The notes beneath the pieces were generated by a model. It saw only the letters and a list, made by a program, of their open reading frames with translations. It did no database searches and was not told the origin of the DNA. Below are positions 1 through 64,000 of a stretch of 64,000 nucleotides of DNA, piece by piece. The DNA is taken from the NCBI GenBank assembly GCA_900258555.1, contig LT984855.1:457134-521133 (forward strand), in the 5' to 3' direction. Numbering within the stretch: the stretch's first letter is position 1; each line of letters opens with the position of its first letter. The position numbers were made by a program, and so were the translations under genes. The stretch is from an uncultured Desulfobacterium sp. Its GTDB lineage: Bacteria > Desulfobacterota > DSM-4660 > Desulfatiglandales > Desulfatiglandaceae.

Positions 1-124
1 CCGGCGCATCTTCAAGTGTAGAGGTGTCTTCCTCGAATTCAGGGGAATCTTCGCCTTCACCAAAAAGATCATCCAGACGCTTCTCAACCTCGTCTACGAT
101 ATTAGGATCAGTCTTATTAGCCAA
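1..124 (-). CDS. Partial acidic hypothetical protein (N-terminus only)
   Basis: The first 41 codons of a gene run off the left edge. A TTG start sits 6-7 bases after a GGAG ribosome-binding site, and that site directly follows the stop of the MglA-like GTPase, so the two are probably cotranscribed. The visible peptide begins LANKTDPNIVDEVEKRLDDLFG and then becomes rich in Glu, Asp and Ser, which suggests a short helix followed by an acidic linker. I do not recognise a family from this piece. The context (roadblock protein, small GTPase) suggests a partner of the GTPase module. Confidence 0.6.
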   Translation of the reverse strand, partial: MANKTDPNIVDEVEKRLDDLFGEGEDSPEFEEDTSTLEDAP

Positions 125-133
125 TGGTAACTC

Positions 134-739
134 CTATTTTAGTTCTTTTTCCAAGGAAGCAATAGTCATTGCAGTTATCTTTTTAAAGGTGGGAATCACG
201 CCGTTTCCAACCAGGGCGCTTGCCTCAAAGAAAGGCACCTTTAGTTCGCTGTTAAGATCTTGTTCCATTGTTTCAATAGGCAAGATAGGAATGCCCTGCT
301 CTGCCAGATCTCTCTTGTTATATTGCAAAACAAGAGGAACCTGAAATATGTCTTTGTTGTAAGTAGCTAGATTTTCTTTAAGATTTTCCAAAGAAAGGAT
401 CGCCTTCTCTCTACGCACTACTGCAGAATCACCAACAAAAACCACTCCATCAACACCCCTTAATACCAGTTTCCGGGTCGCATTATATTTTACCTGTCCT
501 GGGACAGTGTACAACTGTATTTTAATATCGTAGCCCTTTATTTTTCCCATCTCAAATGGGAAAAAGTCAAAGAACAGCGTACGGTCCCCATGGGTCTTGA
601 TTGCAACCATTTCCGTCTTTATACGGCGGCTCAGTTTTTGATAAATATATTCAAGATTTGTTGTTTTCCCCCCTCTGCCGGGACCATAGTAGACGATCTT
701 TACTTGAACTTCTTTTTTTTTCAGATTTATAAAAGCCAA
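134..739 (-). CDS. MglA-like small Ras-type GTPase
   Basis: A cytoplasmic GTPase of the MglA/Arf-like group, about 201 residues. From the chosen TTG start (9 bases after GAGG) the P-loop GPGRGGKT is at residues 19-26. A switch II-like TVPGQ follows at 78-82, then the MglA-type NATRKLVLRGVDGVVFV stretch, and the guanine-specificity NKRD at 141-144. Family members are polarity or motility switches regulated by roadblock/LC7 proteins, and the gene just upstream encodes one. The open frame extends 16 codons further upstream, but family proteins start near AFINLKKKEVQVKIVYYG, which favours the internal TTG. Function is by family; the cellular process it controls here is unknown. Confidence 0.88.
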   Translation of the reverse strand: MAFINLKKKEVQVKIVYYGPGRGGKTTNLEYIYQKLSRRIKTEMVAIKTHGDRTLFFDFFPFEMGKIKGYDIKIQLYTVPGQVKYNATRKLVLRGVDGVVFVGDSAVVRREKAILSLENLKENLATYNKDIFQVPLVLQYNKRDLAEQGIPILPIETMEQDLNSELKVPFFEASALVGNGVIPTFKKITAMTIASLEKELK

Positions 740-825
740 AAGGTGGTACCTCACAAAGAATATGTTAAACGGTGGTGGATGGTACAAAATGGGAGGTTAC
801 AAAAAAGGCATTATTTAACCCTACG

Positions 826-1218
826 TCAGGACTTAAGAATTTCTGTAATTTTGCCGATAGCCTTTGCAATCTTTAACCTCAAAAGACCCAAAGAAACCTC
901 ATTGTCAAAGATGCAGACAAGCAGGAATTCGTCCAACACTTTGCTAAAGTGGATATTTTCTCTTTCACCTTTATTAAAAAGCACTGAGAAATCTTCTTCG
1001 CCGATCATCTTTGCAAGGGCATTTACCGCCCCGAAATTGGCCGCTGAAAGCGCCGCCAATGCTGGAATATCATGTTTAGTATTTTCCGCTTCGTATTCGG
1101 CAATAATATTTCCTGCCATATCTATAAAGAGAACACAATGAATCCCTACCTGTGGGAGCTGATCCTTCAGGATATTTTCAATTCCATCAAGATGGTTTTG
1201 TTGGAGTGTATATGACAA
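826..1218 (-). CDS. Roadblock/LC7 domain protein (MglB-like)
   Basis: A 130-residue single-domain protein with the alternating helix/strand pattern of the roadblock/LC7 fold, including HCVLFIDMAGNIIAEYE and the helix DIPALAALSAANFGAVNALAKMIG. Such proteins form dimers that act as GTPase-activating partners or scaffolds for MglA-type GTPases. The GTPase gene follows 86 bases downstream on the same strand, so a shared operon and direct interaction are likely. The start is TTG, with an AAGGGG-like ribosome site about 7 bases before it. There are no membrane segments. Confidence 0.85.
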   Translation of the reverse strand: MSYTLQQNHLDGIENILKDQLPQVGIHCVLFIDMAGNIIAEYEAENTKHDIPALAALSAANFGAVNALAKMIGEEDFSVLFNKGERENIHFSKVLDEFLLVCIFDNEVSLGLLRLKIAKAIGKITEILKS

Positions 1219-1550
1219 TTAAAAACCCCTTGTTTATGAATTTAGATTAAATCCATCCCCATTGAACTTTTTACTTTACATATTATTGGGCAAAAGAAGC
1301 GGCTACTTTAATTTTTGAAAAAATGGTTCACAATGTCTATACTTAGAATTCACTTTACGGTCAAGCAAGAAAGGATTAAAAGTATGGATTAAAAATCAAA
1401 AATATTGATTTTGCCATATTGACTATGCCATAAGATTCTTATAATCATTTGATTATCCGATAAAATAGGAATTTTCATTTCTATAGTCAAACCCAAATAC
1501 CACATTTTTTGAGGTCGAGCTTTTTTCTAGATCCACCCCTGAGGAAATAA
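1219..1550. other. AT-rich divergent intergenic region
   Basis: This 332-base stretch lies between the divergent roadblock and receiver/DUF4388 genes. It is strongly AT-rich and presumably holds promoters for both directions, but I could not pick one -35/-10 pair with confidence. The only clear signal is the GAGG ribosome site at 1541-1544 before the ATG at 1551. I see no small gene or RNA in it. Confidence 0.5.
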
Positions 1551-3008
1551 ATGGCAAAGAAGGTCCTAGTGATTGATCATGATAGGGAGATGCTGCTAAC
1601 CCTTATAAGGGATCTCGAAAAATACAGCCGAACATTTTCTACTTTAAGCGCGGAAGATGGTCCTGCCGCCCTGGAGATTCTTAAGAGGCAACCTGTCTCC
1701 CTCATTGTTGTTGCACTCAATCTACCCAATAAAGGTGAGCGTGGACTGCTTGATCGTCTATCCGAAGGCTATCCTGACATTCCGGCAATCATTATTGCAG
1801 GTCAAGGCCAAATCACTGCTGAGTCATTTGCCTCAGAAAAAGCTATTGCAGGGTACCTGGAAAGGCCGTTTATTGTCGAAGACCTGGCGAAAAAAATTAC
1901 TGCCATCCTTAAAAGGGAGGCAGAAGGAGGCGTCCTGCACAATATTGCCCCAGGCACATTCTTGCAGTTAATGGAGATGGAGTCGAAAACGTGTACAATT
2001 AGATTGACTGACGAAAAATCAGGCGGCCAGGGTGTACTTTTCTTTCGCGACGGAGAGGTCTTAGATGCCAGGATCGAAGATAAACGCGGCAGAGATGCAG
2101 CCTATGTAATGCTGGCCTGGGACGAGGCGACCCTTGCAATTCAAGAACTTTGCCCTGTGGATGAAAACAAGGTACAGGCGGATCTACAGGCCTTGCTCTT
2201 AGAAGCCATGAGGCTGAAAGATGAAAAAGAGGTTGCGGCCAAGGAGAAAATGACACAGGATGAAATTGATGAATATATTATATCCGTAAACCAGGTAGAA
2301 GTAGTATCTGAGCCCAAGAATGGAGAAGCGGGAACCAAACTGGAGGAGGGCCAATCAGAACAAGAAGAGCATGTGCCTCAGCCTGTTTCTAAAGAGAAAA
2401 GACCGGACCACCCTACCCAGTTTGTTCATAAGGATAAGGACAAACAGACCACGGCACAAGCGCCGGCACCTCCAATAGAACAAGCAAGCATATCTTATGG
2501 AAAAAGAGACAACATCGTCGACTCCATTTCAAATCTTAGAGAGGCACTTCTTGAGTCAACCACTTTTACCTATTTATTCAGATTATTAGTATTTGCTTCA
2601 ATCTTAGGTCTGATTACTTTTGTTTTTCTTTATTCCACCATGGAAAGCAATCAAGACATCCTTGACCAGATCAATCACGCAAAATCATTGATCAAGTCCA
2701 GGCAAGATGCCCTGACACAATTGGACAGTGAAATTGAGCTGCTATATAGGCAAAAAGATGAATATTTCAGTAATCGTGAATCCCAACTCAAAAGCATAGA
2801 GCTGGAGCTGAAGATATCGGAGCTTGAAGACAGGCAGGATAAAATAGTAACGGAAATACAAATACAGCAAAAGACAATTAATGAAGCCGAGGCCAGACTT
2901 GAATCTCAAAAGGATAAAGGCCTCTTCAACAGACTTATCGAACAGGCAAAGAAATTTTTCCCAAAAAAGGGCTCCCCCTCTGCACACATTAATTTATCTT
3001 TGTGCTGA
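1551..3008 (+). CDS. Degenerate receiver / DUF4388 protein with C-terminal membrane anchor and coiled coil
   Basis: 485 residues. Residues 1-118 resemble a response-regulator receiver (acidic D9 and D11 present), but the phospho-acceptor aspartate is Ala55 (VVALNLP) and the usual lysine is Arg (YLERP), so phosphorylation is unlikely. Residues about 125-235 match the DUF4388/PATAN type (GTFLQLMEMESKTCTIRL, GVLFFRDGEVLDARI). A Lys/Glu/Pro-rich linker leads to one membrane helix at about 346-366, and the rest is a charged coiled coil. Proteins of this kind occur with MglA/roadblock switches in deltaproteobacteria, and such genes are divergent here. The last codons overlap the 3' end of the opposing pseudogene, so the C-terminus may be a recent read-through. 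Role inferred: membrane-tethered signalling scaffold. Confidence 0.8.
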   Translation: MAKKVLVIDHDREMLLTLIRDLEKYSRTFSTLSAEDGPAALEILKRQPVSLIVVALNLPNKGERGLLDRLSEGYPDIPAIIIAGQGQITAESFASEKAIAGYLERPFIVEDLAKKITAILKREAEGGVLHNIAPGTFLQLMEMESKTCTIRLTDEKSGGQGVLFFRDGEVLDARIEDKRGRDAAYVMLAWDEATLAIQELCPVDENKVQADLQALLLEAMRLKDEKEVAAKEKMTQDEIDEYIISVNQVEVVSEPKNGEAGTKLEEGQSEQEEHVPQPVSKEKRPDHPTQFVHKDKDKQTTAQAPAPPIEQASISYGKRDNIVDSISNLREALLESTTFTYLFRLLVFASILGLITFVFLYSTMESNQDILDQINHAKSLIKSRQDALTQLDSEIELLYRQKDEYFSNRESQLKSIELELKISELEDRQDKIVTEIQIQQKTINEAEARLESQKDKGLFNRLIEQAKKFFPKKGSPSAHINLSLC

Positions 3009-3418
3009 TCTCTTTCACAACTTTAATAATTTCCTCCTCGTCAAGAGTCAGGATCCTTCTATCCTTCATCAGCACCTTTCCATTTACAATAACATCTCTT
3101 ACGTCCGAGCCTTCGGCAGGGATCATTTTACATCACCTTGGCAAGCTTTGCAGCAGAATCCATCTCGCAGAAAAGATCCAGATTATTGTTGGATGCGCAT
3201 TCATCTGTACCCTTAGGATAACACATCTACTCCTTTTTGAGTATTTCGCTAATCCTTCCATTACGTATCAGCACCTTGGCGTCAGAGATCGGCGACTCAT
3301 CCTCCTTCATGGTTACAATAATTCCGCCTTCTATTATTAAATCAGGGGCGGGCCTCTCTGAAAAGGGGCGCTTATCGTTTCTTGGATAATACATTCGGTC
3401 AGGTATGCTTTTAATCAT
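2989..3418 (-). pseudogene. Remnant of 5-methylthioadenosine/S-adenosylhomocysteine deaminase
   Basis: Three pieces of one amidohydrolase survive in order on the minus strand. 3418-3230 encodes the N-terminus (DLIIEGGIIVTMKE, then DAKVLIRNGRISEI) and ends in TAG. 3226-3131 encodes the family hallmark GTDECASNNNLDLF followed by AAKLAKV, in the same frame as the first piece, and ends in TAA. 3126-2989, in another frame, encodes the C-terminus (GSDVRDVIVNGKVLMKDRR, TLDEEEI). An intact enzyme is about 430 residues; here most of the metal-binding barrel is deleted. The canonical hallmark reads GTDGCASNNNLD. This is a decayed purine/methionine-salvage gene rather than a set of small genes. Confidence 0.82.
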
Positions 3419-3442
3419 GAGATTGGAATCCCCCGAATTTCC

Positions 3443-3471
3443 TTGACACAGTCAAGTACTATAAGTGAAAT
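3443..3471 (+). promoter_or_regulatory. Candidate sigma-70 promoter for the DUF1015 gene
   Basis: TTGACA at 3443-3448 and TGAAAT at 3466-3471 are separated by 17 bases. The -35 is also one arm of a small palindrome, TTGAC-ACA-GTCAA, so an operator is possible. The next gene starts at 3501 after AAGGAG. Confidence 0.45.
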
Positions 3472-3500
3472 TATGCCTCACATTTTTTAAGGAGAAAAAT

Positions 3501-4856
3501 ATGGCCGTTATTGTCCCTTTCAGGGGAATGACATATAACTTTCATTCATTACACGATATGCCATTGCTTGTTACTCCTCCCTATGATGTCATCTCGGAAA
3601 GGGAACAGGAGGAATTTTACAGAGCCCATCCCCATAATATCATACGTCTCATCCTTGGAAAAAGAAAGATCGGCGATACTGATTGGGACAATAGGTACAC
3701 CCGCGCTGCGGATACATTCAAGAGATGGGAATCTGAAGGTATCCTAGTCCGTTCCCAAGAGCCCTGCATATATCTTACCTCGCACACCTATGATCCGGGT
3801 GAAGGGAAACCCCTGCGGACAAGATGGGGCATAATTGTCCTTGTGCGTATTGAGGACGAGGGTTCAGGAGTGATTCTCCCCCACGAACAGACCTTTTCAG
3901 CCCACAAGGATGATAGGTTAAGACTGATCAGCGCATGCAATGCCCAGTTTAGTCAAATTTTCGGTCTTTATGAAGATCCTTCTGACACCATTGTAGGAGA
4001 ATGCAAAAAGGAGGCAGACTCACAGGCCAAGGTAAGTTTTGACTTCAAGGATGGCACAAGGCACCAAATGTGGATCTTAGATAGCCATTCTCTGTTCAAA
4101 AAGGTGGCTCAGGTGATGGCGGACAAGCCCATTTTCATTGCAGATGGTCACCATCGCTATGAGACATCACGCAATTTCAGAGATATCATGAGAAAGAGGC
4201 ATGGCCGAAGGCATGTAAACAGGTCATATGAATATGTGATGATGTACCTGTCAAACATGGATAACGAAGGTCTGACGATACTCCCTTCACACCGGCTGAT
4301 AAAAAACGCACCTGTTTTTGATCTCAAATCATTTCTTGATATTTTGAAAAGATGGTTCAATTTAACTGAAGTGCCTTTTAAAGGACTTTCCATCTCAGAA
4401 GAATGTCTTAACCTCAAAAAAAGAATGGAAGAAGGGGGAAACGGCGGAACTGACATTGCCTTTTTTGCAAAAGAGGCTGGTCAGTTTTACATCCTCTCAC
4501 TCAAGGCCGGGGCAAGGGATGAAATGGGTGCAGACCTCCATCCCGCTTTAAAAAAATTGGATGTACTGGTACTTTCCATACTTGTATTTGAGATGGCATT
4601 AGGTTTTGATAAGGGACAGATGGATAACAGTGATATATTCCATTATAACAGTAACATGGAAGAGACTGTTTCAGCAGTTATTTCCGGCAACTACCGGATG
4701 GCGTTCCTGCTTAATCCCACTAGGATTGAACATGTCAAAGAAATAGCACAAAATTCCCTGGTCATGCCTCGGAAATCCACCTTCTTTTACCCAAAGGTAT
4801 TGACAGGCCTGGTTTTAAATAAAATTGACCCCAATGAAACAGTCAACTTCTTCTGA
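3501..4856 (+). CDS. DUF1015 family protein
   Basis: 451 residues from an ATG placed 6 bases after AAGGAG; the open frame runs 12 codons further upstream, but without a ribosome site. It has the DUF1015 signatures: AVIVPFRGMTYN near the N-terminus, TPPYDVIS, HPHNIIRLILGK, LPHEQTFSAHKDDRL, and the central FIADGHHRYET. The family is soluble and widespread in anaerobes; its biochemical role is not established to my knowledge, although the conserved His/Asp/Arg clusters look catalytic. It overlaps the following methyltransferase gene by 23 bases (ATG at 4834), so the two are translationally linked. The call is family-level only. Confidence 0.87.
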   Translation: MAVIVPFRGMTYNFHSLHDMPLLVTPPYDVISEREQEEFYRAHPHNIIRLILGKRKIGDTDWDNRYTRAADTFKRWESEGILVRSQEPCIYLTSHTYDPGEGKPLRTRWGIIVLVRIEDEGSGVILPHEQTFSAHKDDRLRLISACNAQFSQIFGLYEDPSDTIVGECKKEADSQAKVSFDFKDGTRHQMWILDSHSLFKKVAQVMADKPIFIADGHHRYETSRNFRDIMRKRHGRRHVNRSYEYVMMYLSNMDNEGLTILPSHRLIKNAPVFDLKSFLDILKRWFNLTEVPFKGLSISEECLNLKKRMEEGGNGGTDIAFFAKEAGQFYILSLKAGARDEMGADLHPALKKLDVLVLSILVFEMALGFDKGQMDNSDIFHYNSNMEETVSAVISGNYRMAFLLNPTRIEHVKEIAQNSLVMPRKSTFFYPKVLTGLVLNKIDPNETVNFF

Positions 4857-5568
4857 AATCCAACTGCTCCCGGATGAAGAACTTAATCTGTTTTTGGACG
4901 GCAGGCTAAGACTTATTCAATCAAAAGAAGGTTACAGATTTTCTGTTGACGCAGTCTTCCTTTCCGAATTTGTTACAATAAGGCCGGATGACGTGGTTAT
5001 TGATTTTGGCGTAGGCTGTGGTGTCATACCACTGATACTTAGTCTCACAAGACCTGTCAGGTATGCGCTTGGGATTGAGATCCAGGAAGACCTCGCCAAT
5101 CAGGCGGCAAGAAATGTAGCACTAAATGGACTAGAAGGAAAAATCTACATAATCCAAGGGGACATAAAACACCCGCCATTTGAAGGTAAGATTGCTAATG
5201 TAGTCGTTTGCAACCCCCCATACCGCAAGGTGAAAAGCGGCAGATTAAATCCTGATATGCGAAGGGCGATCGCCAGGCACGAACTCACAATATCTATTGA
5301 TGACATATTGCGAACAGCGGGGGCTGTTTTGAGGAAAAAAGGAAGGCTTGCCATAATATATCCCGCGGAGCGCCTCGCGGACATCCTGGCACGGATGAGA
5401 CCGCATAATCTTGAGCCCAAGAGGCTGCAACTCAATTACCCTAACTTGAACTCCGGGGCAAAGCTGGCGCTAATTGAGGCCTGTCTGGCCGGGAAACCAG
5501 GGCTTAAGATATTGCCTCCGCTGATCGGGCAAGGGAAATTTTCCTTAATCACCGGTGGCCGACCTTAA
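4834..5568 (+). CDS. TrmN6-like tRNA1(Val) adenine-N6 methyltransferase family
   Basis: 244 residues. A class I SAM-dependent methyltransferase: the SAM-binding strand/loop is VVIDFGVGCGVIPLILS, followed by an acidic ribose-binding region (ALGIEIQEDLANQAARNVALNG). The N6-adenine motif NPPY appears as VVCNPPYRK. Length and order of motifs match the YfiC/TrmN6 group, which methylates A37 of tRNA-Val in E. coli; substrate specificity is not proven by sequence. The ATG lies within the 3' end of the DUF1015 gene. Its own 3' end overlaps the convergent DUF721 gene by 20 bases. Confidence 0.85.
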   Translation: MKQSTSSEIQLLPDEELNLFLDGRLRLIQSKEGYRFSVDAVFLSEFVTIRPDDVVIDFGVGCGVIPLILSLTRPVRYALGIEIQEDLANQAARNVALNGLEGKIYIIQGDIKHPPFEGKIANVVVCNPPYRKVKSGRLNPDMRRAIARHELTISIDDILRTAGAVLRKKGRLAIIYPAERLADILARMRPHNLEPKRLQLNYPNLNSGAKLALIEACLAGKPGLKILPPLIGQGKFSLITGGRP

Positions 5569-5848
5569 ATTCGATCTTGTCAACAGCATTTCTGCCCAAT
5601 TCTTCATTGAGCTTATTCCTTATTTGTTCCTCCATATACTGCAATTCCTGAAACCAGATAGGACCTGAGACCATTACCCTGAGCTGCCCACCTTTAATAC
5701 TTACCGGTGTGGCATTACTCGATATCACTGGACCAACTACCCCATCCCAGACCTTCCATATGCGTGCGTCTTCGAGATTGAAGGGCAAAGCGCCGTTTGT
5801 GAACAATCCGGATATGACATCCTTTAGTGATGCAAATGGATCTCCCAT
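5549..5848 (-). CDS. DUF721 (DciA-like) protein
   Basis: A 99-residue protein with the DUF721 pattern: an N-terminal helix (FASLKDVISGLF), the WKVWDGVVGPVISSNATPVSIKGGQLRVMVSGPIWFQELQYM core, and a C-terminal EFKVG strand. Related DciA proteins load the replicative helicase, and others have unknown roles; this short form shows only the core domain. Single gene, convergent with the methyltransferase gene. No ribosome site stands out. Confidence 0.8.
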   Translation of the reverse strand: MGDPFASLKDVISGLFTNGALPFNLEDARIWKVWDGVVGPVISSNATPVSIKGGQLRVMVSGPIWFQELQYMEEQIRNKLNEELGRNAVDKIEFKVGHR

Positions 5849-5959
5849 GTGATCAACTTAGTTTTTTTGAATTTTCAAGTCAACTACCATCACAAAGATT
5901 AGATGTTTTGAGGTCTGAGGTTTCAAAGGTAAAGGGATCAACTGAATAGCGATTATTAC

Positions 5960-5988
5960 TTGACGACATGGAATTTTGTCTGTATTGT
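5960..5988 (+). promoter_or_regulatory. Candidate sigma-70 promoter of hflKC
   Basis: TTGACG at 5960-5965 and TATTGT at 5983-5988 with a 17-base spacer, 40 bases before the hflK start codon. Confidence 0.5.
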
Positions 5989-6027
5989 AACACTTTAAAC
6001 TCATTAAGAAATAAGGAGCGAAGACTC

Positions 6028-7086
6028 ATGGCCTGGGATTGGGACAAACTTCAGCAACAGCACAAGGCATCCAGACCAGGGGGAGGCAGTCACAGTCAGC
6101 CCCCGGGGTTGGATGATATTATTGAAAAAATTCGGGGTACAAAAGCAAAAATCCCAGGCAGCGCCGCACTGATTGTCATAGCCTTCATTATCTTTGTCCT
6201 TTTATATACCTGTTTTTATACGATCGCCCCCAATGAAGTAGGCGTGGTGCAGCGGTTTGGGGCATTTGTCAGAATCGAGTCGCCCGGCCTGAACTTCAAG
6301 CTTCCAAACGGCATAGAAAAGGTCACAAAGGTCAAAGTTGATTTCACCTATAAGGAGGAATTCGGCCTGCGGACAATCGAACCGGATATACGGTCGCGTT
6401 ATTCATCCGATTCATCAAATCTTAATGAGTCCCTCATGCTGACAGGAGATCTCAATGTGGCCTTGGTTCCATGGGTTGTCCAGTTCAGGATCAATGACCC
6501 TTACAAGTTTCTCTTTAAGGTGCGAAACGTACAAACCACTCTCAGGGACCTCTCCGAAGCGGCGATGCGCCTTGTGGTCGGAGACAGGAGTATTAACGAG
6601 GTTATCAGTAACAGAAAGGATATAGAAACAGAGTCAAAGGAACTCTTACAAAATGAGCTTGATTTTGCAGAGACAGGCATCAGGGTGGTAAACATTCAAT
6701 TGAAGACCACAAACGTGCCGGAACCTGTCCAACCGTCTTTTAACGAGGTCAACCAGTCGGTTCAGGAAAAGGAGAGGATGATCTACCAGGCCAGAGAGGC
6801 CTACAATAAGGAAATTCCTGCGGCAATCGGAAATGCGGAAAAAACCATTAAAGCAGCGGAGGGCTATGCCCTTGACCGCGTCAACCGCGCAAAGGGAGAT
6901 GCATTGAGATTCTCCCAACAATATGAGGAATACTCAAAGGCCCAGGATGTCACCCGTAAAAGGATGTATCTCGAATCTATCCAGGAAATCCTGCCCAAAT
7001 TTGGAACCAAGTATATTGTGGATGCCGATCAGAAGAACCTCCTGCCCTTTCTTAACATGGGCGAGGCCAAAGGAGAAAAAAAATGA
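6028..7086 (+). CDS. hflK: FtsH protease modulator HflK
   Basis: 352 residues. A Gly/Pro-rich cytoplasmic N-terminus (residues 1-45) precedes one membrane helix (ALIVIAFIIFVLLYTCFYTI). The SPFH/prohibitin domain (NEVGVVQRFGAFVRIESPGLNFKLP) and a C-terminal coiled coil rich in Ala, Glu and Lys follow. HflK and HflC form a membrane ring that encloses and modulates the AAA protease FtsH. The ATG at 6028 follows AAGGAG, and the WDWDKL start is typical. Its stop overlaps the hflC start by 4 bases (ATGA), which fits coupled translation of equal amounts. Confidence 0.95.
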   Translation: MAWDWDKLQQQHKASRPGGGSHSQPPGLDDIIEKIRGTKAKIPGSAALIVIAFIIFVLLYTCFYTIAPNEVGVVQRFGAFVRIESPGLNFKLPNGIEKVTKVKVDFTYKEEFGLRTIEPDIRSRYSSDSSNLNESLMLTGDLNVALVPWVVQFRINDPYKFLFKVRNVQTTLRDLSEAAMRLVVGDRSINEVISNRKDIETESKELLQNELDFAETGIRVVNIQLKTTNVPEPVQPSFNEVNQSVQEKERMIYQAREAYNKEIPAAIGNAEKTIKAAEGYALDRVNRAKGDALRFSQQYEEYSKAQDVTRKRMYLESIQEILPKFGTKYIVDADQKNLLPFLNMGEAKGEKK

Positions 7087-8015
7087 AATTAAAGGTACTG
7101 ATCATTGTCCTGGCTGTCATTTTGTTTGTGCTTTTTCAAAGTGTCTATATTGTGGATGAGACGCAGCAGGTGGTCCTGACCCAGTTCGGAAAGGTCATAG
7201 GCGAAGCAAAGACAAAGCCCGGCATCTACTTCAAGATACCGGTTATCCAGAAGCCTAATTATTTTGCAAAAAACCTGCTTGAATGGGACGGCGACCCTGG
7301 TGAGATTCCCACACAGGACAAGACTTATATATGGGTAGATGCCTTTGCGAGATGGAAGATCGTTGACCCCCTGAGATTTTTTAAGACTGTATATAACGAA
7401 ACCGGCGCGCAAAGCAGATTAGACGACATCCTGGATTCGGAAATCAGAAATAAGATTACGTCTTACCCTCTGATTGAAACCGTAAGGAAGAGCAATCGTC
7501 CTTTGGACTTCGGTATTGAAAAAAAGACAGAAGACGCATCGAGGGTGCTTGACATCATAAACACAGGAAGGAATAAAATCGTCCAGGGGATCATCGAGCA
7601 GGCTAGACCAAAGCTCGCTGATCTTGGCATTGAACTGGTTGACCTCAAGATAAAGAGATTAAATTATACTGAACAGGTGCAAAACTCCGTTTTCTCAAGG
7701 ATGATAGCCGAAAGAAAACAGATCGCTGAGAAATTCCGCTCCGAGGGTCAGGGGGAGGCCCGCAAGATTGAGGGTGATCAGGAAAGAGAGTTAAAGAGGA
7801 TCACATCCGAGGCATACAAAACCGCTCAGGAGATAATGGGCAAGGCAGATGCAGAGGCGACCAAAATCTATGCAGAGGCCTACACCAAGGACCCGGACTT
7901 TTATTCATTCATAAAATCCCTGGATGTTTACAAAACATCAATGGACAAGGAAAGTACAGTGGTGTTATCCACTGATTCGGAATTTTTGAAGTATTTAAAG
8001 GGGGCGGAGAGATAA
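7083..8015 (+). CDS. hflC: FtsH protease modulator HflC
   Basis: 310 residues. An N-terminal membrane anchor (VLIIVLAVILFVLFQSVYIV) is followed by an SPFH domain (VDETQQVVLTQFGKVIG). A helical C-terminal half includes the conserved ERKQIAEKFRSEGQGEARKI segment, and the protein ends near SEFLKYLKG as in other HflC proteins. It is the partner of HflK in the periplasm-facing ring around FtsH. It starts within the hflK stop codon and is convergent with recJ, with 12 bases between the stops and no visible terminator. Confidence 0.95.
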   Translation: MKLKVLIIVLAVILFVLFQSVYIVDETQQVVLTQFGKVIGEAKTKPGIYFKIPVIQKPNYFAKNLLEWDGDPGEIPTQDKTYIWVDAFARWKIVDPLRFFKTVYNETGAQSRLDDILDSEIRNKITSYPLIETVRKSNRPLDFGIEKKTEDASRVLDIINTGRNKIVQGIIEQARPKLADLGIELVDLKIKRLNYTEQVQNSVFSRMIAERKQIAEKFRSEGQGEARKIEGDQERELKRITSEAYKTAQEIMGKADAEATKIYAEAYTKDPDFYSFIKSLDVYKTSMDKESTVVLSTDSEFLKYLKGAER

Positions 8016-8027
8016 CATCTTTATATT

Positions 8028-9749
8028 CTACAATGCAGGCCTGAGATCTACAATCTTGAGCTGAATCCCCTCAAGACCCTGCCAGCGGCTTACCTCTGGA
8101 GTAAAAACCACATCAACTGCCTTGCCATTCAACGGGTGTTTTTCACCGAACCCAAAGCCAATGGCATCAAAAGGGCGTTCCTCATTTCCCTGTCTGACCC
8201 GCAGTTTGAGATGACGTTCACCAACCACTCTTGAATCCAAGACTTGTAATCTCCTGGCCAAAAAACATGGCTCAGGATTCGCCTCGCCAAAAGGTGCCAA
8301 CGATCTTATCTGCCTGATCATATCAAAGGTTACATCACAAAGGCCGACTTCACAGTCTATATCAACTGCAGGGGTAAGGTCAGCATCGGTCAGTTTCTCA
8401 TGTGCCAGTGACTCCAGCCCTTCTTCCAGTATTCCTAAATTTTCCTTCTTTAAGGTAAAGCCTGCTGCATGGGAATGACCCCCAAACTTCTCAAAGAGAT
8501 GACGAAACTCGCTCAATGCCTGAAACATGTTGAAACCGTCAATGCTCCTGCCCGATCCCACGGCGAACCCGTTTTGGATGTTAAACACCAGGGATGGACG
8601 ATAATATTTGTCCACCAATTTGGATGCGACAATACCCAGCACACCCTTATGCCATGCATATCCTCCAAAGAATATGATCCTGCGGGACCCAATGCCGCCG
8701 CCATCTGAAATCAAATATAGTATTTGATCGAAGATATCCCGTTCAAGGCCCTGGCGCTGGCTGTTTGCCGCATTAATCTTAAAGGCAAGATCCTTTGCCA
8801 CAACCGGATCATCTGTAGTCAATATCTCCATCCCCATCAAAGCATCGCCTATTCTTCCGGGCGCATTCAACCTGGGGCCGATTCTGAAAGCAAGGTCTTC
8901 CGCAGTAATCTTTGCATCATGAACATCGGCCACATCCTTCATGGCCCTTAACCCCAACCACCGTGTTGATTCCATTACCTCCATTCCGGCGGCCACAAGC
9001 ATCCTGTTTTGTCCAAGTAAGCGAACCCTGTCTGCAACTGTGCCTAGGGCGACAAGATCAAGATACTGCTTTAAATCCGGCTCAGGCCTGTTCTTGAACC
9101 ATCCCCTGTCGCGCAGGCCTGCCCTTATTGCAACGGCCAGGAAAAAGGCCACACCAACTCCCGCCAGTTCCTTGAAGCCAAAACGGCAACCGGGTTGATT
9201 TGGATTTATTACAGGACAACAAGGCATAAAATCCTGAGGCACCTGGTGATGGTCGCTTATGACAATCTCTAGCCCCAGCCTTTGGGCAAGTTCTATCTCC
9301 TTTCTGTTCGAAGCGCCGCAATCAACAGTTATGATCAGGCCGCCACCCGCCTTTGCGATTTTTTGTACCGCCTCAATGTTTAATCCGTATCCCTCTCCCA
9401 GCCTATTTGGGATGTAAAATGCTGCGTGAATGCCAATAGCTGAAAAAAAATTATAGAGGAGTGCTGTAGCGGTTAAGCCATCAGCATCATAATCCCCAAA
9501 TACCGTGATCTTCTCCCCGCGCTCGATCGCTCTGATGATAAGGATCATGGCATCGGCCATGTCTTTGAGCCCCATTGGATCAATCATATCAGCAAGACGA
9601 GGTTTGATAAATTTTGTAGCCGTATGTTTGTCGGCTATGCCCCTGTTGATCAGCAGTTGTGCAATAAGGGGAGAAAGGCCGGTTTCACCGGCAAGCCTTG
9701 TGGTGAGATTAGAGGGAGGCCTTATTTTCCAAAGCTTGTTAGAAGTCAC
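8028..9749 (-). CDS. recJ: Single-stranded-DNA 5'-3' exonuclease RecJ
   Basis: 573 residues, a normal length for RecJ. It carries the DHH phosphoesterase motifs: DYDADG near residue 83 (metal binding), DCGASN, and SDHHQ. The DHHA1 domain includes GGHSHAAGFTL, and an OB-like C-terminal part follows. RecJ degrades 5' ssDNA ends in recombinational and mismatch repair in the cytoplasm. The start is GTG with only a weak GAAAG ribosome site, so exact initiation is somewhat uncertain. It stands alone. Confidence 0.95.
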   Translation of the reverse strand: MTSNKLWKIRPPSNLTTRLAGETGLSPLIAQLLINRGIADKHTATKFIKPRLADMIDPMGLKDMADAMILIIRAIERGEKITVFGDYDADGLTATALLYNFFSAIGIHAAFYIPNRLGEGYGLNIEAVQKIAKAGGGLIITVDCGASNRKEIELAQRLGLEIVISDHHQVPQDFMPCCPVINPNQPGCRFGFKELAGVGVAFFLAVAIRAGLRDRGWFKNRPEPDLKQYLDLVALGTVADRVRLLGQNRMLVAAGMEVMESTRWLGLRAMKDVADVHDAKITAEDLAFRIGPRLNAPGRIGDALMGMEILTTDDPVVAKDLAFKINAANSQRQGLERDIFDQILYLISDGGGIGSRRIIFFGGYAWHKGVLGIVASKLVDKYYRPSLVFNIQNGFAVGSGRSIDGFNMFQALSEFRHLFEKFGGHSHAAGFTLKKENLGILEEGLESLAHEKLTDADLTPAVDIDCEVGLCDVTFDMIRQIRSLAPFGEANPEPCFLARRLQVLDSRVVGERHLKLRVRQGNEERPFDAIGFGFGEKHPLNGKAVDVVFTPEVSRWQGLEGIQLKIVDLRPAL

Positions 9750-9798
9750 TATTTTTCTTTCACAATAGAAAATTCCGCAACAGTTGTAATAACTTGTT

Positions 9799-9818
9799 AA
9801 TTTTAAATGTTGAATTTT
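9799..9818. repeat. 20-bp dispersed AT-rich repeat, copy 1
   Basis: AATTTTAAATGTTGAATTTT occurs here and again, identical, at 38476-38495 after the flx genes. Both copies lie in non-coding DNA near gene ends. At this copy, partly inverted sequence (AAAATTAACAATTCAAAAT) follows about 40 bases on, so a loose hairpin is possible. Confidence 0.5.
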
Positions 9819-9928
9819 GAATTACGATCGTACTATTCCTTTCATTTACAACTAAAAATTAACAATTCAAAATCGGACTTTAAATTCAACCCTGGGATTG
9901 ACCAACATTTGACGGGTTAAAATTGGAT

Positions 9929-10675
9929 CTAAAGCCCGGATTGCATGCTGATTATAGCTTCCACCTTCATTACATCCTCAGGCACATCAACCTCAACAGA
10001 ATCAGATGACGTCTCTACTACCCTTATCTTAAATCCGTTCTCAACCGCCCGCAATTGTTCCAGCTTCTCAGCAGCCTCAAGCAATCCTTCAGGCAAATTG
10101 GTATACTTAATTAGAAAATTCAACCTAAACCCATAAAAACCAAGGTGCTTATAATGATCAACAGTTGTATCATTATCACGGAGGTAAGGTATAGGATACC
10201 TGGAAAAATAAATGGCGAATCCCTTGCTGTCGGTCACCACCTTGACATGGTTGGGGTTGTTGATATCACTCTTATCAGATATTCTACATCTCAGGGTTGT
10301 CATAACGATGTCATTTTCATTTTCAAACGGCCTGACCAGTTGGGAAACCACATCAGGGTCAAAAATAGGTTGATCACCCTGTATATTTATTATTATGTCA
10401 TTGTGATCAAGGCCTAAAGCGGAAGCGGCCTTGGCGATGCGATCGGTGCCTGAACGCAGGGCACTGTCGGTGATAATCACATTTCCCCCGAATGCTTTTA
10501 CACAGGCCGATATCCTTTCATCATCAGTCGCCACAAAGATATCTGACAACTGCGCGCATAATGAGGCACGCTCATACACACGCTGTATCATAGGTTTTCC
10601 GGCAATCAACACCAAGGGCTTTCCGGGGAAACGACTGGACTGATATCTTGCGGGAATAAAGGCGTATTTCTTCAA
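9929..10675 (-). CDS. kdsB: 3-deoxy-manno-octulosonate cytidylyltransferase KdsB
   Basis: 248 residues. It activates Kdo with CTP to CMP-Kdo for lipopolysaccharide inner core, which implies a Gram-negative outer membrane. The N-terminal nucleotide-binding signature is IPARYQSSRFPGKPL. VATDDERI, RSGTDRIAKA and INIQGDQP follow, and the substrate-binding HLGFYGFRLNFL region is present. The start is TTG, 5 bases after GAGG. It lies 35 bases downstream of queD and is likely the last gene of a small-protein operon. Confidence 0.95.
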   Translation of the reverse strand: MKKYAFIPARYQSSRFPGKPLVLIAGKPMIQRVYERASLCAQLSDIFVATDDERISACVKAFGGNVIITDSALRSGTDRIAKAASALGLDHNDIIINIQGDQPIFDPDVVSQLVRPFENENDIVMTTLRCRISDKSDINNPNHVKVVTDSKGFAIYFSRYPIPYLRDNDTTVDHYKHLGFYGFRLNFLIKYTNLPEGLLEAAEKLEQLRAVENGFKIRVVETSSDSVEVDVPEDVMKVEAIISMQSGL

Positions 10676-10710
10676 AATGGCCTCAGAAAGTTCAAGGGCT
10701 CTGCCGGTTG

Positions 10711-11082
10711 TCAGGGCTCAGAATAACAGGCACAGGCTGTCTCAGATTCCCAAACCCTAACCCGGCTCACCTTTATATTCGATGTGTTCAACTGACCGGA
10801 AAGGGATCTGAACAAATGACAGGCGATATTTTCAGAGGAAGGGTTCAGAATCGAAAATGGTTCCAGCTCGTTTAAAAACTTGTGGTCCAGGCTGTCAAGA
10901 AGCTTTTCGGTATGTGCCTTGATAATCTTAAAATCAATTAAAAGCCCGTTTTCTTCGAGTTTGTTTCCTGAAACATACACCTCCACCTTCCAATTATGTC
11001 CGTGCAGGTTTTCGCATCCGCCCTCAAAGCCCCTCAACTGATGCGCTGCTGCAAAATGTGAAATGATCTCTAGTTCATACAT
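10711..11082 (-). CDS. queD: 6-carboxytetrahydropterin synthase QueD
   Basis: 123 residues, the size of bacterial QueD. Zinc ligands are His in FAAAHQL and the HGHNW pair; the catalytic Cys is in GGCENLHGHNW, and the second-half DSLDHKFLN and ENIACHLF motifs are present. It converts dihydroneopterin triphosphate to 6-carboxy-tetrahydropterin in queuosine/7-deazaguanine synthesis. The start codon follows the zinc-ribbon gene's stop by 3 bases, with AAGGAAG as ribosome site, so it is cotranscribed. Neighbouring que genes are not in the window. Confidence 0.93.
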   Translation of the reverse strand: MYELEIISHFAAAHQLRGFEGGCENLHGHNWKVEVYVSGNKLEENGLLIDFKIIKAHTEKLLDSLDHKFLNELEPFSILNPSSENIACHLFRSLSGQLNTSNIKVSRVRVWESETACACYSEP

Positions 11083-11085
11083 AAA

Positions 11086-11328
11086 TCAGTCTTCCTTTAC
11101 CTGCCTGCCGCACTCAGTGCATCGTCCGTTCTCAATTATTCCAGTGCAGGCTCCATCAGGGCATAAGACACGGTTTTCAAAATCAAAGTCGTCATCATCA
11201 GGTTCTGTGGATAGGTCTGCTATTGATGCCCCACATTCCATACAGTACTTTGCGCCCTGAGGAATAGTCTCCCCACACTTATGACAGGTGCTCTCATGTA
11301 TCTCTTTATCACAAAACGGGCACTTCAT
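11086..11328 (-). CDS. Double zinc-ribbon protein of unknown function
   Basis: 80 residues with three or four CxxC pairs (CPFC, CHKC, CMEC, CTEC) separated by an acidic linker (EPDDDDFDFEN). This is a soluble metal-binding protein; no enzymatic domain is visible. It sits immediately before queD and after the FmdB-like ribbon. The partner, nucleic acid or protein, cannot be told from the sequence. Confidence 0.75.
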   Translation of the reverse strand: MKCPFCDKEIHESTCHKCGETIPQGAKYCMECGASIADLSTEPDDDDFDFENRVLCPDGACTGIIENGRCTECGRQVKED

Positions 11329-11380
11329 CCCTTTTTACTCCTCAACTAATAAAATATAGGCCGCATTAACTTACCATTAC

Positions 11381-11545
11381 TTAACTCTTCTTAGCCGTAA
11401 TTGTCTGAAAGGAACTAATCTGCTGTTTGACATTTTTGCTCTTGCACTTTGGGCATCTGAAATTTTTCTTTTCGTACTCGGCCAAAGTCAAAAGAAGGGT
11501 GTAGGAATTCCCGCACTTGTCACATTTGAATTCATATGTAGGCAT
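11381..11545 (-). CDS. FmdB-family zinc ribbon protein
   Basis: 54 residues starting MPTYEFKCDKCGNSYTLLL, the standard FmdB/CxxC_CxxC_SSSS start. A second FRCPKC knuckle follows, and then the usual Ser-rich or basic tail. The ATG is 7 bases after AGGAG. Such proteins are thought to act as small regulators or protein partners; the role here is unknown. It is 52 bases upstream of the double zinc-ribbon gene on the same strand. It is too short for many gene finders. Confidence 0.85.
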   Translation of the reverse strand: MPTYEFKCDKCGNSYTLLLTLAEYEKKNFRCPKCKSKNVKQQISSFQTITAKKS

Positions 11546-11696
11546 AACAAGGCTCCTCCTGATTAGGTTTTATCTTGAGAGTATTATATAATATTTAGAT
11601 AAAGCGTTTTCTGAATGCTGTCAATGCCCTTCATGGTTCTTTTGGGGTCTCTGCCAATCAAAATAACCGGATCTAATCCTTTTATGGTATCCAGAT

Positions 11697-12044
11697 CTAC
11701 ACCTTTTTTGCCTGTTCAATCAACTCAACAAGTGAGGTCAACTTTGGCATTGGAGGCCTGTTAAAGGTCTTGTCCCATTCCTCAGAGCTGAGCTCCTCCT
11801 TCAGAAAATCCGCCACCTGAAAGTGGGTATACCAGCAATCAAGCACCTTAAAACACGGAAGCCCTCTGTTTTCAAACCTGCAGTAGGAAAACTCTATTTG
11901 ATGACCAAGTCTAGGGCAGCGGATATTGTATCCCTCCGCTGGGGGTGATTTTTTCAATTCCATAATAGTGTTCGGGACATGGTTAGGGGTCGGGATTTCC
12001 TTGTCGCCGAGGAGATCCGTTAAAATAAGCGGGGCTTGCGACAA
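11697..12044 (-). CDS. Conserved hypothetical Cys-containing protein, possibly extended by -1 frameshift to 11584
   Basis: 115 residues in the 0 frame. The core (GYNIRCPRLGHQIEFSYCRFENRGLPCFKVLDCWY) has four cysteines that could bind a metal or cluster; I do not recognise a named domain. The start is uncertain: TTG at 12044 has no ribosome site, and an internal ATG lies at 11963. The last codons read GCA AAA AAG GTG TAG, containing A-AAA-AAG. A -1 slip there continues for about 40 codons (GVDLDTIKGLDPVILIGRD...) to a stop at 11584. Either programmed frameshifting or a one-base indel would explain the protein-like tail. Confidence 0.6.
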   Translation of the reverse strand: MSQAPLILTDLLGDKEIPTPNHVPNTIMELKKSPPAEGYNIRCPRLGHQIEFSYCRFENRGLPCFKVLDCWYTHFQVADFLKEELSSEEWDKTFNRPPMPKLTSLVELIEQAKKV

Positions 12045-12082
12045 ACACGCAGCAAAGGTCTTTGCGCAAACCCTTATTTTTG

Positions 12083-13459
12083 TTACACCCTGTATTGTCT
12101 GGGTTTTGGAAGAGGTTCTATATCCTTCAAGGCCCTCTTGATCTCCTCTTCGGCAAGCTCATGATCTGCCAGTCTTCCTGACAGATATGATTCATAGGCC
12201 GCCATGTCAACCAACCCATGGCCGCTCCAGTTAAAAAGTATTACCTTTTGTTTTCCTTCCTCTTTTGCCTTTATGGCCTCCCGGATGACAGCCGCTATGG
12301 CATGATCGGTCTCAGGCGCACTTATAAAACCCTCTGTCCTTGCAAAGGTGATGCCGGCCTGGAAGGTTTCAAGCTGCGGGATGGCAATAGGCCTGACCAG
12401 GTTGCTCATCACAAGCTGGCTGACTATGGGTGCCATGCCGTGGTATCTTAACCCGCCTGCGTGGATGGATTCCGGTACAAAATTGCGGCCAAGGGTGTGC
12501 ATTGGTAAAAGAGGCGTCATCTGCACAGTATCGCCAAAATCGTAGGCAAAAGGCCCCCTGGTTAAGGTCGGGCATGATGTCGGCTCAACTGCTATTATAT
12601 CAATATCCTTTCCATTGATCTTGTCCCGGACAAAGGGTAAACAGTGGCCTGCAAAATTGCTTCCGCCGCCAGCACAGCCGATTATCACATCCGGATAATC
12701 GCCCGCGATTGCCATCTGTTTCTGACATTCCAAGCCATTTACGGTCTGATGGAGCATTACATGATTGAGGACGCTACCGAGGGAATATTTGCTTCCTTCG
12801 TGAGTGACAGCATCTTCAATAGCCTCGCTTATGGCGATGCCCAGGCTGCCTGGGGAATTGGGGCTCTGTTCCAAAATAGTGCGGCCGGCCTTGGTTTCAC
12901 TGCTGGGACTTGCAACACAATTGCCCCCCCATGTCTCCATCATTATCCGGCGATAAGGCTTTTGTTCATAGCTGACCTTTACCATATACACCTTACATTC
13001 AATCCCAAAAAGGGAGCAGCAGAAGGAGAGCGCGCTACCCCATTGACCTGCACCTGTCTCAGTACAAATGCGTTTGGTCCCGGATATTTTGTTATAATAG
13101 GCCTGGGCCATTGCAGTGTTGGGTTTATGGCTTCCTGCAGGGCTCACACCTTCATTTTTGTAATAGATCCTGGCAGGGGTACCAAGATATTTTTCGAGGT
13201 TATAAGCCCTGTATAATGGTGTTGGCCGCCAGATTAAATACTTTTCAAGGATCTCTTCAGGGATATCGATGAACCTTTCCTGGCTCACCTCCTGTTCAAT
13301 CAACGGCATGGGGAATATGGGTGTCAGGTCATCCGGACCAACCGGCTGACCTGTCCCTGGATGAAGCGGCGGCTCCAGAGGGTCTGGGAGGTCCGGCTGG
13401 ATATTGTACCATTGACGCGGCAACTCTGATTCAGAAAGCACAATTTTTTTGTTTTGCAT
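12083..13459 (-). CDS. trpB: Tryptophan synthase beta chain, TrpB2 type
   Basis: 458 residues. This PLP enzyme condenses indole and serine to tryptophan. The long N-terminal extension ([25 protein letters not shown]) and RPTPLYRA mark the TrpB2 clade rather than TrpB1. The PLP lysine is in [16 protein letters not shown], a catalytic-loop variant, and the phosphate-binding GGGSNF follow. TrpB2 usually works without a bound TrpA and may salvage indole. The ATG follows GGAGGC. No trpA is nearby. Indolepyruvate oxidoreductase genes lie about 40 kb away, but no direct link is shown. Confidence 0.94.
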
Positions 13460-13610
13460 AACGCCTCCATTCTTGTATCAGTTGGCTGAAATGAAAGTGT
13501 TCCCGGATTAAGTTCTTACCTCACCAAAGAGGGGCCTTGAGATTAGTATTTTTATGACTCCAAGTCAACTACCATCGGTTGAATATGATGGCTTAAGGAG
13601 ATAAAAATTC

Positions 13611-13662
13611 AGGGCGGTTCACGTGGGCAAAAAAAGGCAATAAAAAAAATAGCCACCGCCCT
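13611..13662 (-). terminator. Long-loop inverted repeat between selenoprotein gene and trpB2
   Basis: AGGGCGGT (13611-13618) and ACCGCCCT (13655-13662) form a perfect 8-bp stem. The loop holds two T-runs when read on the minus strand, and TTTTT follows the stem. It may end the upstream selenoprotein transcript or act as a leader element for trpB2. The loop of about 36 bases is unusually long for a terminator. Confidence 0.4.
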
Positions 13663-13741
13663 ACGATATCATAATATAGAACAGTGGCTTCTAAACCAGG
13701 CTTCTGTATTTTTAAAAATTCTATGCTGTGTCAAGCTGTTT

Positions 13742-14059
13742 TTAACAACTGCACGAGCTCCCGCATGATGTTGCGGGTTTTGGCATATTGGAAGAAATAC
13801 TGAACCCTGCCCCTAGGACGGATTCAATATAATCCACCTTTATTGGTTTTATCCTCTCATAAAAATCCTTTTCCACCACAAATTTAAGGCCTCTGTCCTC
13901 AAATATTTCATCACCATCTCTCGACTCATCCAGAGCCAGACCAAGGGATGGACCCGATCACCCACCCTGAGACAGCATCACCCTTATAGGGGGAAAAATA
14001 TCCCTGTCTTTTAAAAAATCTTTAATCATATCACTTGCTTTTTCAGTAACTTCAAACAT
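13742..14059 (-). CDS. HesB/IscA-like selenoprotein (TGA = Sec34)
   Basis: Reading through the TGA at 13958-13960 gives a 105-residue protein, MFEVTEKASDMIKDFLKD..., with Sec in the motif SQGGUSGPSLGLALDE. A-type Fe-S carriers place a conserved Cys there (GGCxG). The C-terminus ends CGSSCSC, as other family members do. HesB-like selenoproteins are a known family in anaerobes, so this is a real gene rather than two fragments. Downstream of TGA, CAUCC and GGAUG (13927-13950, minus strand) pair around a GGUCU-containing loop, a suitable bacterial SECIS. Expected role: iron-sulfur or redox carrier. The ATG follows AGGAGG closely. Confidence 0.88.
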
Positions 14060-14300
14060 ATTCGCCTCCTAACGGAATCAGTTTCGAACTTGAAACAATA
14101 TATCCACAAATAGGGATTTGTCAAATGAGGTTCTTCATAAGCTTTGGCCCGAGCCAAAGGGGAACCATCCTCAGCAACTATTTCTGCTGAAACGCCTATT
14201 TTTTTATTAAATTTCTATCCCGTACAAAATGAGTTTTACGATCTGACATCGTTGGTGACCGTCGACAATAAAGGCATACACTTTTCTAGTTTCCATTCCT

Positions 14301-16541
14301 CTAAGGCGTTGCGGCATCAAGGGGTGTTGCCCCTACACCCTGTGGGGTCTCAGAATCCTTTCGTTTCCTTGACGATCTTGGCCGTTCAACCTTTTCCTGA
14401 GTCTTAGGTCTATCCACGCCTGTCTCTATGGATCTGGTATTTCTTGAGCCCCCTGTTGATTTCTCATAAGTCCTTGACTTTGTACTGCCTTCCAGGTTTG
14501 TCCTCTCAGATTCATTGGCCCGTTGCTTGACTGTGGTCTTTTCGTGGCCTCTGCTATAACTGCCTGTATCTGAGTTAATTTCGGACGACTGAGTATCTTT
14601 CACATCATCATATTCTCTCCTGCCCGACCTCTTACTTGATTTTTCTGTCCTGTTGGATATCTTTTGGCCATCTAATGTCTGTTCAACTGGGCTGGTATTT
14701 TGAGGGCCTTCCATCTCCTTGCCTTTAGACCCTGAACCCTGCATCTCTCTTTTGGATCGTTTGGATCTCCAGGTCCTTTCCTTCTTATCTTCCTGGGGCG
14801 CAGTTACAGCAGGACCTTGTGTAGTCTGCTCCGGTGAAACTGTTTTATTCAAAGGCTCTTCTTGCGGCTTAATGGTCCTGGTTTTCTTCAGTCTTTTCTC
14901 ACTCGGTTCAGCTGCCTGGTATTCATCTGCTGACTGGCCTTCAGGGCCTGTTTCATTTATTACTTCATGAGATTGTTCAGACTTTATTGACCCCTTTTTT
15001 CCTTTGGCTGATTGAGGAAACTGGGTTGATTCGCCCCCTTTGGGTTCAGAGTCCATGTCGAGCGTTTGGGTTGACCCTTTTTCCATTGTTTTTTTGGCCT
15101 CTTCTGATCTTGTCTTGGAGCCCTTGACCTTTTGCCACTTCCTTTCAACAGGTGTGCCTTCAACAGTCTTGACCTTCATCACCTTTGGCGCAGAATCAGG
15201 CCTTAATACCGAGGCATCTCGCGCTCTTGTAAGGTGACGTTTTTCCTTTAATTCATTTACATTAACATTCTGGATACTGGCAGGAGGACGTCTCTTGTGA
15301 TGACCCTCCTTAACAATGGGAAAATTGGCATCTTTTTTCGGCCTGATATTAGGGCCCCCGATTGAGATCTTTTCCTTCAAAAATGGATTGTCCTTGCCAT
15401 GTTTGTATCTGTGTCTTCCGTGGACAAAGTCGTCATTATCAACCATTGTCACTGCATTGCGGACATGGACATTATGGTATGAGATATTGTTTACATTTAT
15501 ATGGGTGACATTGACCTTGGTTATGTTCACGCTGTGATGACCGTAATGACCGCGGCCATAGTATACGTCTCTCGGGCCGAGGGGTATCCAGGCTACATAT
15601 GTCGGGGTATGAATCCAGCCGACAAATCCCGGCCCCCAAATTACAGATCCCCTTACCGGCGGCACCCAGCACCAGCCTATGGTCCTTCTAAAGGCCCACC
15701 TGCCATAATGGTATGGGGCCCAGCCCCAGGGTTCATGTGATATCCACACATAGTCGCCGTGAATCCACATCCACCGGCCAAGCCTGTATGGCGCCCATCC
15801 GGCCGAGACAACCACTGTGGGGGTCCATACATATCCATATTCACTGTCATTCACCCATCTCCCATTTTCTTCAAAGTCATCTGAATACGGATACAGGTCC
15901 TCAGGCAGATATCTGGGAGGTGACCTCCATCCGGCACTCCTCCTGTCCCTTTCCCTGTTCCAGTCTTCCCAATCATCAGGCTCGCCCAAGGAGGATGTCT
16001 CGGCATAATTGTCACTGTCCAGGATTAATGCATAGCCACGTTCAATGGTTGTCTTGCCGTCATCACTTTCAACGTCTACTGAACCCTTTAAAACAGAAAT
16101 CTTATTTGGGCCATCCTTGGAAACATCTACCAAAAAGATTGAACGCTCATAGGCGCGCACTGAGGCAAGCGGAGTATCCATCTGGAGAATGGTTCCCTTC
16201 TGTCCTTTGAGGTTCACATAGGCGCGTCCTTCATTCAGAAAAGTCTGGATAGAATCGTCTTCAACTGTGAGCACCTCAAGGGCCGATTCTTCATTAAGCC
16301 TTACACACGTCCTGTCTCTAAGCTGAAGTTCAGTCCTCGCCTCTTCCGGGACCCATATACGGTCGCCTTCCTGCAATGGCATGTTGATTGAGGCAGGCAC
16401 CCAGTCCCCAGTGTCTTCAGTATTTACCTGGACATCACCTTCAATGAGGCTAATGCGCAAGTCCCCAAGATCAGCAGGGTGTGACATGCCAGGAAAAACG
16501 AATAGAATGGTTAACACTGGGAAATACTTTAAAATTTTCAT
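14301..16541 (-). CDS. Secreted FecR-type / DUF6600 protein with long basic tail
   Basis: 746 residues from an ATG that gives a clean signal peptide (KYFPVLTILFVFPGMSHPADLG). Residues about 25-170 form a FecR-like beta domain (LQEGDRIWVPEEARTELQLRDRTCVRL). Then come Trp/Tyr-rich repeats (GRWMWIHGDYVWISHEPWGWAPYHYGRW) typical of DUF6600 proteins. The last 330 residues are low-complexity, Lys/Arg/Ser/Glu-rich and probably disordered. It is likely exported to the periplasm or surface, with the basic tail binding polyanions or the cell wall; that is inference. An earlier in-frame start adds 34 residues and would spoil the signal peptide. No sigma/anti-sigma partner is nearby. Confidence 0.75.
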   Translation of the reverse strand: MKILKYFPVLTILFVFPGMSHPADLGDLRISLIEGDVQVNTEDTGDWVPASINMPLQEGDRIWVPEEARTELQLRDRTCVRLNEESALEVLTVEDDSIQTFLNEGRAYVNLKGQKGTILQMDTPLASVRAYERSIFLVDVSKDGPNKISVLKGSVDVESDDGKTTIERGYALILDSDNYAETSSLGEPDDWEDWNRERDRRSAGWRSPPRYLPEDLYPYSDDFEENGRWVNDSEYGYVWTPTVVVSAGWAPYRLGRWMWIHGDYVWISHEPWGWAPYHYGRWAFRRTIGWCWVPPVRGSVIWGPGFVGWIHTPTYVAWIPLGPRDVYYGRGHYGHHSVNITKVNVTHINVNNISYHNVHVRNAVTMVDNDDFVHGRHRYKHGKDNPFLKEKISIGGPNIRPKKDANFPIVKEGHHKRRPPASIQNVNVNELKEKRHLTRARDASVLRPDSAPKVMKVKTVEGTPVERKWQKVKGSKTRSEEAKKTMEKGSTQTLDMDSEPKGGESTQFPQSAKGKKGSIKSEQSHEVINETGPEGQSADEYQAAEPSEKRLKKTRTIKPQEEPLNKTVSPEQTTQGPAVTAPQEDKKERTWRSKRSKREMQGSGSKGKEMEGPQNTSPVEQTLDGQKISNRTEKSSKRSGRREYDDVKDTQSSEINSDTGSYSRGHEKTTVKQRANESERTNLEGSTKSRTYEKSTGGSRNTRSIETGVDRPKTQEKVERPRSSRKRKDSETPQGVGATPLDAATP

Positions 16542-16792
16542 AAGTAAACCAACCTTTTTTATTTTATGTTTTACAAGTAATTTTCTAATTCTTTGTTGGA
16601 TAAGTGATTTTAAATATATTCTAAGAATAGTGTAACAGGCCAATAAGTCAAGAATACTCTTTCGGCTGTTAAATCTTATTTAATCGATTTTTAATTGCTT
16701 TCGTCAGGATAATACTTTGAAGATTGTAATTTTTTTGATAAGCTGACAAAAAACCTTCGAATTCAAAAAAAAAGATAATGGAGGACCAATTC

Positions 16793-17677
16793 GTGAAAAT
16801 CTGTGTTATTGCTTTTCTAGTGTGTTTGATTTCCTCTGATGTCTGCCTGTGTGAGGAAAATCATGACTCCATTGCAGGGGATAATAACAGCGCGCAAGGC
16901 ACCATCACGTTCTCAGATGGCAGCAAATATGTTGGTCAGCTTGAGGAAGGCGTGCCACAGGGAAATGGAAACGTCTTGTTTTCTGACGGCGGCAAGTACT
17001 CAGGGGAATTTAAAAATAGTCAGTTATGCGGTCAGGGTAAAATGATCTTCCCTGATGGCGCAGAATATATTGGACAGTTCAAGGATGGCTATCTTGATGG
17101 GCAGGGAGCCATCACATTCCCGGACGGCGGGAGGTACGAAGGTGGGTTTGAGCGCGATAAATATCAGGGAAAAGGGCTCTGGTTTTCACAATCCGGACTT
17201 AGCTATGAAGGCCAATTTAAGGGAGGCAAATTTGACGGGGAGGGCGTATTATCATTGCCGGACGGCAGCAGATATATCGGCCAGTTTAAGGAAGACAAGC
17301 CATACGGCAAGGGTTCATGGATATTGTACAAAGGCGATAATAACAATCTCAAGGCGAATGAATCAGCAGAGGAAGGGACGAACGTTAATGCCAGCGCCGA
17401 TTCCGCCTTTCCATTGCCAGAGACTAATTCCGGCCTGGCCTTTTGCGTTCAAGTGGCTGCCTTTCTTTCCAGTCAAAACGCCGAGAATCTGGCAGCCTTG
17501 TTGAGAGAAAAGGGGTATGAAGCTCAAATGGTTTCCCTTCCGGATAACACCAATAGGGACTGGTTTACAGTGCGGATAGGAAAATACTCCGCACTTAAAG
17601 AGGCGCAGGAGATGGCTACAGCTTTTAGTGAAAAAGAGAAGATGATCTCTACGGTTCGTCCGGTTGATTCACTCTGA
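16793..17677 (+). CDS. Secreted MORN-repeat protein with C-terminal SPOR domain
   Basis: 294 residues. The GTG start is preferred because GGAGG lies 8 bases before it and it gives a signal peptide (KICVIAFLVCLISSDVCLC, with a Cys at a possible lipobox). Six or so MORN repeats follow (pattern F.DG..Y.G.....G..G.G), then a linker, then a SPOR-like domain of about 75 residues (FCVQVAAFLSSQNAENLAALLREKGYEAQMV). SPOR domains bind denuded peptidoglycan at the septum, so an envelope role is likely. It is divergent from the FecR-type gene, and its stop overlaps the ThiF-like gene by 29 bases. Confidence 0.82.
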   Translation: MKICVIAFLVCLISSDVCLCEENHDSIAGDNNSAQGTITFSDGSKYVGQLEEGVPQGNGNVLFSDGGKYSGEFKNSQLCGQGKMIFPDGAEYIGQFKDGYLDGQGAITFPDGGRYEGGFERDKYQGKGLWFSQSGLSYEGQFKGGKFDGEGVLSLPDGSRYIGQFKEDKPYGKGSWILYKGDNNNLKANESAEEGTNVNASADSAFPLPETNSGLAFCVQVAAFLSSQNAENLAALLREKGYEAQMVSLPDNTNRDWFTVRIGKYSALKEAQEMATAFSEKEKMISTVRPVDSL

Positions 17678-18335
17678 TCTCCACTTTACTGAATGTAAAA
17701 TTTGAAAGATCAATAATCAGCAATTTATTTAAGAGCTTAGGGTCGCCGAATATATTGTTCAACACCTCGGTTGCAGCAAGCGATGAAACAGTAGAGGCAC
17801 TGTTAGCACTTATAGGGATCGTCCTTTTGCTATCTTCATAATTGGCCAATATCTCCTTAAGACCCGCACTGTCCCCTTTAATCAGGGTGATCACCTGGCC
17901 AAAAAACTGTTCGACACCTGCATGTACGTAAAACATTCCTTCATTCAACTGAGTCCAAAGGCAGAACCGGCTCTCAAAATTATCTAGGCAATCAGCAACC
18001 CCGTTAATGTCCTCAGGCAGCGAAAAATCTTCTTCCATAATATCACCGGTAACGGGGACAACATCTGTATACTTGTGAATTGAAGACAGCCAGTCTACTG
18101 CTACATCAAGTTTTTTCTTCCCAATATCATGCTGGGTGTAAAATAATTGTCTATTAAGATCAGTTTCGTCAACTTCACCCCTGTCACATAGATAAAGTCT
18201 GCCGACCCCGGATCTGACCAGGATTTCAGATAGAAGGCATCCAAGGCCACCCACCCCTGCAACAAAGATGGATGCATTGGTCAGCAAACTCTGTCTTTCC
18301 TCGCCCCAGAAGGCTATTTGACGATCAAATATCAT
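17649..18335 (-). CDS. ThiF/MoeB/HesA-family E1-like adenylyltransferase
   Basis: 228 residues. The Rossmann loop VAGVGGLGCLLSEILVRSGV and the adenylation motif DETDLNRQLFY (D...NRQ) define an E1-like enzyme that activates C-termini of ubiquitin-like sulfur carriers or a small substrate. The zinc-binding CxxC pairs of MoeB/ThiF are absent, as in the shorter HesA/TcdA-like group. The substrate is unknown, and no sulfur-carrier gene is nearby. The start overlaps the DedA stop by 11 bases, so it is in the same operon as DedA and the giant protein upstream. Confidence 0.85.
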   Translation of the reverse strand: MIFDRQIAFWGEERQSLLTNASIFVAGVGGLGCLLSEILVRSGVGRLYLCDRGEVDETDLNRQLFYTQHDIGKKKLDVAVDWLSSIHKYTDVVPVTGDIMEEDFSLPEDINGVADCLDNFESRFCLWTQLNEGMFYVHAGVEQFFGQVITLIKGDSAGLKEILANYEDSKRTIPISANSASTVSSLAATEVLNNIFGDPKLLNKLLIIDLSNFTFSKVEIRVNQPDEP

Positions 18336-18984
18336 TACACAGACTCAGCCGTCTTTTCTCCCTTATAAACTCGATAACCCCAGGCAAAATGGAAATAATA
18401 ATAATGGCCATGATAACAAGGGAGAAGTTGCTCTTTACAACCGGTATATTTCCGAAAAAAAAGCCGCAACAAATGAATGCCAGCACCCAGCCTATGCCAC
18501 CGATCACATTATATGTAATAAATTTTAAATAGGTCATACGGCCTATGCCGGCTACAAAAGGTGCGAACGTCCTGATGATCGGGACAAAGCGGGCAATAAT
18601 AATGGTTTTTCCTCCGTATCTTTCATAGAACTGGTGAGTACGCTCCAGGTGCTGTTTATTGAAAAATCGTGATGTCTCCTGATGAAAGACCCTTGGGCCA
18701 ATGATATTTCCAATCCAGTAATTCGCTGTATCCCCGGCAATTGCAGCAATGGAAAGCAGGATTATGCTGATGTTGACATCCAGTGAACCAATGGCGGCAA
18801 ATGTACCGATTGCAAAAAGGAGTGAATCACCTGGGAGAAAAGGCGTTATGACCAATCCTGTTTCACAGAAGATAATTATAAACAGAATTACATAAGTCCA
18901 CATCCCCATAGCTGCGATAAGCACATCAAGATACTTGTCAAGATGCAGTAGGATGTCAATGATAAGTTTCAGACTAATTTCCAT
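18325..18984 (-). CDS. DedA-family membrane protein
   Basis: 219 residues with about five to six hydrophobic segments. It has the DedA/SNARE-associated signatures ETGLVITPFLPGDSLLFAIG and the re-entrant FVPIIRTFAPFVAGIGRM. DedA proteins are thought to act as lipid (undecaprenyl phosphate/phospholipid) flippases or in proton-coupled envelope homeostasis. The inner membrane is expected. GGAG sits 6 bases before the ATG. It lies between the giant protein gene (21 bases) and ThiF-like gene (overlap). Confidence 0.92.
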   Translation of the reverse strand: MEISLKLIIDILLHLDKYLDVLIAAMGMWTYVILFIIIFCETGLVITPFLPGDSLLFAIGTFAAIGSLDVNISIILLSIAAIAGDTANYWIGNIIGPRVFHQETSRFFNKQHLERTHQFYERYGGKTIIIARFVPIIRTFAPFVAGIGRMTYLKFITYNVIGGIGWVLAFICCGFFFGNIPVVKSNFSLVIMAIIIISILPGVIEFIREKRRLSLCNDI

Positions 18985-19005
18985 AGTATCTCCAACACAT
19001 ATTCT

Positions 19006-22000
19006 TCATCCTATCCTTACCCCCGCATGATCGAATTTTCTTGCTACGATGTTTTCAAATTCCTTTCCAAAAAACCGCCGATTGTTTTGCAAATATGGCT
19101 TGATACTATCCCAGTAATCCAGCAATTCTCTTTTGTCATGGATCATCTCAAGTATACCGTCTATTTCGGAGAACTTCTCCCTCTTAAGGTGATCCTTCCT
19201 CAGTTCGTAAAGGTCATTCAGCCTATGCCTCTGATCATCGGAAAATCCGATTTCACTTGATCTTTCAAGCAAGTCATTTACCAGATTGTGCAGTTCCTTA
19301 AAATCAACAATGTAATTCATCTGATTCTTGGTCTGATTCAGGATCATGTCTGTTATTTCTGTTAATCGCTTTTGGTATGCTTGGTTCAACTGCTCTTCGT
19401 AATCATCAGTGTTGAAAGGGTGCTTTGTAATTGATCGGAGGCTGGAAAGATAATAACTTTTGAGCTGTTCCGGATCATTTGTAGCTGCCATTGAAGAGAT
19501 CTTCTGCACCATGTTGACGCTGTCAACGAAATCTATGGAACAGACGTCCGGATATCCTTCCTTTCTCAGAATAACCCCTGATTTTGCGCTAAAAAAGCGA
19601 CGCAGGTTCTTTTCATTTTGCAGGATCTCATCGGTGGAAAACTCATTAAGAAAGCTGTTAACCGCCTCGTACCTCTTTTCGATCTTTTCGCACAGATCCA
19701 AAAAATTAAGACACACCGGACGCTCAGATGATTCAAAGTCTTTGGTTCCCAAAAGACCTACCAGTAATAGCTTGATCTGGTTTTCATAATTCAGATAACC
19801 GCTGACCTTTTCATATCCGAAGATACGGACCTCATCGCCTGCAAGTTTGGTAAATATAAAGTTCCGCGTTTTTTCTCTAAGATCCTGAAGCGTGTTAAGA
19901 ATCCGGTATGCTTCGAATAGTTCTCTCTCAAAGGAGGCGAAACCAATGCTTGAGAGTCTTCGCTTCTGGTAAATATATTTTGTGGGGACCTTTATTATAA
20001 AATTTACAATATCCCTATATTTAATTTGTCTGATCCCACGCAATCTAAATATGCGTTCCAGTGCGAAAACCGCCTTTCCAGCCGTAATTAGATCAGCTTC
20101 CTCAGGTTCTCTCCAAGGCTTTGCCTCCAAATAAGTTGGAGGAGTAATATCTGCCGGAATGCCTTTGGACTGATAATATTCAAGGGCATAATAAAGGCTT
20201 CCCCTAGGAAGAAAAATTCTGTTGAGCCTTTGCTCAAAGTCTGCTTCCCCTTTAATAATCTTGACGCATTGGGCTCTTGTCTTGAACATTTGTCCTGCAA
20301 GGTCTTCGAGAATCAGGTCGTCCCTGATAGCCGACAACATTACAAAGGAAAAGATAAAAAAGGCGTCAAACAGATCCTTGTCTTTGGGGCTTAAGACATC
20401 CTTAAGGGCATAAGGTGAAAATTCTCCCCTTAATATATGGTGCATCAGACCGTGGTGCCTTATAAGAAAAATCAGATAGGTCTTGCCCCTTTCATCAAGG
20501 TTGTAACGTTGGGCGATATCCTCCTTTTCTACAAAGACAGCGCTTGCCTGCGCCCATTCAGCAGGGCTGATATCATCTTTGTACTGTTCTCTCAAATCAG
20601 GCAGTCTCCCAAGGTCCTGGAAGATTAATGCCCTTGTAACCGCGTCAAAGAGAGGACGATTTCGTAATAGTCCATGGGCGATATTTTCGAGCTCTTTTAA
20701 CTGTGCGTCACTTACCCCAACAGTGCCCGTAGCCAATGGTCCGAATTCCCTCTGGGCCAGTTTGTGTAGGAAATGTATGTCCTGAAAAAGCTCTTTGTCA
20801 TTGGTAATAAGGGACTGGAGTTTTCTTGTTGCGGAAATGATATAATGTGAGCTAGGGGCAGTCATGTAAAGTTGTAATGGCATCTGTCGGCTATTTAGGG
20901 ACATGAATTCGGGCAGGATAAAGGCTAAGACAGTAGGTGTATATCTGAAAAGCAGATCAAGGTTTGTGTATATATCGGCGGGCCTGAAAAACACTACCAG
21001 AAAATTTGACCGCAGTTGCTCCCGAAGATCTTTGGTATCCTGAAACCAACGCTTCTGTGTGGATGGCAGCTTGAGTGCATCTCTTGATTCTTCAAGGAAT
21101 ATGATATGGCTTTGATAAAAGATTTCGAGGTCGGCAAAGAGCGCCTCCATACTTTTTAGATCTGTAGTTGAAATTTTTGAGATAGATAGTCCTTCAATTT
21201 TTTCAATAAAGGATTTCAAATTCTCTATAGCCTTTTCCACATCAATATAGGCAATTTCCAGGGCATTGGTTGCAGCGTTCCGCTTTATCATAAATCCGGT
21301 GCCCAGTATGAACGATGACCCGTGCCTGTAAAGTTGCTCGCTGAATTGCCTTAAGACATCCACCCTGAAATAACGGATGGTTATACTCCTTGTGTCTTCT
21401 TCTATTTTCCTTACCCTTTCCTTGATATCCTCAGGCCGTACATCGGCAAGGAGTGGGTTGAAGTTGATGATCTCACCGCGTGACAGGTTCGCCGTTATGG
21501 ACAGGAGCATAAAAACCAGTCGGCTGTCCATCCTTTCAAACAGGTTTCCCGTCCCATGAAATTCTTTATCGAGAATCTTTCGGTAAAAGGCGGGCAGTTC
21601 CAGCGGGTCTGAACTGACGTAGCCTTCTTCAAAGTCATCTATAGCCTCAACCAGTCTGATGACGTTTTCTATTCTTTCGACCCTCCTGTCATCGTAATCG
21701 GCAAGGGTTTCTTTTTCCATCCTTCCCTTTTGCCCTAATTCCAGCCAGTTGTTGGTGAATTCATAGTAATTCATCATTTTGAGGATCTTTCTGACTACCT
21801 TATTGTGTATGCCTCCCTGCGAGATGATCTTTTCATCCAGCACCTCGTGCCACTCTAGTCCTTGATTGGTTACGACCCGTACTGCCGACTCATAAAAATC
21901 AAAAAGCTCAATGAGTTGTTCACTTGTGAGTCCTGAGCCCATATCTGCCTCTGTTTCGGCCATGGTCATCAGCCGGCAGAAACGCAGAAAATTGATTGCC

Positions 22001-23703
22001 TGCTGGGTATCAAATGTTTGGGCCAGATCCAGAACAGGTTTAAAGGCCTTTTCGCTTGTTTTACCTGCTATGATCCTTCCAAAGGATGTGTGACCATAGA
22101 CAATATAGATGATTTCCTTCAGCTCATTATAATTAAACCCGAAAAAAGCCATTGCCTCCAGGTTTTCTAAGACCAATGTCTCCTCGCCCTCGGTTAAAAC
22201 TGGATTGATATAGCCCATGGCCTTTTCAATGCGCCTGATTTTAGCGACTAATTTAAGAACATCATTAAGAGAGCTGAACCTCTGGTTCGGGTTTATAAGG
22301 GGTTGCCTCAGGCGATCTATAAAGATGGCGGGAAGCTCACTATAAGAGCCCTTTTTCAACCTTTCCAATACTCGCAGTGTCTTCAAAAGATAGGAAAATG
22401 AGTTTCTGTGCTCGGCCAACAATTCTTTAGGACAACCAAGGAGATGGGATCCCCCCGCATCACGCATCAGATCCGCCAACGTGATCTTGAGCGGCTTTTT
22501 TTGGCCAAGGTAGATCATCATATATTTTGGCGAATAATCTGTGGTGGAAAATCTCTTATCCCAATCATCGGTTACAGATAAGGGAACCAGAGGTTTTAAA
22601 AAAACCTTGTCAAAATGGATGGCTAAGAGTTCGGACCATATCTTTTCCTGGTCGCCAAAAAAAATTGAATCAGATAAAGGAAAGTCAAGATAGGCCAAGG
22701 CGGCAATATCATCGAGTGAAATTTCCTTGATATTCTTTCCTTTTAAAAGGCTGCTGATCACCTCTTGTTCTACATAAAGGCCGCTTAGGTACTTCTCCAA
22801 ATCGAAGATATTCACCTGGATGGGTTCGCCCTTCGGCCTGTATCTCTTTTTTGTCTTAAAGATGTGGGTAAAAAGCGCAAAGAGCTTTTCTTCCTCAATG
22901 CTCTTAAAAACCAGTTCCGTTATCCTATTGGTTTTTGGAGTATGGGCATTGGAAATAATAAAGATCTCTCCATTAGGTTTTAAGACATTGTAGATCTTCC
23001 AGAGAAAATAGACAGCGAATTGTTCGACCTGCTTTTTTGTCGGCATCCGGCGGGTGAAAGGATTAAATTTATCCATCAGGATAATATCATAAATGTCCTG
23101 TGTGAGGATCACCAGATCCAGTGTCTGGGTCATGTCCCTTAATTTTTCAATGGAGTCAATGACAACAAAGTTGTGCTCTTTAAAACGAAAGGAAAGCTGT
23201 CTTGATATCAGCTCGTCCATATGGGATACCAGGCCAATATCATGGTATTCTTTTAGATATTTCTTGCGATGAAAGCCGACCACTTTGGTTATTTCATCCA
23301 CCTTGGATTTAATGTGGGTCAAGGTGTCTGAGGCCAGATGCACAGGGATCAGATAAAAGGGTTTTCCGAGACTTGTATATCTTATCAACAGACCTATCCT
23401 GCCGTAGAGTTCATTCAGCGCCTTATAATTGTGACCGATATTTTCCGGTTCTTCGAAGGTGATGGACTGAAGCAGTTTTATGTCTTTGGGCTCAAGCCTG
23501 TCATAGGCCTCAAAAAGGCCGAAACCGTAAGCGTTGCCGCCGAACTTACTGGGAAGATGCGAGGGGTGCTTAAGGGCAGCAAAGGTTCCAAGCGGTATGT
23601 CAGCCTCATCAATGCCGAGTTTTACGAACTCTTCGGCCTTTATAAAACGGAATGAATCCCTCTGCCAAAAGGACTCTGGGGAGAAAAAAGTGGATAGGTC
23701 CAT
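19006..23703 (-). CDS. Giant 1565-residue protein of unknown function
   Basis: One uninterrupted frame with even amino-acid composition and no signal peptide or membrane helix, so a large soluble protein. I do not recognise a full-length family. Residues about 95-290 look like a Rossmann or methyltransferase-type region (TQTLDLVILTQDIYDIILMDKF, YNVLKPNGEIFIISNAH), but a clear glycine-rich SAM loop is lacking. Residues about 1010-1110 contain HD-domain-like spacing (IFQDLGRLPDLREQY, then IRHHGLMHHILRG), reminiscent of GlnD-type or phosphohydrolase HD regions, probably degenerate. Much of the rest is helical. It heads an operon with DedA and ThiF-like genes. No ribosome site precedes the ATG. 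Confidence 0.8.
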   Translation of the reverse strand: MDLSTFFSPESFWQRDSFRFIKAEEFVKLGIDEADIPLGTFAALKHPSHLPSKFGGNAYGFGLFEAYDRLEPKDIKLLQSITFEEPENIGHNYKALNELYGRIGLLIRYTSLGKPFYLIPVHLASDTLTHIKSKVDEITKVVGFHRKKYLKEYHDIGLVSHMDELISRQLSFRFKEHNFVVIDSIEKLRDMTQTLDLVILTQDIYDIILMDKFNPFTRRMPTKKQVEQFAVYFLWKIYNVLKPNGEIFIISNAHTPKTNRITELVFKSIEEEKLFALFTHIFKTKKRYRPKGEPIQVNIFDLEKYLSGLYVEQEVISSLLKGKNIKEISLDDIAALAYLDFPLSDSIFFGDQEKIWSELLAIHFDKVFLKPLVPLSVTDDWDKRFSTTDYSPKYMMIYLGQKKPLKITLADLMRDAGGSHLLGCPKELLAEHRNSFSYLLKTLRVLERLKKGSYSELPAIFIDRLRQPLINPNQRFSSLNDVLKLVAKIRRIEKAMGYINPVLTEGEETLVLENLEAMAFFGFNYNELKEIIYIVYGHTSFGRIIAGKTSEKAFKPVLDLAQTFDTQQAINFLRFCRLMTMAETEADMGSGLTSEQLIELFDFYESAVRVVTNQGLEWHEVLDEKIISQGGIHNKVVRKILKMMNYYEFTNNWLELGQKGRMEKETLADYDDRRVERIENVIRLVEAIDDFEEGYVSSDPLELPAFYRKILDKEFHGTGNLFERMDSRLVFMLLSITANLSRGEIINFNPLLADVRPEDIKERVRKIEEDTRSITIRYFRVDVLRQFSEQLYRHGSSFILGTGFMIKRNAATNALEIAYIDVEKAIENLKSFIEKIEGLSISKISTTDLKSMEALFADLEIFYQSHIIFLEESRDALKLPSTQKRWFQDTKDLREQLRSNFLVVFFRPADIYTNLDLLFRYTPTVLAFILPEFMSLNSRQMPLQLYMTAPSSHYIISATRKLQSLITNDKELFQDIHFLHKLAQREFGPLATGTVGVSDAQLKELENIAHGLLRNRPLFDAVTRALIFQDLGRLPDLREQYKDDISPAEWAQASAVFVEKEDIAQRYNLDERGKTYLIFLIRHHGLMHHILRGEFSPYALKDVLSPKDKDLFDAFFIFSFVMLSAIRDDLILEDLAGQMFKTRAQCVKIIKGEADFEQRLNRIFLPRGSLYYALEYYQSKGIPADITPPTYLEAKPWREPEEADLITAGKAVFALERIFRLRGIRQIKYRDIVNFIIKVPTKYIYQKRRLSSIGFASFERELFEAYRILNTLQDLREKTRNFIFTKLAGDEVRIFGYEKVSGYLNYENQIKLLLVGLLGTKDFESSERPVCLNFLDLCEKIEKRYEAVNSFLNEFSTDEILQNEKNLRRFFSAKSGVILRKEGYPDVCSIDFVDSVNMVQKISSMAATNDPEQLKSYYLSSLRSITKHPFNTDDYEEQLNQAYQKRLTEITDMILNQTKNQMNYIVDFKELHNLVNDLLERSSEIGFSDDQRHRLNDLYELRKDHLKREKFSEIDGILEMIHDKRELLDYWDSIKPYLQNNRRFFGKEFENIVARKFDHAGVRIG

Positions 23704-24223
23704 AATATAATATTAAACCTGAGCCCTAAATCTGAGCAATCTAGTTTTTGAAAAAACATGTAACCAGAATTCGAAAACTAATAGTTTCTTGTCTGTTCTC
23801 AGGCGCCATGCGCCTGTTTAGTCACCATGAATCTAGTTTATGGGTTCAATTTCTGTCAAGGAGTATGTAAGAAGAGATTTCAGGCAAGCGAAAAATGATT
23901 GCATATTATTTTAAGGTTTTGTTCTTATAAATTTTGAAATTATACTCTGTATATATTTTTTATACGGTTATTAATGCCCTGCTAGAACTCACGTCAAGAA
24001 ATCACATGACGCCCTCATATATTTTCTATTTTGCTTTTTGTTCTATTTAAAATCAATTAGTTAGAAACAGATCATCTCTGCTTTGCCCAAAACGGCCTTT
24101 TCATCGCAAACGAACCAACTGATCTTAGCCACGTATATTTATTTTATACACTTTTCTTAACCTCCAAAAGATATATTGGATAAAAAACTATTAATTTCAA
24201 TACAATAAATATTTTTTTAAGCC
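23704..24223. other. Long AT-rich non-coding stretch
   Basis: About 520 bases between the divergent giant-protein gene and the sigma-54 promoter. No protein-like frame is visible. A 7-bp perfect stem with a 3-base loop (CAGGCGC-CAT-GCGCCTG, 23800-23816) is the only compact structure; it could be a small RNA stem or a factor site. Activator sites for the sigma-54 promoter should lie in the last 200 bases, but I found no clear palindrome pair. Confidence 0.4.
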
Positions 24224-24239
24224 TGGCACATGGTTTGCA
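24224..24239 (+). promoter_or_regulatory. Sigma-54 promoter of the tandem-receiver gene
   Basis: TGGCACATGGTTTGCA fits the -24/-12 consensus TGGCACR-N4-TTGCW at every defined position, with GG and GC in correct spacing. It ends 56 bases before the ATG at 24296, which follows a GGAGAAG ribosome site. Confidence 0.85.
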
Positions 24240-24295
24240 TCATAATAAAATGAACCCATCTTTATCATCTAAGACCTTTCAAACGGAGAAGATTT

Positions 24296-25531
24296 ATGAA
24301 AGCAGCATATAAGATTCTTGTTGTAGATGATGAAATCGGCATTTGCCGAAATGTGGAAAAGATTCTTTCCAAAAATAATTATCAAGTGACGCATGCACAA
24401 AGCGCCAAAGTGGCATTGGAAAAAATGGCTAAGGAGTCTTATTCCCTTCTTATTTCTGATATTATTATGCCTGAGGTGGATGGCATTGAGTTACTGAAAC
24501 GTACTAAGGAGCAATGGCCTTCCACCAAGGTGGTAATGATGACCGCTTATGCCTCCACAGACACAGCAATGAAGGCGATCAGGCTGGGTGCAGAAGATTA
24601 TGTTCCAAAACCATTTACGCCTGACGGACTGCGCGATAAGGTTGAAAAGGTCCTATCTCCCAAGACCATTCTATTTCCCATGAAGAGAGAAAGAACAGAT
24701 CTCCTTGACGGCAAGGTGGATATAGACCTCCCCTTTGACAGGAAAGAACTACTGAAATACGTGGGCAAGGAATACCTCAAGACGCTGGGCCCATCAGATA
24801 TGCCCAGCATCGGTAGGACCCTCCCCAAGAAGAAGGAAATCTATTGCCCATTCGGACAGAGGATTTGTGATGTCTTTGCAAAACTCGGCCATACATGCAA
24901 GGCGGGGACTGAAAAGGAGGAATGCCCTCAAAAAAAGGCCATGGAAAGAAAAGCCCAGAGGGATTATGCAGGCTTTGATTCCACAAAACTGATCGGGATT
25001 GACATGCCTTTCAATTATGCAGAGGTAATTTCAGTTGCTGGCCCTGAATTTGTGAAAAACCTTAACAGAGACGGCTTCTCATTTATACCCTATCATGAAC
25101 TCAAGAAAAATGTTGCTCAGATGATGGCGAACAATAGGGGCGAATTACTCACCACACCGGAGTTCAGCAGGCACATACTCGTGATCGATGACGAAGTGGC
25201 AGTCAATAATAATATCCGCAAGATCCTCTCCAAGAAAGGCTATCATGTTGATCAGGCGATCACAAAGGCTGAGGCCATTAGAAAGATTGACGAGAGTTCT
25301 TACAAACTTATCCTTCTTGACCTTCGTATCCCAGGAGTAAGAGATCTTGAACTTCTTAAAATTATTCGAGATAAAAGGCCTGAGACAAAAGTTATTATCG
25401 TCACGGGCTATGCAAATATCGAAACCGCGGTTGAGACCGCTAAGCTTGGCGCCATTGATTTTCTGTCAAAACCATTTACACCAAGAGATATTCGTATGGC
25501 TGCGGAAAACGCCTTAAAAATGGCGGCCTAA
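24296..25531 (+). CDS. Tandem-receiver response regulator with Cys-containing middle domain
   Basis: 411 residues. Receiver 1 (1-120) has phospho-acceptor D55 and K105; receiver 2 (about 292-410) has D342 and a matching KPF lysine. The middle contains two related pieces (VDIDLPFDRKELLKYVGKEY at 141 and IGIDMPFNYAEVISVAGPEF at 234). Between them are four cysteines (C184, C191, C201, C210), possibly a metal or Fe-S site. There is no DNA-binding or enzymatic output domain, so it probably works through phosphotransfer or protein contacts. The sigma-54 promoter in front is very good. The hdr/flx locus starts 200 bases downstream after a terminator, so it may regulate that locus; this is inference. 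Confidence 0.88.
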   Translation: MKAAYKILVVDDEIGICRNVEKILSKNNYQVTHAQSAKVALEKMAKESYSLLISDIIMPEVDGIELLKRTKEQWPSTKVVMMTAYASTDTAMKAIRLGAEDYVPKPFTPDGLRDKVEKVLSPKTILFPMKRERTDLLDGKVDIDLPFDRKELLKYVGKEYLKTLGPSDMPSIGRTLPKKKEIYCPFGQRICDVFAKLGHTCKAGTEKEECPQKKAMERKAQRDYAGFDSTKLIGIDMPFNYAEVISVAGPEFVKNLNRDGFSFIPYHELKKNVAQMMANNRGELLTTPEFSRHILVIDDEVAVNNNIRKILSKKGYHVDQAITKAEAIRKIDESSYKLILLDLRIPGVRDLELLKIIRDKRPETKVIIVTGYANIETAVETAKLGAIDFLSKPFTPRDIRMAAENALKMAA

Positions 25532-25548
25532 CGGCACCTTCTCTCTCC

Positions 25549-25585
25549 CCCACCCGCTAAACGCATGGTTTAGGGGGTGGGTTTT
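25549..25585 (+). terminator. Rho-independent terminator after tandem-receiver gene
   Basis: Bases 25549-25562 pair with 25568-25581 (14 bp, one mismatch) around a 5-base loop, followed by TTTT. It separates the regulator from the hdr/flx transcript. Confidence 0.85.
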
Positions 25586-25650
25586 CATTTTCCTGTCATC
25601 CTCATACATCCTAGCAAACCCGCAGAAATTCGGGGCCTCCAAAAACACTA

Positions 25651-25679
25651 TTGACACACCAAAGCTGTTTACCTATACT
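25651..25679 (+). promoter_or_regulatory. Strong sigma-70 promoter of the hdr/flx locus
   Basis: TTGACA (25651-25656), a 17-base spacer and TATACT (25674-25679): a perfect -35 and 5/6 -10. Predicted start is about 50 bases before the ATG at 25738. Confidence 0.82.
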
Positions 25680-25737
25680 CGCGCATTTGAATCGAGTTAG
25701 GATTTTATTTCCTGACTACTAATTTAGGAGATTACCC

Positions 25738-26124
25738 ATGTCTGGTAAGATTAATGGTTCGGTCTTGGTGGTGGGTGGTGGCATAGCTGGCATGCAGTCT
25801 GCACTTGATTTGGCGAATTCCGGCTATTATGTCTACCTGCTTGAAGAGGGTCCTTCAATTGGTGGAGTGATGTCCCAACTGGACAAGACCTTTCCCACCA
25901 ACGATTGTGCAATGTGAATTATCTCTCCGAAACTGGTCGAGGTCGGCCGGCACTTAAACATTGAGATAATAACATATGCAGATCTGGAATCTGTCGAAGG
26001 GACAAAGGGAGATTTTAAGGTAAAAATCAAAAAACGCGCCCGCAGCATTAACATGGAACTCTGTACAGGTTGCGGGAGCTGCGTTGAGAACTGTCCTGTT
26101 AGAAATGAGGCTCAAATCTCATAA
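25738..26124 (+). CDS. Stand-alone HdrA N-terminal piece, selenoprotein (TGA = Sec60)
   Basis: Read through the TGA at 25915-25917, this encodes 128 residues. They contain an FAD-binding loop [14 protein letters not shown] at 13-26, the HdrA motif [18 protein letters not shown] with Sec60, and one 4Fe-4S ferredoxin motif [11 protein letters not shown] at 109-119. It then stops, matching just the first 125 residues or so of the full HdrA at 32027. Complete HdrA proteins are several times longer. The downstream NuoG-HdrA fusion lacks this very segment, so this is best read as the split-off N-terminus of that protein. A SECIS-like hairpin (25933-25950) has an AGGUC loop. AGGAG lies 7 bases before the ATG. 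Confidence 0.9.
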
Positions 26125-26136
26125 CAAGAGATAGCA

Positions 26137-26619
26137 ATGAAAAATGATATTGAAATTGACTGGCAAAAAATAGATAATATAATTTCAAAATATAATGCTA
26201 ATCATGAAGCGCTGCTGATGATAATGCATGATATAGGTGAGATTTACAATTATGTACCGCAACAGGTAATTCCCGTGCTGGTTGACAGATTGGGCGTAAA
26301 GGAGAGCCTGATTTACAGCGTTGCAACATTTTACAAAACTGTAAGTCTTACCCCCAGAGGGAAGTATATCATCAGCGTCTGCACGGGCACTGCTTGCCAT
26401 GTCAGGGGTGCGGAAAAAATTATGGGCGCATTGGAGGAAAAGCTCAATATTATTGAAGGTCAGACTACGGAGGACAGGTTGTTCACGCTCGATTCCGTCC
26501 GCTGTATCGGCTGTTGCGCCGCGGGGCCTGTTGTTAATGTCAACAAGGAAACACATGGCGGTCTTGATCGTTCAAGCGTACTTGAAATTATAAACGAGTA
26601 TAAACACCGTGCTTCATAA
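26137..26619 (+). CDS. NuoE-like [2Fe-2S] subunit of NADH-linked complex
   Basis: 160 residues with a thioredoxin-like 2Fe-2S fold. The ligands are CTGTAC (CX4C) and RCIGCCAAGP (CX3C), and a helical N-terminus is present as in NuoE, HndA and HydC. It passes electrons between the flavin subunit and other centres of NAD-linked complexes. It starts 12 bases after the split HdrA piece and 32 bases before the NuoF-like gene. It acts in the cytoplasm; no membrane NADH dehydrogenase genes are in the window, so a soluble complex is expected. Confidence 0.93.
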   Translation: MKNDIEIDWQKIDNIISKYNANHEALLMIMHDIGEIYNYVPQQVIPVLVDRLGVKESLIYSVATFYKTVSLTPRGKYIISVCTGTACHVRGAEKIMGALEEKLNIIEGQTTEDRLFTLDSVRCIGCCAAGPVVNVNKETHGGLDRSSVLEIINEYKHRAS

Positions 26620-26651
26620 CGGCGTGGAGGATAGGAGATTTTACACGGAAA

Positions 26652-28505
26652 ATGTCCAGATTAGAAAACAGAGAGGCCCTCAAAAAATTCAGAGAGGCGA
26701 TTAAAGCCGGGCGTCAGCAGAGCAAGAAAAAATTGATTTCACTTTGCGCCGGCTCCGGATGCGGTGCCTATGGAACGGCAAAGGTGCATCAGGCCCTGAC
26801 CGCGGAGTTGTCTAGGCAGAACCTGCAGGATCAGGTTGAAATAAAACTTTCTTGTTGTCATGGCTTCTGTCAAAAGGGGCCTATCATGGTTATTCATCCT
26901 GAACGGATATTTTATCCTCAGGTAAAAGAAGAGCATATTCCGGAAGTAGTAGAAAAAACCATTAAAAATGGTAAGCTTGCTGACTCCCTTATATTCAAGG
27001 ATCCCACTACCAAAGAAAAGATAGTTCACGAACAGGATATACCATTTTACAAACTCCAGCAAAGGGTGATCTTCGGCAACAACAGTCTGATTGATCCTAC
27101 AAACATGGAGGATTATCTGGCTGTCGGAGGTTATACCGCCATGGAAAAGGCCCTTTTTGACATGGGGTCGGAGCAGATCATTGATCAAATCAAGGCATCA
27201 GGCCTCCGCGGCCGTGGAGGCGGCGGATTCCCCACAGGAATCAAGTGGGAGACATGCCGCCGTCATGAGGGTAGAAGGTATGTCATTTGCAACGCAGACG
27301 AAGGGGACCCCGGCGCATACATGGATCGTATCCTTCTGGAAGGGAACCCCCATTGTGTTATTGAGGGGATGATAATAGGGGCCATAGCCATTCAGTCCCA
27401 CGATGGCTATGTTTACGTGCGGCATGAGTATCCACTTGCAGTTACTAACCTTGAAATCGCATTAAAAAGCGCAAGGGAAAAGGGACTTCTGGGCAATAAT
27501 ATCCTTGGCTCAGGTTTTGATTTTGATATCCAGATCAGCCGCGGCGGCGGGGCATTTGTATGCGGTGAATCCACTGCACTGATGGCCTCCCTTGAGGGAA
27601 AACCGGGAAGACCGAGGGCAAAATATGTACACACCGTTGCTAAAGGATTCCGTGATGACCCCTCAAATCTCAACAACGTTGAGACATGGGCCAATGTCCC
27701 TTTAGTTATCAATAAAGGCGCTGATTGGTATTCTCAAATAGGCACAAAGACAAGCAAAGGCACAAAGATATTTTCTCTTGTCGGAAAGGTTAATAACACC
27801 GGTTTGGTTGAAGTCCCCATGGGCACAAGCCTGCGTAAAATCATCTTTGATATCGGGGGCGGCATTCCCAAGAACAAAAAATTCAAGGCGGTCCAGACCG
27901 GAGGCCCTTCAGGGGGTTGTATCCCCGAACAGTTCCTAGATGTGGGTGTTGACTATGATGAACTGCTGAAACTGGGCTCGATCATGGGCTCCGGCGGCAT
28001 GATCGTTATGGATCAGGATACCTGCATGGTGGATGTGGCCAGGTACTTTATAGAATTTTTGAAGGAAGAATCATGCGGGCAATGTAATCCCTGCCGTGAA
28101 GGCATAAAACAGATGCTGGAAATCTTGACTGACATCTGTCAAGGCCACGGAAAGGAGGGGGATATTGAGTTGCTCGAGGAACTGGGCGGCATGATCCAGA
28201 AATTTGCCCTGTGTGGTCTCGGCACGTCTGCGCCAAACCCGGTTCTAACCACAATCCTGTATTTCCGTGAAGAATACGAGGCCCATATCAGGGACAAAAA
28301 ATGCCCGGCAGGGGTCTGTAAAAACCTTTTCCATTATGATATTGCCGAAGATCTGTGCACTGGTTGCGGGTTGTGCGCCAAGAAATGCCCCAAGAATGCC
28401 ATTACCGGTGAAAAAAAGAAGCCCCACAAGTTAAACCAGGACGAATGTATAAAATGCGGAATCTGTTACGAGGGGTGTAAATTCGGGGCTATAGTGATAA
28501 AATAA
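26652..28505 (+). CDS. NuoF-like NADH-binding flavoprotein subunit with ferredoxin tail
   Basis: 617 residues. An N-terminal thioredoxin-like 2Fe-2S domain (CAGSGC, CCHGFC) occupies residues about 25-105. Next comes the FMN/NADH module with GRGGGGFPTGIKW, CNADEGDPGAYMDR and the second glycine-rich region GGPSGGCIP. The NuoF 4Fe-4S motif ESCGQCNPCREG follows, and then a C-terminal two-cluster ferredoxin (CTGCGLCAKKCP, CIKCGICYEGC). This is the architecture of HndC/HydB-type subunits in soluble bifurcating hydrogenases and NADH complexes. It is the expected NAD(H) site for the fusion HdrA encoded next. Confidence 0.95.
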   Translation: MSRLENREALKKFREAIKAGRQQSKKKLISLCAGSGCGAYGTAKVHQALTAELSRQNLQDQVEIKLSCCHGFCQKGPIMVIHPERIFYPQVKEEHIPEVVEKTIKNGKLADSLIFKDPTTKEKIVHEQDIPFYKLQQRVIFGNNSLIDPTNMEDYLAVGGYTAMEKALFDMGSEQIIDQIKASGLRGRGGGGFPTGIKWETCRRHEGRRYVICNADEGDPGAYMDRILLEGNPHCVIEGMIIGAIAIQSHDGYVYVRHEYPLAVTNLEIALKSAREKGLLGNNILGSGFDFDIQISRGGGAFVCGESTALMASLEGKPGRPRAKYVHTVAKGFRDDPSNLNNVETWANVPLVINKGADWYSQIGTKTSKGTKIFSLVGKVNNTGLVEVPMGTSLRKIIFDIGGGIPKNKKFKAVQTGGPSGGCIPEQFLDVGVDYDELLKLGSIMGSGGMIVMDQDTCMVDVARYFIEFLKEESCGQCNPCREGIKQMLEILTDICQGHGKEGDIELLEELGGMIQKFALCGLGTSAPNPVLTTILYFREEYEAHIRDKKCPAGVCKNLFHYDIAEDLCTGCGLCAKKCPKNAITGEKKKPHKLNQDECIKCGICYEGCKFGAIVIK

Positions 28506-28612
28506 TCGTAACTGCTCAGGAGCCAGGAGTCAGAATTCAGAATGGGCACTACCCTCCTAAGTAGGAAAAATGAGCTATGTAATGATCTACAAGCTGATAA
28601 GGTTTACAATAA

Positions 28613-31600
28613 ATGGTTACTTTTAAACTTAATGGCGTAGAAGTTGAGGGGGAAGAAGGACAATATATCCTTCAGGTCGCCCAGAAATATGGTGTTGAAA
28701 TCCCGACCCTGTGCCATCACAAGGCCCTTGAGCCTGCCGGGATGTGCAGACTGTGTACTGTTGAAGTCTTTGATGGCCGCAGGACCCGCTTTGTCACTTC
28801 ATGTAACTATCCTATATGGAAAGGTATGGAGGTATTTACGGACACAGAGGCGGTCCGCAGCGGGCGCATGCTTATATTAGAAATGCTTTTGGCAAGGTGC
28901 CCTGATGTAGCGATAATTAAAGACCTGGCAAAGGCCTATGGCATAGATGAGCCGCGTTTTAAAAAGGAAAATGATGATTGTATCCTCTGCGGCCTGTGTG
29001 TACGTATGTGCGAAAAAATGGGCAGAAGCGCCATCAGTCTGACCGGTCGCGGCGTTGACATGGTTGTGGACACCCCTTTTCATCTACAGACCGATGTATG
29101 TATGGCATGCGGCGCATGCGCCTCTGTCTGTCCCACAGGGCACATAAAGCTTGAGGATATCACAGGCCGTAAAATCAAGCAGATTCCATCTGAATATGAT
29201 ATGGGACTCAAAGGCAGAAAGCCCATTTATGTGCCTTATGCACAGGCCATCCCCAACACCCCGGTCATTGACAGGACCAAATGTGTGCACTTTAAGACCG
29301 GTGGGTGCAAGGTGTGCACAAATTTTTGCGGAGTAAACGCCATTGATCACTCCCAGAAAGATGAAGTGATCGAGTTGACAGTAGGCTCCATAATACTCGC
29401 CCCAGGTTTTAGGCCTTTTGATCCCACGGAATTCGCCAGCTATCACTACTCAAGCCACCCGAATGTGGTCACCTCGATGGAATTTGAAAGGATACTCTCC
29501 GCTTCCGGGCCCACTATGGGGCATTTAGTCAGGCCATCGGACAAGAAAGAGCCCAAAAAGATTGCATGGCTTCAGTGTGTAGGTTCAAGGGATCTGAATA
29601 AGTGCGATCACGGCTATTGTTCTTCGGTCTGCTGTATGTATGCGATAAAGGAGGCGGTGATCGCCAAAGAGCATGCAGACAAGAGCCTGGATTGTGCCAT
29701 CTTCTACATGGACATCAGGACCCACGGCAAAGACTTTGAACGATACTATGACGATGCGCGGGGAAAGCACGGAGTCCGTTTTATAAATACCCGTGTCCCG
29801 ACCGTTGAGACGATCAAGGGCTCAGATGACATCTTGATAAGATACACCCTGCAAAACGGCCAGCCCAACGAAGAGACTTTTGATATGGTCGTCCTTTCAA
29901 TCGGGCTTGAGACCTCGCCGAAGGTGGTGGAGATGGCGAGAAATATGGGCATTGAACTCACTGAAGGTCAGTTTGCAAATACATCGTCATTTCGTCCTGT
30001 TGCAACCGCGCAGGACGGCATTTATGTCTGCGGGGCCTTTGCAGGGCCAAAGGATATCCCCCAGTCAGTAATAGAGGCAAGTTCTGCTGCGGCAGAGGCC
30101 GGCGCACTTTTGACCAGCGCGAGAAATACCCTTACCAAGGAGAAGGATATCCCTGAGGAACGCAATATTATAGGTGAAAGGCCGCGCGTTGGCGTATTTG
30201 TCTGTCAGTGCGGCATCAATATCGGCGGCCTTGTAGATGTCCCATCAGTCAGGGATTACGCAGCAACCCTGCCCTATGTGGAATATGCCAGTGATAATCT
30301 CTACACATGTTCTCAGGACTCCCAGGAGAACATGGCAAAGATTATCAAAGAGAAAAACCTAAACAGGGTGGTAGTCGCAGCCTGCACGCCAAAGACTCAT
30401 GAGCCCCTGTTTCAGGAGACCCTTGTTGATGCGGGCCTGAATAAATATGTATTCGAGATGACCAACATCAGGAACCAGTGCTCCTGGGTCCATAAGGACA
30501 ACCCTCCAATGGCCACTGCAAAGGCCAAGGACCTTGTCCGCATGGCAGTAGCAAAGGCCGCCCTGATGGAACCACTCAGAGAAAGCGAGCTGGAGGTGGA
30601 TCAGAGGGCTCTTGTTGTGGGCGCTGGCATCTCGGGCCTGGTTGCAGCCAAGACACTTTCATCACAGGGCTACCATGTCTCTCTGGTCGAGCAGTCGGCC
30701 TCTCTGGGCGGAAATGCCCTCTCGCTTTATAAGACCTGGAAGGGCGAACATGTCCAAGGGCATCTGGCAGAACTGATAAACTCGGTGGAATCAGATGGCA
30801 ACATTGACATATACAAAAACACAAGACTTGGCAACGTAGAAGGCTTTGTCGGAAACTTCAAGACGACCTTGATCGCTGATGGGGCGGATAAGACAATCGA
30901 GCATGGGATCGCCGTTATTGCAACAGGAGGCAAAGAACACACTCCCGATGAGTATCTTTACGGAAAAGATCCGAGGGTTGTTACACACTTGGAACTGGAT
31001 AAGATGTTCCTTGCAGAAGACCAGAAACTCAAGGAGATAAAAAACGCGGTCTTTATCCAGTGCGTGGGCTCTAGGGAGCCTGAAAGGCCTTATTGTTCCA
31101 GGGTCTGTTGCACCCATTCCATTGAAAGCGCCATCCAGCTAAAAGAACTCAATCCGGATATCACTGTGTACATACTTTTCAGAGATATCAGGAGCTATGG
31201 GGAACGTGAATACCTTTACAGGGAAGCCAGGGCCAAGGGTGTTATATTTATCCGCTATGAGCTGGATCAAAAGCCTGAGGTGACAGGAGGCAAAGACGGC
31301 CTTGAGATAAAGGTAATCAACCAGGTGATCGGCAGACCTGTAATCCTAAAGGCGGATCTCGTGGCCCTTGCCTCTGCCATAGTATCTCCAAGGGATGAGA
31401 AGTTGGCCCAGTTCTTCAAGATCCCGATGAATGAAGACGGCTTTTTCATTGAGGCCCATGCAAAACTGGGGCCCTCTGAATTTGCAACAGACGGCGTATT
31501 TCTATGCGGCATGGCCCATTATCCCAAGCCCATTGATGAATCTGTTGCGCAGGCACAGGCAGCGGTTTCCAGGGCTGTTACACTGCTTGCCAGGCAGAAG

Positions 31601-31846
31601 GTCAAGGTAAGCGGGACAGTGGCCCAGGTAAATCCAGTGATGTGCAGCAGTTGCGGCGTCTGCGTTGATATATGCCCGTATTCCGCCCCATCGTTCATCA
31701 AGCAGGGGCCGTTTACAGGCAGGGCTGAGGTTAATCCTGTTTTGTGTAAAGGTTGCGGGCTGTGCGTGGCCTCATGCAGGTCGGGTGCATTAAATCTTAA
31801 GGGGTTTGGCACCGATCAGATTATGGCGATGATAAATGAAATTTAG
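28613..31846 (+). CDS. NuoG-type N-terminus fused to HdrA body
   Basis: 1077 residues. Residues 1-195 are NuoG/HndD-like: a 2Fe-2S domain (C34, C45, C48, C64) and two 4Fe-4S motifs (C123-C133, C163-C173). From about residue 198 (GRKPIYVPYAQ) it aligns with the full HdrA from its residue 136 onward: CxxC cluster segments, [13 protein letters not shown], a second FAD loop VVGAGISGLVAAK near 663, and a C-terminal two-cluster ferredoxin. The first HdrA segment with the Sec motif is missing and is found as a separate gene at 25738. With the NuoE/F-like subunits it should form a soluble flavin-based electron-bifurcating NADH complex. A weak AAGG precedes the ATG; no close homologue is named. Confidence 0.92.
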   Translation: MVTFKLNGVEVEGEEGQYILQVAQKYGVEIPTLCHHKALEPAGMCRLCTVEVFDGRRTRFVTSCNYPIWKGMEVFTDTEAVRSGRMLILEMLLARCPDVAIIKDLAKAYGIDEPRFKKENDDCILCGLCVRMCEKMGRSAISLTGRGVDMVVDTPFHLQTDVCMACGACASVCPTGHIKLEDITGRKIKQIPSEYDMGLKGRKPIYVPYAQAIPNTPVIDRTKCVHFKTGGCKVCTNFCGVNAIDHSQKDEVIELTVGSIILAPGFRPFDPTEFASYHYSSHPNVVTSMEFERILSASGPTMGHLVRPSDKKEPKKIAWLQCVGSRDLNKCDHGYCSSVCCMYAIKEAVIAKEHADKSLDCAIFYMDIRTHGKDFERYYDDARGKHGVRFINTRVPTVETIKGSDDILIRYTLQNGQPNEETFDMVVLSIGLETSPKVVEMARNMGIELTEGQFANTSSFRPVATAQDGIYVCGAFAGPKDIPQSVIEASSAAAEAGALLTSARNTLTKEKDIPEERNIIGERPRVGVFVCQCGINIGGLVDVPSVRDYAATLPYVEYASDNLYTCSQDSQENMAKIIKEKNLNRVVVAACTPKTHEPLFQETLVDAGLNKYVFEMTNIRNQCSWVHKDNPPMATAKAKDLVRMAVAKAALMEPLRESELEVDQRALVVGAGISGLVAAKTLSSQGYHVSLVEQSASLGGNALSLYKTWKGEHVQGHLAELINSVESDGNIDIYKNTRLGNVEGFVGNFKTTLIADGADKTIEHGIAVIATGGKEHTPDEYLYGKDPRVVTHLELDKMFLAEDQKLKEIKNAVFIQCVGSREPERPYCSRVCCTHSIESAIQLKELNPDITVYILFRDIRSYGEREYLYREARAKGVIFIRYELDQKPEVTGGKDGLEIKVINQVIGRPVILKADLVALASAIVSPRDEKLAQFFKIPMNEDGFFIEAHAKLGPSEFATDGVFLCGMAHYPKPIDESVAQAQAAVSRAVTLLARQKVKVSGTVAQVNPVMCSSCGVCVDICPYSAPSFIKQGPFTGRAEVNPVLCKGCGLCVASCRSGALNLKGFGTDQIMAMINEI

Positions 31847-31917
31847 TTGTTATCAAGACATAACATTTGTCTGAATAATATATTGTCTCCTTTAGGCTTC
31901 TAAGATGAAAATATTAC

Positions 31918-31947
31918 TTGACAACAAAGGTCCTTTTTTCATATGTA
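31918..31947 (+). promoter_or_regulatory. Candidate internal sigma-70 promoter before full-length hdrA
   Basis: TTGACA at 31918-31923 with TATGTA at 31942-31947 (18-base spacer, -10 weak). It may allow the hdrA-flx half to be transcribed apart from the nuo-like half. Confidence 0.4.
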
Positions 31948-32026
31948 GGCGCTTGCGCTTGTGTTTTTTTTCACATCTGTTTTAATTTTGAAACATCATG
32001 GATCATTGTTCATGAGGAGCCAATAA

Positions 32027-35000
32027 ATGACAGAAACATCCAAAAATGTCCGTGGTTCAGTAGTGGTCGTAGGCGGGGGAATTGCCGGTATGCAATCGTC
32101 CCTTGATCTGGCCGATGCGGGCTATTATGTATATTTGGTTGAAAAGTCACCCTCAATCGGTGGAGTAATGGCACAGTTGGACAAGACATTCCCCACCAAT
32201 GACTGCGCAATGTGAATTATCTCTCCCAAGCTGGTCGAGGTCGGCCGGCATCTGAATATAGAGCTTCTTACCCTTGCGGAAGTCACAGCAATAAACGGTG
32301 AGGCAGGTAACTTCAGCGTGGAAGTGATGAAACACCCCCGCTTTATAGATATGTCAAAGTGTATTGCCTGCGGTACATGTGCCGAAAAGTGTCCCAAAAA
32401 GGTGGATGACCCATTTAACGAAAACATGGGCAAAAGAAAGGCCATTTATGTAGACTATGCCCAAGCGGTTCCCTTAAAATATTCGATCAACAAGGACGAA
32501 TGCCTGTATTTTAAAAAGGGCAAATGCAGGGCCTGCGAGAAGTTCTGCCCTACAGGTGCAATCAATTACGAAGACAAGGAAGAAAAAGTGGTGCTTCAGG
32601 CGGGAGCGGTAATCCTGTCCACAGGCTTTAAGACATTTAACCCCAGCACATTCCCCACTTATCAGTACGCATCTTTTGAGAATGTGGTCACCAGCCTGGA
32701 GTATGAACGAATATTAAGCGCCACTGGTCCATATCAGGGCCACCTGGTGCGTCCCTCAGATTACAAAGAGCCCCAGAAGATCGGGTGGCTTCAATGCGTG
32801 GGATCACGGGATATCAACCGTTGCGACCATCCTTACTGCTCCTCTGTCTGCTGCATGTACGCGGTAAAAGAGGCAATGATCTCCAAAGAGCATGCAGACT
32901 ATGACCTGGACGCCGCGATATTTTTTATGGACATGCGTACCTACGGCAAGGACTTTGAAAAGTACTATGAACGCGCCAAGGAACATGGCATAAGATTTGT
33001 CCGCGCCAGACTCCACACCTTGGAGGAAGACCCTGAAACCAAGGACATTAAGGTCCGCTATGCAGATGAAAAGGGTGAAATCCAGGTAGAGACCTTTGAC
33101 ATGATGGTGCTTTCTGTCGGCATGGAGACACCGGCGGAATTGGTGGAGACGGCAAAAACCCTGGGTATAGGGCTAGATACGGATAACTTCGCCGCAACCG
33201 GGGTATTCACCCCTGTTGAGACCTCCAGAAAGGGCATTTATGTGTGCGGCGCGTTTTCCGGGCCAAAGGATATCCCCCAGTCCGTTACCGAGGCAAGCTC
33301 TGCCGCTGCAGGTGCGGGGCTGCTCCTGAGCAGTGCAAGAAACACCCTTACCAAGGAAAAGCATATCCCCGAGGAGCGAAACATTATAGGTGAAAGGCCG
33401 CGAATCGGTATATTTATATGCCAGTGCGGCATCAATATCGGCGGCATTGTAAATGTCCCGTCCGTCCGAGATTATGCAGCAACTCTTCCCTATGTGGAAT
33501 ATGCAACCGACAGTCTCTACACCTGTTCCCAGGACTCTCAGGAGACAATGGCCAAGATCATCAATGAAAAAGGCCTAAACAGGGTGGTTGTTGCTGCCTG
33601 CACCCCCAAGACACATGAGCCGCTGTTTCAGGAGACATTGGTTGATGCTGGTCTCAATAAATATGTGTTTGAGATGACCAACATCAGGAACCAGTGTTCC
33701 TGGGTGCACAAGGACAGCCCCGAGATGGCGACGGCAAAGGCCAAGGATCTTGTCCGCATGGCTGCGGCCAAGGTCTCCCTGATGGAACCGCTCAAGGAGA
33801 CAGAGCTTGAGGTTGATCAGAGGGCGCTTGTTGTAGGCGGCGGCATAGCCGGCATGGTTGCGGCCAAGACCCTTTCCTCACAGGGCTATCAGGTATATCT
33901 GGTCGAGCAGACGGGCTCTCTTGGAGGAAACGCCCTATTGCTTTCCAAGACCTGGAGGGGGGACGATGTTCAAAGTCGTCTTTCCGAACTGATCAGTTCT
34001 GTAGAATCTGACAAAAATATCGAAATATACAAAGATACAAAGTTGACCAATGTAGAGGGCTTTGTAGGTAATTTCAAGACAACCTTGAATGACCAAAACG
34101 TCATTGAACACGGGATTGCGGTCATTGCAACAGGTGGTAAAGAATATATACCCAATGAATACCTCTACGGGAAAGATCCGAGGGTGGTCACCCATCTGGA
34201 ATTGGACAAGATGTTTCTTGCCGGTGACCAGAGATTAAAAGATGTAAAAAATGCGGTGTTCATACAGTGTGTGGGCTCCAGGGTACCGGAAAGACCCTAT
34301 TGTTCAAGGGTCTGCTGCACGCATTCGGTAAAGTCTGCGATAAATCTCAAGGAGAATAACCCCGATACCAACGTGTACGTCCTCTACAGGGATATCCGCA
34401 CCTACGGTCAAAGAGAGGAGCTTTACAAAGAGGCGAGAAACCGCGGCGTGATCTTCATCAGATACAGCCTTGAAGAAAGGCCCGTGGTAGAAAATATTAA
34501 TGGCCGGATTTCTGTAAGGATAAAGGATCACATATTACAGCAGGGTATAGCTATTGACCCGGATCTGGTGGTATTGGCCTCCGGCATTATCCCTCAGGAC
34601 AACGAGGCCCTCGCGCAGATGTTCAAACTGTCTGTAAATGAAGATGGCTTTTTTATGGAGGCCCATGCAAAGCTTAGGCCCGTTGACTTTGCGACAGAAG
34701 GGGTATTTCTTGCAGGCATGGCCCATTATCCTAAGCCTATAGAAGAGAGTATTGCTCAGGCGCAGGCAGCGGTGTCGAGGGCGGTGACACTGCTTGCAAG
34801 AAAGAAGGTGATGGTAAGCGGCACTGTCGCCCAGGCAAACCCTGTGATGTGCAGCAGTTGCAGCGTATGTATTGATATATGCCCATATTCTGCTCCTTCA
34901 TTCATCAAACAGGGCCCGTTCACAGGAAAGGCGGAGATCAATCCGGCGCTTTGCAAGGGTTGTGGGCTATGTGTCGCCTCTTGCCGGTCCGGCGCATTGA

Positions 35001-35053
35001 ATCTAAAGGGTTTTGGAACTGACCAGATTATGGCCATGATAAATGAGATATAA
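32027..35053 (+). CDS. hdrA: Full-length HdrA-like flavoprotein, selenoprotein (TGA = Sec63)
   Basis: 1008 residues when the TGA at 32213-32215 is read as Sec; the frame continues unbroken on both sides. It has a first FAD loop [14 protein letters not shown], the motif [18 protein letters not shown], and a ferredoxin motif C112-C122. A GIYVCGAF segment and HdrA-specific [11 protein letters not shown] follow, then a second FAD loop [13 protein letters not shown] and a C-terminal two-cluster ferredoxin ([22 protein letters not shown]). HdrA is the flavin-bifurcating subunit of heterodisulfide-reductase-type complexes. The SECIS-like hairpin at 32231-32248 is the same as in the short gene. It lies directly upstream of MvhD/FlxD, its usual partner. 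The body is highly similar to the preceding fusion gene. Confidence 0.93.
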
Positions 35054-35077
35054 CTGAGATATAATTGAGAGGATGTA

Positions 35078-35509
35078 ATGAGTGACTGGGAACCAAAAAT
35101 AACCACTTTTTTGTGCCACTGGTGCAGTTATGGAGCTGCGGATCTGGCAGGGGTTAGCCGTTTACAATACCCGCATAATTTCAGGGTGATCAGGGTCCCT
35201 TGTTCAGGCCGTGTCAGTCCAAAATTTATCCTGGCGGCATTCAGGCATGGCGCCGACGGGGTATGGGTATCCGGGTGACACCCGGGCGACTGTCATTACC
35301 TGGAAGGTAATTACTACGCAAGAAGGAAGTTTGCCTTGTTAAAAGGGCTGCTGGAGCATATAGGCATTGAACCGGGCAGACTAAATTTTTCATGGATATC
35401 ATCGGCTGAGGCGACCAAGTTTGTAGATGTTGCGCAGCAAGTGGCTGCAAGTGTAAAGGCGCTTGGCCCTGCAAGATATCTAATAAAGAAGAGAGCTGAG
35501 GTAGCATAA
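35078..35509 (+). CDS. MvhD/FlxD [2Fe-2S] electron-transfer subunit, selenoprotein (TGA = Sec67)
   Basis: 143 residues through the TGA at 35276-35278. MvhD signatures: [42 protein letters not shown], then [18 protein letters not shown]. The Sec replaces the cysteine of the GCHPGDCHY motif, as known for VhuD/MvhD selenoproteins. A perfect 6-bp hairpin with a UGGAA loop starts 17 bases after the TGA (35295-35311), a good bacterial SECIS. The protein links HdrA to its electron-donor module, here FlxABC. Its stop shares a base with the next ATG, so translation is coupled. Confidence 0.94.
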
Positions 35510-36459
35510 TGATCGAATATACAGCGATCATCAGGGATACGGCGAAGAAGCTGTTGAAAGACGGAAAGGTTGATGTATTTATCGGCTATAAAAAAGGGAC
35601 CGTTCCGATGATGAACGAGCCTGTTGTCATATCTGATCCTGAGAAGGTGGACACCTTGCACTGGGACAGTCTGTGCGGACTGAACCTGTGTAACTATCTG
35701 ACCAAGAGGAAAGACAAAATTGGTATCATAGCCAATGGGTGCAACTCCAGGAACATTGTGACACATATTTTAGAAAACCAGATTAGCCGTGAGCAGTTAT
35801 ACATCGTTGGAATCCCATGCACTGGTGTAATTGACCACAGGGCCGTGTTACGCGCTGTAGGGAATAAAGAGGTGCTGGATGTCCAGGAGCAAGGGGACAA
35901 GTTTACAGTAAGCGGAAACGGATTTAGCGAGACATTTGACAAGGCCAAATTTCTACGCACCAATTGTGCTGTCTGTACACACAGAAACCCTGTGATATAC
36001 GATGAAATGGTGGCAAGCCCGGTAAAGGAGCAGGAAGGGGTTGACCCATTTGAGGATGTAAAGAAGATCGAGGCGATGGACCCGGAGAAGAAATGGGGGT
36101 TCTTCACCAAGATGATCGAGAGGTGCCTCAGATGCTATGCGTGCAGGAATTCATGCCCGCTTTGTTATTGCCCCACCTGTTTTGTTGATGAGTCCAAACC
36201 CCAGTGGGTGGGAAAGAGTATTGATCCGACCGACACAATGACCTTTCATATTATGAGGGCATACCATTGTGCTGGCCGTTGCACCGACTGCGGCGCATGT
36301 GAACGAGTGTGCCCTGTCGGGATCCCGATGAGGCAGTTTACAAAGAAGCTCAACAAGGATGCACTTGAATATTTTTCCTGGGAGGCGGGGCTTAATCCGG
36401 ATGCAAGACCTCCTTTAGATGTATACAAACCGGATGACTATAACGATTTTGTTAAGTAA
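35509..36459 (+). CDS. FlxC-like iron-sulfur subunit
   Basis: 316 residues. The N-terminal two thirds resemble the FrhB/FdhB-type domain (DSLCGLNLCNYL, GIIANGCNSRN, TNCAVCTHRNPVIYDE). The C-terminal part carries two 4Fe-4S motifs, CLRCYACRNSCP and CTDCGACERVCPVGIP. This matches the second ferredoxin-type subunit of Flx/Flox NADH modules in sulfate reducers. It carries electrons between FlxB and the MvhD-like protein. Soluble and cytoplasmic, with no transmembrane segments. Confidence 0.85.
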   Translation: MIEYTAIIRDTAKKLLKDGKVDVFIGYKKGTVPMMNEPVVISDPEKVDTLHWDSLCGLNLCNYLTKRKDKIGIIANGCNSRNIVTHILENQISREQLYIVGIPCTGVIDHRAVLRAVGNKEVLDVQEQGDKFTVSGNGFSETFDKAKFLRTNCAVCTHRNPVIYDEMVASPVKEQEGVDPFEDVKKIEAMDPEKKWGFFTKMIERCLRCYACRNSCPLCYCPTCFVDESKPQWVGKSIDPTDTMTFHIMRAYHCAGRCTDCGACERVCPVGIPMRQFTKKLNKDALEYFSWEAGLNPDARPPLDVYKPDDYNDFVK

Positions 36460-36559
36460 GAAGGCTGAAGGCTGGTTGTAGAAGGTCAACCCATTCAGCT
36501 TACAGCCAATGAGTAACAGCTAATCGAAAGGTTTTCTGTTTAATACAAGGTGCTTTTAC

Positions 36560-37597
36560 ATGACTAATAAGATATTCACCAAGGAAGAATGGACAAAGGC
36601 TCTTCAAGGCCTCAGTGACAGTTACAAGGTGTTTGTACCGGTAAAAGACGGGGACTTCCATACGTTCAAGCCTATGAATGCAACCAAGGCCCCTGATTTT
36701 GATTTTCAGAATACCAGGCTTTCTGCCAGGTCGCTGGTATATCCCCAAGCTGAAAGGATGTTTGAATATTCTTTGGATGAAAATGACCCTGAGGCCAATA
36801 TTATCAAAGAAACGCCCAAGGACTATTCCCCTCAAGCGATTGTGGGCATAAGACCATGTGACGCACATGGCTTTAAAATTGTTAAGCCCAATTTCGATAA
36901 CAAGGAATACCGCGATCCATGGTGGATACAGCACTTTGAATCCACAGTGCTCGTTGGGCTTGGTTGCAATCAGCCGTGTTCCACGTGCTTTTGCGCCTCT
37001 GTGGGTGGAGGCCCGTTTAATAAGGATGTCTTAGATGTCCTGATTTACGACCTTGGCGCTAATTTTATGGTTAGCGGCCTGACAGAAAAGGGTGAGGCTT
37101 TCCTTAGCAAGGCACAAGGCGGCAAAGCCGCCGATGATGCGGCTGTTAAGCAGGCAGAGGCACTTGCAACCGAGGCAGCAAAGAAGGTTAAGGCCGATGT
37201 CCCCACAGACAAATTAAAAGATAAAGTGATTAATGATCTGTTTGCTGCGCCCTTCTGGCAGGATGTGGGGTTTGCATGCCTTAACTGCGGCACATGCACC
37301 TATCTTTGCCCCACCTGCTGGTGCTTTGATATACAGGATGAGGTGTTGGGAAAGCAGGGAGACCGCATCAGAAACTGGGATTCATGCATGTTTCCGCTTT
37401 TTACCCTCCATGGCTCAGGGCACAACCCAAGGGATCAAAAATTTCAGCGTGTGCGTCAGCGCTTTATGCACAAGCTCAAATACTACGTTGATAAGTATCA
37501 GGGCGGCGTGCAGTGTTCAGGCTGCGGCCGTTGCGTAAGATATTGTCCTGTAAATATAGATATTCGGCAAGTGGCCGAGTTGATGAATAATTATTAA
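36560..37597 (+). CDS. FlxB-like iron-sulfur subunit (AsrA / sulfhydrogenase beta family)
   Basis: 345 residues. It has the AsrA/HydB-type features KVFVPVKDGDFHTFKPM, AIVGIRPCDAHGFKI and GLGCNQPCSTCFCASVGGGPF. The C-terminal ferredoxin motifs are CLNCGTCTYLCPTC and CSGCGRCVRYCPVNID. It is the electron-wire subunit paired with a FlxA/AsrB flavin reductase. An Ala/Lys-rich helical insert lies around residues 175-215. The gap of 100 bases before the gene holds a local repeat of GAAGGCTG; the flxA-like gene follows within 6 bases. Confidence 0.87.
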   Translation: MTNKIFTKEEWTKALQGLSDSYKVFVPVKDGDFHTFKPMNATKAPDFDFQNTRLSARSLVYPQAERMFEYSLDENDPEANIIKETPKDYSPQAIVGIRPCDAHGFKIVKPNFDNKEYRDPWWIQHFESTVLVGLGCNQPCSTCFCASVGGGPFNKDVLDVLIYDLGANFMVSGLTEKGEAFLSKAQGGKAADDAAVKQAEALATEAAKKVKADVPTDKLKDKVINDLFAAPFWQDVGFACLNCGTCTYLCPTCWCFDIQDEVLGKQGDRIRNWDSCMFPLFTLHGSGHNPRDQKFQRVRQRFMHKLKYYVDKYQGGVQCSGCGRCVRYCPVNIDIRQVAELMNNY

Positions 37598-37602
37598 GAA
37601 GA

Positions 37603-38460
37603 ATGCGGGGTGTTCCATTGCAAAATCCATATCTACCCTATCCGGTTCGTATAGATAAGATTACGACAGAGACTACAGACAAAAATCTGAAGACATTCAG
37701 GTTCGTGTTTCTTAATCCCGAGGATGAAAAAAAGTTTGCCTATACCCCGGGCCAGTTTGCCGAGCTGTCTGTTCCTGGCAAGGGCGAGATACCGATAGGC
37801 ATTGCGTCTTCTCCCACTGAAAAGGGCTTTGTAGCCTTCACGGTAAACAAGGTCGGCCTTGTGACCAATTACATGCACAACATGAAAGAGGGAGAGATAA
37901 TGGGTATCAGGGGGCCGCTGGGCAACTGGTATCCCTGGGAGGAGATGGAAGGTAAAAACATTGTGATCGTAGGCGGCGGTTTTGCATTCACAACGCTAAG
38001 ATCCAGCATTGTCTACATGATACAGCCAGAGAACAGAGCAAGGTTCAAGGATATCTCGGTTGTATATGGCGCAAGGAACCCGGGACTGTTGCTGTATAGA
38101 GACGAGCTAGCCGAATGGGAAAAAAGAGACGACATCAACATGCACATAACAGTGGACGGTACTGATGACCCTGACTGGAAGTACAACGTAGGGTTTGTGC
38201 CTGCCATCACTGAAAAGAAGATCACGAGTGCCGATAATGCCATAGCCATTGTGTGCGGCCCTCCGATCATGATCAAATTCACCCAGCCGGTGCTTGAAAA
38301 GCTGGGCTTTCCGCCCGAGCGGATCATCCTCTCCCTTGAGATGAGGATGAAATGCGGCATCGGTATCTGCGGCAGGTGTAATATCGGAGATAAATATGTC
38401 TGCAAGGACGGGCCGGTATTTTCCCTCGCAAAGTTAAAACAGATGCCGGGAGAGTACTAA
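37603..38460 (+). CDS. FlxA-like FAD/NAD(H)-binding subunit
   Basis: Up to 285 residues. It is a ferredoxin-NADP-reductase fold: FAD region (YTPGQFAELSVPG), NAD-binding region (NIVIVGGGFAFTTLRSS, VYGARNPGLLLYRDEL) and CGPPIMI. The C-terminal 2Fe-2S ligands are MKCGIGICGRCNIGDKYVC. The AsrB/HydG family takes electrons from NAD(P)H. With FlxB, FlxC and the MvhD-like protein it forms a NADH-oxidising module for the selenocysteine HdrA. The ATG at 37603 has a poor ribosome site; TTG at 37618 after GGGGTG (giving MQNPYLPYPVRI) is an equally good start. Confidence 0.9.
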   Translation: MRGVPLQNPYLPYPVRIDKITTETTDKNLKTFRFVFLNPEDEKKFAYTPGQFAELSVPGKGEIPIGIASSPTEKGFVAFTVNKVGLVTNYMHNMKEGEIMGIRGPLGNWYPWEEMEGKNIVIVGGGFAFTTLRSSIVYMIQPENRARFKDISVVYGARNPGLLLYRDELAEWEKRDDINMHITVDGTDDPDWKYNVGFVPAITEKKITSADNAIAIVCGPPIMIKFTQPVLEKLGFPPERIILSLEMRMKCGIGICGRCNIGDKYVCKDGPVFSLAKLKQMPGEY

Positions 38461-38475
38461 ACATATCTAATTTTG

Positions 38476-38495
38476 AATTTTAAATGTTGAATTTT
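38476..38495. repeat. 20-bp dispersed AT-rich repeat, copy 2
   Basis: Identical to 9799-9818 (AATTTTAAATGTTGAATTTT). The bases next to it (TTTTGAATTTT) resemble the neighbourhood of copy 1, so the true element may be longer and degenerate. Confidence 0.5.
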
Positions 38496-38588
38496 TAATT
38501 GAAGGTAGATGTGATTAGGTTTTTAGTGACAATCTAAAGAGGTCACGGCCTCATCAACCCGGCTTAAATGTAATACCTACAAACTGAA

Positions 38589-38627
38589 GCCAGCGCAAAA
38601 ACAAAATCTTATTTTGCGCTGGCTTTT
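38589..38627. terminator. Terminator of the hdr/flx locus
   Basis: Perfect 12-bp stem, GCCAGCGCAAAA (38589-38600) with TTTTGCGCTGGC (38612-38623), 11-base loop, followed by TTTT. The AAAA/TTTT flanks of the stem also make it usable from the minus strand. Confidence 0.82.
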
Positions 38628-38885
38628 ATGTTTTCTGGGACATGATCTCCAAGTTCATATTTCGCGCCTCAGCTTCCGAATCCTTTCATGTACCTCGTGC
38701 GTTTCTTGGTTAAAAAAATTATTCCTCACTATAGCATTAATTTGCCATTTTTGGTGTGTTTTATCAAATATTCTGATTATTTGTTAAGAGGCCAAGAATA
38801 CTATAAGGTTATACAATCCACTCAACCAGTTACACCGGGTGAAATATTGAAGTGTAAAAAGGCCAAAACAGCCTGGCCGTAGATA

Positions 38886-39269
38886 TCAGACCTGCTTCAT
38901 AAGGTTTTTTATTTCCCTTAGTCTGGTCAAAAGCCCTTCTGCATCTTCTCCTTTTGGCTGTGGCGGGTGATGGGCAAGCAGCCCAAGCCCTTCACTTGCC
39001 TCATGGAATTCTTCTTCGCTGAGCGAGCTTATGGCCGAACAATTGACCATTGGGTTAATGGAAAGCAACCTCAATGCCAGCTTGAGGCCTGTCATATCCC
39101 CCAGGTTTTCATCCGTGACCACCAGGTCCACCGGCATGCGCGAGACCATATCCAGGGCCTGCCTACCTGAGTCGGCCCAGGCCAGCTCGACATCCTCATG
39201 CCTTAACAGCGCCGATGCAAAATCAAAAAGCTTATCCCTGTCCGTGGTAACAATTAACAACTTCAGCAT
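38886..39269 (-). CDS. Stand-alone receiver-like protein of the ORP cluster
   Basis: 127 residues resembling a single response-regulator receiver: acidic D10/D12, phospho-acceptor D53 in LVVTDENLGDMTG, but His-His-Pro-Pro in place of the usual Lys-Pro. It may therefore be weakly or not phosphorylated. It is the last gene of the ORP-type operon, with GAGG before the ATG and 15 bases after the NifX-like gene. Its role within the cluster is unknown. Confidence 0.78.
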   Translation of the reverse strand: MLKLLIVTTDRDKLFDFASALLRHEDVELAWADSGRQALDMVSRMPVDLVVTDENLGDMTGLKLALRLLSINPMVNCSAISSLSEEEFHEASEGLGLLAHHPPQPKGEDAEGLLTRLREIKNLMKQV

Positions 39270-39284
39270 AAGATCCTCTGTTCT

Positions 39285-39644
39285 CTACCACTGTCCTTCC
39301 ACATTCGGCGCATCGGATAACGGCAATTTTCCGTCAAGATAATCCCTTACCGCATTTCTTACCGAACCTTTGGCGTCATTGGCCACACCGATATTTGCGG
39401 CCTTGAGTGTCTTAAAGGCATTAGGGCCGCAAAAACCCGTGAGCAGTACCTTTGCCCCTTTCCGGCTTATCATGCTTGCGGCCTGAATGCCTGCGCCTTT
39501 AAGGGCATTGATGTTTTCCTTGTTGTCCAAGGCCTCAAATTCAAGAGTCTCTGAATCCACGATAATAATGTGGGCTGCCCTTCCGAAACGCGGGTCTACC
39601 TGCGAATCCAGATCAGTACCGGCAGATGAGATGGCAATTTTCAT
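39285..39644 (-). CDS. NifX/ORP-family protein (dinitrogenase Fe-Mo cofactor domain)
   Basis: 119 residues: MKIAISSAGTDLDSQVDPRFGRAAHIIIVD and the second-half GAKVLLTGFCGPNAFKTLKAANIGV are typical of the NifB/NifX/ORP domain. These proteins bind metal-sulfur clusters; in Desulfovibrio the orange protein carries a Mo-Cu cluster. The ATG overlaps the NifU-like stop by 4 bases. Which metal it binds here cannot be read from the sequence. Confidence 0.88.
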   Translation of the reverse strand: MKIAISSAGTDLDSQVDPRFGRAAHIIIVDSETLEFEALDNKENINALKGAGIQAASMISRKGAKVLLTGFCGPNAFKTLKAANIGVANDAKGSVRNAVRDYLDGKLPLSDAPNVEGQW

Positions 39645-40099
39645 CCTTTCTTCTCCTTATCGCCGTTTAGGTCGCCTTTATGTCCGTATTGATCCAGCGC
39701 CTTCTGGAGTGTCTTTACCGCCAGCCGCGCGCAGTGCACCTTCTGCTCCGGCATCCGCTCCAGTTCTTTGTAAAGCGCATCCAGATCAATCCCCCTTGCC
39801 TCATCCAGGGTCTTACCCCTGGCAAGACTGACAAGGGCGCATCCGGATGCCACTGCACCTGGGCAACCCAGGACCTGTATCTTGGCATCATCTATGGTGC
39901 CGTTTTCAATGCTCAGGGAGATCTTCATCGTGTCTCCGCACGGACCGGTGAGATCTGTTATCTGATCCGCATCTTCCAGTACACCTATCTTGTCTTTGTT
40001 CTGAAAGTATCTGATTGCCTTATCAGAATATCCTGACTCACTGAGCATCTTGTAGACATCATCTGTTAGAGTTTCTGGATTTGATTGCTGTTTTTCCAT
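39641..40099 (-). CDS. NifU/IscU-like iron-sulfur scaffold protein
   Basis: 152 residues with the three scaffold cysteines in TGPCGDTM, LGCPGAVASG and KVHCARLA. It is the N-terminal NifU type without the C-terminal domain. A Lys-rich tail follows. It should assemble or hold an Fe-S cluster for the ORP and Mrp proteins next to it. GAGG lies 7 bases before the ATG. No cysteine desulfurase is in the window. Confidence 0.9.
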   Translation of the reverse strand: MEKQQSNPETLTDDVYKMLSESGYSDKAIRYFQNKDKIGVLEDADQITDLTGPCGDTMKISLSIENGTIDDAKIQVLGCPGAVASGCALVSLARGKTLDEARGIDLDALYKELERMPEQKVHCARLAVKTLQKALDQYGHKGDLNGDKEKKG

Positions 40100-40201
40100 A
40101 TTAAGGCCTCAATTATTACAGTATAAGTATGACCAAGGTTTCATTAATCCGATAGTCAATGCCGATAGTCAATGGCTGATCGCCCATCTTTTGGAAACCG
40201 G

Positions 40202-40591
40202 TTACGGCATCATGCCGCCTCCGCCGCCACAAACCTGACCATCTCCAATCAACGGCAGTTTGCCTGCAATAAGGTCCGCTACCACCGGTCTTATCTCCGG
40301 ACGGGTGGCATCATAATAGACGTCAATTCCCACCTGTCTGAATCCCATCAACGGCCGCATGCCGATCCCTCCGACTATGAGCGCATTAACATTGTGCCCC
40401 GCCAAGATGTTGACAGGCACCATGCATCCACCCTGGACATGCCCGTGATTGGGGATAGTGGTGACACTCTTGATCTCCCCGTCTTCCACATCTACCAGGG
40501 TAAACACGTCACAGTGACCAAAATGCCCGGACCTCTGGCCGTCGAGGCCGCCCGTCTCCATTGAGGGAATTGCAATTCTTCCTTTTTCCAT
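40202..40591 (-). CDS. NifX/ORP-family protein
   Basis: 129 residues with the NifX-type layout: RIAIPSMETGGLDGQRSGHFGHCDVFTLVD, GGCMVPVNILAGHNVNALIVGGIGMRPLMGF. It ends in a His-poor GGGGGMMP tail. The HFGHCD site offers metal ligands. GGAGG lies 10 bases upstream of the ATG. One of three paralogous cluster-binding proteins in this operon. Confidence 0.87.
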   Translation of the reverse strand: MEKGRIAIPSMETGGLDGQRSGHFGHCDVFTLVDVEDGEIKSVTTIPNHGHVQGGCMVPVNILAGHNVNALIVGGIGMRPLMGFRQVGIDVYYDATRPEIRPVVADLIAGKLPLIGDGQVCGGGGGMMP

Positions 40592-40622
40592 CTAATAAGA
40601 TCCTCCTTCAGTTGTAATTCAT

Positions 40623-41483
40623 TTAAATTCCGGCGACTACCTGCCCCCAGATATTTTCTATTGCCTGGGCCGACTGAGACTTTTTGTCGTATTCAAAAAT
40701 AGTCAGACCTTGCACCATAGCCTTTGTAACCACAGGGTCAAAAGGTATGCGGCCAAGTACAGTCAGGCCCATGTCTCGTGAAAACTGCTCAATTTTTATG
40801 CCCTGTTCAGGATTAAGATCAAACTTATTTATGCACACCATGGCAGGGACCTTGAAATGTCCTGCCAGTTGGGCCACCCTTTCCATGTCGTGGTCCCCCG
40901 ATACCGTGGGCTCTGTAACAATCAGCACCGCGGATGCCCCTCCGATGGAGGCGATAACCGGACAACCCACGCCTGGCGGCCCGTCGGTAATAATCAGTTC
41001 AGCCCCATTTTTCTCAGCAAGCCCTTTTGCCTGCTGTCTGACTAATGTAACAAGCCTCCCTGAATTTTCTTCGGCAATGCCCAATCGGGCATGCACCATC
41101 GGTCCAAAACGAGTGTTTGATATAAACCATTGCCCACAGATCTGTACAGGAAAATCAATGGCCTTTTCCGGACAGAAGTATACACATACCCCGCATCCTT
41201 CACAGTCAAGACTGTTGACTGAAAAATCATGTGAAATCGCATTCCACTTGCAAAGATCGCGGCAAAGGCCGCATGCGGTGCAGAGTTGTTTATTGATTAT
41301 CGCCTTGCTGCCACCCTGAAAATCGTTACGATGTTTGAGATCCGGATTCATAATCAGATGCAGATCTGCGGCATCCACGTCTGCGTCGCACAGAACTTTC
41401 TTTTCAGCCAGAGATGCAAAAGCGGCAACCAGGCTGGTCTTGCCCGTTCCGCCCTTGCCGCTTATGATAACCAACTCCTTCAT
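40623..41483 (-). CDS. MinD/Mrp-type ATPase with ferredoxin insert (ORP complex type)
   Basis: 286 residues from the internal ATG (MKELVIISGKGGTGKT); the open frame reaches 41513, but a start there would precede the P-loop protein with an unlikely leader. The deviant Walker A motif is at 8-16 and DADVDAADLH lies in the switch. A two-cluster ferredoxin is inserted at about 65-115 (CTACGLCRDLC, CEGCGVCVYFC), and Walker B-like LIITDGPPGVGCPV follows. Pairs of such ATPases are part of the ORP complex in Desulfovibrio, where they associate with the orange protein and affect cell division. It overlaps the next upstream ATPase by about 14 bases of frame only if the longer start is used. Confidence 0.9.
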   Translation of the reverse strand: MKELVIISGKGGTGKTSLVAAFASLAEKKVLCDADVDAADLHLIMNPDLKHRNDFQGGSKAIINKQLCTACGLCRDLCKWNAISHDFSVNSLDCEGCGVCVYFCPEKAIDFPVQICGQWFISNTRFGPMVHARLGIAEENSGRLVTLVRQQAKGLAEKNGAELIITDGPPGVGCPVIASIGGASAVLIVTEPTVSGDHDMERVAQLAGHFKVPAMVCINKFDLNPEQGIKIEQFSRDMGLTVLGRIPFDPVVTKAMVQGLTIFEYDKKSQSAQAIENIWGQVVAGI

Positions 41484-41496
41484 AAAATGTCCCTGA

Positions 41497-42339
41497 TCAC
41501 CCCCGAGCCACAATTTGATTTATGCGTGTGTATAGTTTCAGAAACATTTCCCTCCACACAGGCATTGCATCCACAATGAGCTCGCCCCTTGAATATGCCT
41601 CGGCAATGTTTCTGCTGAACGGAATCTCCATTAATACCGGGATCGCCTCCTTTTGGGCATAATCATACACCTGTCTGTCTCCTATATCAGAGCGATTAAT
41701 AACAAGTCCATGGGCTATTCCCAGGACCTTGACCGCCTCGACCGCCAGCATCAGGTCATGGAGTCCAAAGGGAGTGGGCTCGGTCACCAGCAATACAAAA
41801 TCTGAACCCTTCATGGATGTAATTACGGGGCACGATGTCCCTGGAGGGGCATCAATGATCGTAAGCATCTCCGGATTTGTAAAAGAACGGACTTTCCGGA
41901 TCAAGGGAGGCGACATGGCCTCTCCGACCCTCAGTCTCCCATGTATAAATTCAAGTCCATTTCTGTTTCCCCTTTCAATAACACCCAGTTCCCGACCCTT
42001 CTCGGAAATAGCATTTACAGGACAGACCTCAAGACAACCTCCGCAGCTATGGCACATCTCAGGAAATGTCAGAATGGTTTCGGCAATGACAATGATGGCC
42101 TTGAACTGACATATTTCAGCGCATTTTCCACAGAGGGTGCACTTTTTCTCATCCACTTCAGGTACCGGGGTTGTGATCCGCTCGGTTTCACTGATCACTG
42201 GATCAAGAAAAAGGTGTGCATTGGGCTCTTCTACATCACAATCCAGGATCTGTACATTGCTGCCCACAGAGACAGCAAGATTAGTGGCCACGGTTGTCTT
42301 GCCGGTGCCGCCTTTTCCGCTTGCAATGCTTATGATCAT
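41497..42339 (-). CDS. MinD/Mrp-type ATPase with ferredoxin insert (second copy)
   Basis: 280 residues: deviant Walker A IASGKGGTGKTTVATNLA at the N-terminus, CDVEEPNAHLF, ferredoxin insert (CTLCGKCAEIC, CHSCGGCLEVCP), IIDAPPGTSCPVITS. It is the paralogue of the ATPase next to it; together they match the pair of ferredoxin-ATPases of ORP loci. Likely a heterodimer coupling ATP use to cluster transfer or positioning. Cytoplasmic. Confidence 0.92.
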   Translation of the reverse strand: MIISIASGKGGTGKTTVATNLAVSVGSNVQILDCDVEEPNAHLFLDPVISETERITTPVPEVDEKKCTLCGKCAEICQFKAIIVIAETILTFPEMCHSCGGCLEVCPVNAISEKGRELGVIERGNRNGLEFIHGRLRVGEAMSPPLIRKVRSFTNPEMLTIIDAPPGTSCPVITSMKGSDFVLLVTEPTPFGLHDLMLAVEAVKVLGIAHGLVINRSDIGDRQVYDYAQKEAIPVLMEIPFSRNIAEAYSRGELIVDAMPVWREMFLKLYTRINQIVARG

Positions 42340-42397
42340 TTCCTTAATCCAAATCCAATCATGGCAACATGTGCTCAGCTCTTGTATGTTGATGACA

Positions 42398-42598
42398 TCA
42401 AGCCCTGGTCATGGAACTCCCGCATTTGGGGCACTTGATATCAAAGCAGGGATTGCCCCGCACATGGGGTTGCCTTTCTCCGCATTTCGGACATATGCAT
42501 TCTCCTCCCTGCCCCATACCGGGACCGCCGCCCTTACCTTTTCCGCCTGAGCCGCGGCCCATTCCTCCTAAGCCCTTTCCCTGTCCTCCGGGCACCAT
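42398..42598 (-). CDS. Small Gly-rich zinc-ribbon protein of the ORP cluster
   Basis: 66 residues: a glycine/lysine-rich N-terminal half (PGGQGKGLGGMGRGSGGKGKGGG) and a zinc ribbon with CPKC and CPKCGSSM. GGAGGG lies 9 bases before the ATG. Similar small proteins occur beside Mrp/NifX genes, with unknown function. It lies between the two ATPase modules on the same strand, so it is cotranscribed. Confidence 0.75.
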   Translation of the reverse strand: MVPGGQGKGLGGMGRGSGGKGKGGGPGMGQGGECICPKCGERQPHVRGNPCFDIKCPKCGSSMTRA

Positions 42599-42703
42599 AA
42601 CACCAGCCCTCCTTTCCCCGGTTTCCCGCCAAGTTTCTGTTAAAAAACAGTTTCACAATTAATTCAGGAGGTCTTTGCCTTTTTTAGCGGCTAGGAAACC
42701 GGG

Positions 42704-43549
42704 TCAGGTTTTAGTTATGTTTATAATCTGATCCGCCAAGTTCGTAAACTCGCGGCTGAATGCCAGATCACCTTCATCCAATTGGGCCAGAAGACCTGCA
42801 TCGGCCTTCATTACCACCTTGGGTTCTATTGGCAGTCTGGCCAAAAGTTTAAGGTTTTCCTTTGCAGCCATCATTTCTCCACCATGTGCCTTGAACAGGT
42901 CTATATTCTTCCCGCAGTGCGGGCAGACAAAGCCGCTCATGTTTTCTACAATTCCCAAAATAGGCATATGCACCTGCCGGCAGAAATTGATGGATTTTCT
43001 CACATCCGCCAGGGAAATTTCCTGGGGGGTCGTTATCACCAGCGCCTTGGCATCGGGAATGGTCTGGGCCACTGTCAGTGGTTCATCTCCTGTGCCCGGC
43101 GGAGAGTCTATGATCAGATAATCGAGATCAGACCAATCAATATCTGAGATAAACTGCCTGATGACTCCGATCTTTAGGGGACCCCTCCATATGGTTGCCG
43201 CGTCTTTGTCTTCTCCCATAAGGATTTCAACGGATAAGACGTACAGATTGGGCATATAATGAACCGGCATAATCTTTCCCGGACGTTCAGAGGGTAGCAC
43301 CTTTCCATTAAGCCCCAACAGCCTTGGTATACTAGGACCGTGCAAATCTACATCCAAGAGTCCAACTCTGTAACCCTTTTTTGCCAGGACAACAGCAAGG
43401 AAAGCCGCAATACTGCTCTTTCCCACACCCCCTTTGCCGCTCATGACCAGAATTTTGTTTTTGATATGACTGAGCCGTTCCTTGATCTCGATGTCCTGTT
43501 TTGCATGAGAATCATCAATGTGGCTAAGCCCACAGCTTTTGCTTTGCAT
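42704..43549 (-). CDS. Mrp/NBP35-family Fe-S carrier ATPase
   Basis: 281 residues. P-loop VMSGKGGVGKSSIAAFLA near residue 35, LLDVDLHGPSIPRLLG, LIIDSPPGTGDEPLTVAQ. The cluster-binding CPHC is in ENMSGFVCPHCGKNIDLF near 210. Mrp proteins bind and transfer 4Fe-4S clusters as dimers; Mrp is tied to the orange protein in several Desulfovibrio species (as the Mrp-ORP protein). Its ATG follows the NifX/ORP-like stop by 3 bases. Confidence 0.94.
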   Translation of the reverse strand: MQSKSCGLSHIDDSHAKQDIEIKERLSHIKNKILVMSGKGGVGKSSIAAFLAVVLAKKGYRVGLLDVDLHGPSIPRLLGLNGKVLPSERPGKIMPVHYMPNLYVLSVEILMGEDKDAATIWRGPLKIGVIRQFISDIDWSDLDYLIIDSPPGTGDEPLTVAQTIPDAKALVITTPQEISLADVRKSINFCRQVHMPILGIVENMSGFVCPHCGKNIDLFKAHGGEMMAAKENLKLLARLPIEPKVVMKADAGLLAQLDEGDLAFSREFTNLADQIINITKT

Positions 43550-43552
43550 TTG

Positions 43553-44002
43553 TTATGTTCTCCTTTCTTTGGAATCATAGTGCGATACAGTCTTGCCCAT
43601 CCCTTTTTGAGTTCTCCTTCGGCGGCAGGTTTTATATACATCATTGCCGCCGTATTTTTGTCCGTGGCCCCTGCATCCCGGCATCATAAACCCTGACCTT
43701 AAAAGATTTCCTTTGAGATATGCCTCCAACACCGCTTCCGGGTGGCCGGCAATATCTGGAATAATATTAATTCCCGATGCCGTCAATATCCTGGAAAACG
43801 GACGTGATACAGCGCCGCAAATCAAGGTGTTCACCTCCATACGGCGTATTCGGACGCATCTTCTCGTCAATTCCCGTTCATCAAGGTATATCTCAAAACG
43901 AGTAGTTTCTTTTCGGCCATCCATTTCAACCACGAGGAGCTTGGATGCCGTATCCAGGACGGGAGAAATTTTGTCGTCCCAAACAGGAATGGCTATTCTC
44001 AT
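43553..44002 (-). CDS. NifX/ORP-family protein with basic C-terminal tail
   Basis: 149 residues; residues 1-105 have the ORP/NifX fold (RIAIPVWDDKISPVLDTASKLLVVE, VNTLICGAVSRPFSRILTASGINIIPDIAG). The tail is basic and Cys/His-bearing (MMPGCRGHGQKYGGNDVYKTCRRRRTQKG). It is the first metal-cluster protein of the operon after DUF5320 and closest to Mrp, so it is the best candidate for the Mrp partner. Confidence 0.86.
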   Translation of the reverse strand: MRIAIPVWDDKISPVLDTASKLLVVEMDGRKETTRFEIYLDERELTRRCVRIRRMEVNTLICGAVSRPFSRILTASGINIIPDIAGHPEAVLEAYLKGNLLRSGFMMPGCRGHGQKYGGNDVYKTCRRRRTQKGMGKTVSHYDSKERRT

Positions 44003-44025
44003 GCAACTGACCTTGGCTGCCGCCC

Positions 44026-44346
44026 TTAGGATTCGAGTTTTTGTAATCTGGCGTCAATTGCATCCAGCTCTGACTTCAGGGCTGCCGCCTGATCCTTAAG
44101 AAAGCCGACCTCTTCCTCTTTTGTGTAAGAGGTCGGATAATTTCCGAATCCGGATTGACCGGCCCTCATCCATCTGGGACGCGCCGTGAGACAATACATA
44201 TTGCGATACCCTCGTCCCCTACCCATTCCAAATCCGGGCCCGCCGCCTCTCAATGTCCAGGATCTGTTATTTACATTGCACAACCCCCGAGCTCCACCTG
44301 TCATTGGCCCCATTGACATTGGTCCTGTACCATCATATCCAGGCAT
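44026..44346 (-). CDS. DUF5320 protein, first gene of the ORP-type operon
   Basis: 106 residues starting MPGYDGTGPMSMGPMTGGARGLC, the standard DUF5320 beginning. A Gly/Arg-rich middle (GPGFGMGRGRGYRN) and a C-terminal coiled coil (FLKDQAAALKSELDAIDARLQKLES) follow. The ATG at 44346 sits after AAGGAGGT; the TTG three codons earlier is too close to that site. Its function is unknown, but it is a regular companion of NifX/Mrp genes. It is about 107 bases from the predicted sigma-54 start. Confidence 0.85.
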   Translation of the reverse strand: MPGYDGTGPMSMGPMTGGARGLCNVNNRSWTLRGGGPGFGMGRGRGYRNMYCLTARPRWMRAGQSGFGNYPTSYTKEEEVGFLKDQAAALKSELDAIDARLQKLES

Positions 44347-44464
44347 GATCAACACCTCCTTTCGAAGATCTCATCGGCCTTCGGTTTAAAACTGTTCCAA
44401 GCCTTCAAGTCTTGGTCATTATCAGGAGATATACATTGCAATGCTCTCTTTACTATCCGGGGCA

Positions 44465-44480
44465 AGCATTTCCCGTGCCA
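44465..44480 (-). promoter_or_regulatory. Sigma-54 promoter of the ORP-type operon
   Basis: On the minus strand TGGCACGGGAAATGCT matches the -24/-12 consensus TGGCACR-N4-TTGCW except A for the first T of TTGC; the GG and GC dinucleotides have correct spacing. It would start transcription near 44453, toward DUF5320 and the NifX/Mrp/MinD genes. Confidence 0.8.
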
Positions 44481-44571
44481 GAATAATGACAAGCAATATA
44501 ACATGATTTATTTTAAATAGTTACAAAATTCAGGTTTTGAACAGGCATTTGGGAAAGTGGGAAGACAGTAT

Positions 44572-44616
44572 TGCAATATTGCATTTGTGCAATAATATTA
44601 ATAATGCAATATTGCA
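44572..44616 (-). promoter_or_regulatory. Two identical 12-bp palindromes, likely activator-binding sites
   Basis: TGCAATATTGCA, a perfect palindrome, occurs at 44572-44583 and 44605-44616, 33 bp apart centre to centre (about three helical turns). A further TGCAATA half-site lies between them. They are 92-136 bases upstream of the sigma-54 promoter, the normal place for enhancer-binding-protein sites, and next to two such regulator genes. Confidence 0.75.
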
Positions 44617-44644
44617 ATAATGCAGTATGGTTGGAGGGCTCGAA

Positions 44645-46003
44645 TTATTTTGTCCTGCCATATTTATCCGGGATATCAATGTTAAGCCGCTTTATCTTCC
44701 TCCACAGGGTGGTGGGGTGTATGCCCAACTGAACGGCTGTGGCGTTTCTGTTCCATCTATTTTTCATTAATGCCTTGTAAATAAAGTCTTTTTCAGTAGC
44801 TGCCCATGAATCATTTATGGATCTGCCTTCTTTGTCATGACATTTTTCTTTTGTTCCGGATGTATCATGCAGATAATCGGGCAGGCATTCAACACCTATC
44901 AGGCTGTCCTTGCATACCACTGAGGCGTACTCTATCATGTTTTCCAGCTCACGGATATTTCCTGGATAGTCATGGGCCATGACCAAGGCAAGCGCAGCAG
45001 GGGTAAGCCCCTGAATGTCTTTTGAATTAAGGTAGTTGAACTTCTTGATAAAAAATTCTATCAATAGCGGGATGTCTCCTTTGCGTTGCCTCAAGGGCGG
45101 GAGATGAAGCCTGACTACATTGATCCTGTAATAGAGGTCCTCTCTGAAACCTCCGTCCTTTACAAGGCCTGCCAAATCCTTATTTGTGGCCGCAACAACC
45201 CTGACGTCGGCTGTTTCCGGTTTTGTACCTCCAAGGGGTTCAAAGGTCCTGTCCTGGAGCACTCGAAGCAGTCTCACCTGCAATGCCGGTGAGACGTCCC
45301 CGATTTCATCCAGGAAAAGGGTTCCCCCTCTGGCAAGGGCCAGACGCCCGGGCTTATCCTTTTTTGCATCTGTGAAGGCCCCTGCCTTGTATCCGAAGAT
45401 CTCGGATTCCAGAAGGGTATCAGGTAGTGCTCCACAATTTATGGTGACCATAGGCCCTTCACCCCTGGGGCTCAGCGAGTGAATCGCCTTTGCAAACAGC
45501 TCCTTTCCCGTGCCGCTCTCTCCCTCCAGCAGGACTGTAGTATCGCTTTCCGAAATCTGTTCGAGCATCGAGAACAGTCTCAACATCTCCTTGTCTTTGC
45601 TTATTATGTCATGGAAGGAATGTCTGCCGGAGAGTTCTTTTCTCAGTGCCTCAACCAGGCTGAGATCGCGAAATGTTTCCACACCGCCGATCATATTGCC
45701 ACCCTTGTCCTTCAAAATTGCGGTCGAGATGCTGATAGGGATGCGTTCGCCATCTGCATTGACGATGAAAATGGCCTCGTTGATTACCTGCCTTCCTGTT
45801 TCCATGGTTTGCCGCAACACGCAGGACTTTTCGCAGATACTGGCCCTGAATACATCCCAGCAATGACGTCCAAGGGCATCCTCTTTTCTTATCCCTGTTA
45901 TTCGCTCCGCCGCGCGGTTAAAGGATGTTATTTTCCAATCCTGATCAACCGTAAATACACCGTCCGCTATGCTGTCAAGTATGATTTGTGTCTGGTCTTC
46001 CAT
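44645..46003 (-). CDS. Sigma-54-dependent activator, PAS-AAA-Fis type
   Basis: 452 residues from ATG 46003, one base after the stop of the upstream activator. A PAS domain (about 5-120) carries cysteines C48, C57 and C61 (CEKSC). The AAA+ domain has GESGTGKE (Walker A), GAFTDA instead of GAFTGA, and LFLDEIGDVS (Walker B). A Fis-type helix-turn-helix is at the end (NATAVQLGIHPTTLWRKIKRL). The GAFTDA variant lies in the loop that contacts sigma-54, so activity might be altered or specialised. It probably binds the nearby palindromes and drives the ORP-type operon, as DVU2106 does in D. vulgaris. The longer open frame upstream overlaps the neighbour and is not used. Confidence 0.92.
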   Translation of the reverse strand: MEDQTQIILDSIADGVFTVDQDWKITSFNRAAERITGIRKEDALGRHCWDVFRASICEKSCVLRQTMETGRQVINEAIFIVNADGERIPISISTAILKDKGGNMIGGVETFRDLSLVEALRKELSGRHSFHDIISKDKEMLRLFSMLEQISESDTTVLLEGESGTGKELFAKAIHSLSPRGEGPMVTINCGALPDTLLESEIFGYKAGAFTDAKKDKPGRLALARGGTLFLDEIGDVSPALQVRLLRVLQDRTFEPLGGTKPETADVRVVAATNKDLAGLVKDGGFREDLYYRINVVRLHLPPLRQRKGDIPLLIEFFIKKFNYLNSKDIQGLTPAALALVMAHDYPGNIRELENMIEYASVVCKDSLIGVECLPDYLHDTSGTKEKCHDKEGRSINDSWAATEKDFIYKALMKNRWNRNATAVQLGIHPTTLWRKIKRLNIDIPDKYGRTK

Positions 46004-46004
46004 T

Positions 46005-47390
46005 TTACCCGTCGGCCACCTCTGGATTATCCGCCAAAAATCGGTATAATGTTGCGCGGCCGACTGTAAGAAGCCTTGCAGCCTTGGCCTTGTTGCCTCC
46101 TGCCTTGTTAAGTGCCTCAAGCACCCGTTTTGCGTCAAGCTTCCTTGCATGGCCTGAAGCCGGACGGCCTCCATTAAAATTTTCCACCTCCGCGGGCAGG
46201 TGCTCCGGCCTAATCATTCTACCCCTTGCCTTTACAAGTGCAAACCTGATGGTGCTCTGTAGCTCCCTGACATTTCCCGGCCATGGATAATCCATCATTA
46301 CCGCAAGGGCATCCGATGAAATTCCGGCTGTCTTCTGCCCTTCCTTTGCAGCCATCCCGATAAAATGCTCCACAAGCAGCGGGATATCGTTTCTGCGCTC
46401 TCTCAGGGGCGGCAGGTGTATTGGGACCACATTTATCCGGTAATAGAGGTCATCGCGGAAATTACCCAACTCCACCTCACGCTTGAGGTCCCTGTTGGCA
46501 GCGCTGATAAGGCGGACATCAACCGAGATGGTCTTTTCATCGCCCACCCGCTCGAATTTTCCCTCCTGCAGGACCCTTAAAAGCTTCGCCTGCACCACCT
46601 TGGAAAGATCAGCCACCTCGTCCAGAAAAAGGGTGCCGCCGTCTGCAAGTTCAAAACGGCCCTTTTTATCTCTAAGCGCTCCTGTAAACGCCCCTTTTAC
46701 ATGTCCGAACAACTCGCTTTCAAGGAGCCCCTCCGGAAGCGCCCCGCAGTTTACAGGCACAAATGGCTTATTGGCCCGACTGCCTTCGTTGTGGATTGCG
46801 GCTGCCACCAATTCCTTACCAGTGCCGCTCTCCCCCAGTATAAGCACAGGGACATTTACGTCACTTACCTCCCTGATGGTCTCAAAGAGGTCCAGCATAT
46901 TTGCATCATGCCCTATAATACCCTTGAAGCTCTGCTCTGTTTTTAGGCGCCTTTTCAGTTCATGGAGTTCGGTGATGTCCTCCAAGATAACAATCGCCAT
47001 CCTCTTGCCTTCGTGCTCAAAGGGCGCTGCACTCAATTGCAGTTTCAGATCGCGACGTTTACCGTTAATCAACAGTTGGACATTGGCCTCATTTCTGTGT
47101 ATGCGTTTTCCGTCAATCGCTTCAAGCGCAGTAGCGCGAATGCGGCATACCTGGCATTCCTCTGCATAGCCGCAGCCTTCAGGCGTTTTGAGCGCATGAA
47201 TACAACTCAGTGCCCCTCCGGCCCGCTTGTCAATCACCTCAGAGGCAGAAACCCCGAGGACCCGTTCAAGGACATCATTTACCGCCTGAACGCGTCTTTC
47301 ACCATCCACAATAAGAACCCCCCAAGGGATGGTCTCAAACAGGTTCTTCAAAAAACCTTCCTGCTTCAATATCTCTAGAACTGGACCCAT
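46005..47390 (-). CDS. Sigma-54-dependent activator, PAS-AAA-Fis type, with Cys-rich PAS
   Basis: 461 residues. A PAS domain at 15-145 contains four cysteines in an insert (C63, C73, C79, C82), likely a redox or Fe-S sensor. The AAA+ domain is complete (GESGTGKE, GAFTGA, LFLDEVADL), and a Fis-type helix-turn-helix ends the protein (NKAKAARLLTVGRATLYRFL). It is cotranscribed with the second activator (1 base apart). With the ORP promoter nearby, an anaerobiosis- or metal-controlled switch is likely; the signal is unknown. Confidence 0.93.
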   Translation of the reverse strand: MGPVLEILKQEGFLKNLFETIPWGVLIVDGERRVQAVNDVLERVLGVSASEVIDKRAGGALSCIHALKTPEGCGYAEECQVCRIRATALEAIDGKRIHRNEANVQLLINGKRRDLKLQLSAAPFEHEGKRMAIVILEDITELHELKRRLKTEQSFKGIIGHDANMLDLFETIREVSDVNVPVLILGESGTGKELVAAAIHNEGSRANKPFVPVNCGALPEGLLESELFGHVKGAFTGALRDKKGRFELADGGTLFLDEVADLSKVVQAKLLRVLQEGKFERVGDEKTISVDVRLISAANRDLKREVELGNFRDDLYYRINVVPIHLPPLRERRNDIPLLVEHFIGMAAKEGQKTAGISSDALAVMMDYPWPGNVRELQSTIRFALVKARGRMIRPEHLPAEVENFNGGRPASGHARKLDAKRVLEALNKAGGNKAKAARLLTVGRATLYRFLADNPEVADG

Positions 47391-47447
47391 GTTGCACCAA
47401 AAAGAGCTGCCAGCAATTAGCCGTTCGCCGCTAGCTTTAGGGAAAAA

Positions 47448-49883
47448 TTACAGTTTTCCGGAAAATGCAATCTTCACCACATCATCGAACCACTCGGCAG
47501 TGTGAAATTTAATCCCGCGGCGTACCTCTTGCGGGACCTCATCGATATCGGCCTTATTGGCCTTTGGAATGATAATATCAGTTATCCCCATGCGTTTTGC
47601 CGCGGTCACCTTCTCTCTTATACCTCCTACAGGCAAGACCCGTCCTGTGAGGGTAAGCTCTCCTGTCATGGCCAGATTTTTCTGAACCGGTATCCCCGCT
47701 GCAAGGGAGAGAAGGCTTGTGCTCATGGTCACGCCTGCAGAAGGCCCGTCCTTCGGTGTTGCGCCCGCAGGTACATGTAAGTGTATTGTCCAGTTGGGGA
47801 ACTCAGAGCCTGACACATAGCGCTCAAGATTACCTGTAATGTAACTGTAGGCGATTTTTGACGACTCCACCATCACCTCTCCAAGTTTTCCGGTCTGTAG
47901 CATCCCTGACTTTTCCTTTCCCACTATCATAGCCTCTACAGTAAGCACGGATCCTCCTAGAGCTGTCCATGCAAGGCCGTTTGCTACACCCGGGACCATG
48001 GTCTTAAGCAGCAGATCATCGCTGAACACCGGTCTGCCGAGGTATTTGGAGATATCCTTGGGTGTAACAACAAATGGCCCCTGATCGCCTTCCGCCTTTT
48101 TTGTAGCTATCTTGCGAAAGATCTTTCCTATGGCCTTTTCAAGTCCGCGGACCCCTGCCTCGCGGGCATGGTCAACTATCACCCGCCTTATTGTCGGGAC
48201 GCCTATTTCTACATCCTTTGTTGTCAGTCCGGATTTTTCAAGCTGCTTCGGCACAATGAAACGTTTTCCGATCTGGATCTTTTCCTCCATTATGTAACCT
48301 GCCAGCCTGATAACCTCCATGCGATCGAGCAACGGCGCGGGAATGGTGTCCATCACATTAGCCGTACAGATAAAAAATACCTGTGAAAGGTCATAGGGTA
48401 CATCGAGATAGTGATCAACAAAGCTGACGTTCTGCTCAGGGTCAAGCACCTCAAGAAGAGCAGAGGCCGGGTCGCCCTGGTAGCTGCTTCCGATCTTATC
48501 CACTTCATCCAGCATGATTACAGGGTTGTGGCTCTCTACTGATTTCAGCGCCTGTATCAGCTTTCCAGGCAAGGCGCCGATATAGGTGCGGCGGTGCCCT
48601 TTGATCTCTGCCTCATCCCTCATGCCGCCAAGGGAAAACCTGTAGAACTTTCTGCCCAGGCCCTCGGCAATGGCCCGGCCAAGGGATGTCTTCCCCACAC
48701 CTGGTGGGCCTACAAAGCAGAGGATGGAGCCTGTGATCTTCTTTCTAAGGGCCCCCACTGCAATGAATTCAATGATACGCTCCTTTATATCATCAAGGCC
48801 TGCATGGCTCTTATCCAGCACACGTCTTGAGTGCTTGATGTCGAGGCTATCCTCTGTGCCCCGGCCCCAGGGGAGGCTTGTCAGCCATTCCAGGTAATTA
48901 CGGCTCACCCCGAATTCGGGTGAATGGACCTCAAGGAGTGAGAGTTTGTTCAACTCCTCCTCTGCCTGACGTCTGGCCTGGTAATTGAGTTGAAGCTCTT
49001 CAATGCGCTTTTTGAACTTTGTGATCTCGGCGCTCTTTTCATCCTGCTCAAGACCCAACTCCTTCTTGATCGCCTTCAACTGCTCGCGGAGGAAGAATTC
49101 TCGCTGGTGTTTTCCTACCTTATCCTCGATCTGTTTACTGATCTCTTCCTGAAGGTCAACTATTGCGTGCTCTTTCTTCAGAATGGTGAGGGCAAGCCTC
49201 ATCCTTGCCTTGATTTCCACTGCCTCCAGTACCTTCTGGGCCATGTCCCTGTCTACAGTGGTGATGGATGTGGCCATATCAGCAAGCCTGCCGGGCTCTC
49301 CAATGGAGGCCGACTGTGACAGGACCAGCTTCATTTCCTCTGAGAACAGGGGATTTTTGGTCGCAAGGTGTTTAATCTCTCCAAGTATGGCAAGGGCGAG
49401 TGCATGGGTCTCATCATCATCATCTTCCGGTCTTGGTTCATCATAATATTGAACCGCAGCCAGAAACGCCGGGCCTTCCCTCATAATCTTGCGTATCCGG
49501 AAACGTTTCAGTGTCGTGAGCAGCATCTGCACATCGTTTTTTTCAGTCTTCTGAGATTTTAATATCTTTGCAGCAGCCCCGTAGCCATAAAGCTCCGGCG
49601 ATTGCGGAATCGCATCTGATGAAACAGGCTCCTTTGTAAGTACGAGTCCTATGGACTTATGCTCGGATGTGGCCGCCTCATATGCAGCATCTGCAAGCGG
49701 ACCGGCCGGCAGCATCACAGGAAGGAGCATCCCAGGGAATGCCGGCCTCTGGGTAAGCGGCATCAGAGGGAGGATATCAGGCAGAGAATCAGATGCCAGC
49801 ACCACCTCCAACACGGTTTTGTCGGCTTCATCCGGTTTATCATCTGTCGCTTTTTTGCTTATATCTTCGGTATGATCGTCCAT
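47448..49883 (-). CDS. lon: ATP-dependent protease Lon
   Basis: 811 residues, normal for LonA. N-terminal substrate domain (PLMPLTQRPAFPGMLLPVML), coiled coil, AAA+ module with GPPGVGKTSLGRAIAEGL and IMLDEVDKI. The serine-lysine protease domain has PKDGPSAGVTM (catalytic Ser) and GGIREKVTAAKRMG (catalytic Lys). It degrades damaged and regulatory proteins in the cytoplasm. The ribosome site is AGGGTGAAGAG. Single gene between activators and thiolase. Confidence 0.97.
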   Translation of the reverse strand: MDDHTEDISKKATDDKPDEADKTVLEVVLASDSLPDILPLMPLTQRPAFPGMLLPVMLPAGPLADAAYEAATSEHKSIGLVLTKEPVSSDAIPQSPELYGYGAAAKILKSQKTEKNDVQMLLTTLKRFRIRKIMREGPAFLAAVQYYDEPRPEDDDDETHALALAILGEIKHLATKNPLFSEEMKLVLSQSASIGEPGRLADMATSITTVDRDMAQKVLEAVEIKARMRLALTILKKEHAIVDLQEEISKQIEDKVGKHQREFFLREQLKAIKKELGLEQDEKSAEITKFKKRIEELQLNYQARRQAEEELNKLSLLEVHSPEFGVSRNYLEWLTSLPWGRGTEDSLDIKHSRRVLDKSHAGLDDIKERIIEFIAVGALRKKITGSILCFVGPPGVGKTSLGRAIAEGLGRKFYRFSLGGMRDEAEIKGHRRTYIGALPGKLIQALKSVESHNPVIMLDEVDKIGSSYQGDPASALLEVLDPEQNVSFVDHYLDVPYDLSQVFFICTANVMDTIPAPLLDRMEVIRLAGYIMEEKIQIGKRFIVPKQLEKSGLTTKDVEIGVPTIRRVIVDHAREAGVRGLEKAIGKIFRKIATKKAEGDQGPFVVTPKDISKYLGRPVFSDDLLLKTMVPGVANGLAWTALGGSVLTVEAMIVGKEKSGMLQTGKLGEVMVESSKIAYSYITGNLERYVSGSEFPNWTIHLHVPAGATPKDGPSAGVTMSTSLLSLAAGIPVQKNLAMTGELTLTGRVLPVGGIREKVTAAKRMGITDIIIPKANKADIDEVPQEVRRGIKFHTAEWFDDVVKIAFSGKL

Positions 49884-49938
49884 CTCTTCACCCTTATCTG
49901 TCGTCTGTAGATATTAAATCAAAGGTATCACGCAACAC

Positions 49939-51144
49939 TTACACCTCCCTTGTCCAGAGTGAAGCCATTGCAGGTCCTCCTCCCACGCACAAAGACGCCC
50001 CGCCAGTGGTAAGGCCAAGCCTCTCCATCTCATAATAGAGGGTCACAATCAGCCTTAGTCCGGTGCAGCCGACAGGATGACCAAGGGATATGCCGCTGCC
50101 GTTGTGATTATGAAAATCCGGGTCAAGGATTATATTGCATTCTTCTTTAAGCATCCTTGCCACGCCTAAGATCTGAACGGCAAAGGCCTCGTTTATCTCC
50201 CAGTAATCAATGTCGCCAAAACCCATGCCCGCCTGTTTCAGGCACTTGGGGATGGCAACCGCAGGCCCAAGCCCCATTATGTCCGGGGCAATGCCTTCTG
50301 TGCAGACATTGATTAATTTCATCATGGGCCTTATGCCGAGTTCCGCCGCCTTTTTCTTGGACATTACAACAGCGGCTGCGGCCCCGTCGCATACACCTGA
50401 AACATTGCCTATGTTAACAACGCCGTTTTCACTGAATGCAGGCCTCTTTTCCGCCATTGCCTCCATGGTGAGGTTTCCATCCACATGTTCATCTGTATCA
50501 AAAAATGTGGTCCCATTTTTTGATTTTATCTCAACAGGAACAATCTCCCTCTTGAATCTGCCCTGGTCAATGGCGGCCTTTGCCCTCATATGGCTCATCA
50601 CCGCCTGTTCATCGCATGCTTTCCGGCTGATATGGTATCTCAAACCGACATTTTCAGCCGTTACACCCATATGGCCGGGCACAAGTTCATCAATAAGCCC
50701 GTCGCAATACATGTGGTCTTCAAGTGTGCCGGGCCCCATTTTATAACCCATTCGGCCTTTGGCCAGGATATAAGGGGCGTTGGTCATGCTCTCAACGGCT
50801 ACCACCAGGGCGATTTCGGTCTTACCCAGCATGATATTATGGGCTGCAATCTCTAAGGCGCGCATGCCCGAGGCGCAGTTCTGGTTCACAGAGACCGCCC
50901 CGCTTCTGTCCGCCATCCCCAGCCTTATGGCGACCTGCCTGGCAGGCAAAGACCCCTGCAAGGCAGTGAAAATCTGCCCCATGCATATCTCGTCAATCTT
51001 ATCCGCGGATATCCCTGATCGTCTAATGGCCTCCCTGCCTGCTGTTATGGCCAGGTCTCTTGCCTGGACTGTCTTAAGCGCTCCCAAAAAATCCCCAAGG
51101 GCAGTCCTGACCGCGCTTACAACGACAACATCTTGAATCTCCAC
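49939..51144 (-). CDS. Thiolase / acetyl-CoA C-acetyltransferase family
   Basis: 401 residues. Nucleophile Cys in NQNCASGMRALEIA, the NEAFAVQ motif, GHPVGCTGLRL (catalytic His), and the second Cys in SLCVGGGPAMA. It condenses or cleaves acyl-CoA units. The substrate cannot be set from motifs. It is 30 bases downstream of the radical SAM gene on the same strand, so probably one transcript. It may belong to fatty/aromatic acid oxidation or to the neighbouring ketosynthase/IorAB unit. Confidence 0.93.
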   Translation of the reverse strand: MEIQDVVVVSAVRTALGDFLGALKTVQARDLAITAGREAIRRSGISADKIDEICMGQIFTALQGSLPARQVAIRLGMADRSGAVSVNQNCASGMRALEIAAHNIMLGKTEIALVVAVESMTNAPYILAKGRMGYKMGPGTLEDHMYCDGLIDELVPGHMGVTAENVGLRYHISRKACDEQAVMSHMRAKAAIDQGRFKREIVPVEIKSKNGTTFFDTDEHVDGNLTMEAMAEKRPAFSENGVVNIGNVSGVCDGAAAAVVMSKKKAAELGIRPMMKLINVCTEGIAPDIMGLGPAVAIPKCLKQAGMGFGDIDYWEINEAFAVQILGVARMLKEECNIILDPDFHNHNGSGISLGHPVGCTGLRLIVTLYYEMERLGLTTGGASLCVGGGPAMASLWTREV

Positions 51145-51174
51145 TAATGGTCTTCCTCCTGATTTCTCAAACCG

Positions 51175-52260
51175 CTAAATGGTATTCATCCCCATAATCT
51201 CCTTGTAATGCAAATGGGCCGACTCGTCTACCCTTAAGCCTTCGTCAATCAAGGCCAGGACCTCGGCTTTCTGTTCAGGGAACTTATAGCCGCTGTAATC
51301 CTGCGAAAACAGCGTGCGGCTTCTGGTACCATCCCTGTACCATGCATTTAAGAAATGATCAAAACACAATCTACCGGTAAAATTAAGGCGCCGAACAAAT
51401 ATCTTTAGCTCCTCCAGCCTTTCGTGGGGAGAAGAAAGGACAAGCTCACCCTTTTCGTAGTCATCCAGCATGGGGACCCCGGGTATGAGCCTGAGGGGTC
51501 TTAGCCGGATGAAATCCGGGTTTATCTCATTTAAGACCCTTGCGGTATTTTCCGCATGCTCTCTGTACCTGGCCCTTCCTCCAAGGTCAATCATCACATA
51601 TTCAGACAGCTCGAAGCCGGCCTCTTTGGCCCTCTTGCCCGCAATGATGTGCTCCTCTGATGTCACCCCCTTTTCCACACGCCGCAATAACTCGTCATCA
51701 CCTGTTTCAAGGCCCACATGAATCCTCGTAAGCCCCGCCTGCCTGAGCGCCTTTAATTTATTAAGAGGTTTTTTGGCAAGGGTTTTGGACCTGGCATATG
51801 TGGTGATCCTGGTTATGCCCGGAAATTTCTCCTTAAGATAGTTAATCGCTTCAATCAGTTTTGCTGTGGGCATGGCAAGGCTGTTGGCATCCTGGAGAAA
51901 GACCGTTTTTGCACCGGAATATAACCAGTTGAATACCATGACAAAACACTCGCTCAGTCTCAGGGCTGGATCACGGTTGACCATGGCGGATGCCACCTGA
52001 TGGTTCAGCTCCCCGGCATAACCCAATTCCCATGACACAAGACTGATTTGATCTGCAATGGTCTTGACCGTGTCAATATCGGCCTTGATTTCTTCAACCG
52101 ATCTCAATTCAAACTTCTCCCTGCCGTACATAATGCCGTAGCAGAACCTGCACCTGCTCCAAGGGCAATTGCGCGTCAATCTGAGCAGCAACGAATTGCT
52201 GCCGCCTTCGCTTGGCGGCCGAATAGCTCCTATCTCAAAAGACATCTCACTTAGTTTCAT
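51175..52260 (-). CDS. Radical SAM protein of unknown function
   Basis: 361 residues. Cluster motif NCPWSRCRFCYG (C-x4-C-x2-C, a variant spacing) near residue 32; then a TIM-barrel pattern with GGSNSLLLRL, LETGDDELLRRVEKG and YVMIDLGGRARYREHAENTA. The C-terminal region (LCFDHFLNAWYRDGTRSRTLF) is typical for Elp3/HemN-like uncharacterised members. No SPASM cluster is visible. The substrate is unknown. It precedes the thiolase gene. Confidence 0.85.
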   Translation of the reverse strand: MKLSEMSFEIGAIRPPSEGGSNSLLLRLTRNCPWSRCRFCYGIMYGREKFELRSVEEIKADIDTVKTIADQISLVSWELGYAGELNHQVASAMVNRDPALRLSECFVMVFNWLYSGAKTVFLQDANSLAMPTAKLIEAINYLKEKFPGITRITTYARSKTLAKKPLNKLKALRQAGLTRIHVGLETGDDELLRRVEKGVTSEEHIIAGKRAKEAGFELSEYVMIDLGGRARYREHAENTARVLNEINPDFIRLRPLRLIPGVPMLDDYEKGELVLSSPHERLEELKIFVRRLNFTGRLCFDHFLNAWYRDGTRSRTLFSQDYSGYKFPEQKAEVLALIDEGLRVDESAHLHYKEIMGMNTI

Positions 52261-52573
52261 AGTTCAGATACTCCGGTTAAGAACAATTTTTAAAAAGTTA
52301 AAACGCTTTTTTTAACATGCAAGCTCTTAAATCTCTAGGGCAACTCAATCATCTTCCAATGCGCTTGGCTAAAAATGAAAATATTTGCTGCCCTGTGAAC
52401 CTTTAAACTCATTCTTTATGCTGCTGATATTTCCAAGGGATATGATTACAGGCTGGAGAGCGACACTGTAAAATCACCCGCAGATCACACCCGCAGGATG
52501 ACAGTCTGATGGCGCCAAAGGCTGATATTCTCAATACCGGTGATCAAATTGTGTTAAAAATTTCCTTCGGCAG
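52261..52573. other. Intergenic region upstream of the radical SAM gene
   Basis: 313 bases. A short hairpin (GTTAAAA-CGCT-TTTTTTAAC near 52298) and a near-duplicate of CTGCGGGTG(TG)AT on the minus strand are the only structures. It should contain the radical SAM-thiolase promoter and the end of the iorB transcript. No gene seen. Confidence 0.4.
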
Positions 52574-53155
52574 CTATACCAGAAATTTCCTCCCCAGAGA
52601 AAAGGCCTTTAAGTTGATATTGAGAAGGCTTTCCGGAACAAACTTGGCTATGGTGTCCTCCCAGAGCTGCTCTTTGATTTCAAAGTATGTTGAGACTGAA
52701 CCCAAAAAGGCAATATTTGATGTCTTTGTATTCCCGGCGTTTTTGGCAATTGCAAGTGAATCCACAACATCCACGTGGTGATATCGTTTGGATAAAAGCC
52801 CGCAGATATCCCTAGGATATTCATCTTCGCCGGATGTAACAGAAGGCGGAAGTATCTGCTGTTTGTTTAACAGGATAACAGGGTCTTTGACCAGAAAATC
52901 CAAGAACCGCAGGGACTCAAGCATTTCAAAGGCAAAAAGGTAATCCGCCTCCGCCTTTTTGATGACAGGCGAGTATACATTCGGACCAAACCGTATATGA
53001 CTGTTGACCATACCACCCCGCTGGGCCATTCCATGCACCTCGCTCTTTTTGACATCAAATCCGGCAAGCATCATTGTCTCAGCCACAATTTCACTGGCAA
53101 GGATAACACCCTGGCCGCCGACCCCGACCATTAGGATATTTGTCACCTTATTCAT
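52574..53155 (-). CDS. iorB: Indolepyruvate:ferredoxin oxidoreductase beta subunit
   Basis: 193 residues of the pyruvate ferredoxin oxidoreductase gamma-type domain: MVGVGGQGVILASEIVAETMM, SEVHGMAQRGGMVNSHIRFG and a helical end. It partners IorA. The start overlaps the IorA stop by 8 bases. Together they oxidise aryl pyruvates (from Trp, Phe, Tyr) to arylacetyl-CoA and reduce ferredoxin. Last gene of the ketosynthase/IorAB unit. Confidence 0.95.
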   Translation of the reverse strand: MNKVTNILMVGVGGQGVILASEIVAETMMLAGFDVKKSEVHGMAQRGGMVNSHIRFGPNVYSPVIKKAEADYLFAFEMLESLRFLDFLVKDPVILLNKQQILPPSVTSGEDEYPRDICGLLSKRYHHVDVVDSLAIAKNAGNTKTSNIAFLGSVSTYFEIKEQLWEDTIAKFVPESLLNINLKAFSLGRKFLV

Positions 53156-54929
53156 TGCTTTCCACTATAGCGCCTTCTTTGCAGACCTGCATGCAGACAC
53201 CGCAACCGTAACACATAGCCCTGTTGATAAATGCCGTATTCCCGGCCCTGCTTCTCCGCCATTCAAGGGCCGGACAGACCAGTCTCTGACATTCCCCGCA
53301 CCCGTTACACATGTGTTCTTTGACCATAAAGCTGATCTTGTCCGCCCTCTGTAATCTCCTGTGCAGGACACAAGGCCCCCTTGAAATGATCACGGACGGC
53401 TCAGGCCGCTGGATCTCAGTCTTGACAACAGTTTCAAATTCGGCCATCTTAAATGGGTCAATTGTATAGACATGGTTAACCCCCAAAGACCTGCAAAGGG
53501 CCTCATAATCTACACTGTGTGTATTATCCCCCCTGATTGTAAAGCCGGTTCCAGGATGGTCCTGCCTGCCTGTCATCGCAATTGTACGGTTGTCCAGGAT
53601 AACCACCGTAACGGCACTCTTGTTGTATACCATGTTAAGGACCCCGGGGATTCCGGAATGCAGAAATGTTGCATCTCCGATAACTGAAACTGCCTTACCC
53701 ATTGCATGTCTCCCCAACAGCTTGTCCACCCCCATGCCGTAGCCGATGCTGGCGCCCATGCAGACCGTTGAATCAATTGCTTCAAGCGGTGCAAGGGCCC
53801 CAAGGGTGTAACAGCCTATATCTCCGGCAATAAAAAGGCCCAGCTTTTTAAGGGTATAAAACACAGGACGATAAGGGCAGCCGGGACACATATTCGGCTG
53901 TCGGCCCGGCAGGCTATCCATGCCATTTTTGACATTGTTATCGAACTTTCCCTTTATTTTTTCAGCAATATCAGGACTGAATTCGCCACACATGGAAAAC
54001 ATCTCCTTTCCTGTGACATCAATCCCCATGGCCCTTATCTGTTCCTCAAAAAAGGGATCAAGCTCTTCAAACACGTAAACCTTACGGACTGTTTCAGCAA
54101 AATCCATAATCTTCTTTCGAGGCAGGGGATACGCCATCCCCAGTTTTAAAAAAGAATAATCAGGGAAAACCTCCTTGGCATAGTTGTAGCAGACACCGCT
54201 ACAAATAATGCCCGCTGACCTTTCATTTATTTCGACCCGGTTTATCGCAGAGGTTTCTGCAAAATCTGCCAATCTCTTTATACGATCTTCCACCAGAGGG
54301 TGTCTGGTCCGGGAATACCGTGGAAGAAGGACATACTTCTCAGGCTCCCTAAAAAGCCTATCAGGGACATGGTGGCTTTCAACCTGTGAAAGGTTTACCA
54401 CTGATTTTGAATGTGAAAGCCTGGTTGTGGTCCGCAGGAAGACCGGAGTATCAAACTCTTCACTCATATCAAAGGCAAGCCGCACAAAATCCTTTGCCTC
54501 CTGACTGTCTGAAGGCTCAAGCATCGGCACCTTTGCAAACCTGGCGTAATTTCTGTTGTCCTGTTCATTCTGGGAGCTGTGCATCTCAGGGTCGTCCGCG
54601 GTCACAATTACAAAACCCGCCCTCACCCCTGTATAAGAGGCTGCAAACAAAGGGTCGGCTGCAACATTTACACCCACATGTTTCATGGCTACAATGGCCC
54701 TTCCGCCTGAGGCCGAAGCACCATAGGCAACTTCGAAGGCCACCTTTTCATTGGCCGACCATTCCACATAGATATCATCATACTCAACCAAAGACTCAAT
54801 AATCTCTGTGCTCGGCGTGCCGGGATAACCCGTGGCGACCCTTACCCCGGCCTCATACGCCCCCCTCGCAATGGCCTCATTGCCTGACATCAGGGCCTTT
54901 TGATTAGTATTCTCCTGTCTTATTATCAT
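53148..54929 (-). CDS. iorA: Indolepyruvate:ferredoxin oxidoreductase alpha subunit
   Basis: 593 residues. The N-terminal pyrimidine-binding domain (GNEAIARGAYEAGVRVATGYPGTPSTEI) is followed by the middle domain. The thiamine diphosphate site GDATFLHSGIPGVLNMVYN...ILDN and the CPGCPYR motif come next, then a C-terminal ferredoxin (CNGCGECQRLVCP, CYGCGVCMQVCKEGA). It acts with IorB in the cytoplasm and reduces ferredoxin. Its ATG overlaps the B12-radical SAM stop (54926-54929), so it is co-operonic with ketosynthases, an unusual setting for a catabolic enzyme. Confidence 0.95.
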   Translation of the reverse strand: MIIRQENTNQKALMSGNEAIARGAYEAGVRVATGYPGTPSTEIIESLVEYDDIYVEWSANEKVAFEVAYGASASGGRAIVAMKHVGVNVAADPLFAASYTGVRAGFVIVTADDPEMHSSQNEQDNRNYARFAKVPMLEPSDSQEAKDFVRLAFDMSEEFDTPVFLRTTTRLSHSKSVVNLSQVESHHVPDRLFREPEKYVLLPRYSRTRHPLVEDRIKRLADFAETSAINRVEINERSAGIICSGVCYNYAKEVFPDYSFLKLGMAYPLPRKKIMDFAETVRKVYVFEELDPFFEEQIRAMGIDVTGKEMFSMCGEFSPDIAEKIKGKFDNNVKNGMDSLPGRQPNMCPGCPYRPVFYTLKKLGLFIAGDIGCYTLGALAPLEAIDSTVCMGASIGYGMGVDKLLGRHAMGKAVSVIGDATFLHSGIPGVLNMVYNKSAVTVVILDNRTIAMTGRQDHPGTGFTIRGDNTHSVDYEALCRSLGVNHVYTIDPFKMAEFETVVKTEIQRPEPSVIISRGPCVLHRRLQRADKISFMVKEHMCNGCGECQRLVCPALEWRRSRAGNTAFINRAMCYGCGVCMQVCKEGAIVESNE

Positions 54930-56323
54930 TTAAATATCTTTGCCATTTTGCTAAGGTCTTTAAACCTCGCACCGACCTTCATGTATTCCCATAAAGGCCC
55001 CTTTATCCCAAACCGACGCAGTTTTTTTTGCAATTCAGTATTCATGTTGATATTAAGGCCAGGGAATATCCACGTGGGATTTAACTTTGAAAACCGATCA
55101 ATGAAAGGGAAAACTACATCCTTTATGAGAGGCGATATGTAGAACGCCCTGTCCAATAGGTCATGATCTTCATTGATCACTCCTTCTTCAATCGCAATAT
55201 TATACAGCCTTGTTTCAGGAAATATCCTGATTCCTGTCATGCATATCACAGCGGTTGGTGACATGGATAATATATTATCAAATGTTTCATTAACAGACTC
55301 CATTGTTTCACCAGGTCCGCCGATGAGAAGCGAGTGACAAAATGACATGCCCGCTTCAGAGCAGATCTTTGACACCTTTTGAAGATCGCGGACCGTAAAA
55401 TTCTTACCCATATTAATAAGCATCAAGTCATTTGCAACATCGCTTCCAAACTCCATACCTGTGCACCCTGCTGAAAGCATCAGATCCACAAGCCTTTCTG
55501 TGACAAACCCGGGATGGCAATAGCAGCTCCATCTAAAAGACAGCCTTCTTTCCATGATCTCGATGCACAGGTCCTGGGCATGCGCAACGGGAAAGTTAAA
55601 TTCATTGTCTACAAAAAAGATGTTATTTATACCGGCATCAATAAGGCCCTCAATTTCGTTGCATACATGAGCAGGCGTCCTTAGTCGCACAGTCTTTCCC
55701 TGGATAACAGGATAAGTGCAATAAATACAACCAAACGGGCAGCCCCTTTTTGTCTGTATATTTCCCATGCCGCCCCGGTTGAGATAAGCTGCATTGTCAA
55801 ATTTTGAGCGATCAGGGACAGGGAGCTGATCGAGGCTTTGGATGGTTTCCACCCTGGCGTCCAATGCCCTTTTCTTTAAAGACTCAAAAAACCTGCCCTC
55901 TTTTTCAAGGCGATCAATCAGTCTAACAAAGGCTGTCTCTCCCTCACCTACAATTCCCAAATCAGCACCCAGATACGTAATAATCCCGTCAGGGAGGAGA
56001 TCAAACCCGCTACCTCCAACAACCACCACCGCCCTACTGTACTTTCTGACAACCTGAACCACCTGACGATAAAATGGAAGATAGGATATGTAATTGGGAT
56101 AACTGACATTGTCTACATTCCTAAGTGACAAACCGATGATATCGGGCTCAAATGAGGAAATACCATGACATATGGCGGCCTCAAAATCATCCTCAAAGCA
56201 CAGGTCCACGACATGGTAGGGGATATGTTTTTCCCTTAAGGCACCGGCAAGGTACGCCAGACCAAGGGGAAAAACAGGGTCAGGCAGGGATTCAACATTA
56301 GGGGATATAAGAAGGACCTTCAT
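54926..56323 (-). CDS. B12-binding-domain radical SAM protein
   Basis: 465 residues from ATG 56323, which lies in the ketosynthase stop (ATGA overlap). Residues 1-150 form a cobalamin-binding-type domain (VLLISPNVESLPDP, FPLGLAYLAGALRE, DIIGLSLRN, VVVGGSGFDLLPDGII). The radical SAM cluster motif KRGCPFGCIYCTYP (CX3CX2C) is near residue 203, followed by the barrel and an MGLDxx-free C-terminal helical part. This architecture is found in methyltransferases and ring-forming enzymes of natural product pathways. In this operon it may modify the assembled chain. The open frame extends 30 codons upstream into the ketosynthase gene and is not used. Confidence 0.9.
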   Translation of the reverse strand: MKVLLISPNVESLPDPVFPLGLAYLAGALREKHIPYHVVDLCFEDDFEAAICHGISSFEPDIIGLSLRNVDNVSYPNYISYLPFYRQVVQVVRKYSRAVVVVGGSGFDLLPDGIITYLGADLGIVGEGETAFVRLIDRLEKEGRFFESLKKRALDARVETIQSLDQLPVPDRSKFDNAAYLNRGGMGNIQTKRGCPFGCIYCTYPVIQGKTVRLRTPAHVCNEIEGLIDAGINNIFFVDNEFNFPVAHAQDLCIEIMERRLSFRWSCYCHPGFVTERLVDLMLSAGCTGMEFGSDVANDLMLINMGKNFTVRDLQKVSKICSEAGMSFCHSLLIGGPGETMESVNETFDNILSMSPTAVICMTGIRIFPETRLYNIAIEEGVINEDHDLLDRAFYISPLIKDVVFPFIDRFSKLNPTWIFPGLNINMNTELQKKLRRFGIKGPLWEYMKVGARFKDLSKMAKIFK

Positions 56324-57525
56324 TTGGTAAACACCATGGCCGCACTTCCTCCGCCAAAGGTGCTGCTGGTTAAAAGCGATGAGGCGATTACACTCTTCCC
56401 TGGCCTTTGCCACTCCATATCCGATTCTCCCAGCAGGGAGCTCAATCTTACACCAGGGAGGCTCACCTGATTTCTTAGACCCATAAGGGTCGCAGATATA
56501 CTTAGAATACCGGCGCCTCCGAAATCACCCGCAAGGTACTTTAAGGGAGTAACAATAAGGTCATCTGCCTGTTGATCAAAAATTCCCGAAAGCCCCCTGG
56601 CTTCCATGCGGTCTAACTCGCCTGAATAGTTGGCCGAGACACAGATTTGATCAAGCTCTTCAGGACCAACGCCGGCTATTTCAATGGCAAGTTCGATTGC
56701 GCGACGCATCTGCACCCCGCCGTATTCATAATGGCCAATTTGGGTATAACCACCTGTTTGAACCGCTGATTTTAATATACCGTAAATCCTGGCCCCTCGC
56801 CTGAGCGCATAATCCATCCTCTCCATTACAATAATGCCGGCACCCTCTCCCAATACAATTCCATTTCCAGGTCTTGGTCTAACTTGGCCGTCGTCATCGG
56901 CCCGTATCCCCTGGATAAATGTATTGTAGCAGTTGTAGAGGATAGGGGATAACTCGTCCGCCCCGCCTACAAGGGCGATGTCTGCGTAATTTCCGGCAAG
57001 GATGTTTTGCGCGTATAAAACCGCATTTTCAGCAGAGATCCCATTTTGGCAGAATGTCGTGTTTGGGCCGGTAATGCCGTGGAACATTGCGATGTGACTT
57101 GCAGGGGCATTGGGGACAGTCTCAGGAAAATATAGAGGCTGCGCACCCCGAGGCCCGTCGGAAAGAAAGCTGACATAAAAATCTTCAACGCTTGAGCTGC
57201 TTCCATAAGCAGTGCCCATAATGACGGCTATCCGGTCTCTATCCATTTGATCGAGTTTTAAACCGCTGTCCGCCAGGGCCTCCATGCTCGCAGCCACTGC
57301 CATCTGGGATATCCGGCTCATGCGCCTGTAGACATTTGTGGGCATAAACCGTCTGGGGTCAAAATCCTCCACGCAACCGGCAATGTTGGATCTCAGGGCG
57401 GTTGTATCAAAACTCTGTATTTTTTTTATCCCTGACCTGGCGTTCGTCAGCCCTTCCCAGAAGGCTTTGCGGCCGATTCCCAGACTGCATATTACGCTTA
57501 CTCCTGTTACTGCGATATCAGTCAT
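56320..57525 (-). CDS. Ketosynthase-like partner lacking both catalytic histidines (KS-beta)
   Basis: 401 residues of the beta-ketoacyl synthase fold (MTDIAVTGVSVICSLG start). A cysteine sits at the nucleophile site in NTTFCQNGISAEN. The first His (VNAHGT in active enzymes) is Asn (ICVSANYSGELD), and the second (KSxxGHxxGAAG) is Asp (LKYLAGDFGGAG). It should not elongate chains by itself. Directly upstream is a complete ketosynthase, so the two probably form a KS-alpha/KS-beta heterodimer as in type II polyketide systems. The ATG at 57525 lies 19 bases after that stop. Classical chain-length factors instead replace the Cys, so this is a distinct variant. Confidence 0.88.
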   Translation of the reverse strand: MTDIAVTGVSVICSLGIGRKAFWEGLTNARSGIKKIQSFDTTALRSNIAGCVEDFDPRRFMPTNVYRRMSRISQMAVAASMEALADSGLKLDQMDRDRIAVIMGTAYGSSSSVEDFYVSFLSDGPRGAQPLYFPETVPNAPASHIAMFHGITGPNTTFCQNGISAENAVLYAQNILAGNYADIALVGGADELSPILYNCYNTFIQGIRADDDGQVRPRPGNGIVLGEGAGIIVMERMDYALRRGARIYGILKSAVQTGGYTQIGHYEYGGVQMRRAIELAIEIAGVGPEELDQICVSANYSGELDRMEARGLSGIFDQQADDLIVTPLKYLAGDFGGAGILSISATLMGLRNQVSLPGVRLSSLLGESDMEWQRPGKSVIASSLLTSSTFGGGSAAMVFTK

Positions 57526-57544
57526 AATAGGTTCTTTCACAATC

Positions 57545-58774
57545 CTAATTACCGGCTTTGCCAAATACAATACATGTATTATTGCCCCCGAAGGCAAAGG
57601 AATTGCTGAGTGCAACATCTATCTTACGCGGCCGGGCGTTATTGGGTGTGTAATTTAGATCGCATTTTTCATCGGCTGTATCGAGGTGAACTGTGGGAGG
57701 CGCTTTCTGCTCTGATATCGCTAGTACGGTCGCCACAGCCTCTATCGCCCCTGATGCCCCCAGACAGTGGCCCACCATGGATTTTGTTGAACTAAGAGAA
57801 AGTCTTCCTGCAAGGCCCTCTCCGAATACCTCTTTTACAGCCATTGTTTCAGTCACATCATTTATCTTTGTTCCTGTGCCGTGGGTGTTAATGTAGTCAA
57901 CCTCATCAGGATCTACACATGCCCTGGAAATAGCGGTCTTAATTACCTTGATCATGCCGATGGCGGTTGGATGAGGGGAAGTCATATGAAAGGCATCGGC
58001 ATTAATGGCATAGCCTTTGATCTCTGCATATATATCCGCTCCCCTTTGTCGGGCATGCCCATATTCTTCAAGCACCAGGATAGCCGCACCTTCGCCCAGG
58101 GAGAGCCCCCGTCTGTTCTTGTCAAACGGACGGCAATATAGAGGATCAATCTGTCTGAGGGAATTAAACCCGGCAAAGGTCAATTCCGAAAGGGCCTCAC
58201 TCCCTCCGGTTACAACAATATCATGTGTGCCGGAACTGATCAGGTCATAGCCGTATCCGATTGAGGTGGCGCTTGACGAACAAGCTGTAGAAATGGTTGA
58301 TCGTGTTCCTTTGAATTTGAAGTGGTTGGCCACAAAGTCTGTCACAGAGCACTGGGCCACAGGCAAAAGCAGTGACGGCCTTGGCCTTGATTTTCCCGAC
58401 CACAAGGCGCGCCTGTACTTCTCCCATGACAGCATTCCGCCTGCGCCTCCCCCTAGGACTATGGCGATATTTTCCCTACCCTCATCAAGGTCAAGACCGG
58501 AATCTGAGATGGCCTCACCAGCGGCAATCAGGCCAAGGATATCGCACCTGGAAGCCCTCTTGGGCAGCGCTCCATTAAAAAAGGATTCAAACTCTTGTAT
58601 ATTGACCTGAGCCGCATTCCTGCACGAAAAACCGGATGTATCAAAAAGGCTGATGGGCCCGATACCACATTTCCCCTCAAAAAGGCCTTTTCTGAATTCA
58701 GGAGCGGAACTTCCGATGGATGAAATAATTCCTATACCCGTTATGGCGACCCGTCTAGTGTGAATTGTAGTCAT
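57545..58774 (-). CDS. Beta-ketoacyl synthase (complete active site, KS-alpha)
   Basis: 409 residues. Cys-His-His triad intact: STACSSSATSIGYG, NTHGTGTKINDVTE, STKSMVGHCLGASGAIEA. FabF/KAS II-type length and C-terminal SNSFAFGGNNTCIVF. It carries out Claisen condensation of acyl and malonyl groups on a carrier protein. The ATG overlaps the thioesterase end by about 20 bases. No acyl carrier protein gene is in the unit, so it may use the housekeeping ACP. Confidence 0.94.
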   Translation of the reverse strand: MTTIHTRRVAITGIGIISSIGSSAPEFRKGLFEGKCGIGPISLFDTSGFSCRNAAQVNIQEFESFFNGALPKRASRCDILGLIAAGEAISDSGLDLDEGRENIAIVLGGGAGGMLSWEKYRRALWSGKSRPRPSLLLPVAQCSVTDFVANHFKFKGTRSTISTACSSSATSIGYGYDLISSGTHDIVVTGGSEALSELTFAGFNSLRQIDPLYCRPFDKNRRGLSLGEGAAILVLEEYGHARQRGADIYAEIKGYAINADAFHMTSPHPTAIGMIKVIKTAISRACVDPDEVDYINTHGTGTKINDVTETMAVKEVFGEGLAGRLSLSSTKSMVGHCLGASGAIEAVATVLAISEQKAPPTVHLDTADEKCDLNYTPNNARPRKIDVALSNSFAFGGNNTCIVFGKAGN

Positions 58775-59192
58775 CACTAAAATAATCAACCAGTTGCATT
58801 ATTCGCACCTTTACTTCGCCCTTCAGGGCATAGATCATCTTCCGCGCATTCGTCATAAGGACCTGGGTAGTCTCCCCCCTGGCAAGCAGGGCACTATCTA
58901 CCTTGCGCAGTATTTCAAACTTGAATATCAGGGCAGCTATTTCCGGTTTCACAACCATAACCCTTATAATAATGGAATCCCCACACTTAGCCGGCTGTTT
59001 GAAGTCACACTTTAAATTTATCACCGGTGCGATATAGCCCAACTCCACCATGTCTTTCGGCATAAGGTCGAACTGCCGTAACAGGGCCATGCGGCCTACC
59101 TCAAACCATGCCATATAATGGCCGTACCAGGCAATACCCCACTCATCCACCTCGTTAAATCGAACCGTATCCTCTGTCTCAAACCATTTCAT
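58755..59192 (-). CDS. 4HBT-family acyl-CoA thioesterase
   Basis: 145 residues of the hot-dog fold: VRFNEVDEWGIAWYGHYMAWFEVGRMALL contains the active-site Asp and the conserved GHYMxWFE helix. It hydrolyses acyl-CoA or acyl-ACP. Its first base is the last base of the ketoreductase stop region (59192). Within this operon it may release the product or serve as a DhnA/aromatase-like helper; the substrate is unknown. Confidence 0.92.
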   Translation of the reverse strand: MKWFETEDTVRFNEVDEWGIAWYGHYMAWFEVGRMALLRQFDLMPKDMVELGYIAPVINLKCDFKQPAKCGDSIIIRVMVVKPEIAALIFKFEILRKVDSALLARGETTQVLMTNARKMIYALKGEVKVRIMQLVDYFSDDYNSH

Positions 59193-59932
59193 TATGTCAA
59201 TCCGCCATCAACGGTCAACACCTGACCCGTGACATACCCTGCCCTTTCCGAGGCCAGAAACAATACCGCATGGGCTACATCTTCCGGGCTGCCTAATCTT
59301 CCCGCAGGGATCATCCCCAACAAGTCATCCATGGTCTTCTTTTTAAGACCATCAGTCATATCCGTAAAGATAACACCGGGGCAAACCGCATTGACCGTGA
59401 TACCCAGACGAGCCACCTCCTTGGAAAGCGACTTTCCAAAGGAAACAATACCGCCTTTGGAGGCGGAATAATTTGTCTGACTGACCCTCCCTGTCAGTGC
59501 GCTGGGAGAAGTCATGTTGATAATGCGACCGAATCTTCTTGCTATCATGGACTTGATAACCAGCCGTGAGCAGAGATATGTACCCTTAAGGTTGACATTG
59601 AGGACACTGTCCCAGTCATCTTCGCTAAGGAACATCAGCATCTTATCCCTGATGATGCCGGCATTATTGACCAGGATGTCCACATGGTCCCATTTGCCAA
59701 GGACCTGATGTACCAATGTCTTTGCCCCGGCCTCTGAAGAGATGTCCGCTTTTATAATCATATACTTGCCTGTCAGCGACTGCAATCGTTCCTCTGTTTG
59801 AGCAGCCCCTTCTTTATCAGAGCAGTAATTGGCAGCCACCCATGCGCCTTCCCGTGCAAAGGCCAAGGCGATTGCCCGGCCAATACCCTTTGTCCCACCT
59901 GTTATAATGACCCTTTTGTCTTTGAATTCCAT
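59192..59932 (-). CDS. 3-oxoacyl-ACP reductase (FabG-type SDR)
   Basis: 246 residues. NAD(P)-binding TGGTKGIGRAIALAF, NNAG, catalytic Ser-Tyr-Lys with YSASKGGIVSFGKSL, and the PGxIxTDM-type loop (CPGVIFTDMTDGL). It is the first gene of the seven-gene unit, so it probably reduces the beta-keto group formed by the ketosynthase pair. Similar SDRs have many substrates; the operon is the main evidence for this one. Confidence 0.93.
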   Translation of the reverse strand: MEFKDKRVIITGGTKGIGRAIALAFAREGAWVAANYCSDKEGAAQTEERLQSLTGKYMIIKADISSEAGAKTLVHQVLGKWDHVDILVNNAGIIRDKMLMFLSEDDWDSVLNVNLKGTYLCSRLVIKSMIARRFGRIINMTSPSALTGRVSQTNYSASKGGIVSFGKSLSKEVARLGITVNAVCPGVIFTDMTDGLKKKTMDDLLGMIPAGRLGSPEDVAHAVLFLASERAGYVTGQVLTVDGGLT

Positions 59933-60108
59933 AACATTAAAAAATACGATCCTTGTCGTCGGCTCACACTGGCATTACGGAGGCTTATAATCTTAAAGTC
60001 TAACTCTGCGTGAACAGCGGGAAAAACGCAAGGCATATTATTTTATGGTCTTCCTTTCTGTCAAGGACAGTTATGTTTGGCTCTTCGTCATAAGGGGTCT
60101 AGGGTTCT

Positions 60109-60172
60109 AGGATTCATTCCCTTGTTCGCTTGACCCCTTGACTCCTTGAATCCTTGGACCCTCCAGCTCTCC
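60109..60172. repeat. Degenerate 8-9 bp tandem repeat (CCTTGANTC type)
   Basis: Units CTTGACCC, CTTGACTC, CTTGAATC and CTTGGACC follow one another with one or two bases between, between the ketoreductase and parA. Similar low-complexity intergenic patches (GAAGGCTG near 36460-36475, CCAGGAGTCAGAATTCAGAA near 28520) occur elsewhere in the window. Confidence 0.45.
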
Positions 60173-60275
60173 TGACATGTCTGGACAGCAGTTATATATG
60201 CTACGTTTTTTAACCGTAGAAATACAATAAGTTGGGCCTCTCAAAAAATAAATACAATATATCGTATATTTTTTC

Positions 60276-60304
60276 TTGAATACCCCTATTATTTTTGTTA
60301 TAGA
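60276..60304 (+). promoter_or_regulatory. Candidate sigma-70 promoter of parA
   Basis: TTGAAT (60276-60281), 17-base spacer, TATAGA (60299-60304); 55 bases before the ATG, which has a strong AAAGGAGG ribosome site. Confidence 0.5.
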
Positions 60305-60359
60305 ATAACAACTGTTTTTTTAATAAAAAAGGGCATAAACTACTAAAAGGAGGATTATA

Positions 60360-61355
60360 ATGAGAATTATTGCAAGCGCAAATCAAAAAGGAGGTTGTGG
60401 CAAGACTACTACCGCCATCAACCTTTCATCTTCTTTGTCAATGAAAGGGCAACGGGTAATGATTATTGATTTTGATCCTCAAGCACATGCGACAATGGGA
60501 CTGAATATAAAGCCATCCGAGCTTGAAAAGAACATTTACGATGTAATAACTCCAAAGGGAAACCAAGATGTCGGAATTGAAGACATCATCATACCTATAA
60601 AGGACAACCTGGATCTAGCGCCTGCAGGCTTGATTCTCAGTGTGGTCGAGCAAGAGCTTTCAGGCATTGAAGGTAGGGAAGACAGACTCTTTAATGCCAT
60701 CCGGGCAATTAAGCAGCAATACGATTATGTCATCATTGACTGCCCCCCCAGTATCGGGCACCTTTGTTTTAATGCCCTTCGCGCATCTGATGAGGTAATC
60801 ATACCGATAGATATGAGCCTATTTTCCCTTCGAGGTGTATCCAAGTTAACCGAATTAATTATTCTTCTTAACGAAAAGACCGGCCACGAGAGCAGGGCGC
60901 GCGCCCTAATAACAATGTATGATGCAAGGACCAGGTACTCCAGGGTGGTGTTGGATAAGGTCAGAAAAGAATTCGGTAACAATGTTTTTGAAACCGTAAT
61001 CCGTTACAATATTCGTCTCAGAGAAACGGTTGATTACGGATTGCCGGTAGGTGACTATGACAAAAATTCTTTAGGTCATAAAGATTACGAAAATCTGGCG
61101 GATGAAATTCTCCGGTCTGATGCAGCCGTCATGTATCAAGACCTCAACACATTGAGCCTTGCGCAAGATTTGTTGCAGAGGACAGAAGGTTATATGGATG
61201 CAGCGACAAAATCAGAGCTGATCGGCCAGCATGTTTGCGAGACAGAGGAAGATTTTTATCTCTCTGAACCAAAGTCAACATTTTCTGAAATGGTTGAGGC
61301 CATGGCAACAGATTCATCCAACCCATCACCGGATTATAATTATGATGAAATGTAG
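60360..61355 (+). CDS. ParA/MinD-type ATPase (orphan)
   Basis: 331 residues. Deviant Walker A (ANQKGGCGKTTTAINLSSSL), DFDPQAHATMGLN (Walker A'), and VIIDCPPSIGHLCFNALRASDEVIIP as in ParA/Soj. The C-terminal 80 residues are acidic and do not match plain ParA. It positions DNA or protein cargo on the nucleoid. No parB or parS-like neighbour is present, and a terminator follows at once, so it is a single-gene unit; it might serve a cargo other than the chromosome. Confidence 0.9.
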   Translation: MRIIASANQKGGCGKTTTAINLSSSLSMKGQRVMIIDFDPQAHATMGLNIKPSELEKNIYDVITPKGNQDVGIEDIIIPIKDNLDLAPAGLILSVVEQELSGIEGREDRLFNAIRAIKQQYDYVIIDCPPSIGHLCFNALRASDEVIIPIDMSLFSLRGVSKLTELIILLNEKTGHESRARALITMYDARTRYSRVVLDKVRKEFGNNVFETVIRYNIRLRETVDYGLPVGDYDKNSLGHKDYENLADEILRSDAAVMYQDLNTLSLAQDLLQRTEGYMDAATKSELIGQHVCETEEDFYLSEPKSTFSEMVEAMATDSSNPSPDYNYDEM

Positions 61356-61378
61356 GCAATAGGGGCCAAACAAAAAAA

Positions 61379-61417
61379 GGAAAGGGTTGGACCAGAAGGT
61401 CCATCCCTTTCCTTTTT
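61379..61417. terminator. Bidirectional terminator between parA and copA
   Basis: 15-bp stem with one mismatch (GGAAAGGGTTGGACC / GGTCCATCCCTTTCC), 4-base AGAA loop, followed by TTTTT and preceded by an A-run, so it serves both converging transcripts. Confidence 0.85.
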
Positions 61418-61420
61418 CAG

Positions 61421-63658
61421 TTATCTATCAACACTTTTTCTGGTGAGCAAGAGGCTGTTTGACACCACGGCAATACTGCTCATCGCCATCGCGAGTGCTG
61501 CAAGGATAGGGTGCAGGTGTCTTAAAAAGCCCGGCAGGGTTTCGATGGGGTACAGGGCCCCCGCTGCAATAGGGATAAGTGCCATGTTGTAAAAAAAGGC
61601 CCAAAAGAGATTTTGCCTGATGGTTTTCATGGTCGCGCGGCTGAGCCTGATAGCCCTTGGAACACCTTTGAGATCGGGGCTGACCAGAATAACATCCCCT
61701 GTCTCTATGGCAATATCAGTGCCGGTTCCGATTGCAAAACCAACGTCCGCCTGTGCAATGGCCGGTGCGTCATTAATACCGTCTCCTACCATTGCGACCT
61801 TTCTTCCCTCTTCCTGAACTGAATGAACCTTTTGTGATTTTTCACCAGGCCTCACCTCTGCAATCACTTCATCAATATCAAGCTCTGAAGCGATCTTTCT
61901 GGCTGTCCTGAGGTTGTCTCCTGTAAGCATGACTGTTCTAAGACCCATTTCATGCAGCTGCCTGATTGCCCCTTTGGATTCTGGCCTTATTACATCTGCA
62001 AGTGCTATAAGGCCTACAGGGCTATCATTTAACGCAACAACAGCCACGGTTTTTCCTTCCTCCTGCAATTTCTTAATGCGTATTGCCGCATTCGATACTG
62101 CAAGTGACGGACCCTCAAACCATTCGGGTTTGCCGACCATGACAATATCACCATCAATCCCGGCCTGAACACCAAGACCACCCACTGCCCGAAACTCTCC
62201 GATCTGACCAAGCTTAAGCCCTCTTGCATCCGCCTCGCTGACTATTGCGCGGCCGAGCGGGTGTTCGGATGCCTTTTCAGCCGAAGCGGCAATCCTGAGC
62301 ATTTCATCTTCGTCCATAAGCCCTTCATTCAGCACAATAAGGTCTGTCACCACATGTCTTCCATGTGTTATGGTTCCGGTCTTATCCATTATGATGGTGT
62401 CCAGGCCTGTGGCGAGTTCAAGGGCCTGACTGCTTTTAAAAAGGATGCCTTTTTTTGCGCCAAGGCCGGTGCCGGCCATGACTGCCGTAGGGGTTGCCAG
62501 CCCCAGTGCGCAAGGGCAGGCGATAACGAGAACCGAGACCATCCGGACCATGGCATTGACAAAATCATCTGTAAAGGTCCACCAGACGGCAAATGTAAAA
62601 AAGGCCAGACCAATAACACCCGGGACAAATATCGCAGCAATCCTGTCCGCCATGGCCTGAACAGGGGCCTTGCTCCCCTGCGCCTGTTGAACAAGGCGGA
62701 TGACCCGGGCAAGTGCTGTATCTTTTCCCACCCTGGTCGCCTCTATCTTTAAAAAACCATTTAAATTGATCGTCCCGCCCGTAACATTATCTTCCGGATG
62801 CTTATCCACCGGGACGGACTCACCTGTGAGCATGGATTCATCAACAGCAGATTCCCCATCAATAACCTTTCCATCAACGGGGATGCTCTCACCAGGTCTG
62901 ACTACAAGCACATCGCTGACTTTTACCTCAACGATGGGTACCTCACGTTCTATTCCATTTTCAATTATGGCGGCCTTTTTCGGTCTAAGGCCGATGAGGC
63001 TGCGGATTGCCCCTCCGGTCCGTCCCTTTGTACCGGTCTCAAGCATTTTTCCAAGTCTTATGAGCGTTATGATAACTGCCGAGGTTTCAAAATATACGTG
63101 GCCTTTTAATAGGGGAAAAAGCAGCACGGCCACCGAATAAAGGTAAGCCACGGATGAACCCATTGCCACAAGGACATCCATGTTTGCGCTCTTGTTTTTA
63201 ATGCTCTTCCATCCCCCCCTGTAATAGTCCCATCCCGTATAGAACTGCACGGGAGTTGCAAGGCACAGGAACAACCAGTTGACCCAGGCCCCATGGGCCC
63301 AGGCGGCCAGAATACCCAGGTCCCTTGACATGCTGAGGAAAAAAAGAGGCGCTGCAAAGGCCACACCTACAAAAAACTTTTTCCTCTGGTCTTTTATCTC
63401 GGCATTTCGTGCAGATTGCTCTGCATCGTCTCCTGTGTCATCAGGGACAATGACATTGTAGCCGGCATCCTTTACAGCGAGAATAATATCTTCTAATTGA
63501 ATCTTATCAGGATCAAATGAGACGCTTGCAAACTCTCCTGCAAAATTGACGTTTGCCTCTTTTATTCCACGGAGTTTTCTAAGCGCCCTTTCAATATTCA
63601 TGGCGCAGTTTGCACAGCTCATGCCGGTTACAGGCAGCATGATATCTTTGTCAGACAC
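61421..63658 (-). CDS. copA: Copper-translocating P1B-type ATPase CopA
   Basis: 745 residues. One N-terminal metal-binding domain (GMSCANC), eight predicted membrane helices, and the transport-site CPC motif ([15 protein letters not shown]). TGESVP is in the actuator domain, [11 protein letters not shown] is the phosphorylation site, and HPLGRAI and GDGINDAPA are also present. It exports Cu(I) from the cytoplasm. The start is GTG. It follows the CopZ-like gene by 11 bases. A CueR-type operator is not visible. Confidence 0.95.
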
Positions 63659-63669
63659 GGCGGGCCCTG

Positions 63670-63876
63670 TTATTCAACAGCAGGATAGTTGATTTGCCTT
63701 AACGTCGCCTTGATTTTTTCTACGGATGCAGGCGACTCCCATTCCACCGATATTTCTTTTCTTTCAGGATTTCCCTCCACCGTTAATACACCATTTATGT
63801 TCTCCAGTTCCGTCTTAATAGCCCTGACACAATGAAGGCATGATATATTTGGTATTGAGAGTCTTGTTGTCTCCAT
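63670..63876 (-). CDS. CopZ-like heavy-metal-binding protein
   Basis: 68 residues of the HMA/ferredoxin-like fold: [27 protein letters not shown] with the metal site CLHC. The usual GMxCxxC glycine-methionine is NIS here. It should hand copper to CopA, encoded next. AAGGAGGAAG lies just before the ATG. Confidence 0.9.
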
Positions 63877-63889
63877 GTTGTCTTCCTCC

Positions 63890-64000
63890 TTACTTTATTA
63901 GATTTGGGGCATCGCACATTTGTGTGGGTGACCCCAATATGTTGTGGTCATGCATTGATGACCTGGAATGCCGCTGGTTTTCTTCTCGGATAGAGATCAA
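63890..64000 (-). CDS. Possible 3' end of a gene upstream of copZ
   Basis: The minus-strand frame is open from the right edge for 36 codons and ends in TAA 13 bases before the CopZ-like start, spacing typical of an operon. The peptide (ending QMCDAPNLIK) is too short to identify. It could equally be chance. Confidence 0.3.
   Translation of the reverse strand: MISIREENQRHSRSSMHDHNILGSPTQMCDAPNLIK

What the first reader, a model, noticed from the sequence alone, without database searches (positions are those of the whole stretch)
25738..31846. One HdrA appears split: its selenocysteine N-terminus is a separate gene and its body is fused to a NuoG-type N-terminus
The first gene ends after about 128 residues, just past the first ferredoxin motif. 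The 1077-residue gene downstream has a NuoG-like 1-195 region and then matches full HdrA only from its residue about 136. The two parts together make one complete HdrA. NuoE- and NuoF-like genes sit between them. This suggests NADH input grafted onto an HdrA bifurcation core, with the Sec segment supplied in trans. I know of HdrA-Flx and Hnd/HydABC complexes, but not of this layout.
Basis: partly seen in the sequence, partly recalled or inferred. Interest (0 to 1): 0.88.

Follow-up and report, generated by a model that had tools for sequence, protein, structure and literature searches.

The report
HdrA split around an NADH module
In this anaerobic bacterium and many relatives, the gene for the protein HdrA is broken in two around genes for a predicted NADH-handling module, and the two pieces, one carrying a predicted selenocysteine, likely reassemble into a single enzyme that would couple NADH and ferredoxin to other reactions.

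Summary
The 128-aa gene (25738-26124, UGA codon 60) is HdrA residues 1-123. The 1077-aa gene (28613-31846) is a BfuA/NuoG-type N-terminus followed by HdrA from about residue 130. BfuC (NuoE) and BfuB (NuoF) genes lie between. In 47 loci from two genome surveys, HdrA-N is free upstream of NuoE in 28, fused in frame to NuoE in 14, unlinked but still next to NuoE in 2, and cut off by contig ends in 3. So the ground plan is hdrA-N(::)nuoE - nuoF - nuoG::hdrA-C: a nuoEFG block inside hdrA. HdrA-N is under purifying selection (median dN/dS 0.045). Its divergence tracks the HdrA body, not the NuoE/NuoF between them. In 37 of 37 Sec copies, six codons after the UGA never vary and can form a hairpin (SECIS-like). 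In an AlphaFold comparison the body's junction folds confidently only with HdrA-N in the chain. Best reading: HdrA-N completes the first FAD site in trans, giving an HdrA-fused Bfu enzyme with exchangeable partners (Flx, hydrogenase, MetVF). Assembly and bifurcation are inferred; one further locus (L050) lacks HdrA-N. Not found in the papers searched.

The parts
25738..26124 (+). hdrA-N: first 128 residues of HdrA (FAD-binding GxGxxG, predicted Sec60 at the canonical Cys, first 4Fe-4S motif), separate gene
   Evidence: free ORF or NuoE fusion upstream in 42 of 47 surveyed loci, unlinked in 2 more, cut in 3
25915..25917 (+). in-frame UGA, predicted selenocysteine codon
   Evidence: UGA there in 20 of the 21 copies (window included), Cys in one; SelB encoded twice in the genome
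25933..25950 (+). hairpin in six invariant codons, predicted SECIS element
   Evidence: identical in 37 of 37 Sec copies, varied in the 6 Cys copies recovered; alone, the window's fold is no more stable than shuffles (z -0.40)
26137..26619 (+). NuoE/HydC-type subunit (BfuC)
   Evidence: PF01257 156.6 bits
26652..28505 (+). NuoF/HydB-type subunit (BfuB) with N-terminal 2Fe-2S and C-terminal 2x4Fe-4S
   Evidence: near full-length matches to HydB-type chains 9mqx_B, 7q4v_B, 7t2r_B
28613..31846 (+). BfuA/NuoG-N (residues 1 to about 186) fused to the HdrA body lacking HdrA-N (from residue about 193)
32027..35053 (+). complete single-chain HdrA with one predicted Sec, tandem to the fusion; not seen at this place in the 29 other fusion loci
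35078..35509 (+). MvhD/FlxD-type subunit with one predicted Sec
   Evidence: PF02662 181.7 bits
35509..36459 (+). FlxC-like Fe-S protein (name by resemblance and recall)
   Evidence: follows MvhD in 13 of 29 other fusion loci
36560..37597 (+). FlxB-like protein (AsrA/sulfhydrogenase beta type)
37603..38460 (+). FlxA-like FAD/NAD(P) oxidoreductase (AsrB/sulfhydrogenase gamma type)
24296..25531 (+). protein with two receiver domains just upstream; possible regulator
   Evidence: a relative upstream in 10 of 29 other fusion loci

Best explanation
The gene at 25738 encodes the first 128 residues of HdrA, with a predicted selenocysteine, the gene at 28613 encodes the rest of HdrA fused behind a NuoG-type (BfuA) N-terminus, and the two products likely dock to each other in one complex with the NuoE and NuoF subunits, completing a split FAD site in trans. 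Shown: the two pieces are complementary, conserved, under purifying selection, covary, and HdrA-N is joined to NuoE in many relatives. Inferred: HdrA-N carries the GxGxxG half of the first FAD domain and the Sec beside it, the fusion protein carries the other half, and NuoE anchors HdrA-N next to the NuoG-HdrA junction. NADH (with ferredoxin) would react at the FMN/Fe-S centre of NuoF-NuoE (BfuBC). Electrons would pass through the NuoG-type 2Fe-2S and 4Fe-4S clusters directly into the split HdrA FAD. From there, via the second HdrA module and MvhD, they would reach the FlxCBA pyridine-nucleotide module here, or a NiFe hydrogenase or methylene-THF reductase (MetVF) in relatives. This would make it a Type 1-like Bfu enzyme whose third-substrate domain is itself a bifurcating HdrA, most likely used to balance NADH, ferredoxin and a third redox couple.
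For: Complementary coverage of HdrA. Conserved order HdrA-N - NuoE - NuoF - NuoG::HdrA - MvhD, with FlxCBA in many. Of 47 loci (28 genomes and 19 of the 20 further junction-spanning rows), HdrA-N is free in 28 incl. the window, fused in frame to NuoE in 14, unlinked but next to NuoE in 2, contig-cut in 3. A search with one HdrA-N::NuoE protein (domains checked) gives 3714 proteins at E<=1e-45; the 120 listed all carry PF01257 plus the FAD-type PF12831. dN/dS of HdrA-N: median 0.045, max 0.134, 158 of 210 pairs with defined dS. Distances of HdrA-N follow body segment B1 (r 0.72; 0 of 2000 Mantel permutations as high; partial 0.41 given two later body segments, 1 of 2000) but not NuoE (0.05) or NuoF (0.14), 34 of 36 loci asked. 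Six invariant codons in 37 of 37 Sec copies. SelB present. AlphaFold with 24 sequences each: junction segment 122-255 of the fusion below pLDDT 50, the homologous segment of the intact HdrA P0003 (131-200) at block means 68-93. NuoF is of the bifurcating HydB type. Other third modules: NiFe hydrogenase subunits behind MvhD in L146, MetV-MetF in L136.
Against: No complex was predicted or isolated and expression was not tested. L050 (MAG scaffold, upstream partly masked) has the fusion without HdrA-N beside it, and no free HdrA-N was found in its genome. The N-body correlation is largely shared inheritance (the partial value is 0.41). The AlphaFold difference could come from the unlike domain in front or the shallow alignment; in P0003 itself the Sec stretch 49-63 is also below 50. 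The body's second HdrA module has its own GxGxxG, so some function without HdrA-N is conceivable. The hairpin alone is not unusually stable. For the NuoE fusions found a NuoG::HdrA partner in the same genome was not checked. Which couples are linked, and whether the FMN and FAD sites both bifurcate, is not shown; bifurcation is itself a proposal for most Bfu members (PMC9304861).
Confidence: 0.77

Rival explanations
1. HdrA-N is a stand-alone small redox or regulatory protein (or a remnant) that no longer joins the fusion; the fusion's first HdrA module has lost its FAD and merely wires electrons.
For: The fusion retains a second HdrA module with its own GxGxxG; L050 seems to lack HdrA-N; HdrA-N can be unlinked from the fusion.
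Against: HdrA-N and body segment B1 are the slowest-evolving HdrA-derived parts and covary; the cysteines of the first module are invariant in 24 fusions (L042 and L045 left out); when unlinked, HdrA-N stays next to NuoE, and it is fused to NuoE in 14 loci.
Confidence: 0.13
2. HdrA-N serves the neighbouring complete HdrA or other HdrA/HdrL proteins as an extra electron carrier rather than the fusion.
For: The window has a complete HdrA right behind the fusion; the genome holds many HdrAs.
Against: None of the 29 other fusion loci has a complete HdrA between the fusion and MvhD; in 21 MvhD follows directly. In trees split HdrA-N copies lie on one side of a branch.
Confidence: 0.05
3. Frameshift, misassembly or decay of an ordinary hdrA by an inserted nuoEFG block.
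For: An interrupted gene is what a single genome would look like after insertion.
Against: Same structure in dozens of genomes, with dN/dS 0.045.
Confidence: 0.01

Closest known systems
Bfu (HydABC-like) electron-bifurcating family, Schut et al. 2022 (PMC9304861, sections 4 and 5 read)
   Same: BfuB with N-terminal 2Fe-2S, FMN domain, C-terminal 2x4Fe-4S; BfuC; BfuA-type N-terminus that may be fused to a third-substrate domain (Type 1).
Bam-Bfu, class II benzoyl-CoA reductase BamB-I
   Same: Per PMC9304861: BfuABC homologues (BamI/H/G) together with an HdrA-type module, proposed to work in series.
   Different: There, as recalled and as that paper's text implies, HdrA is not fused to BfuA, in an eight-subunit tungsten enzyme; here HdrA is split and fused to BfuA, and no tungsten subunit was found among the ten proteins scanned.
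HdrL of Desulfobacterium autotrophicum (PMC2702500, passages)
   Same: HdrA with a pyridine-nucleotide module between its first ferredoxin motif and its body, followed by MvhD. Five HdrL-like genes in the own genome.
   Different: HdrL is one chain with a glutamate-synthase-like insert at P0003 residues about 156-177; here three separate Nuo-type subunits interrupt HdrA at about residues 123-130.
FlxABCD-HdrABC of Desulfovibrio (PMC10553843 passages; Ramos 2015 cited there, not read)
   Same: HdrA with MvhD/FlxD and Flx-like genes.
   Different: NuoEFG/Bfu block inside HdrA; no HdrB-type CCG domain among the ten proteins scanned.
HdrA2 with fused MvhD (PMC5296606, passages) and methanogen HdrA structures (5odc, 8rvu)
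   Same: HdrA homology and predicted fold.
   Different: Single chain; no NADH module.

Membership tests
Bfu (BfuABC) family | BfuB with FMN domain, N3-type 4Fe-4S, N-terminal 2Fe-2S thioredoxin-like and C-terminal 4Fe-4S domains | tested here: met
   PF01512, PF10589, PF01257, PF00037 in P0010; near full-length alignments with HydB-type chains
Bfu (BfuABC) family | BfuC (NuoE-type) subunit | tested here: met
   P0009 PF01257 156.6 bits; the stricter NCBIfam NuoE models stay just under their cut-offs
Bfu (BfuABC) family | BfuA with at least 2Fe-2S and 4Fe-4S domains | tested here: met
   P0002 N-terminus: PF13510, PF14697, PF12838; invariant Cys in 24 fusions
Bfu (BfuABC) family | coupled bifurcation of NAD(H) and ferredoxin | not testable with these tools
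   needs the purified enzyme
HdrA | complete FAD (thioredoxin-reductase-like) domain with Sec/Cys and inserted ferredoxin in one chain | tested here: not met
   divided between P0001 and P0002; complete only as the sum
HdrA | sequence and predicted fold homology to solved HdrA | tested here: met
   NCBIfam HdrA cut-offs are not reached by P0002 or by P0003
HdrL | glutamate-synthase/NfnB-like module in the same chain | tested here: not met
   no such module inserted in P0001 or P0002; five HdrL-like genes seen elsewhere in the genome
FlxABCD-HdrABC | Flx-type genes with MvhD beside HdrA | tested here: met
   Flx names by resemblance
FlxABCD-HdrABC | HdrB/HdrC next to HdrA | tested here: not met
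   none among the ten proteins scanned; rest of the window not scanned
Bam-Bfu | tungsten subunit BamB in the cluster | tested here: not met
   none among the ten proteins scanned; rest of the window not scanned
bacterial selenoprotein gene | in-frame UGA with a conserved hairpin just downstream and selenocysteine machinery | tested here: met
   hairpin not unusually stable alone; incorporation itself not shown; only SelB was looked for

The most novel reading that the evidence does not exclude
A whole nuoEFG-type block sits inside the hdrA gene: HdrA-N is joined to or travels with NuoE, NuoG is joined to the HdrA body, and the protein re-forms around the NADH module. This makes a double bifurcating machine, with a Bfu FMN/Fe-S site in series with a split Sec-HdrA FAD site. 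It would be found across many anaerobic phyla, with exchangeable third modules (Flx, H2, methylene-THF).
Probability: 0.45. Interest if true: 0.9.

Novelty: new variant of a known kind. Interest (0 to 1): 0.8.

Why it matters
If right, it physically joins two of the four kinds of electron bifurcation named in PMC9304861 (HdrA FAD and Bfu FMN/Fe-S), by breaking a flavoprotein domain in two around the partner module. It offers a natural test of serial bifurcation, proposed there for the Bam complex. The pieces are easy to misread: where the protein database gives names, the fusion is called heterodisulfide reductase subunit A or FAD-dependent oxidoreductase and the HdrA-N::NuoE protein NADH:ubiquinone oxidoreductase subunit E. 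Redox budgets of sulfate reducers and syntrophs that count HdrA, NuoE and NuoF apart could therefore be off. The Sec piece is also easily missed, because UGA looks like a stop at residue 60.

Tried and rejected
Assembly error or pseudogene: rejected by conservation and dN/dS. Front-end mobility: the split label is scattered on the MvhD-FlxCBA tree (11 changes for 12 rows, 41 rows in all) and needs 6 changes on the body tree, but an AU test does not reject one clade for the split bodies (p 0.417). Within the split group HdrA-N follows the body and not NuoE/NuoF. I favour an old tandem of split and complete HdrA (as in the window) with differential loss over free hopping of the front end; this is not settled. 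Gene conversion in the window's tandem: the two proteins are 57% identical in the first module, 78% behind it and 92% in the last 77 residues, so the case is patchy. Single origin of HdrA-N: split copies lie on one side of a branch (0.985 in FastTree; 92; 79), but there are only 121 columns, and the long-branched fused copies do not form one group with them. Free versus fused: most order loci were read by eye (five were also put through the frame test); a UGA after the ferredoxin motif was taken as a stop, and in L032, L077 and L160 the frame would run on into NuoE if that UGA were read as Sec, so these could be Sec-joined. A synonymous-shuffle folding test of the hairpin was uninformative because its codons do not vary, the window's hairpin alone is ordinary, and Rfam gave no hit. 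Literature: searches found no paper; some searches listed papers, most of which I did not open. Passages (not whole texts) were seen of PMC2702500, PMC10553843, PMC5109826, PMC5296606, PMC11406978, PMC13101534, PMC13365417, PMC6037941, PMC11201294 and PMC7325909; sections 4 and 5 of PMC9304861 were read. None of what I saw describes this layout. The library is open-access only; the review of HdrA modules by Appel et al. 2021 was not opened (known only from reference lists), so the layout may be mentioned there.
Full report
The observation. The cluster at 25738-38460 reads hdrA-N, nuoE, nuoF, nuoG::hdrA, complete hdrA, mvhD and three Flx-like genes, all on the plus strand. The first gene has an ATG at 25738, an in-frame UGA at codon 60 in the motif NDCAM-U-IISPK, and stops at 26124, seven residues after [13 protein letters not shown]. 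It is HdrA by several searches: NCBIfam HdrA2 156 bits over profile positions 137-259, PDB HdrA chains, and 67% identity to the neighbouring complete HdrA P0003. The 1077-aa protein P0002 is a NuoG/HydA-type N-terminus to residue about 186. From about residue 193 it aligns with P0003 from about residue 130 to the end: 57% in the first module, 78% behind it. The two pieces together lack about six residues of HdrA.

Nature of the parts in between. NuoF-like P0010 is 617 aa, with an N-terminal thioredoxin-like 2Fe-2S domain and two C-terminal 4Fe-4S motifs. It aligns almost end to end with bifurcating HydB-type chains, and its cysteine motifs are matched in the three printed alignments. With NuoE-like P0009 and the NuoG-like part of P0002 this meets the domain definition of the Bfu family in PMC9304861 (sections 4 and 5 read). 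That paper lists many third-substrate domains, but no HdrA fused to BfuA and no split HdrA. It describes Bam-Bfu as BfuABC plus an HdrA-type module, proposed to act in series.

Conservation. A scan of GTDB contigs with P0002 kept 80 loci. With the window, 30 carry the NuoG::HdrA junction, 21 with HdrA-N upstream and 9 without. Eight of the 9 end at or within the operon; one, L050, has another gene there. In the 21, HdrA-N ends shortly after CPV, with different tails; 20 have UGA at the canonical site and one (L042) has Cys. A search of 85 genomes of the order found 28 with a match spanning the junction. The 27 other than the window were fetched: 25 show HdrA-N upstream (23 free, 2 fused to NuoE; L125 and L132 partly masked, L134 cut at its start) and 2 are contig-cut. 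A draw of 395 genomes of the phylum found 21 with such a match, in 23 rows, with only five candidates scored per genome. Of the 20 rows not already held, 19 were fetched: HdrA-N is fused in frame to NuoE in 12, free in 4, cut in 1 and not adjacent in 2. In those two genomes (G119, G457) a free UGA-bearing HdrA-N of about 134 aa lies elsewhere, directly in front of NuoE. HdrA-N and NuoE thus stay together where the operon is broken up. In L050's genome no free HdrA-N was found. In L032, L077 and L160 the codon that ends HdrA-N is UGA and the frame runs on into NuoE, so a Sec-joined HdrA-N::NuoE is not excluded there.

Fusions as evidence of contact. L136 encodes HdrA-N and NuoE in one frame. 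Used as a query, this protein finds 3714 proteins at E <= 1e-45; only the best 120 are listed, and these all have the NuoE domain PF01257 with the FAD domain PF12831. Where sources give names they include WOR-3, TA06, Cloacimonetes, Delongbacteria, Omnitrophota and a Thermoplasmata archaeon. Whether those genomes hold NuoG::HdrA too was not checked. The same database gives 2325 proteins at E <= 1e-50 to residues 1-330 of P0002 (7996 candidates scored); the 120 listed cover 99-100% of that stretch, among them a protein of the cultured Desulfatirhabdium butyrativorans. The ground plan is therefore hdrA-N(:)nuoE - nuoF - nuoG::hdrA-C.

Selection and covariation. HdrA-N has median dN/dS 0.045 and maximum 0.134 (158 of 210 pairs with defined dS, 21 loci). 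Among 34 of 36 loci asked (two lacked a part) its pairwise distances follow body segment B1 (0.72) and the other body segments (0.59-0.69), but hardly NuoE (0.05), NuoF (0.14) or NuoG (0.29), which lie between in the DNA. Given two downstream body segments, the partial value for B1 is 0.41 (1 of 2000 permutations as high), about zero for NuoE and NuoF and 0.18 for NuoG (20-21 loci give a like picture). Shared inheritance explains much of this; the extra tie to B1, the stretch just after the junction, is what contact would give.

Selenocysteine. In 37 of 37 UGA-bearing HdrA-N copies the six codons at +6 to +11 after the UGA are CTG GTC GAG GTC GGC CGG without one synonymous change, while the codons around them vary. 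They can form a seven-base-pair hairpin with a four-base loop. The six Cys copies recovered (of ten loci asked) vary there. Folded alone, the window's hairpin is no more stable than shuffles (z -0.40). The genome encodes SelB twice above the curated cut-off. Rfam has no hit. So UGA60 is likely read as Sec, and the element lies wholly inside the short gene.

Structure. AlphaFold of P0002 (24 sequences, mean pLDDT 71.7) leaves residues 122-255 below 50: its NuoG-type ferredoxins and the HdrA junction. The intact HdrA P0003, folded with the same number of sequences, gives block means of 68-93 over the homologous residues 131-200 (mean 79.3, pTM 0.83; its own Sec stretch 49-63 stays below 50). Foldseek ranks HdrA chains first for P0002. 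This fits a first module that needs HdrA-N to be settled, but it is one comparison without cofactors or partners.

Mechanism. The GxGxxG of the first FAD domain and the Sec beside it exist only in HdrA-N, while the rest of that domain, with its invariant cysteines, is in the fusion. The second HdrA module has its own GxGxxG. The likely complex has NADH and ferredoxin at the BfuBC centre, NuoG-type clusters feeding the composite HdrA site, and MvhD passing electrons to the third module. That module is FlxCBA here; an FlxC relative follows MvhD in 13 of the 29 other fusion loci. In L146 two NiFe-hydrogenase-type subunits follow, in L136 MetV- and MetF-type genes. Serial use of two bifurcating sites is the bold step; for Bam-Bfu it is the proposal of PMC9304861.

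Evolution. The N-terminal piece sorts by cluster type (split, complete, HdrL: 3 changes for 3 labels in 77 rows; 4 for 4 labels in 112 rows), whereas bodies and Flx genes mix types (14 changes in 77 rows; 15 changes in 41 rows). An AU test does not reject a single clade of split bodies. The window keeps a split and a complete HdrA in tandem, which would fit an old tandem with differential loss. HdrL (PMC2702500 passages), with five like genes in this genome, puts another pyridine-nucleotide module into a nearby place of HdrA (P0003 residues about 156-177, against about 123-130 here), so this linker region may be a favoured docking place for such modules.

Verdict. A real and conserved architecture, not found in the papers searched: a split, probably Sec-bearing HdrA joined to a Bfu-type NADH module. 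The parts are known kinds; the joining, with one half in trans, is the new element.

Noticed in passing
window 28613-31846 vs 32027-35053: The fusion and the complete HdrA behind it are 57% identical in the first module, 78% behind it and 92% in the last 77 residues, which may reflect partial gene conversion between tandem copies.
   Followed up: partly
L042 8001-11222; a stop also inside the L045 frame: In the Eth-SRB2 fusion an in-frame UGA replaces a cysteine of the CxCG motif (FVCH-UGA-GINIGG) before the second HdrA module: a possible Sec at a site that is Cys in the window. The stop in L045 was not looked at further.
   Followed up: no
L162 5967-6821, L163 6345-7196 (minus strand): Another short HdrA-N of about 135 aa with Cys instead of Sec sits next to an MvhD gene; no NuoE relative was hit in the stretch: a second kind of stand-alone HdrA-N.
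   Followed up: no
L146 8917-11220; L136 7472-9069: Behind MvhD the third module varies: NiFe-hydrogenase-type small and large subunits in L146, MetV- and MetF-type genes in L136.
   Followed up: partly
L101-L105 (own genome): Five HdrL-type genes (about 1470-1480 aa read) with a glutamate-synthase-like insert; three have UGA at the canonical Cys.
   Followed up: partly
L023 vs L084, L037 vs L054/L055, L032 vs L060: Loci with closely related MvhD-FlxCBA genes carry different front ends (split or complete HdrA), as if front ends were exchanged or one of a tandem pair were lost.
   Followed up: partly
window 24296-25531 and upstream of relatives: A protein with two receiver domains and no other Pfam domain above cut-off stands just upstream of hdrA-N; a relative lies upstream in 10 of 29 other fusion loci.
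   Followed up: no
L032 426-1463, L077 5053-6090, L160 3405-4310: Here the codon ending HdrA-N is UGA and the frame continues into NuoE, so either a stop or a second Sec joining the two.
   Followed up: no
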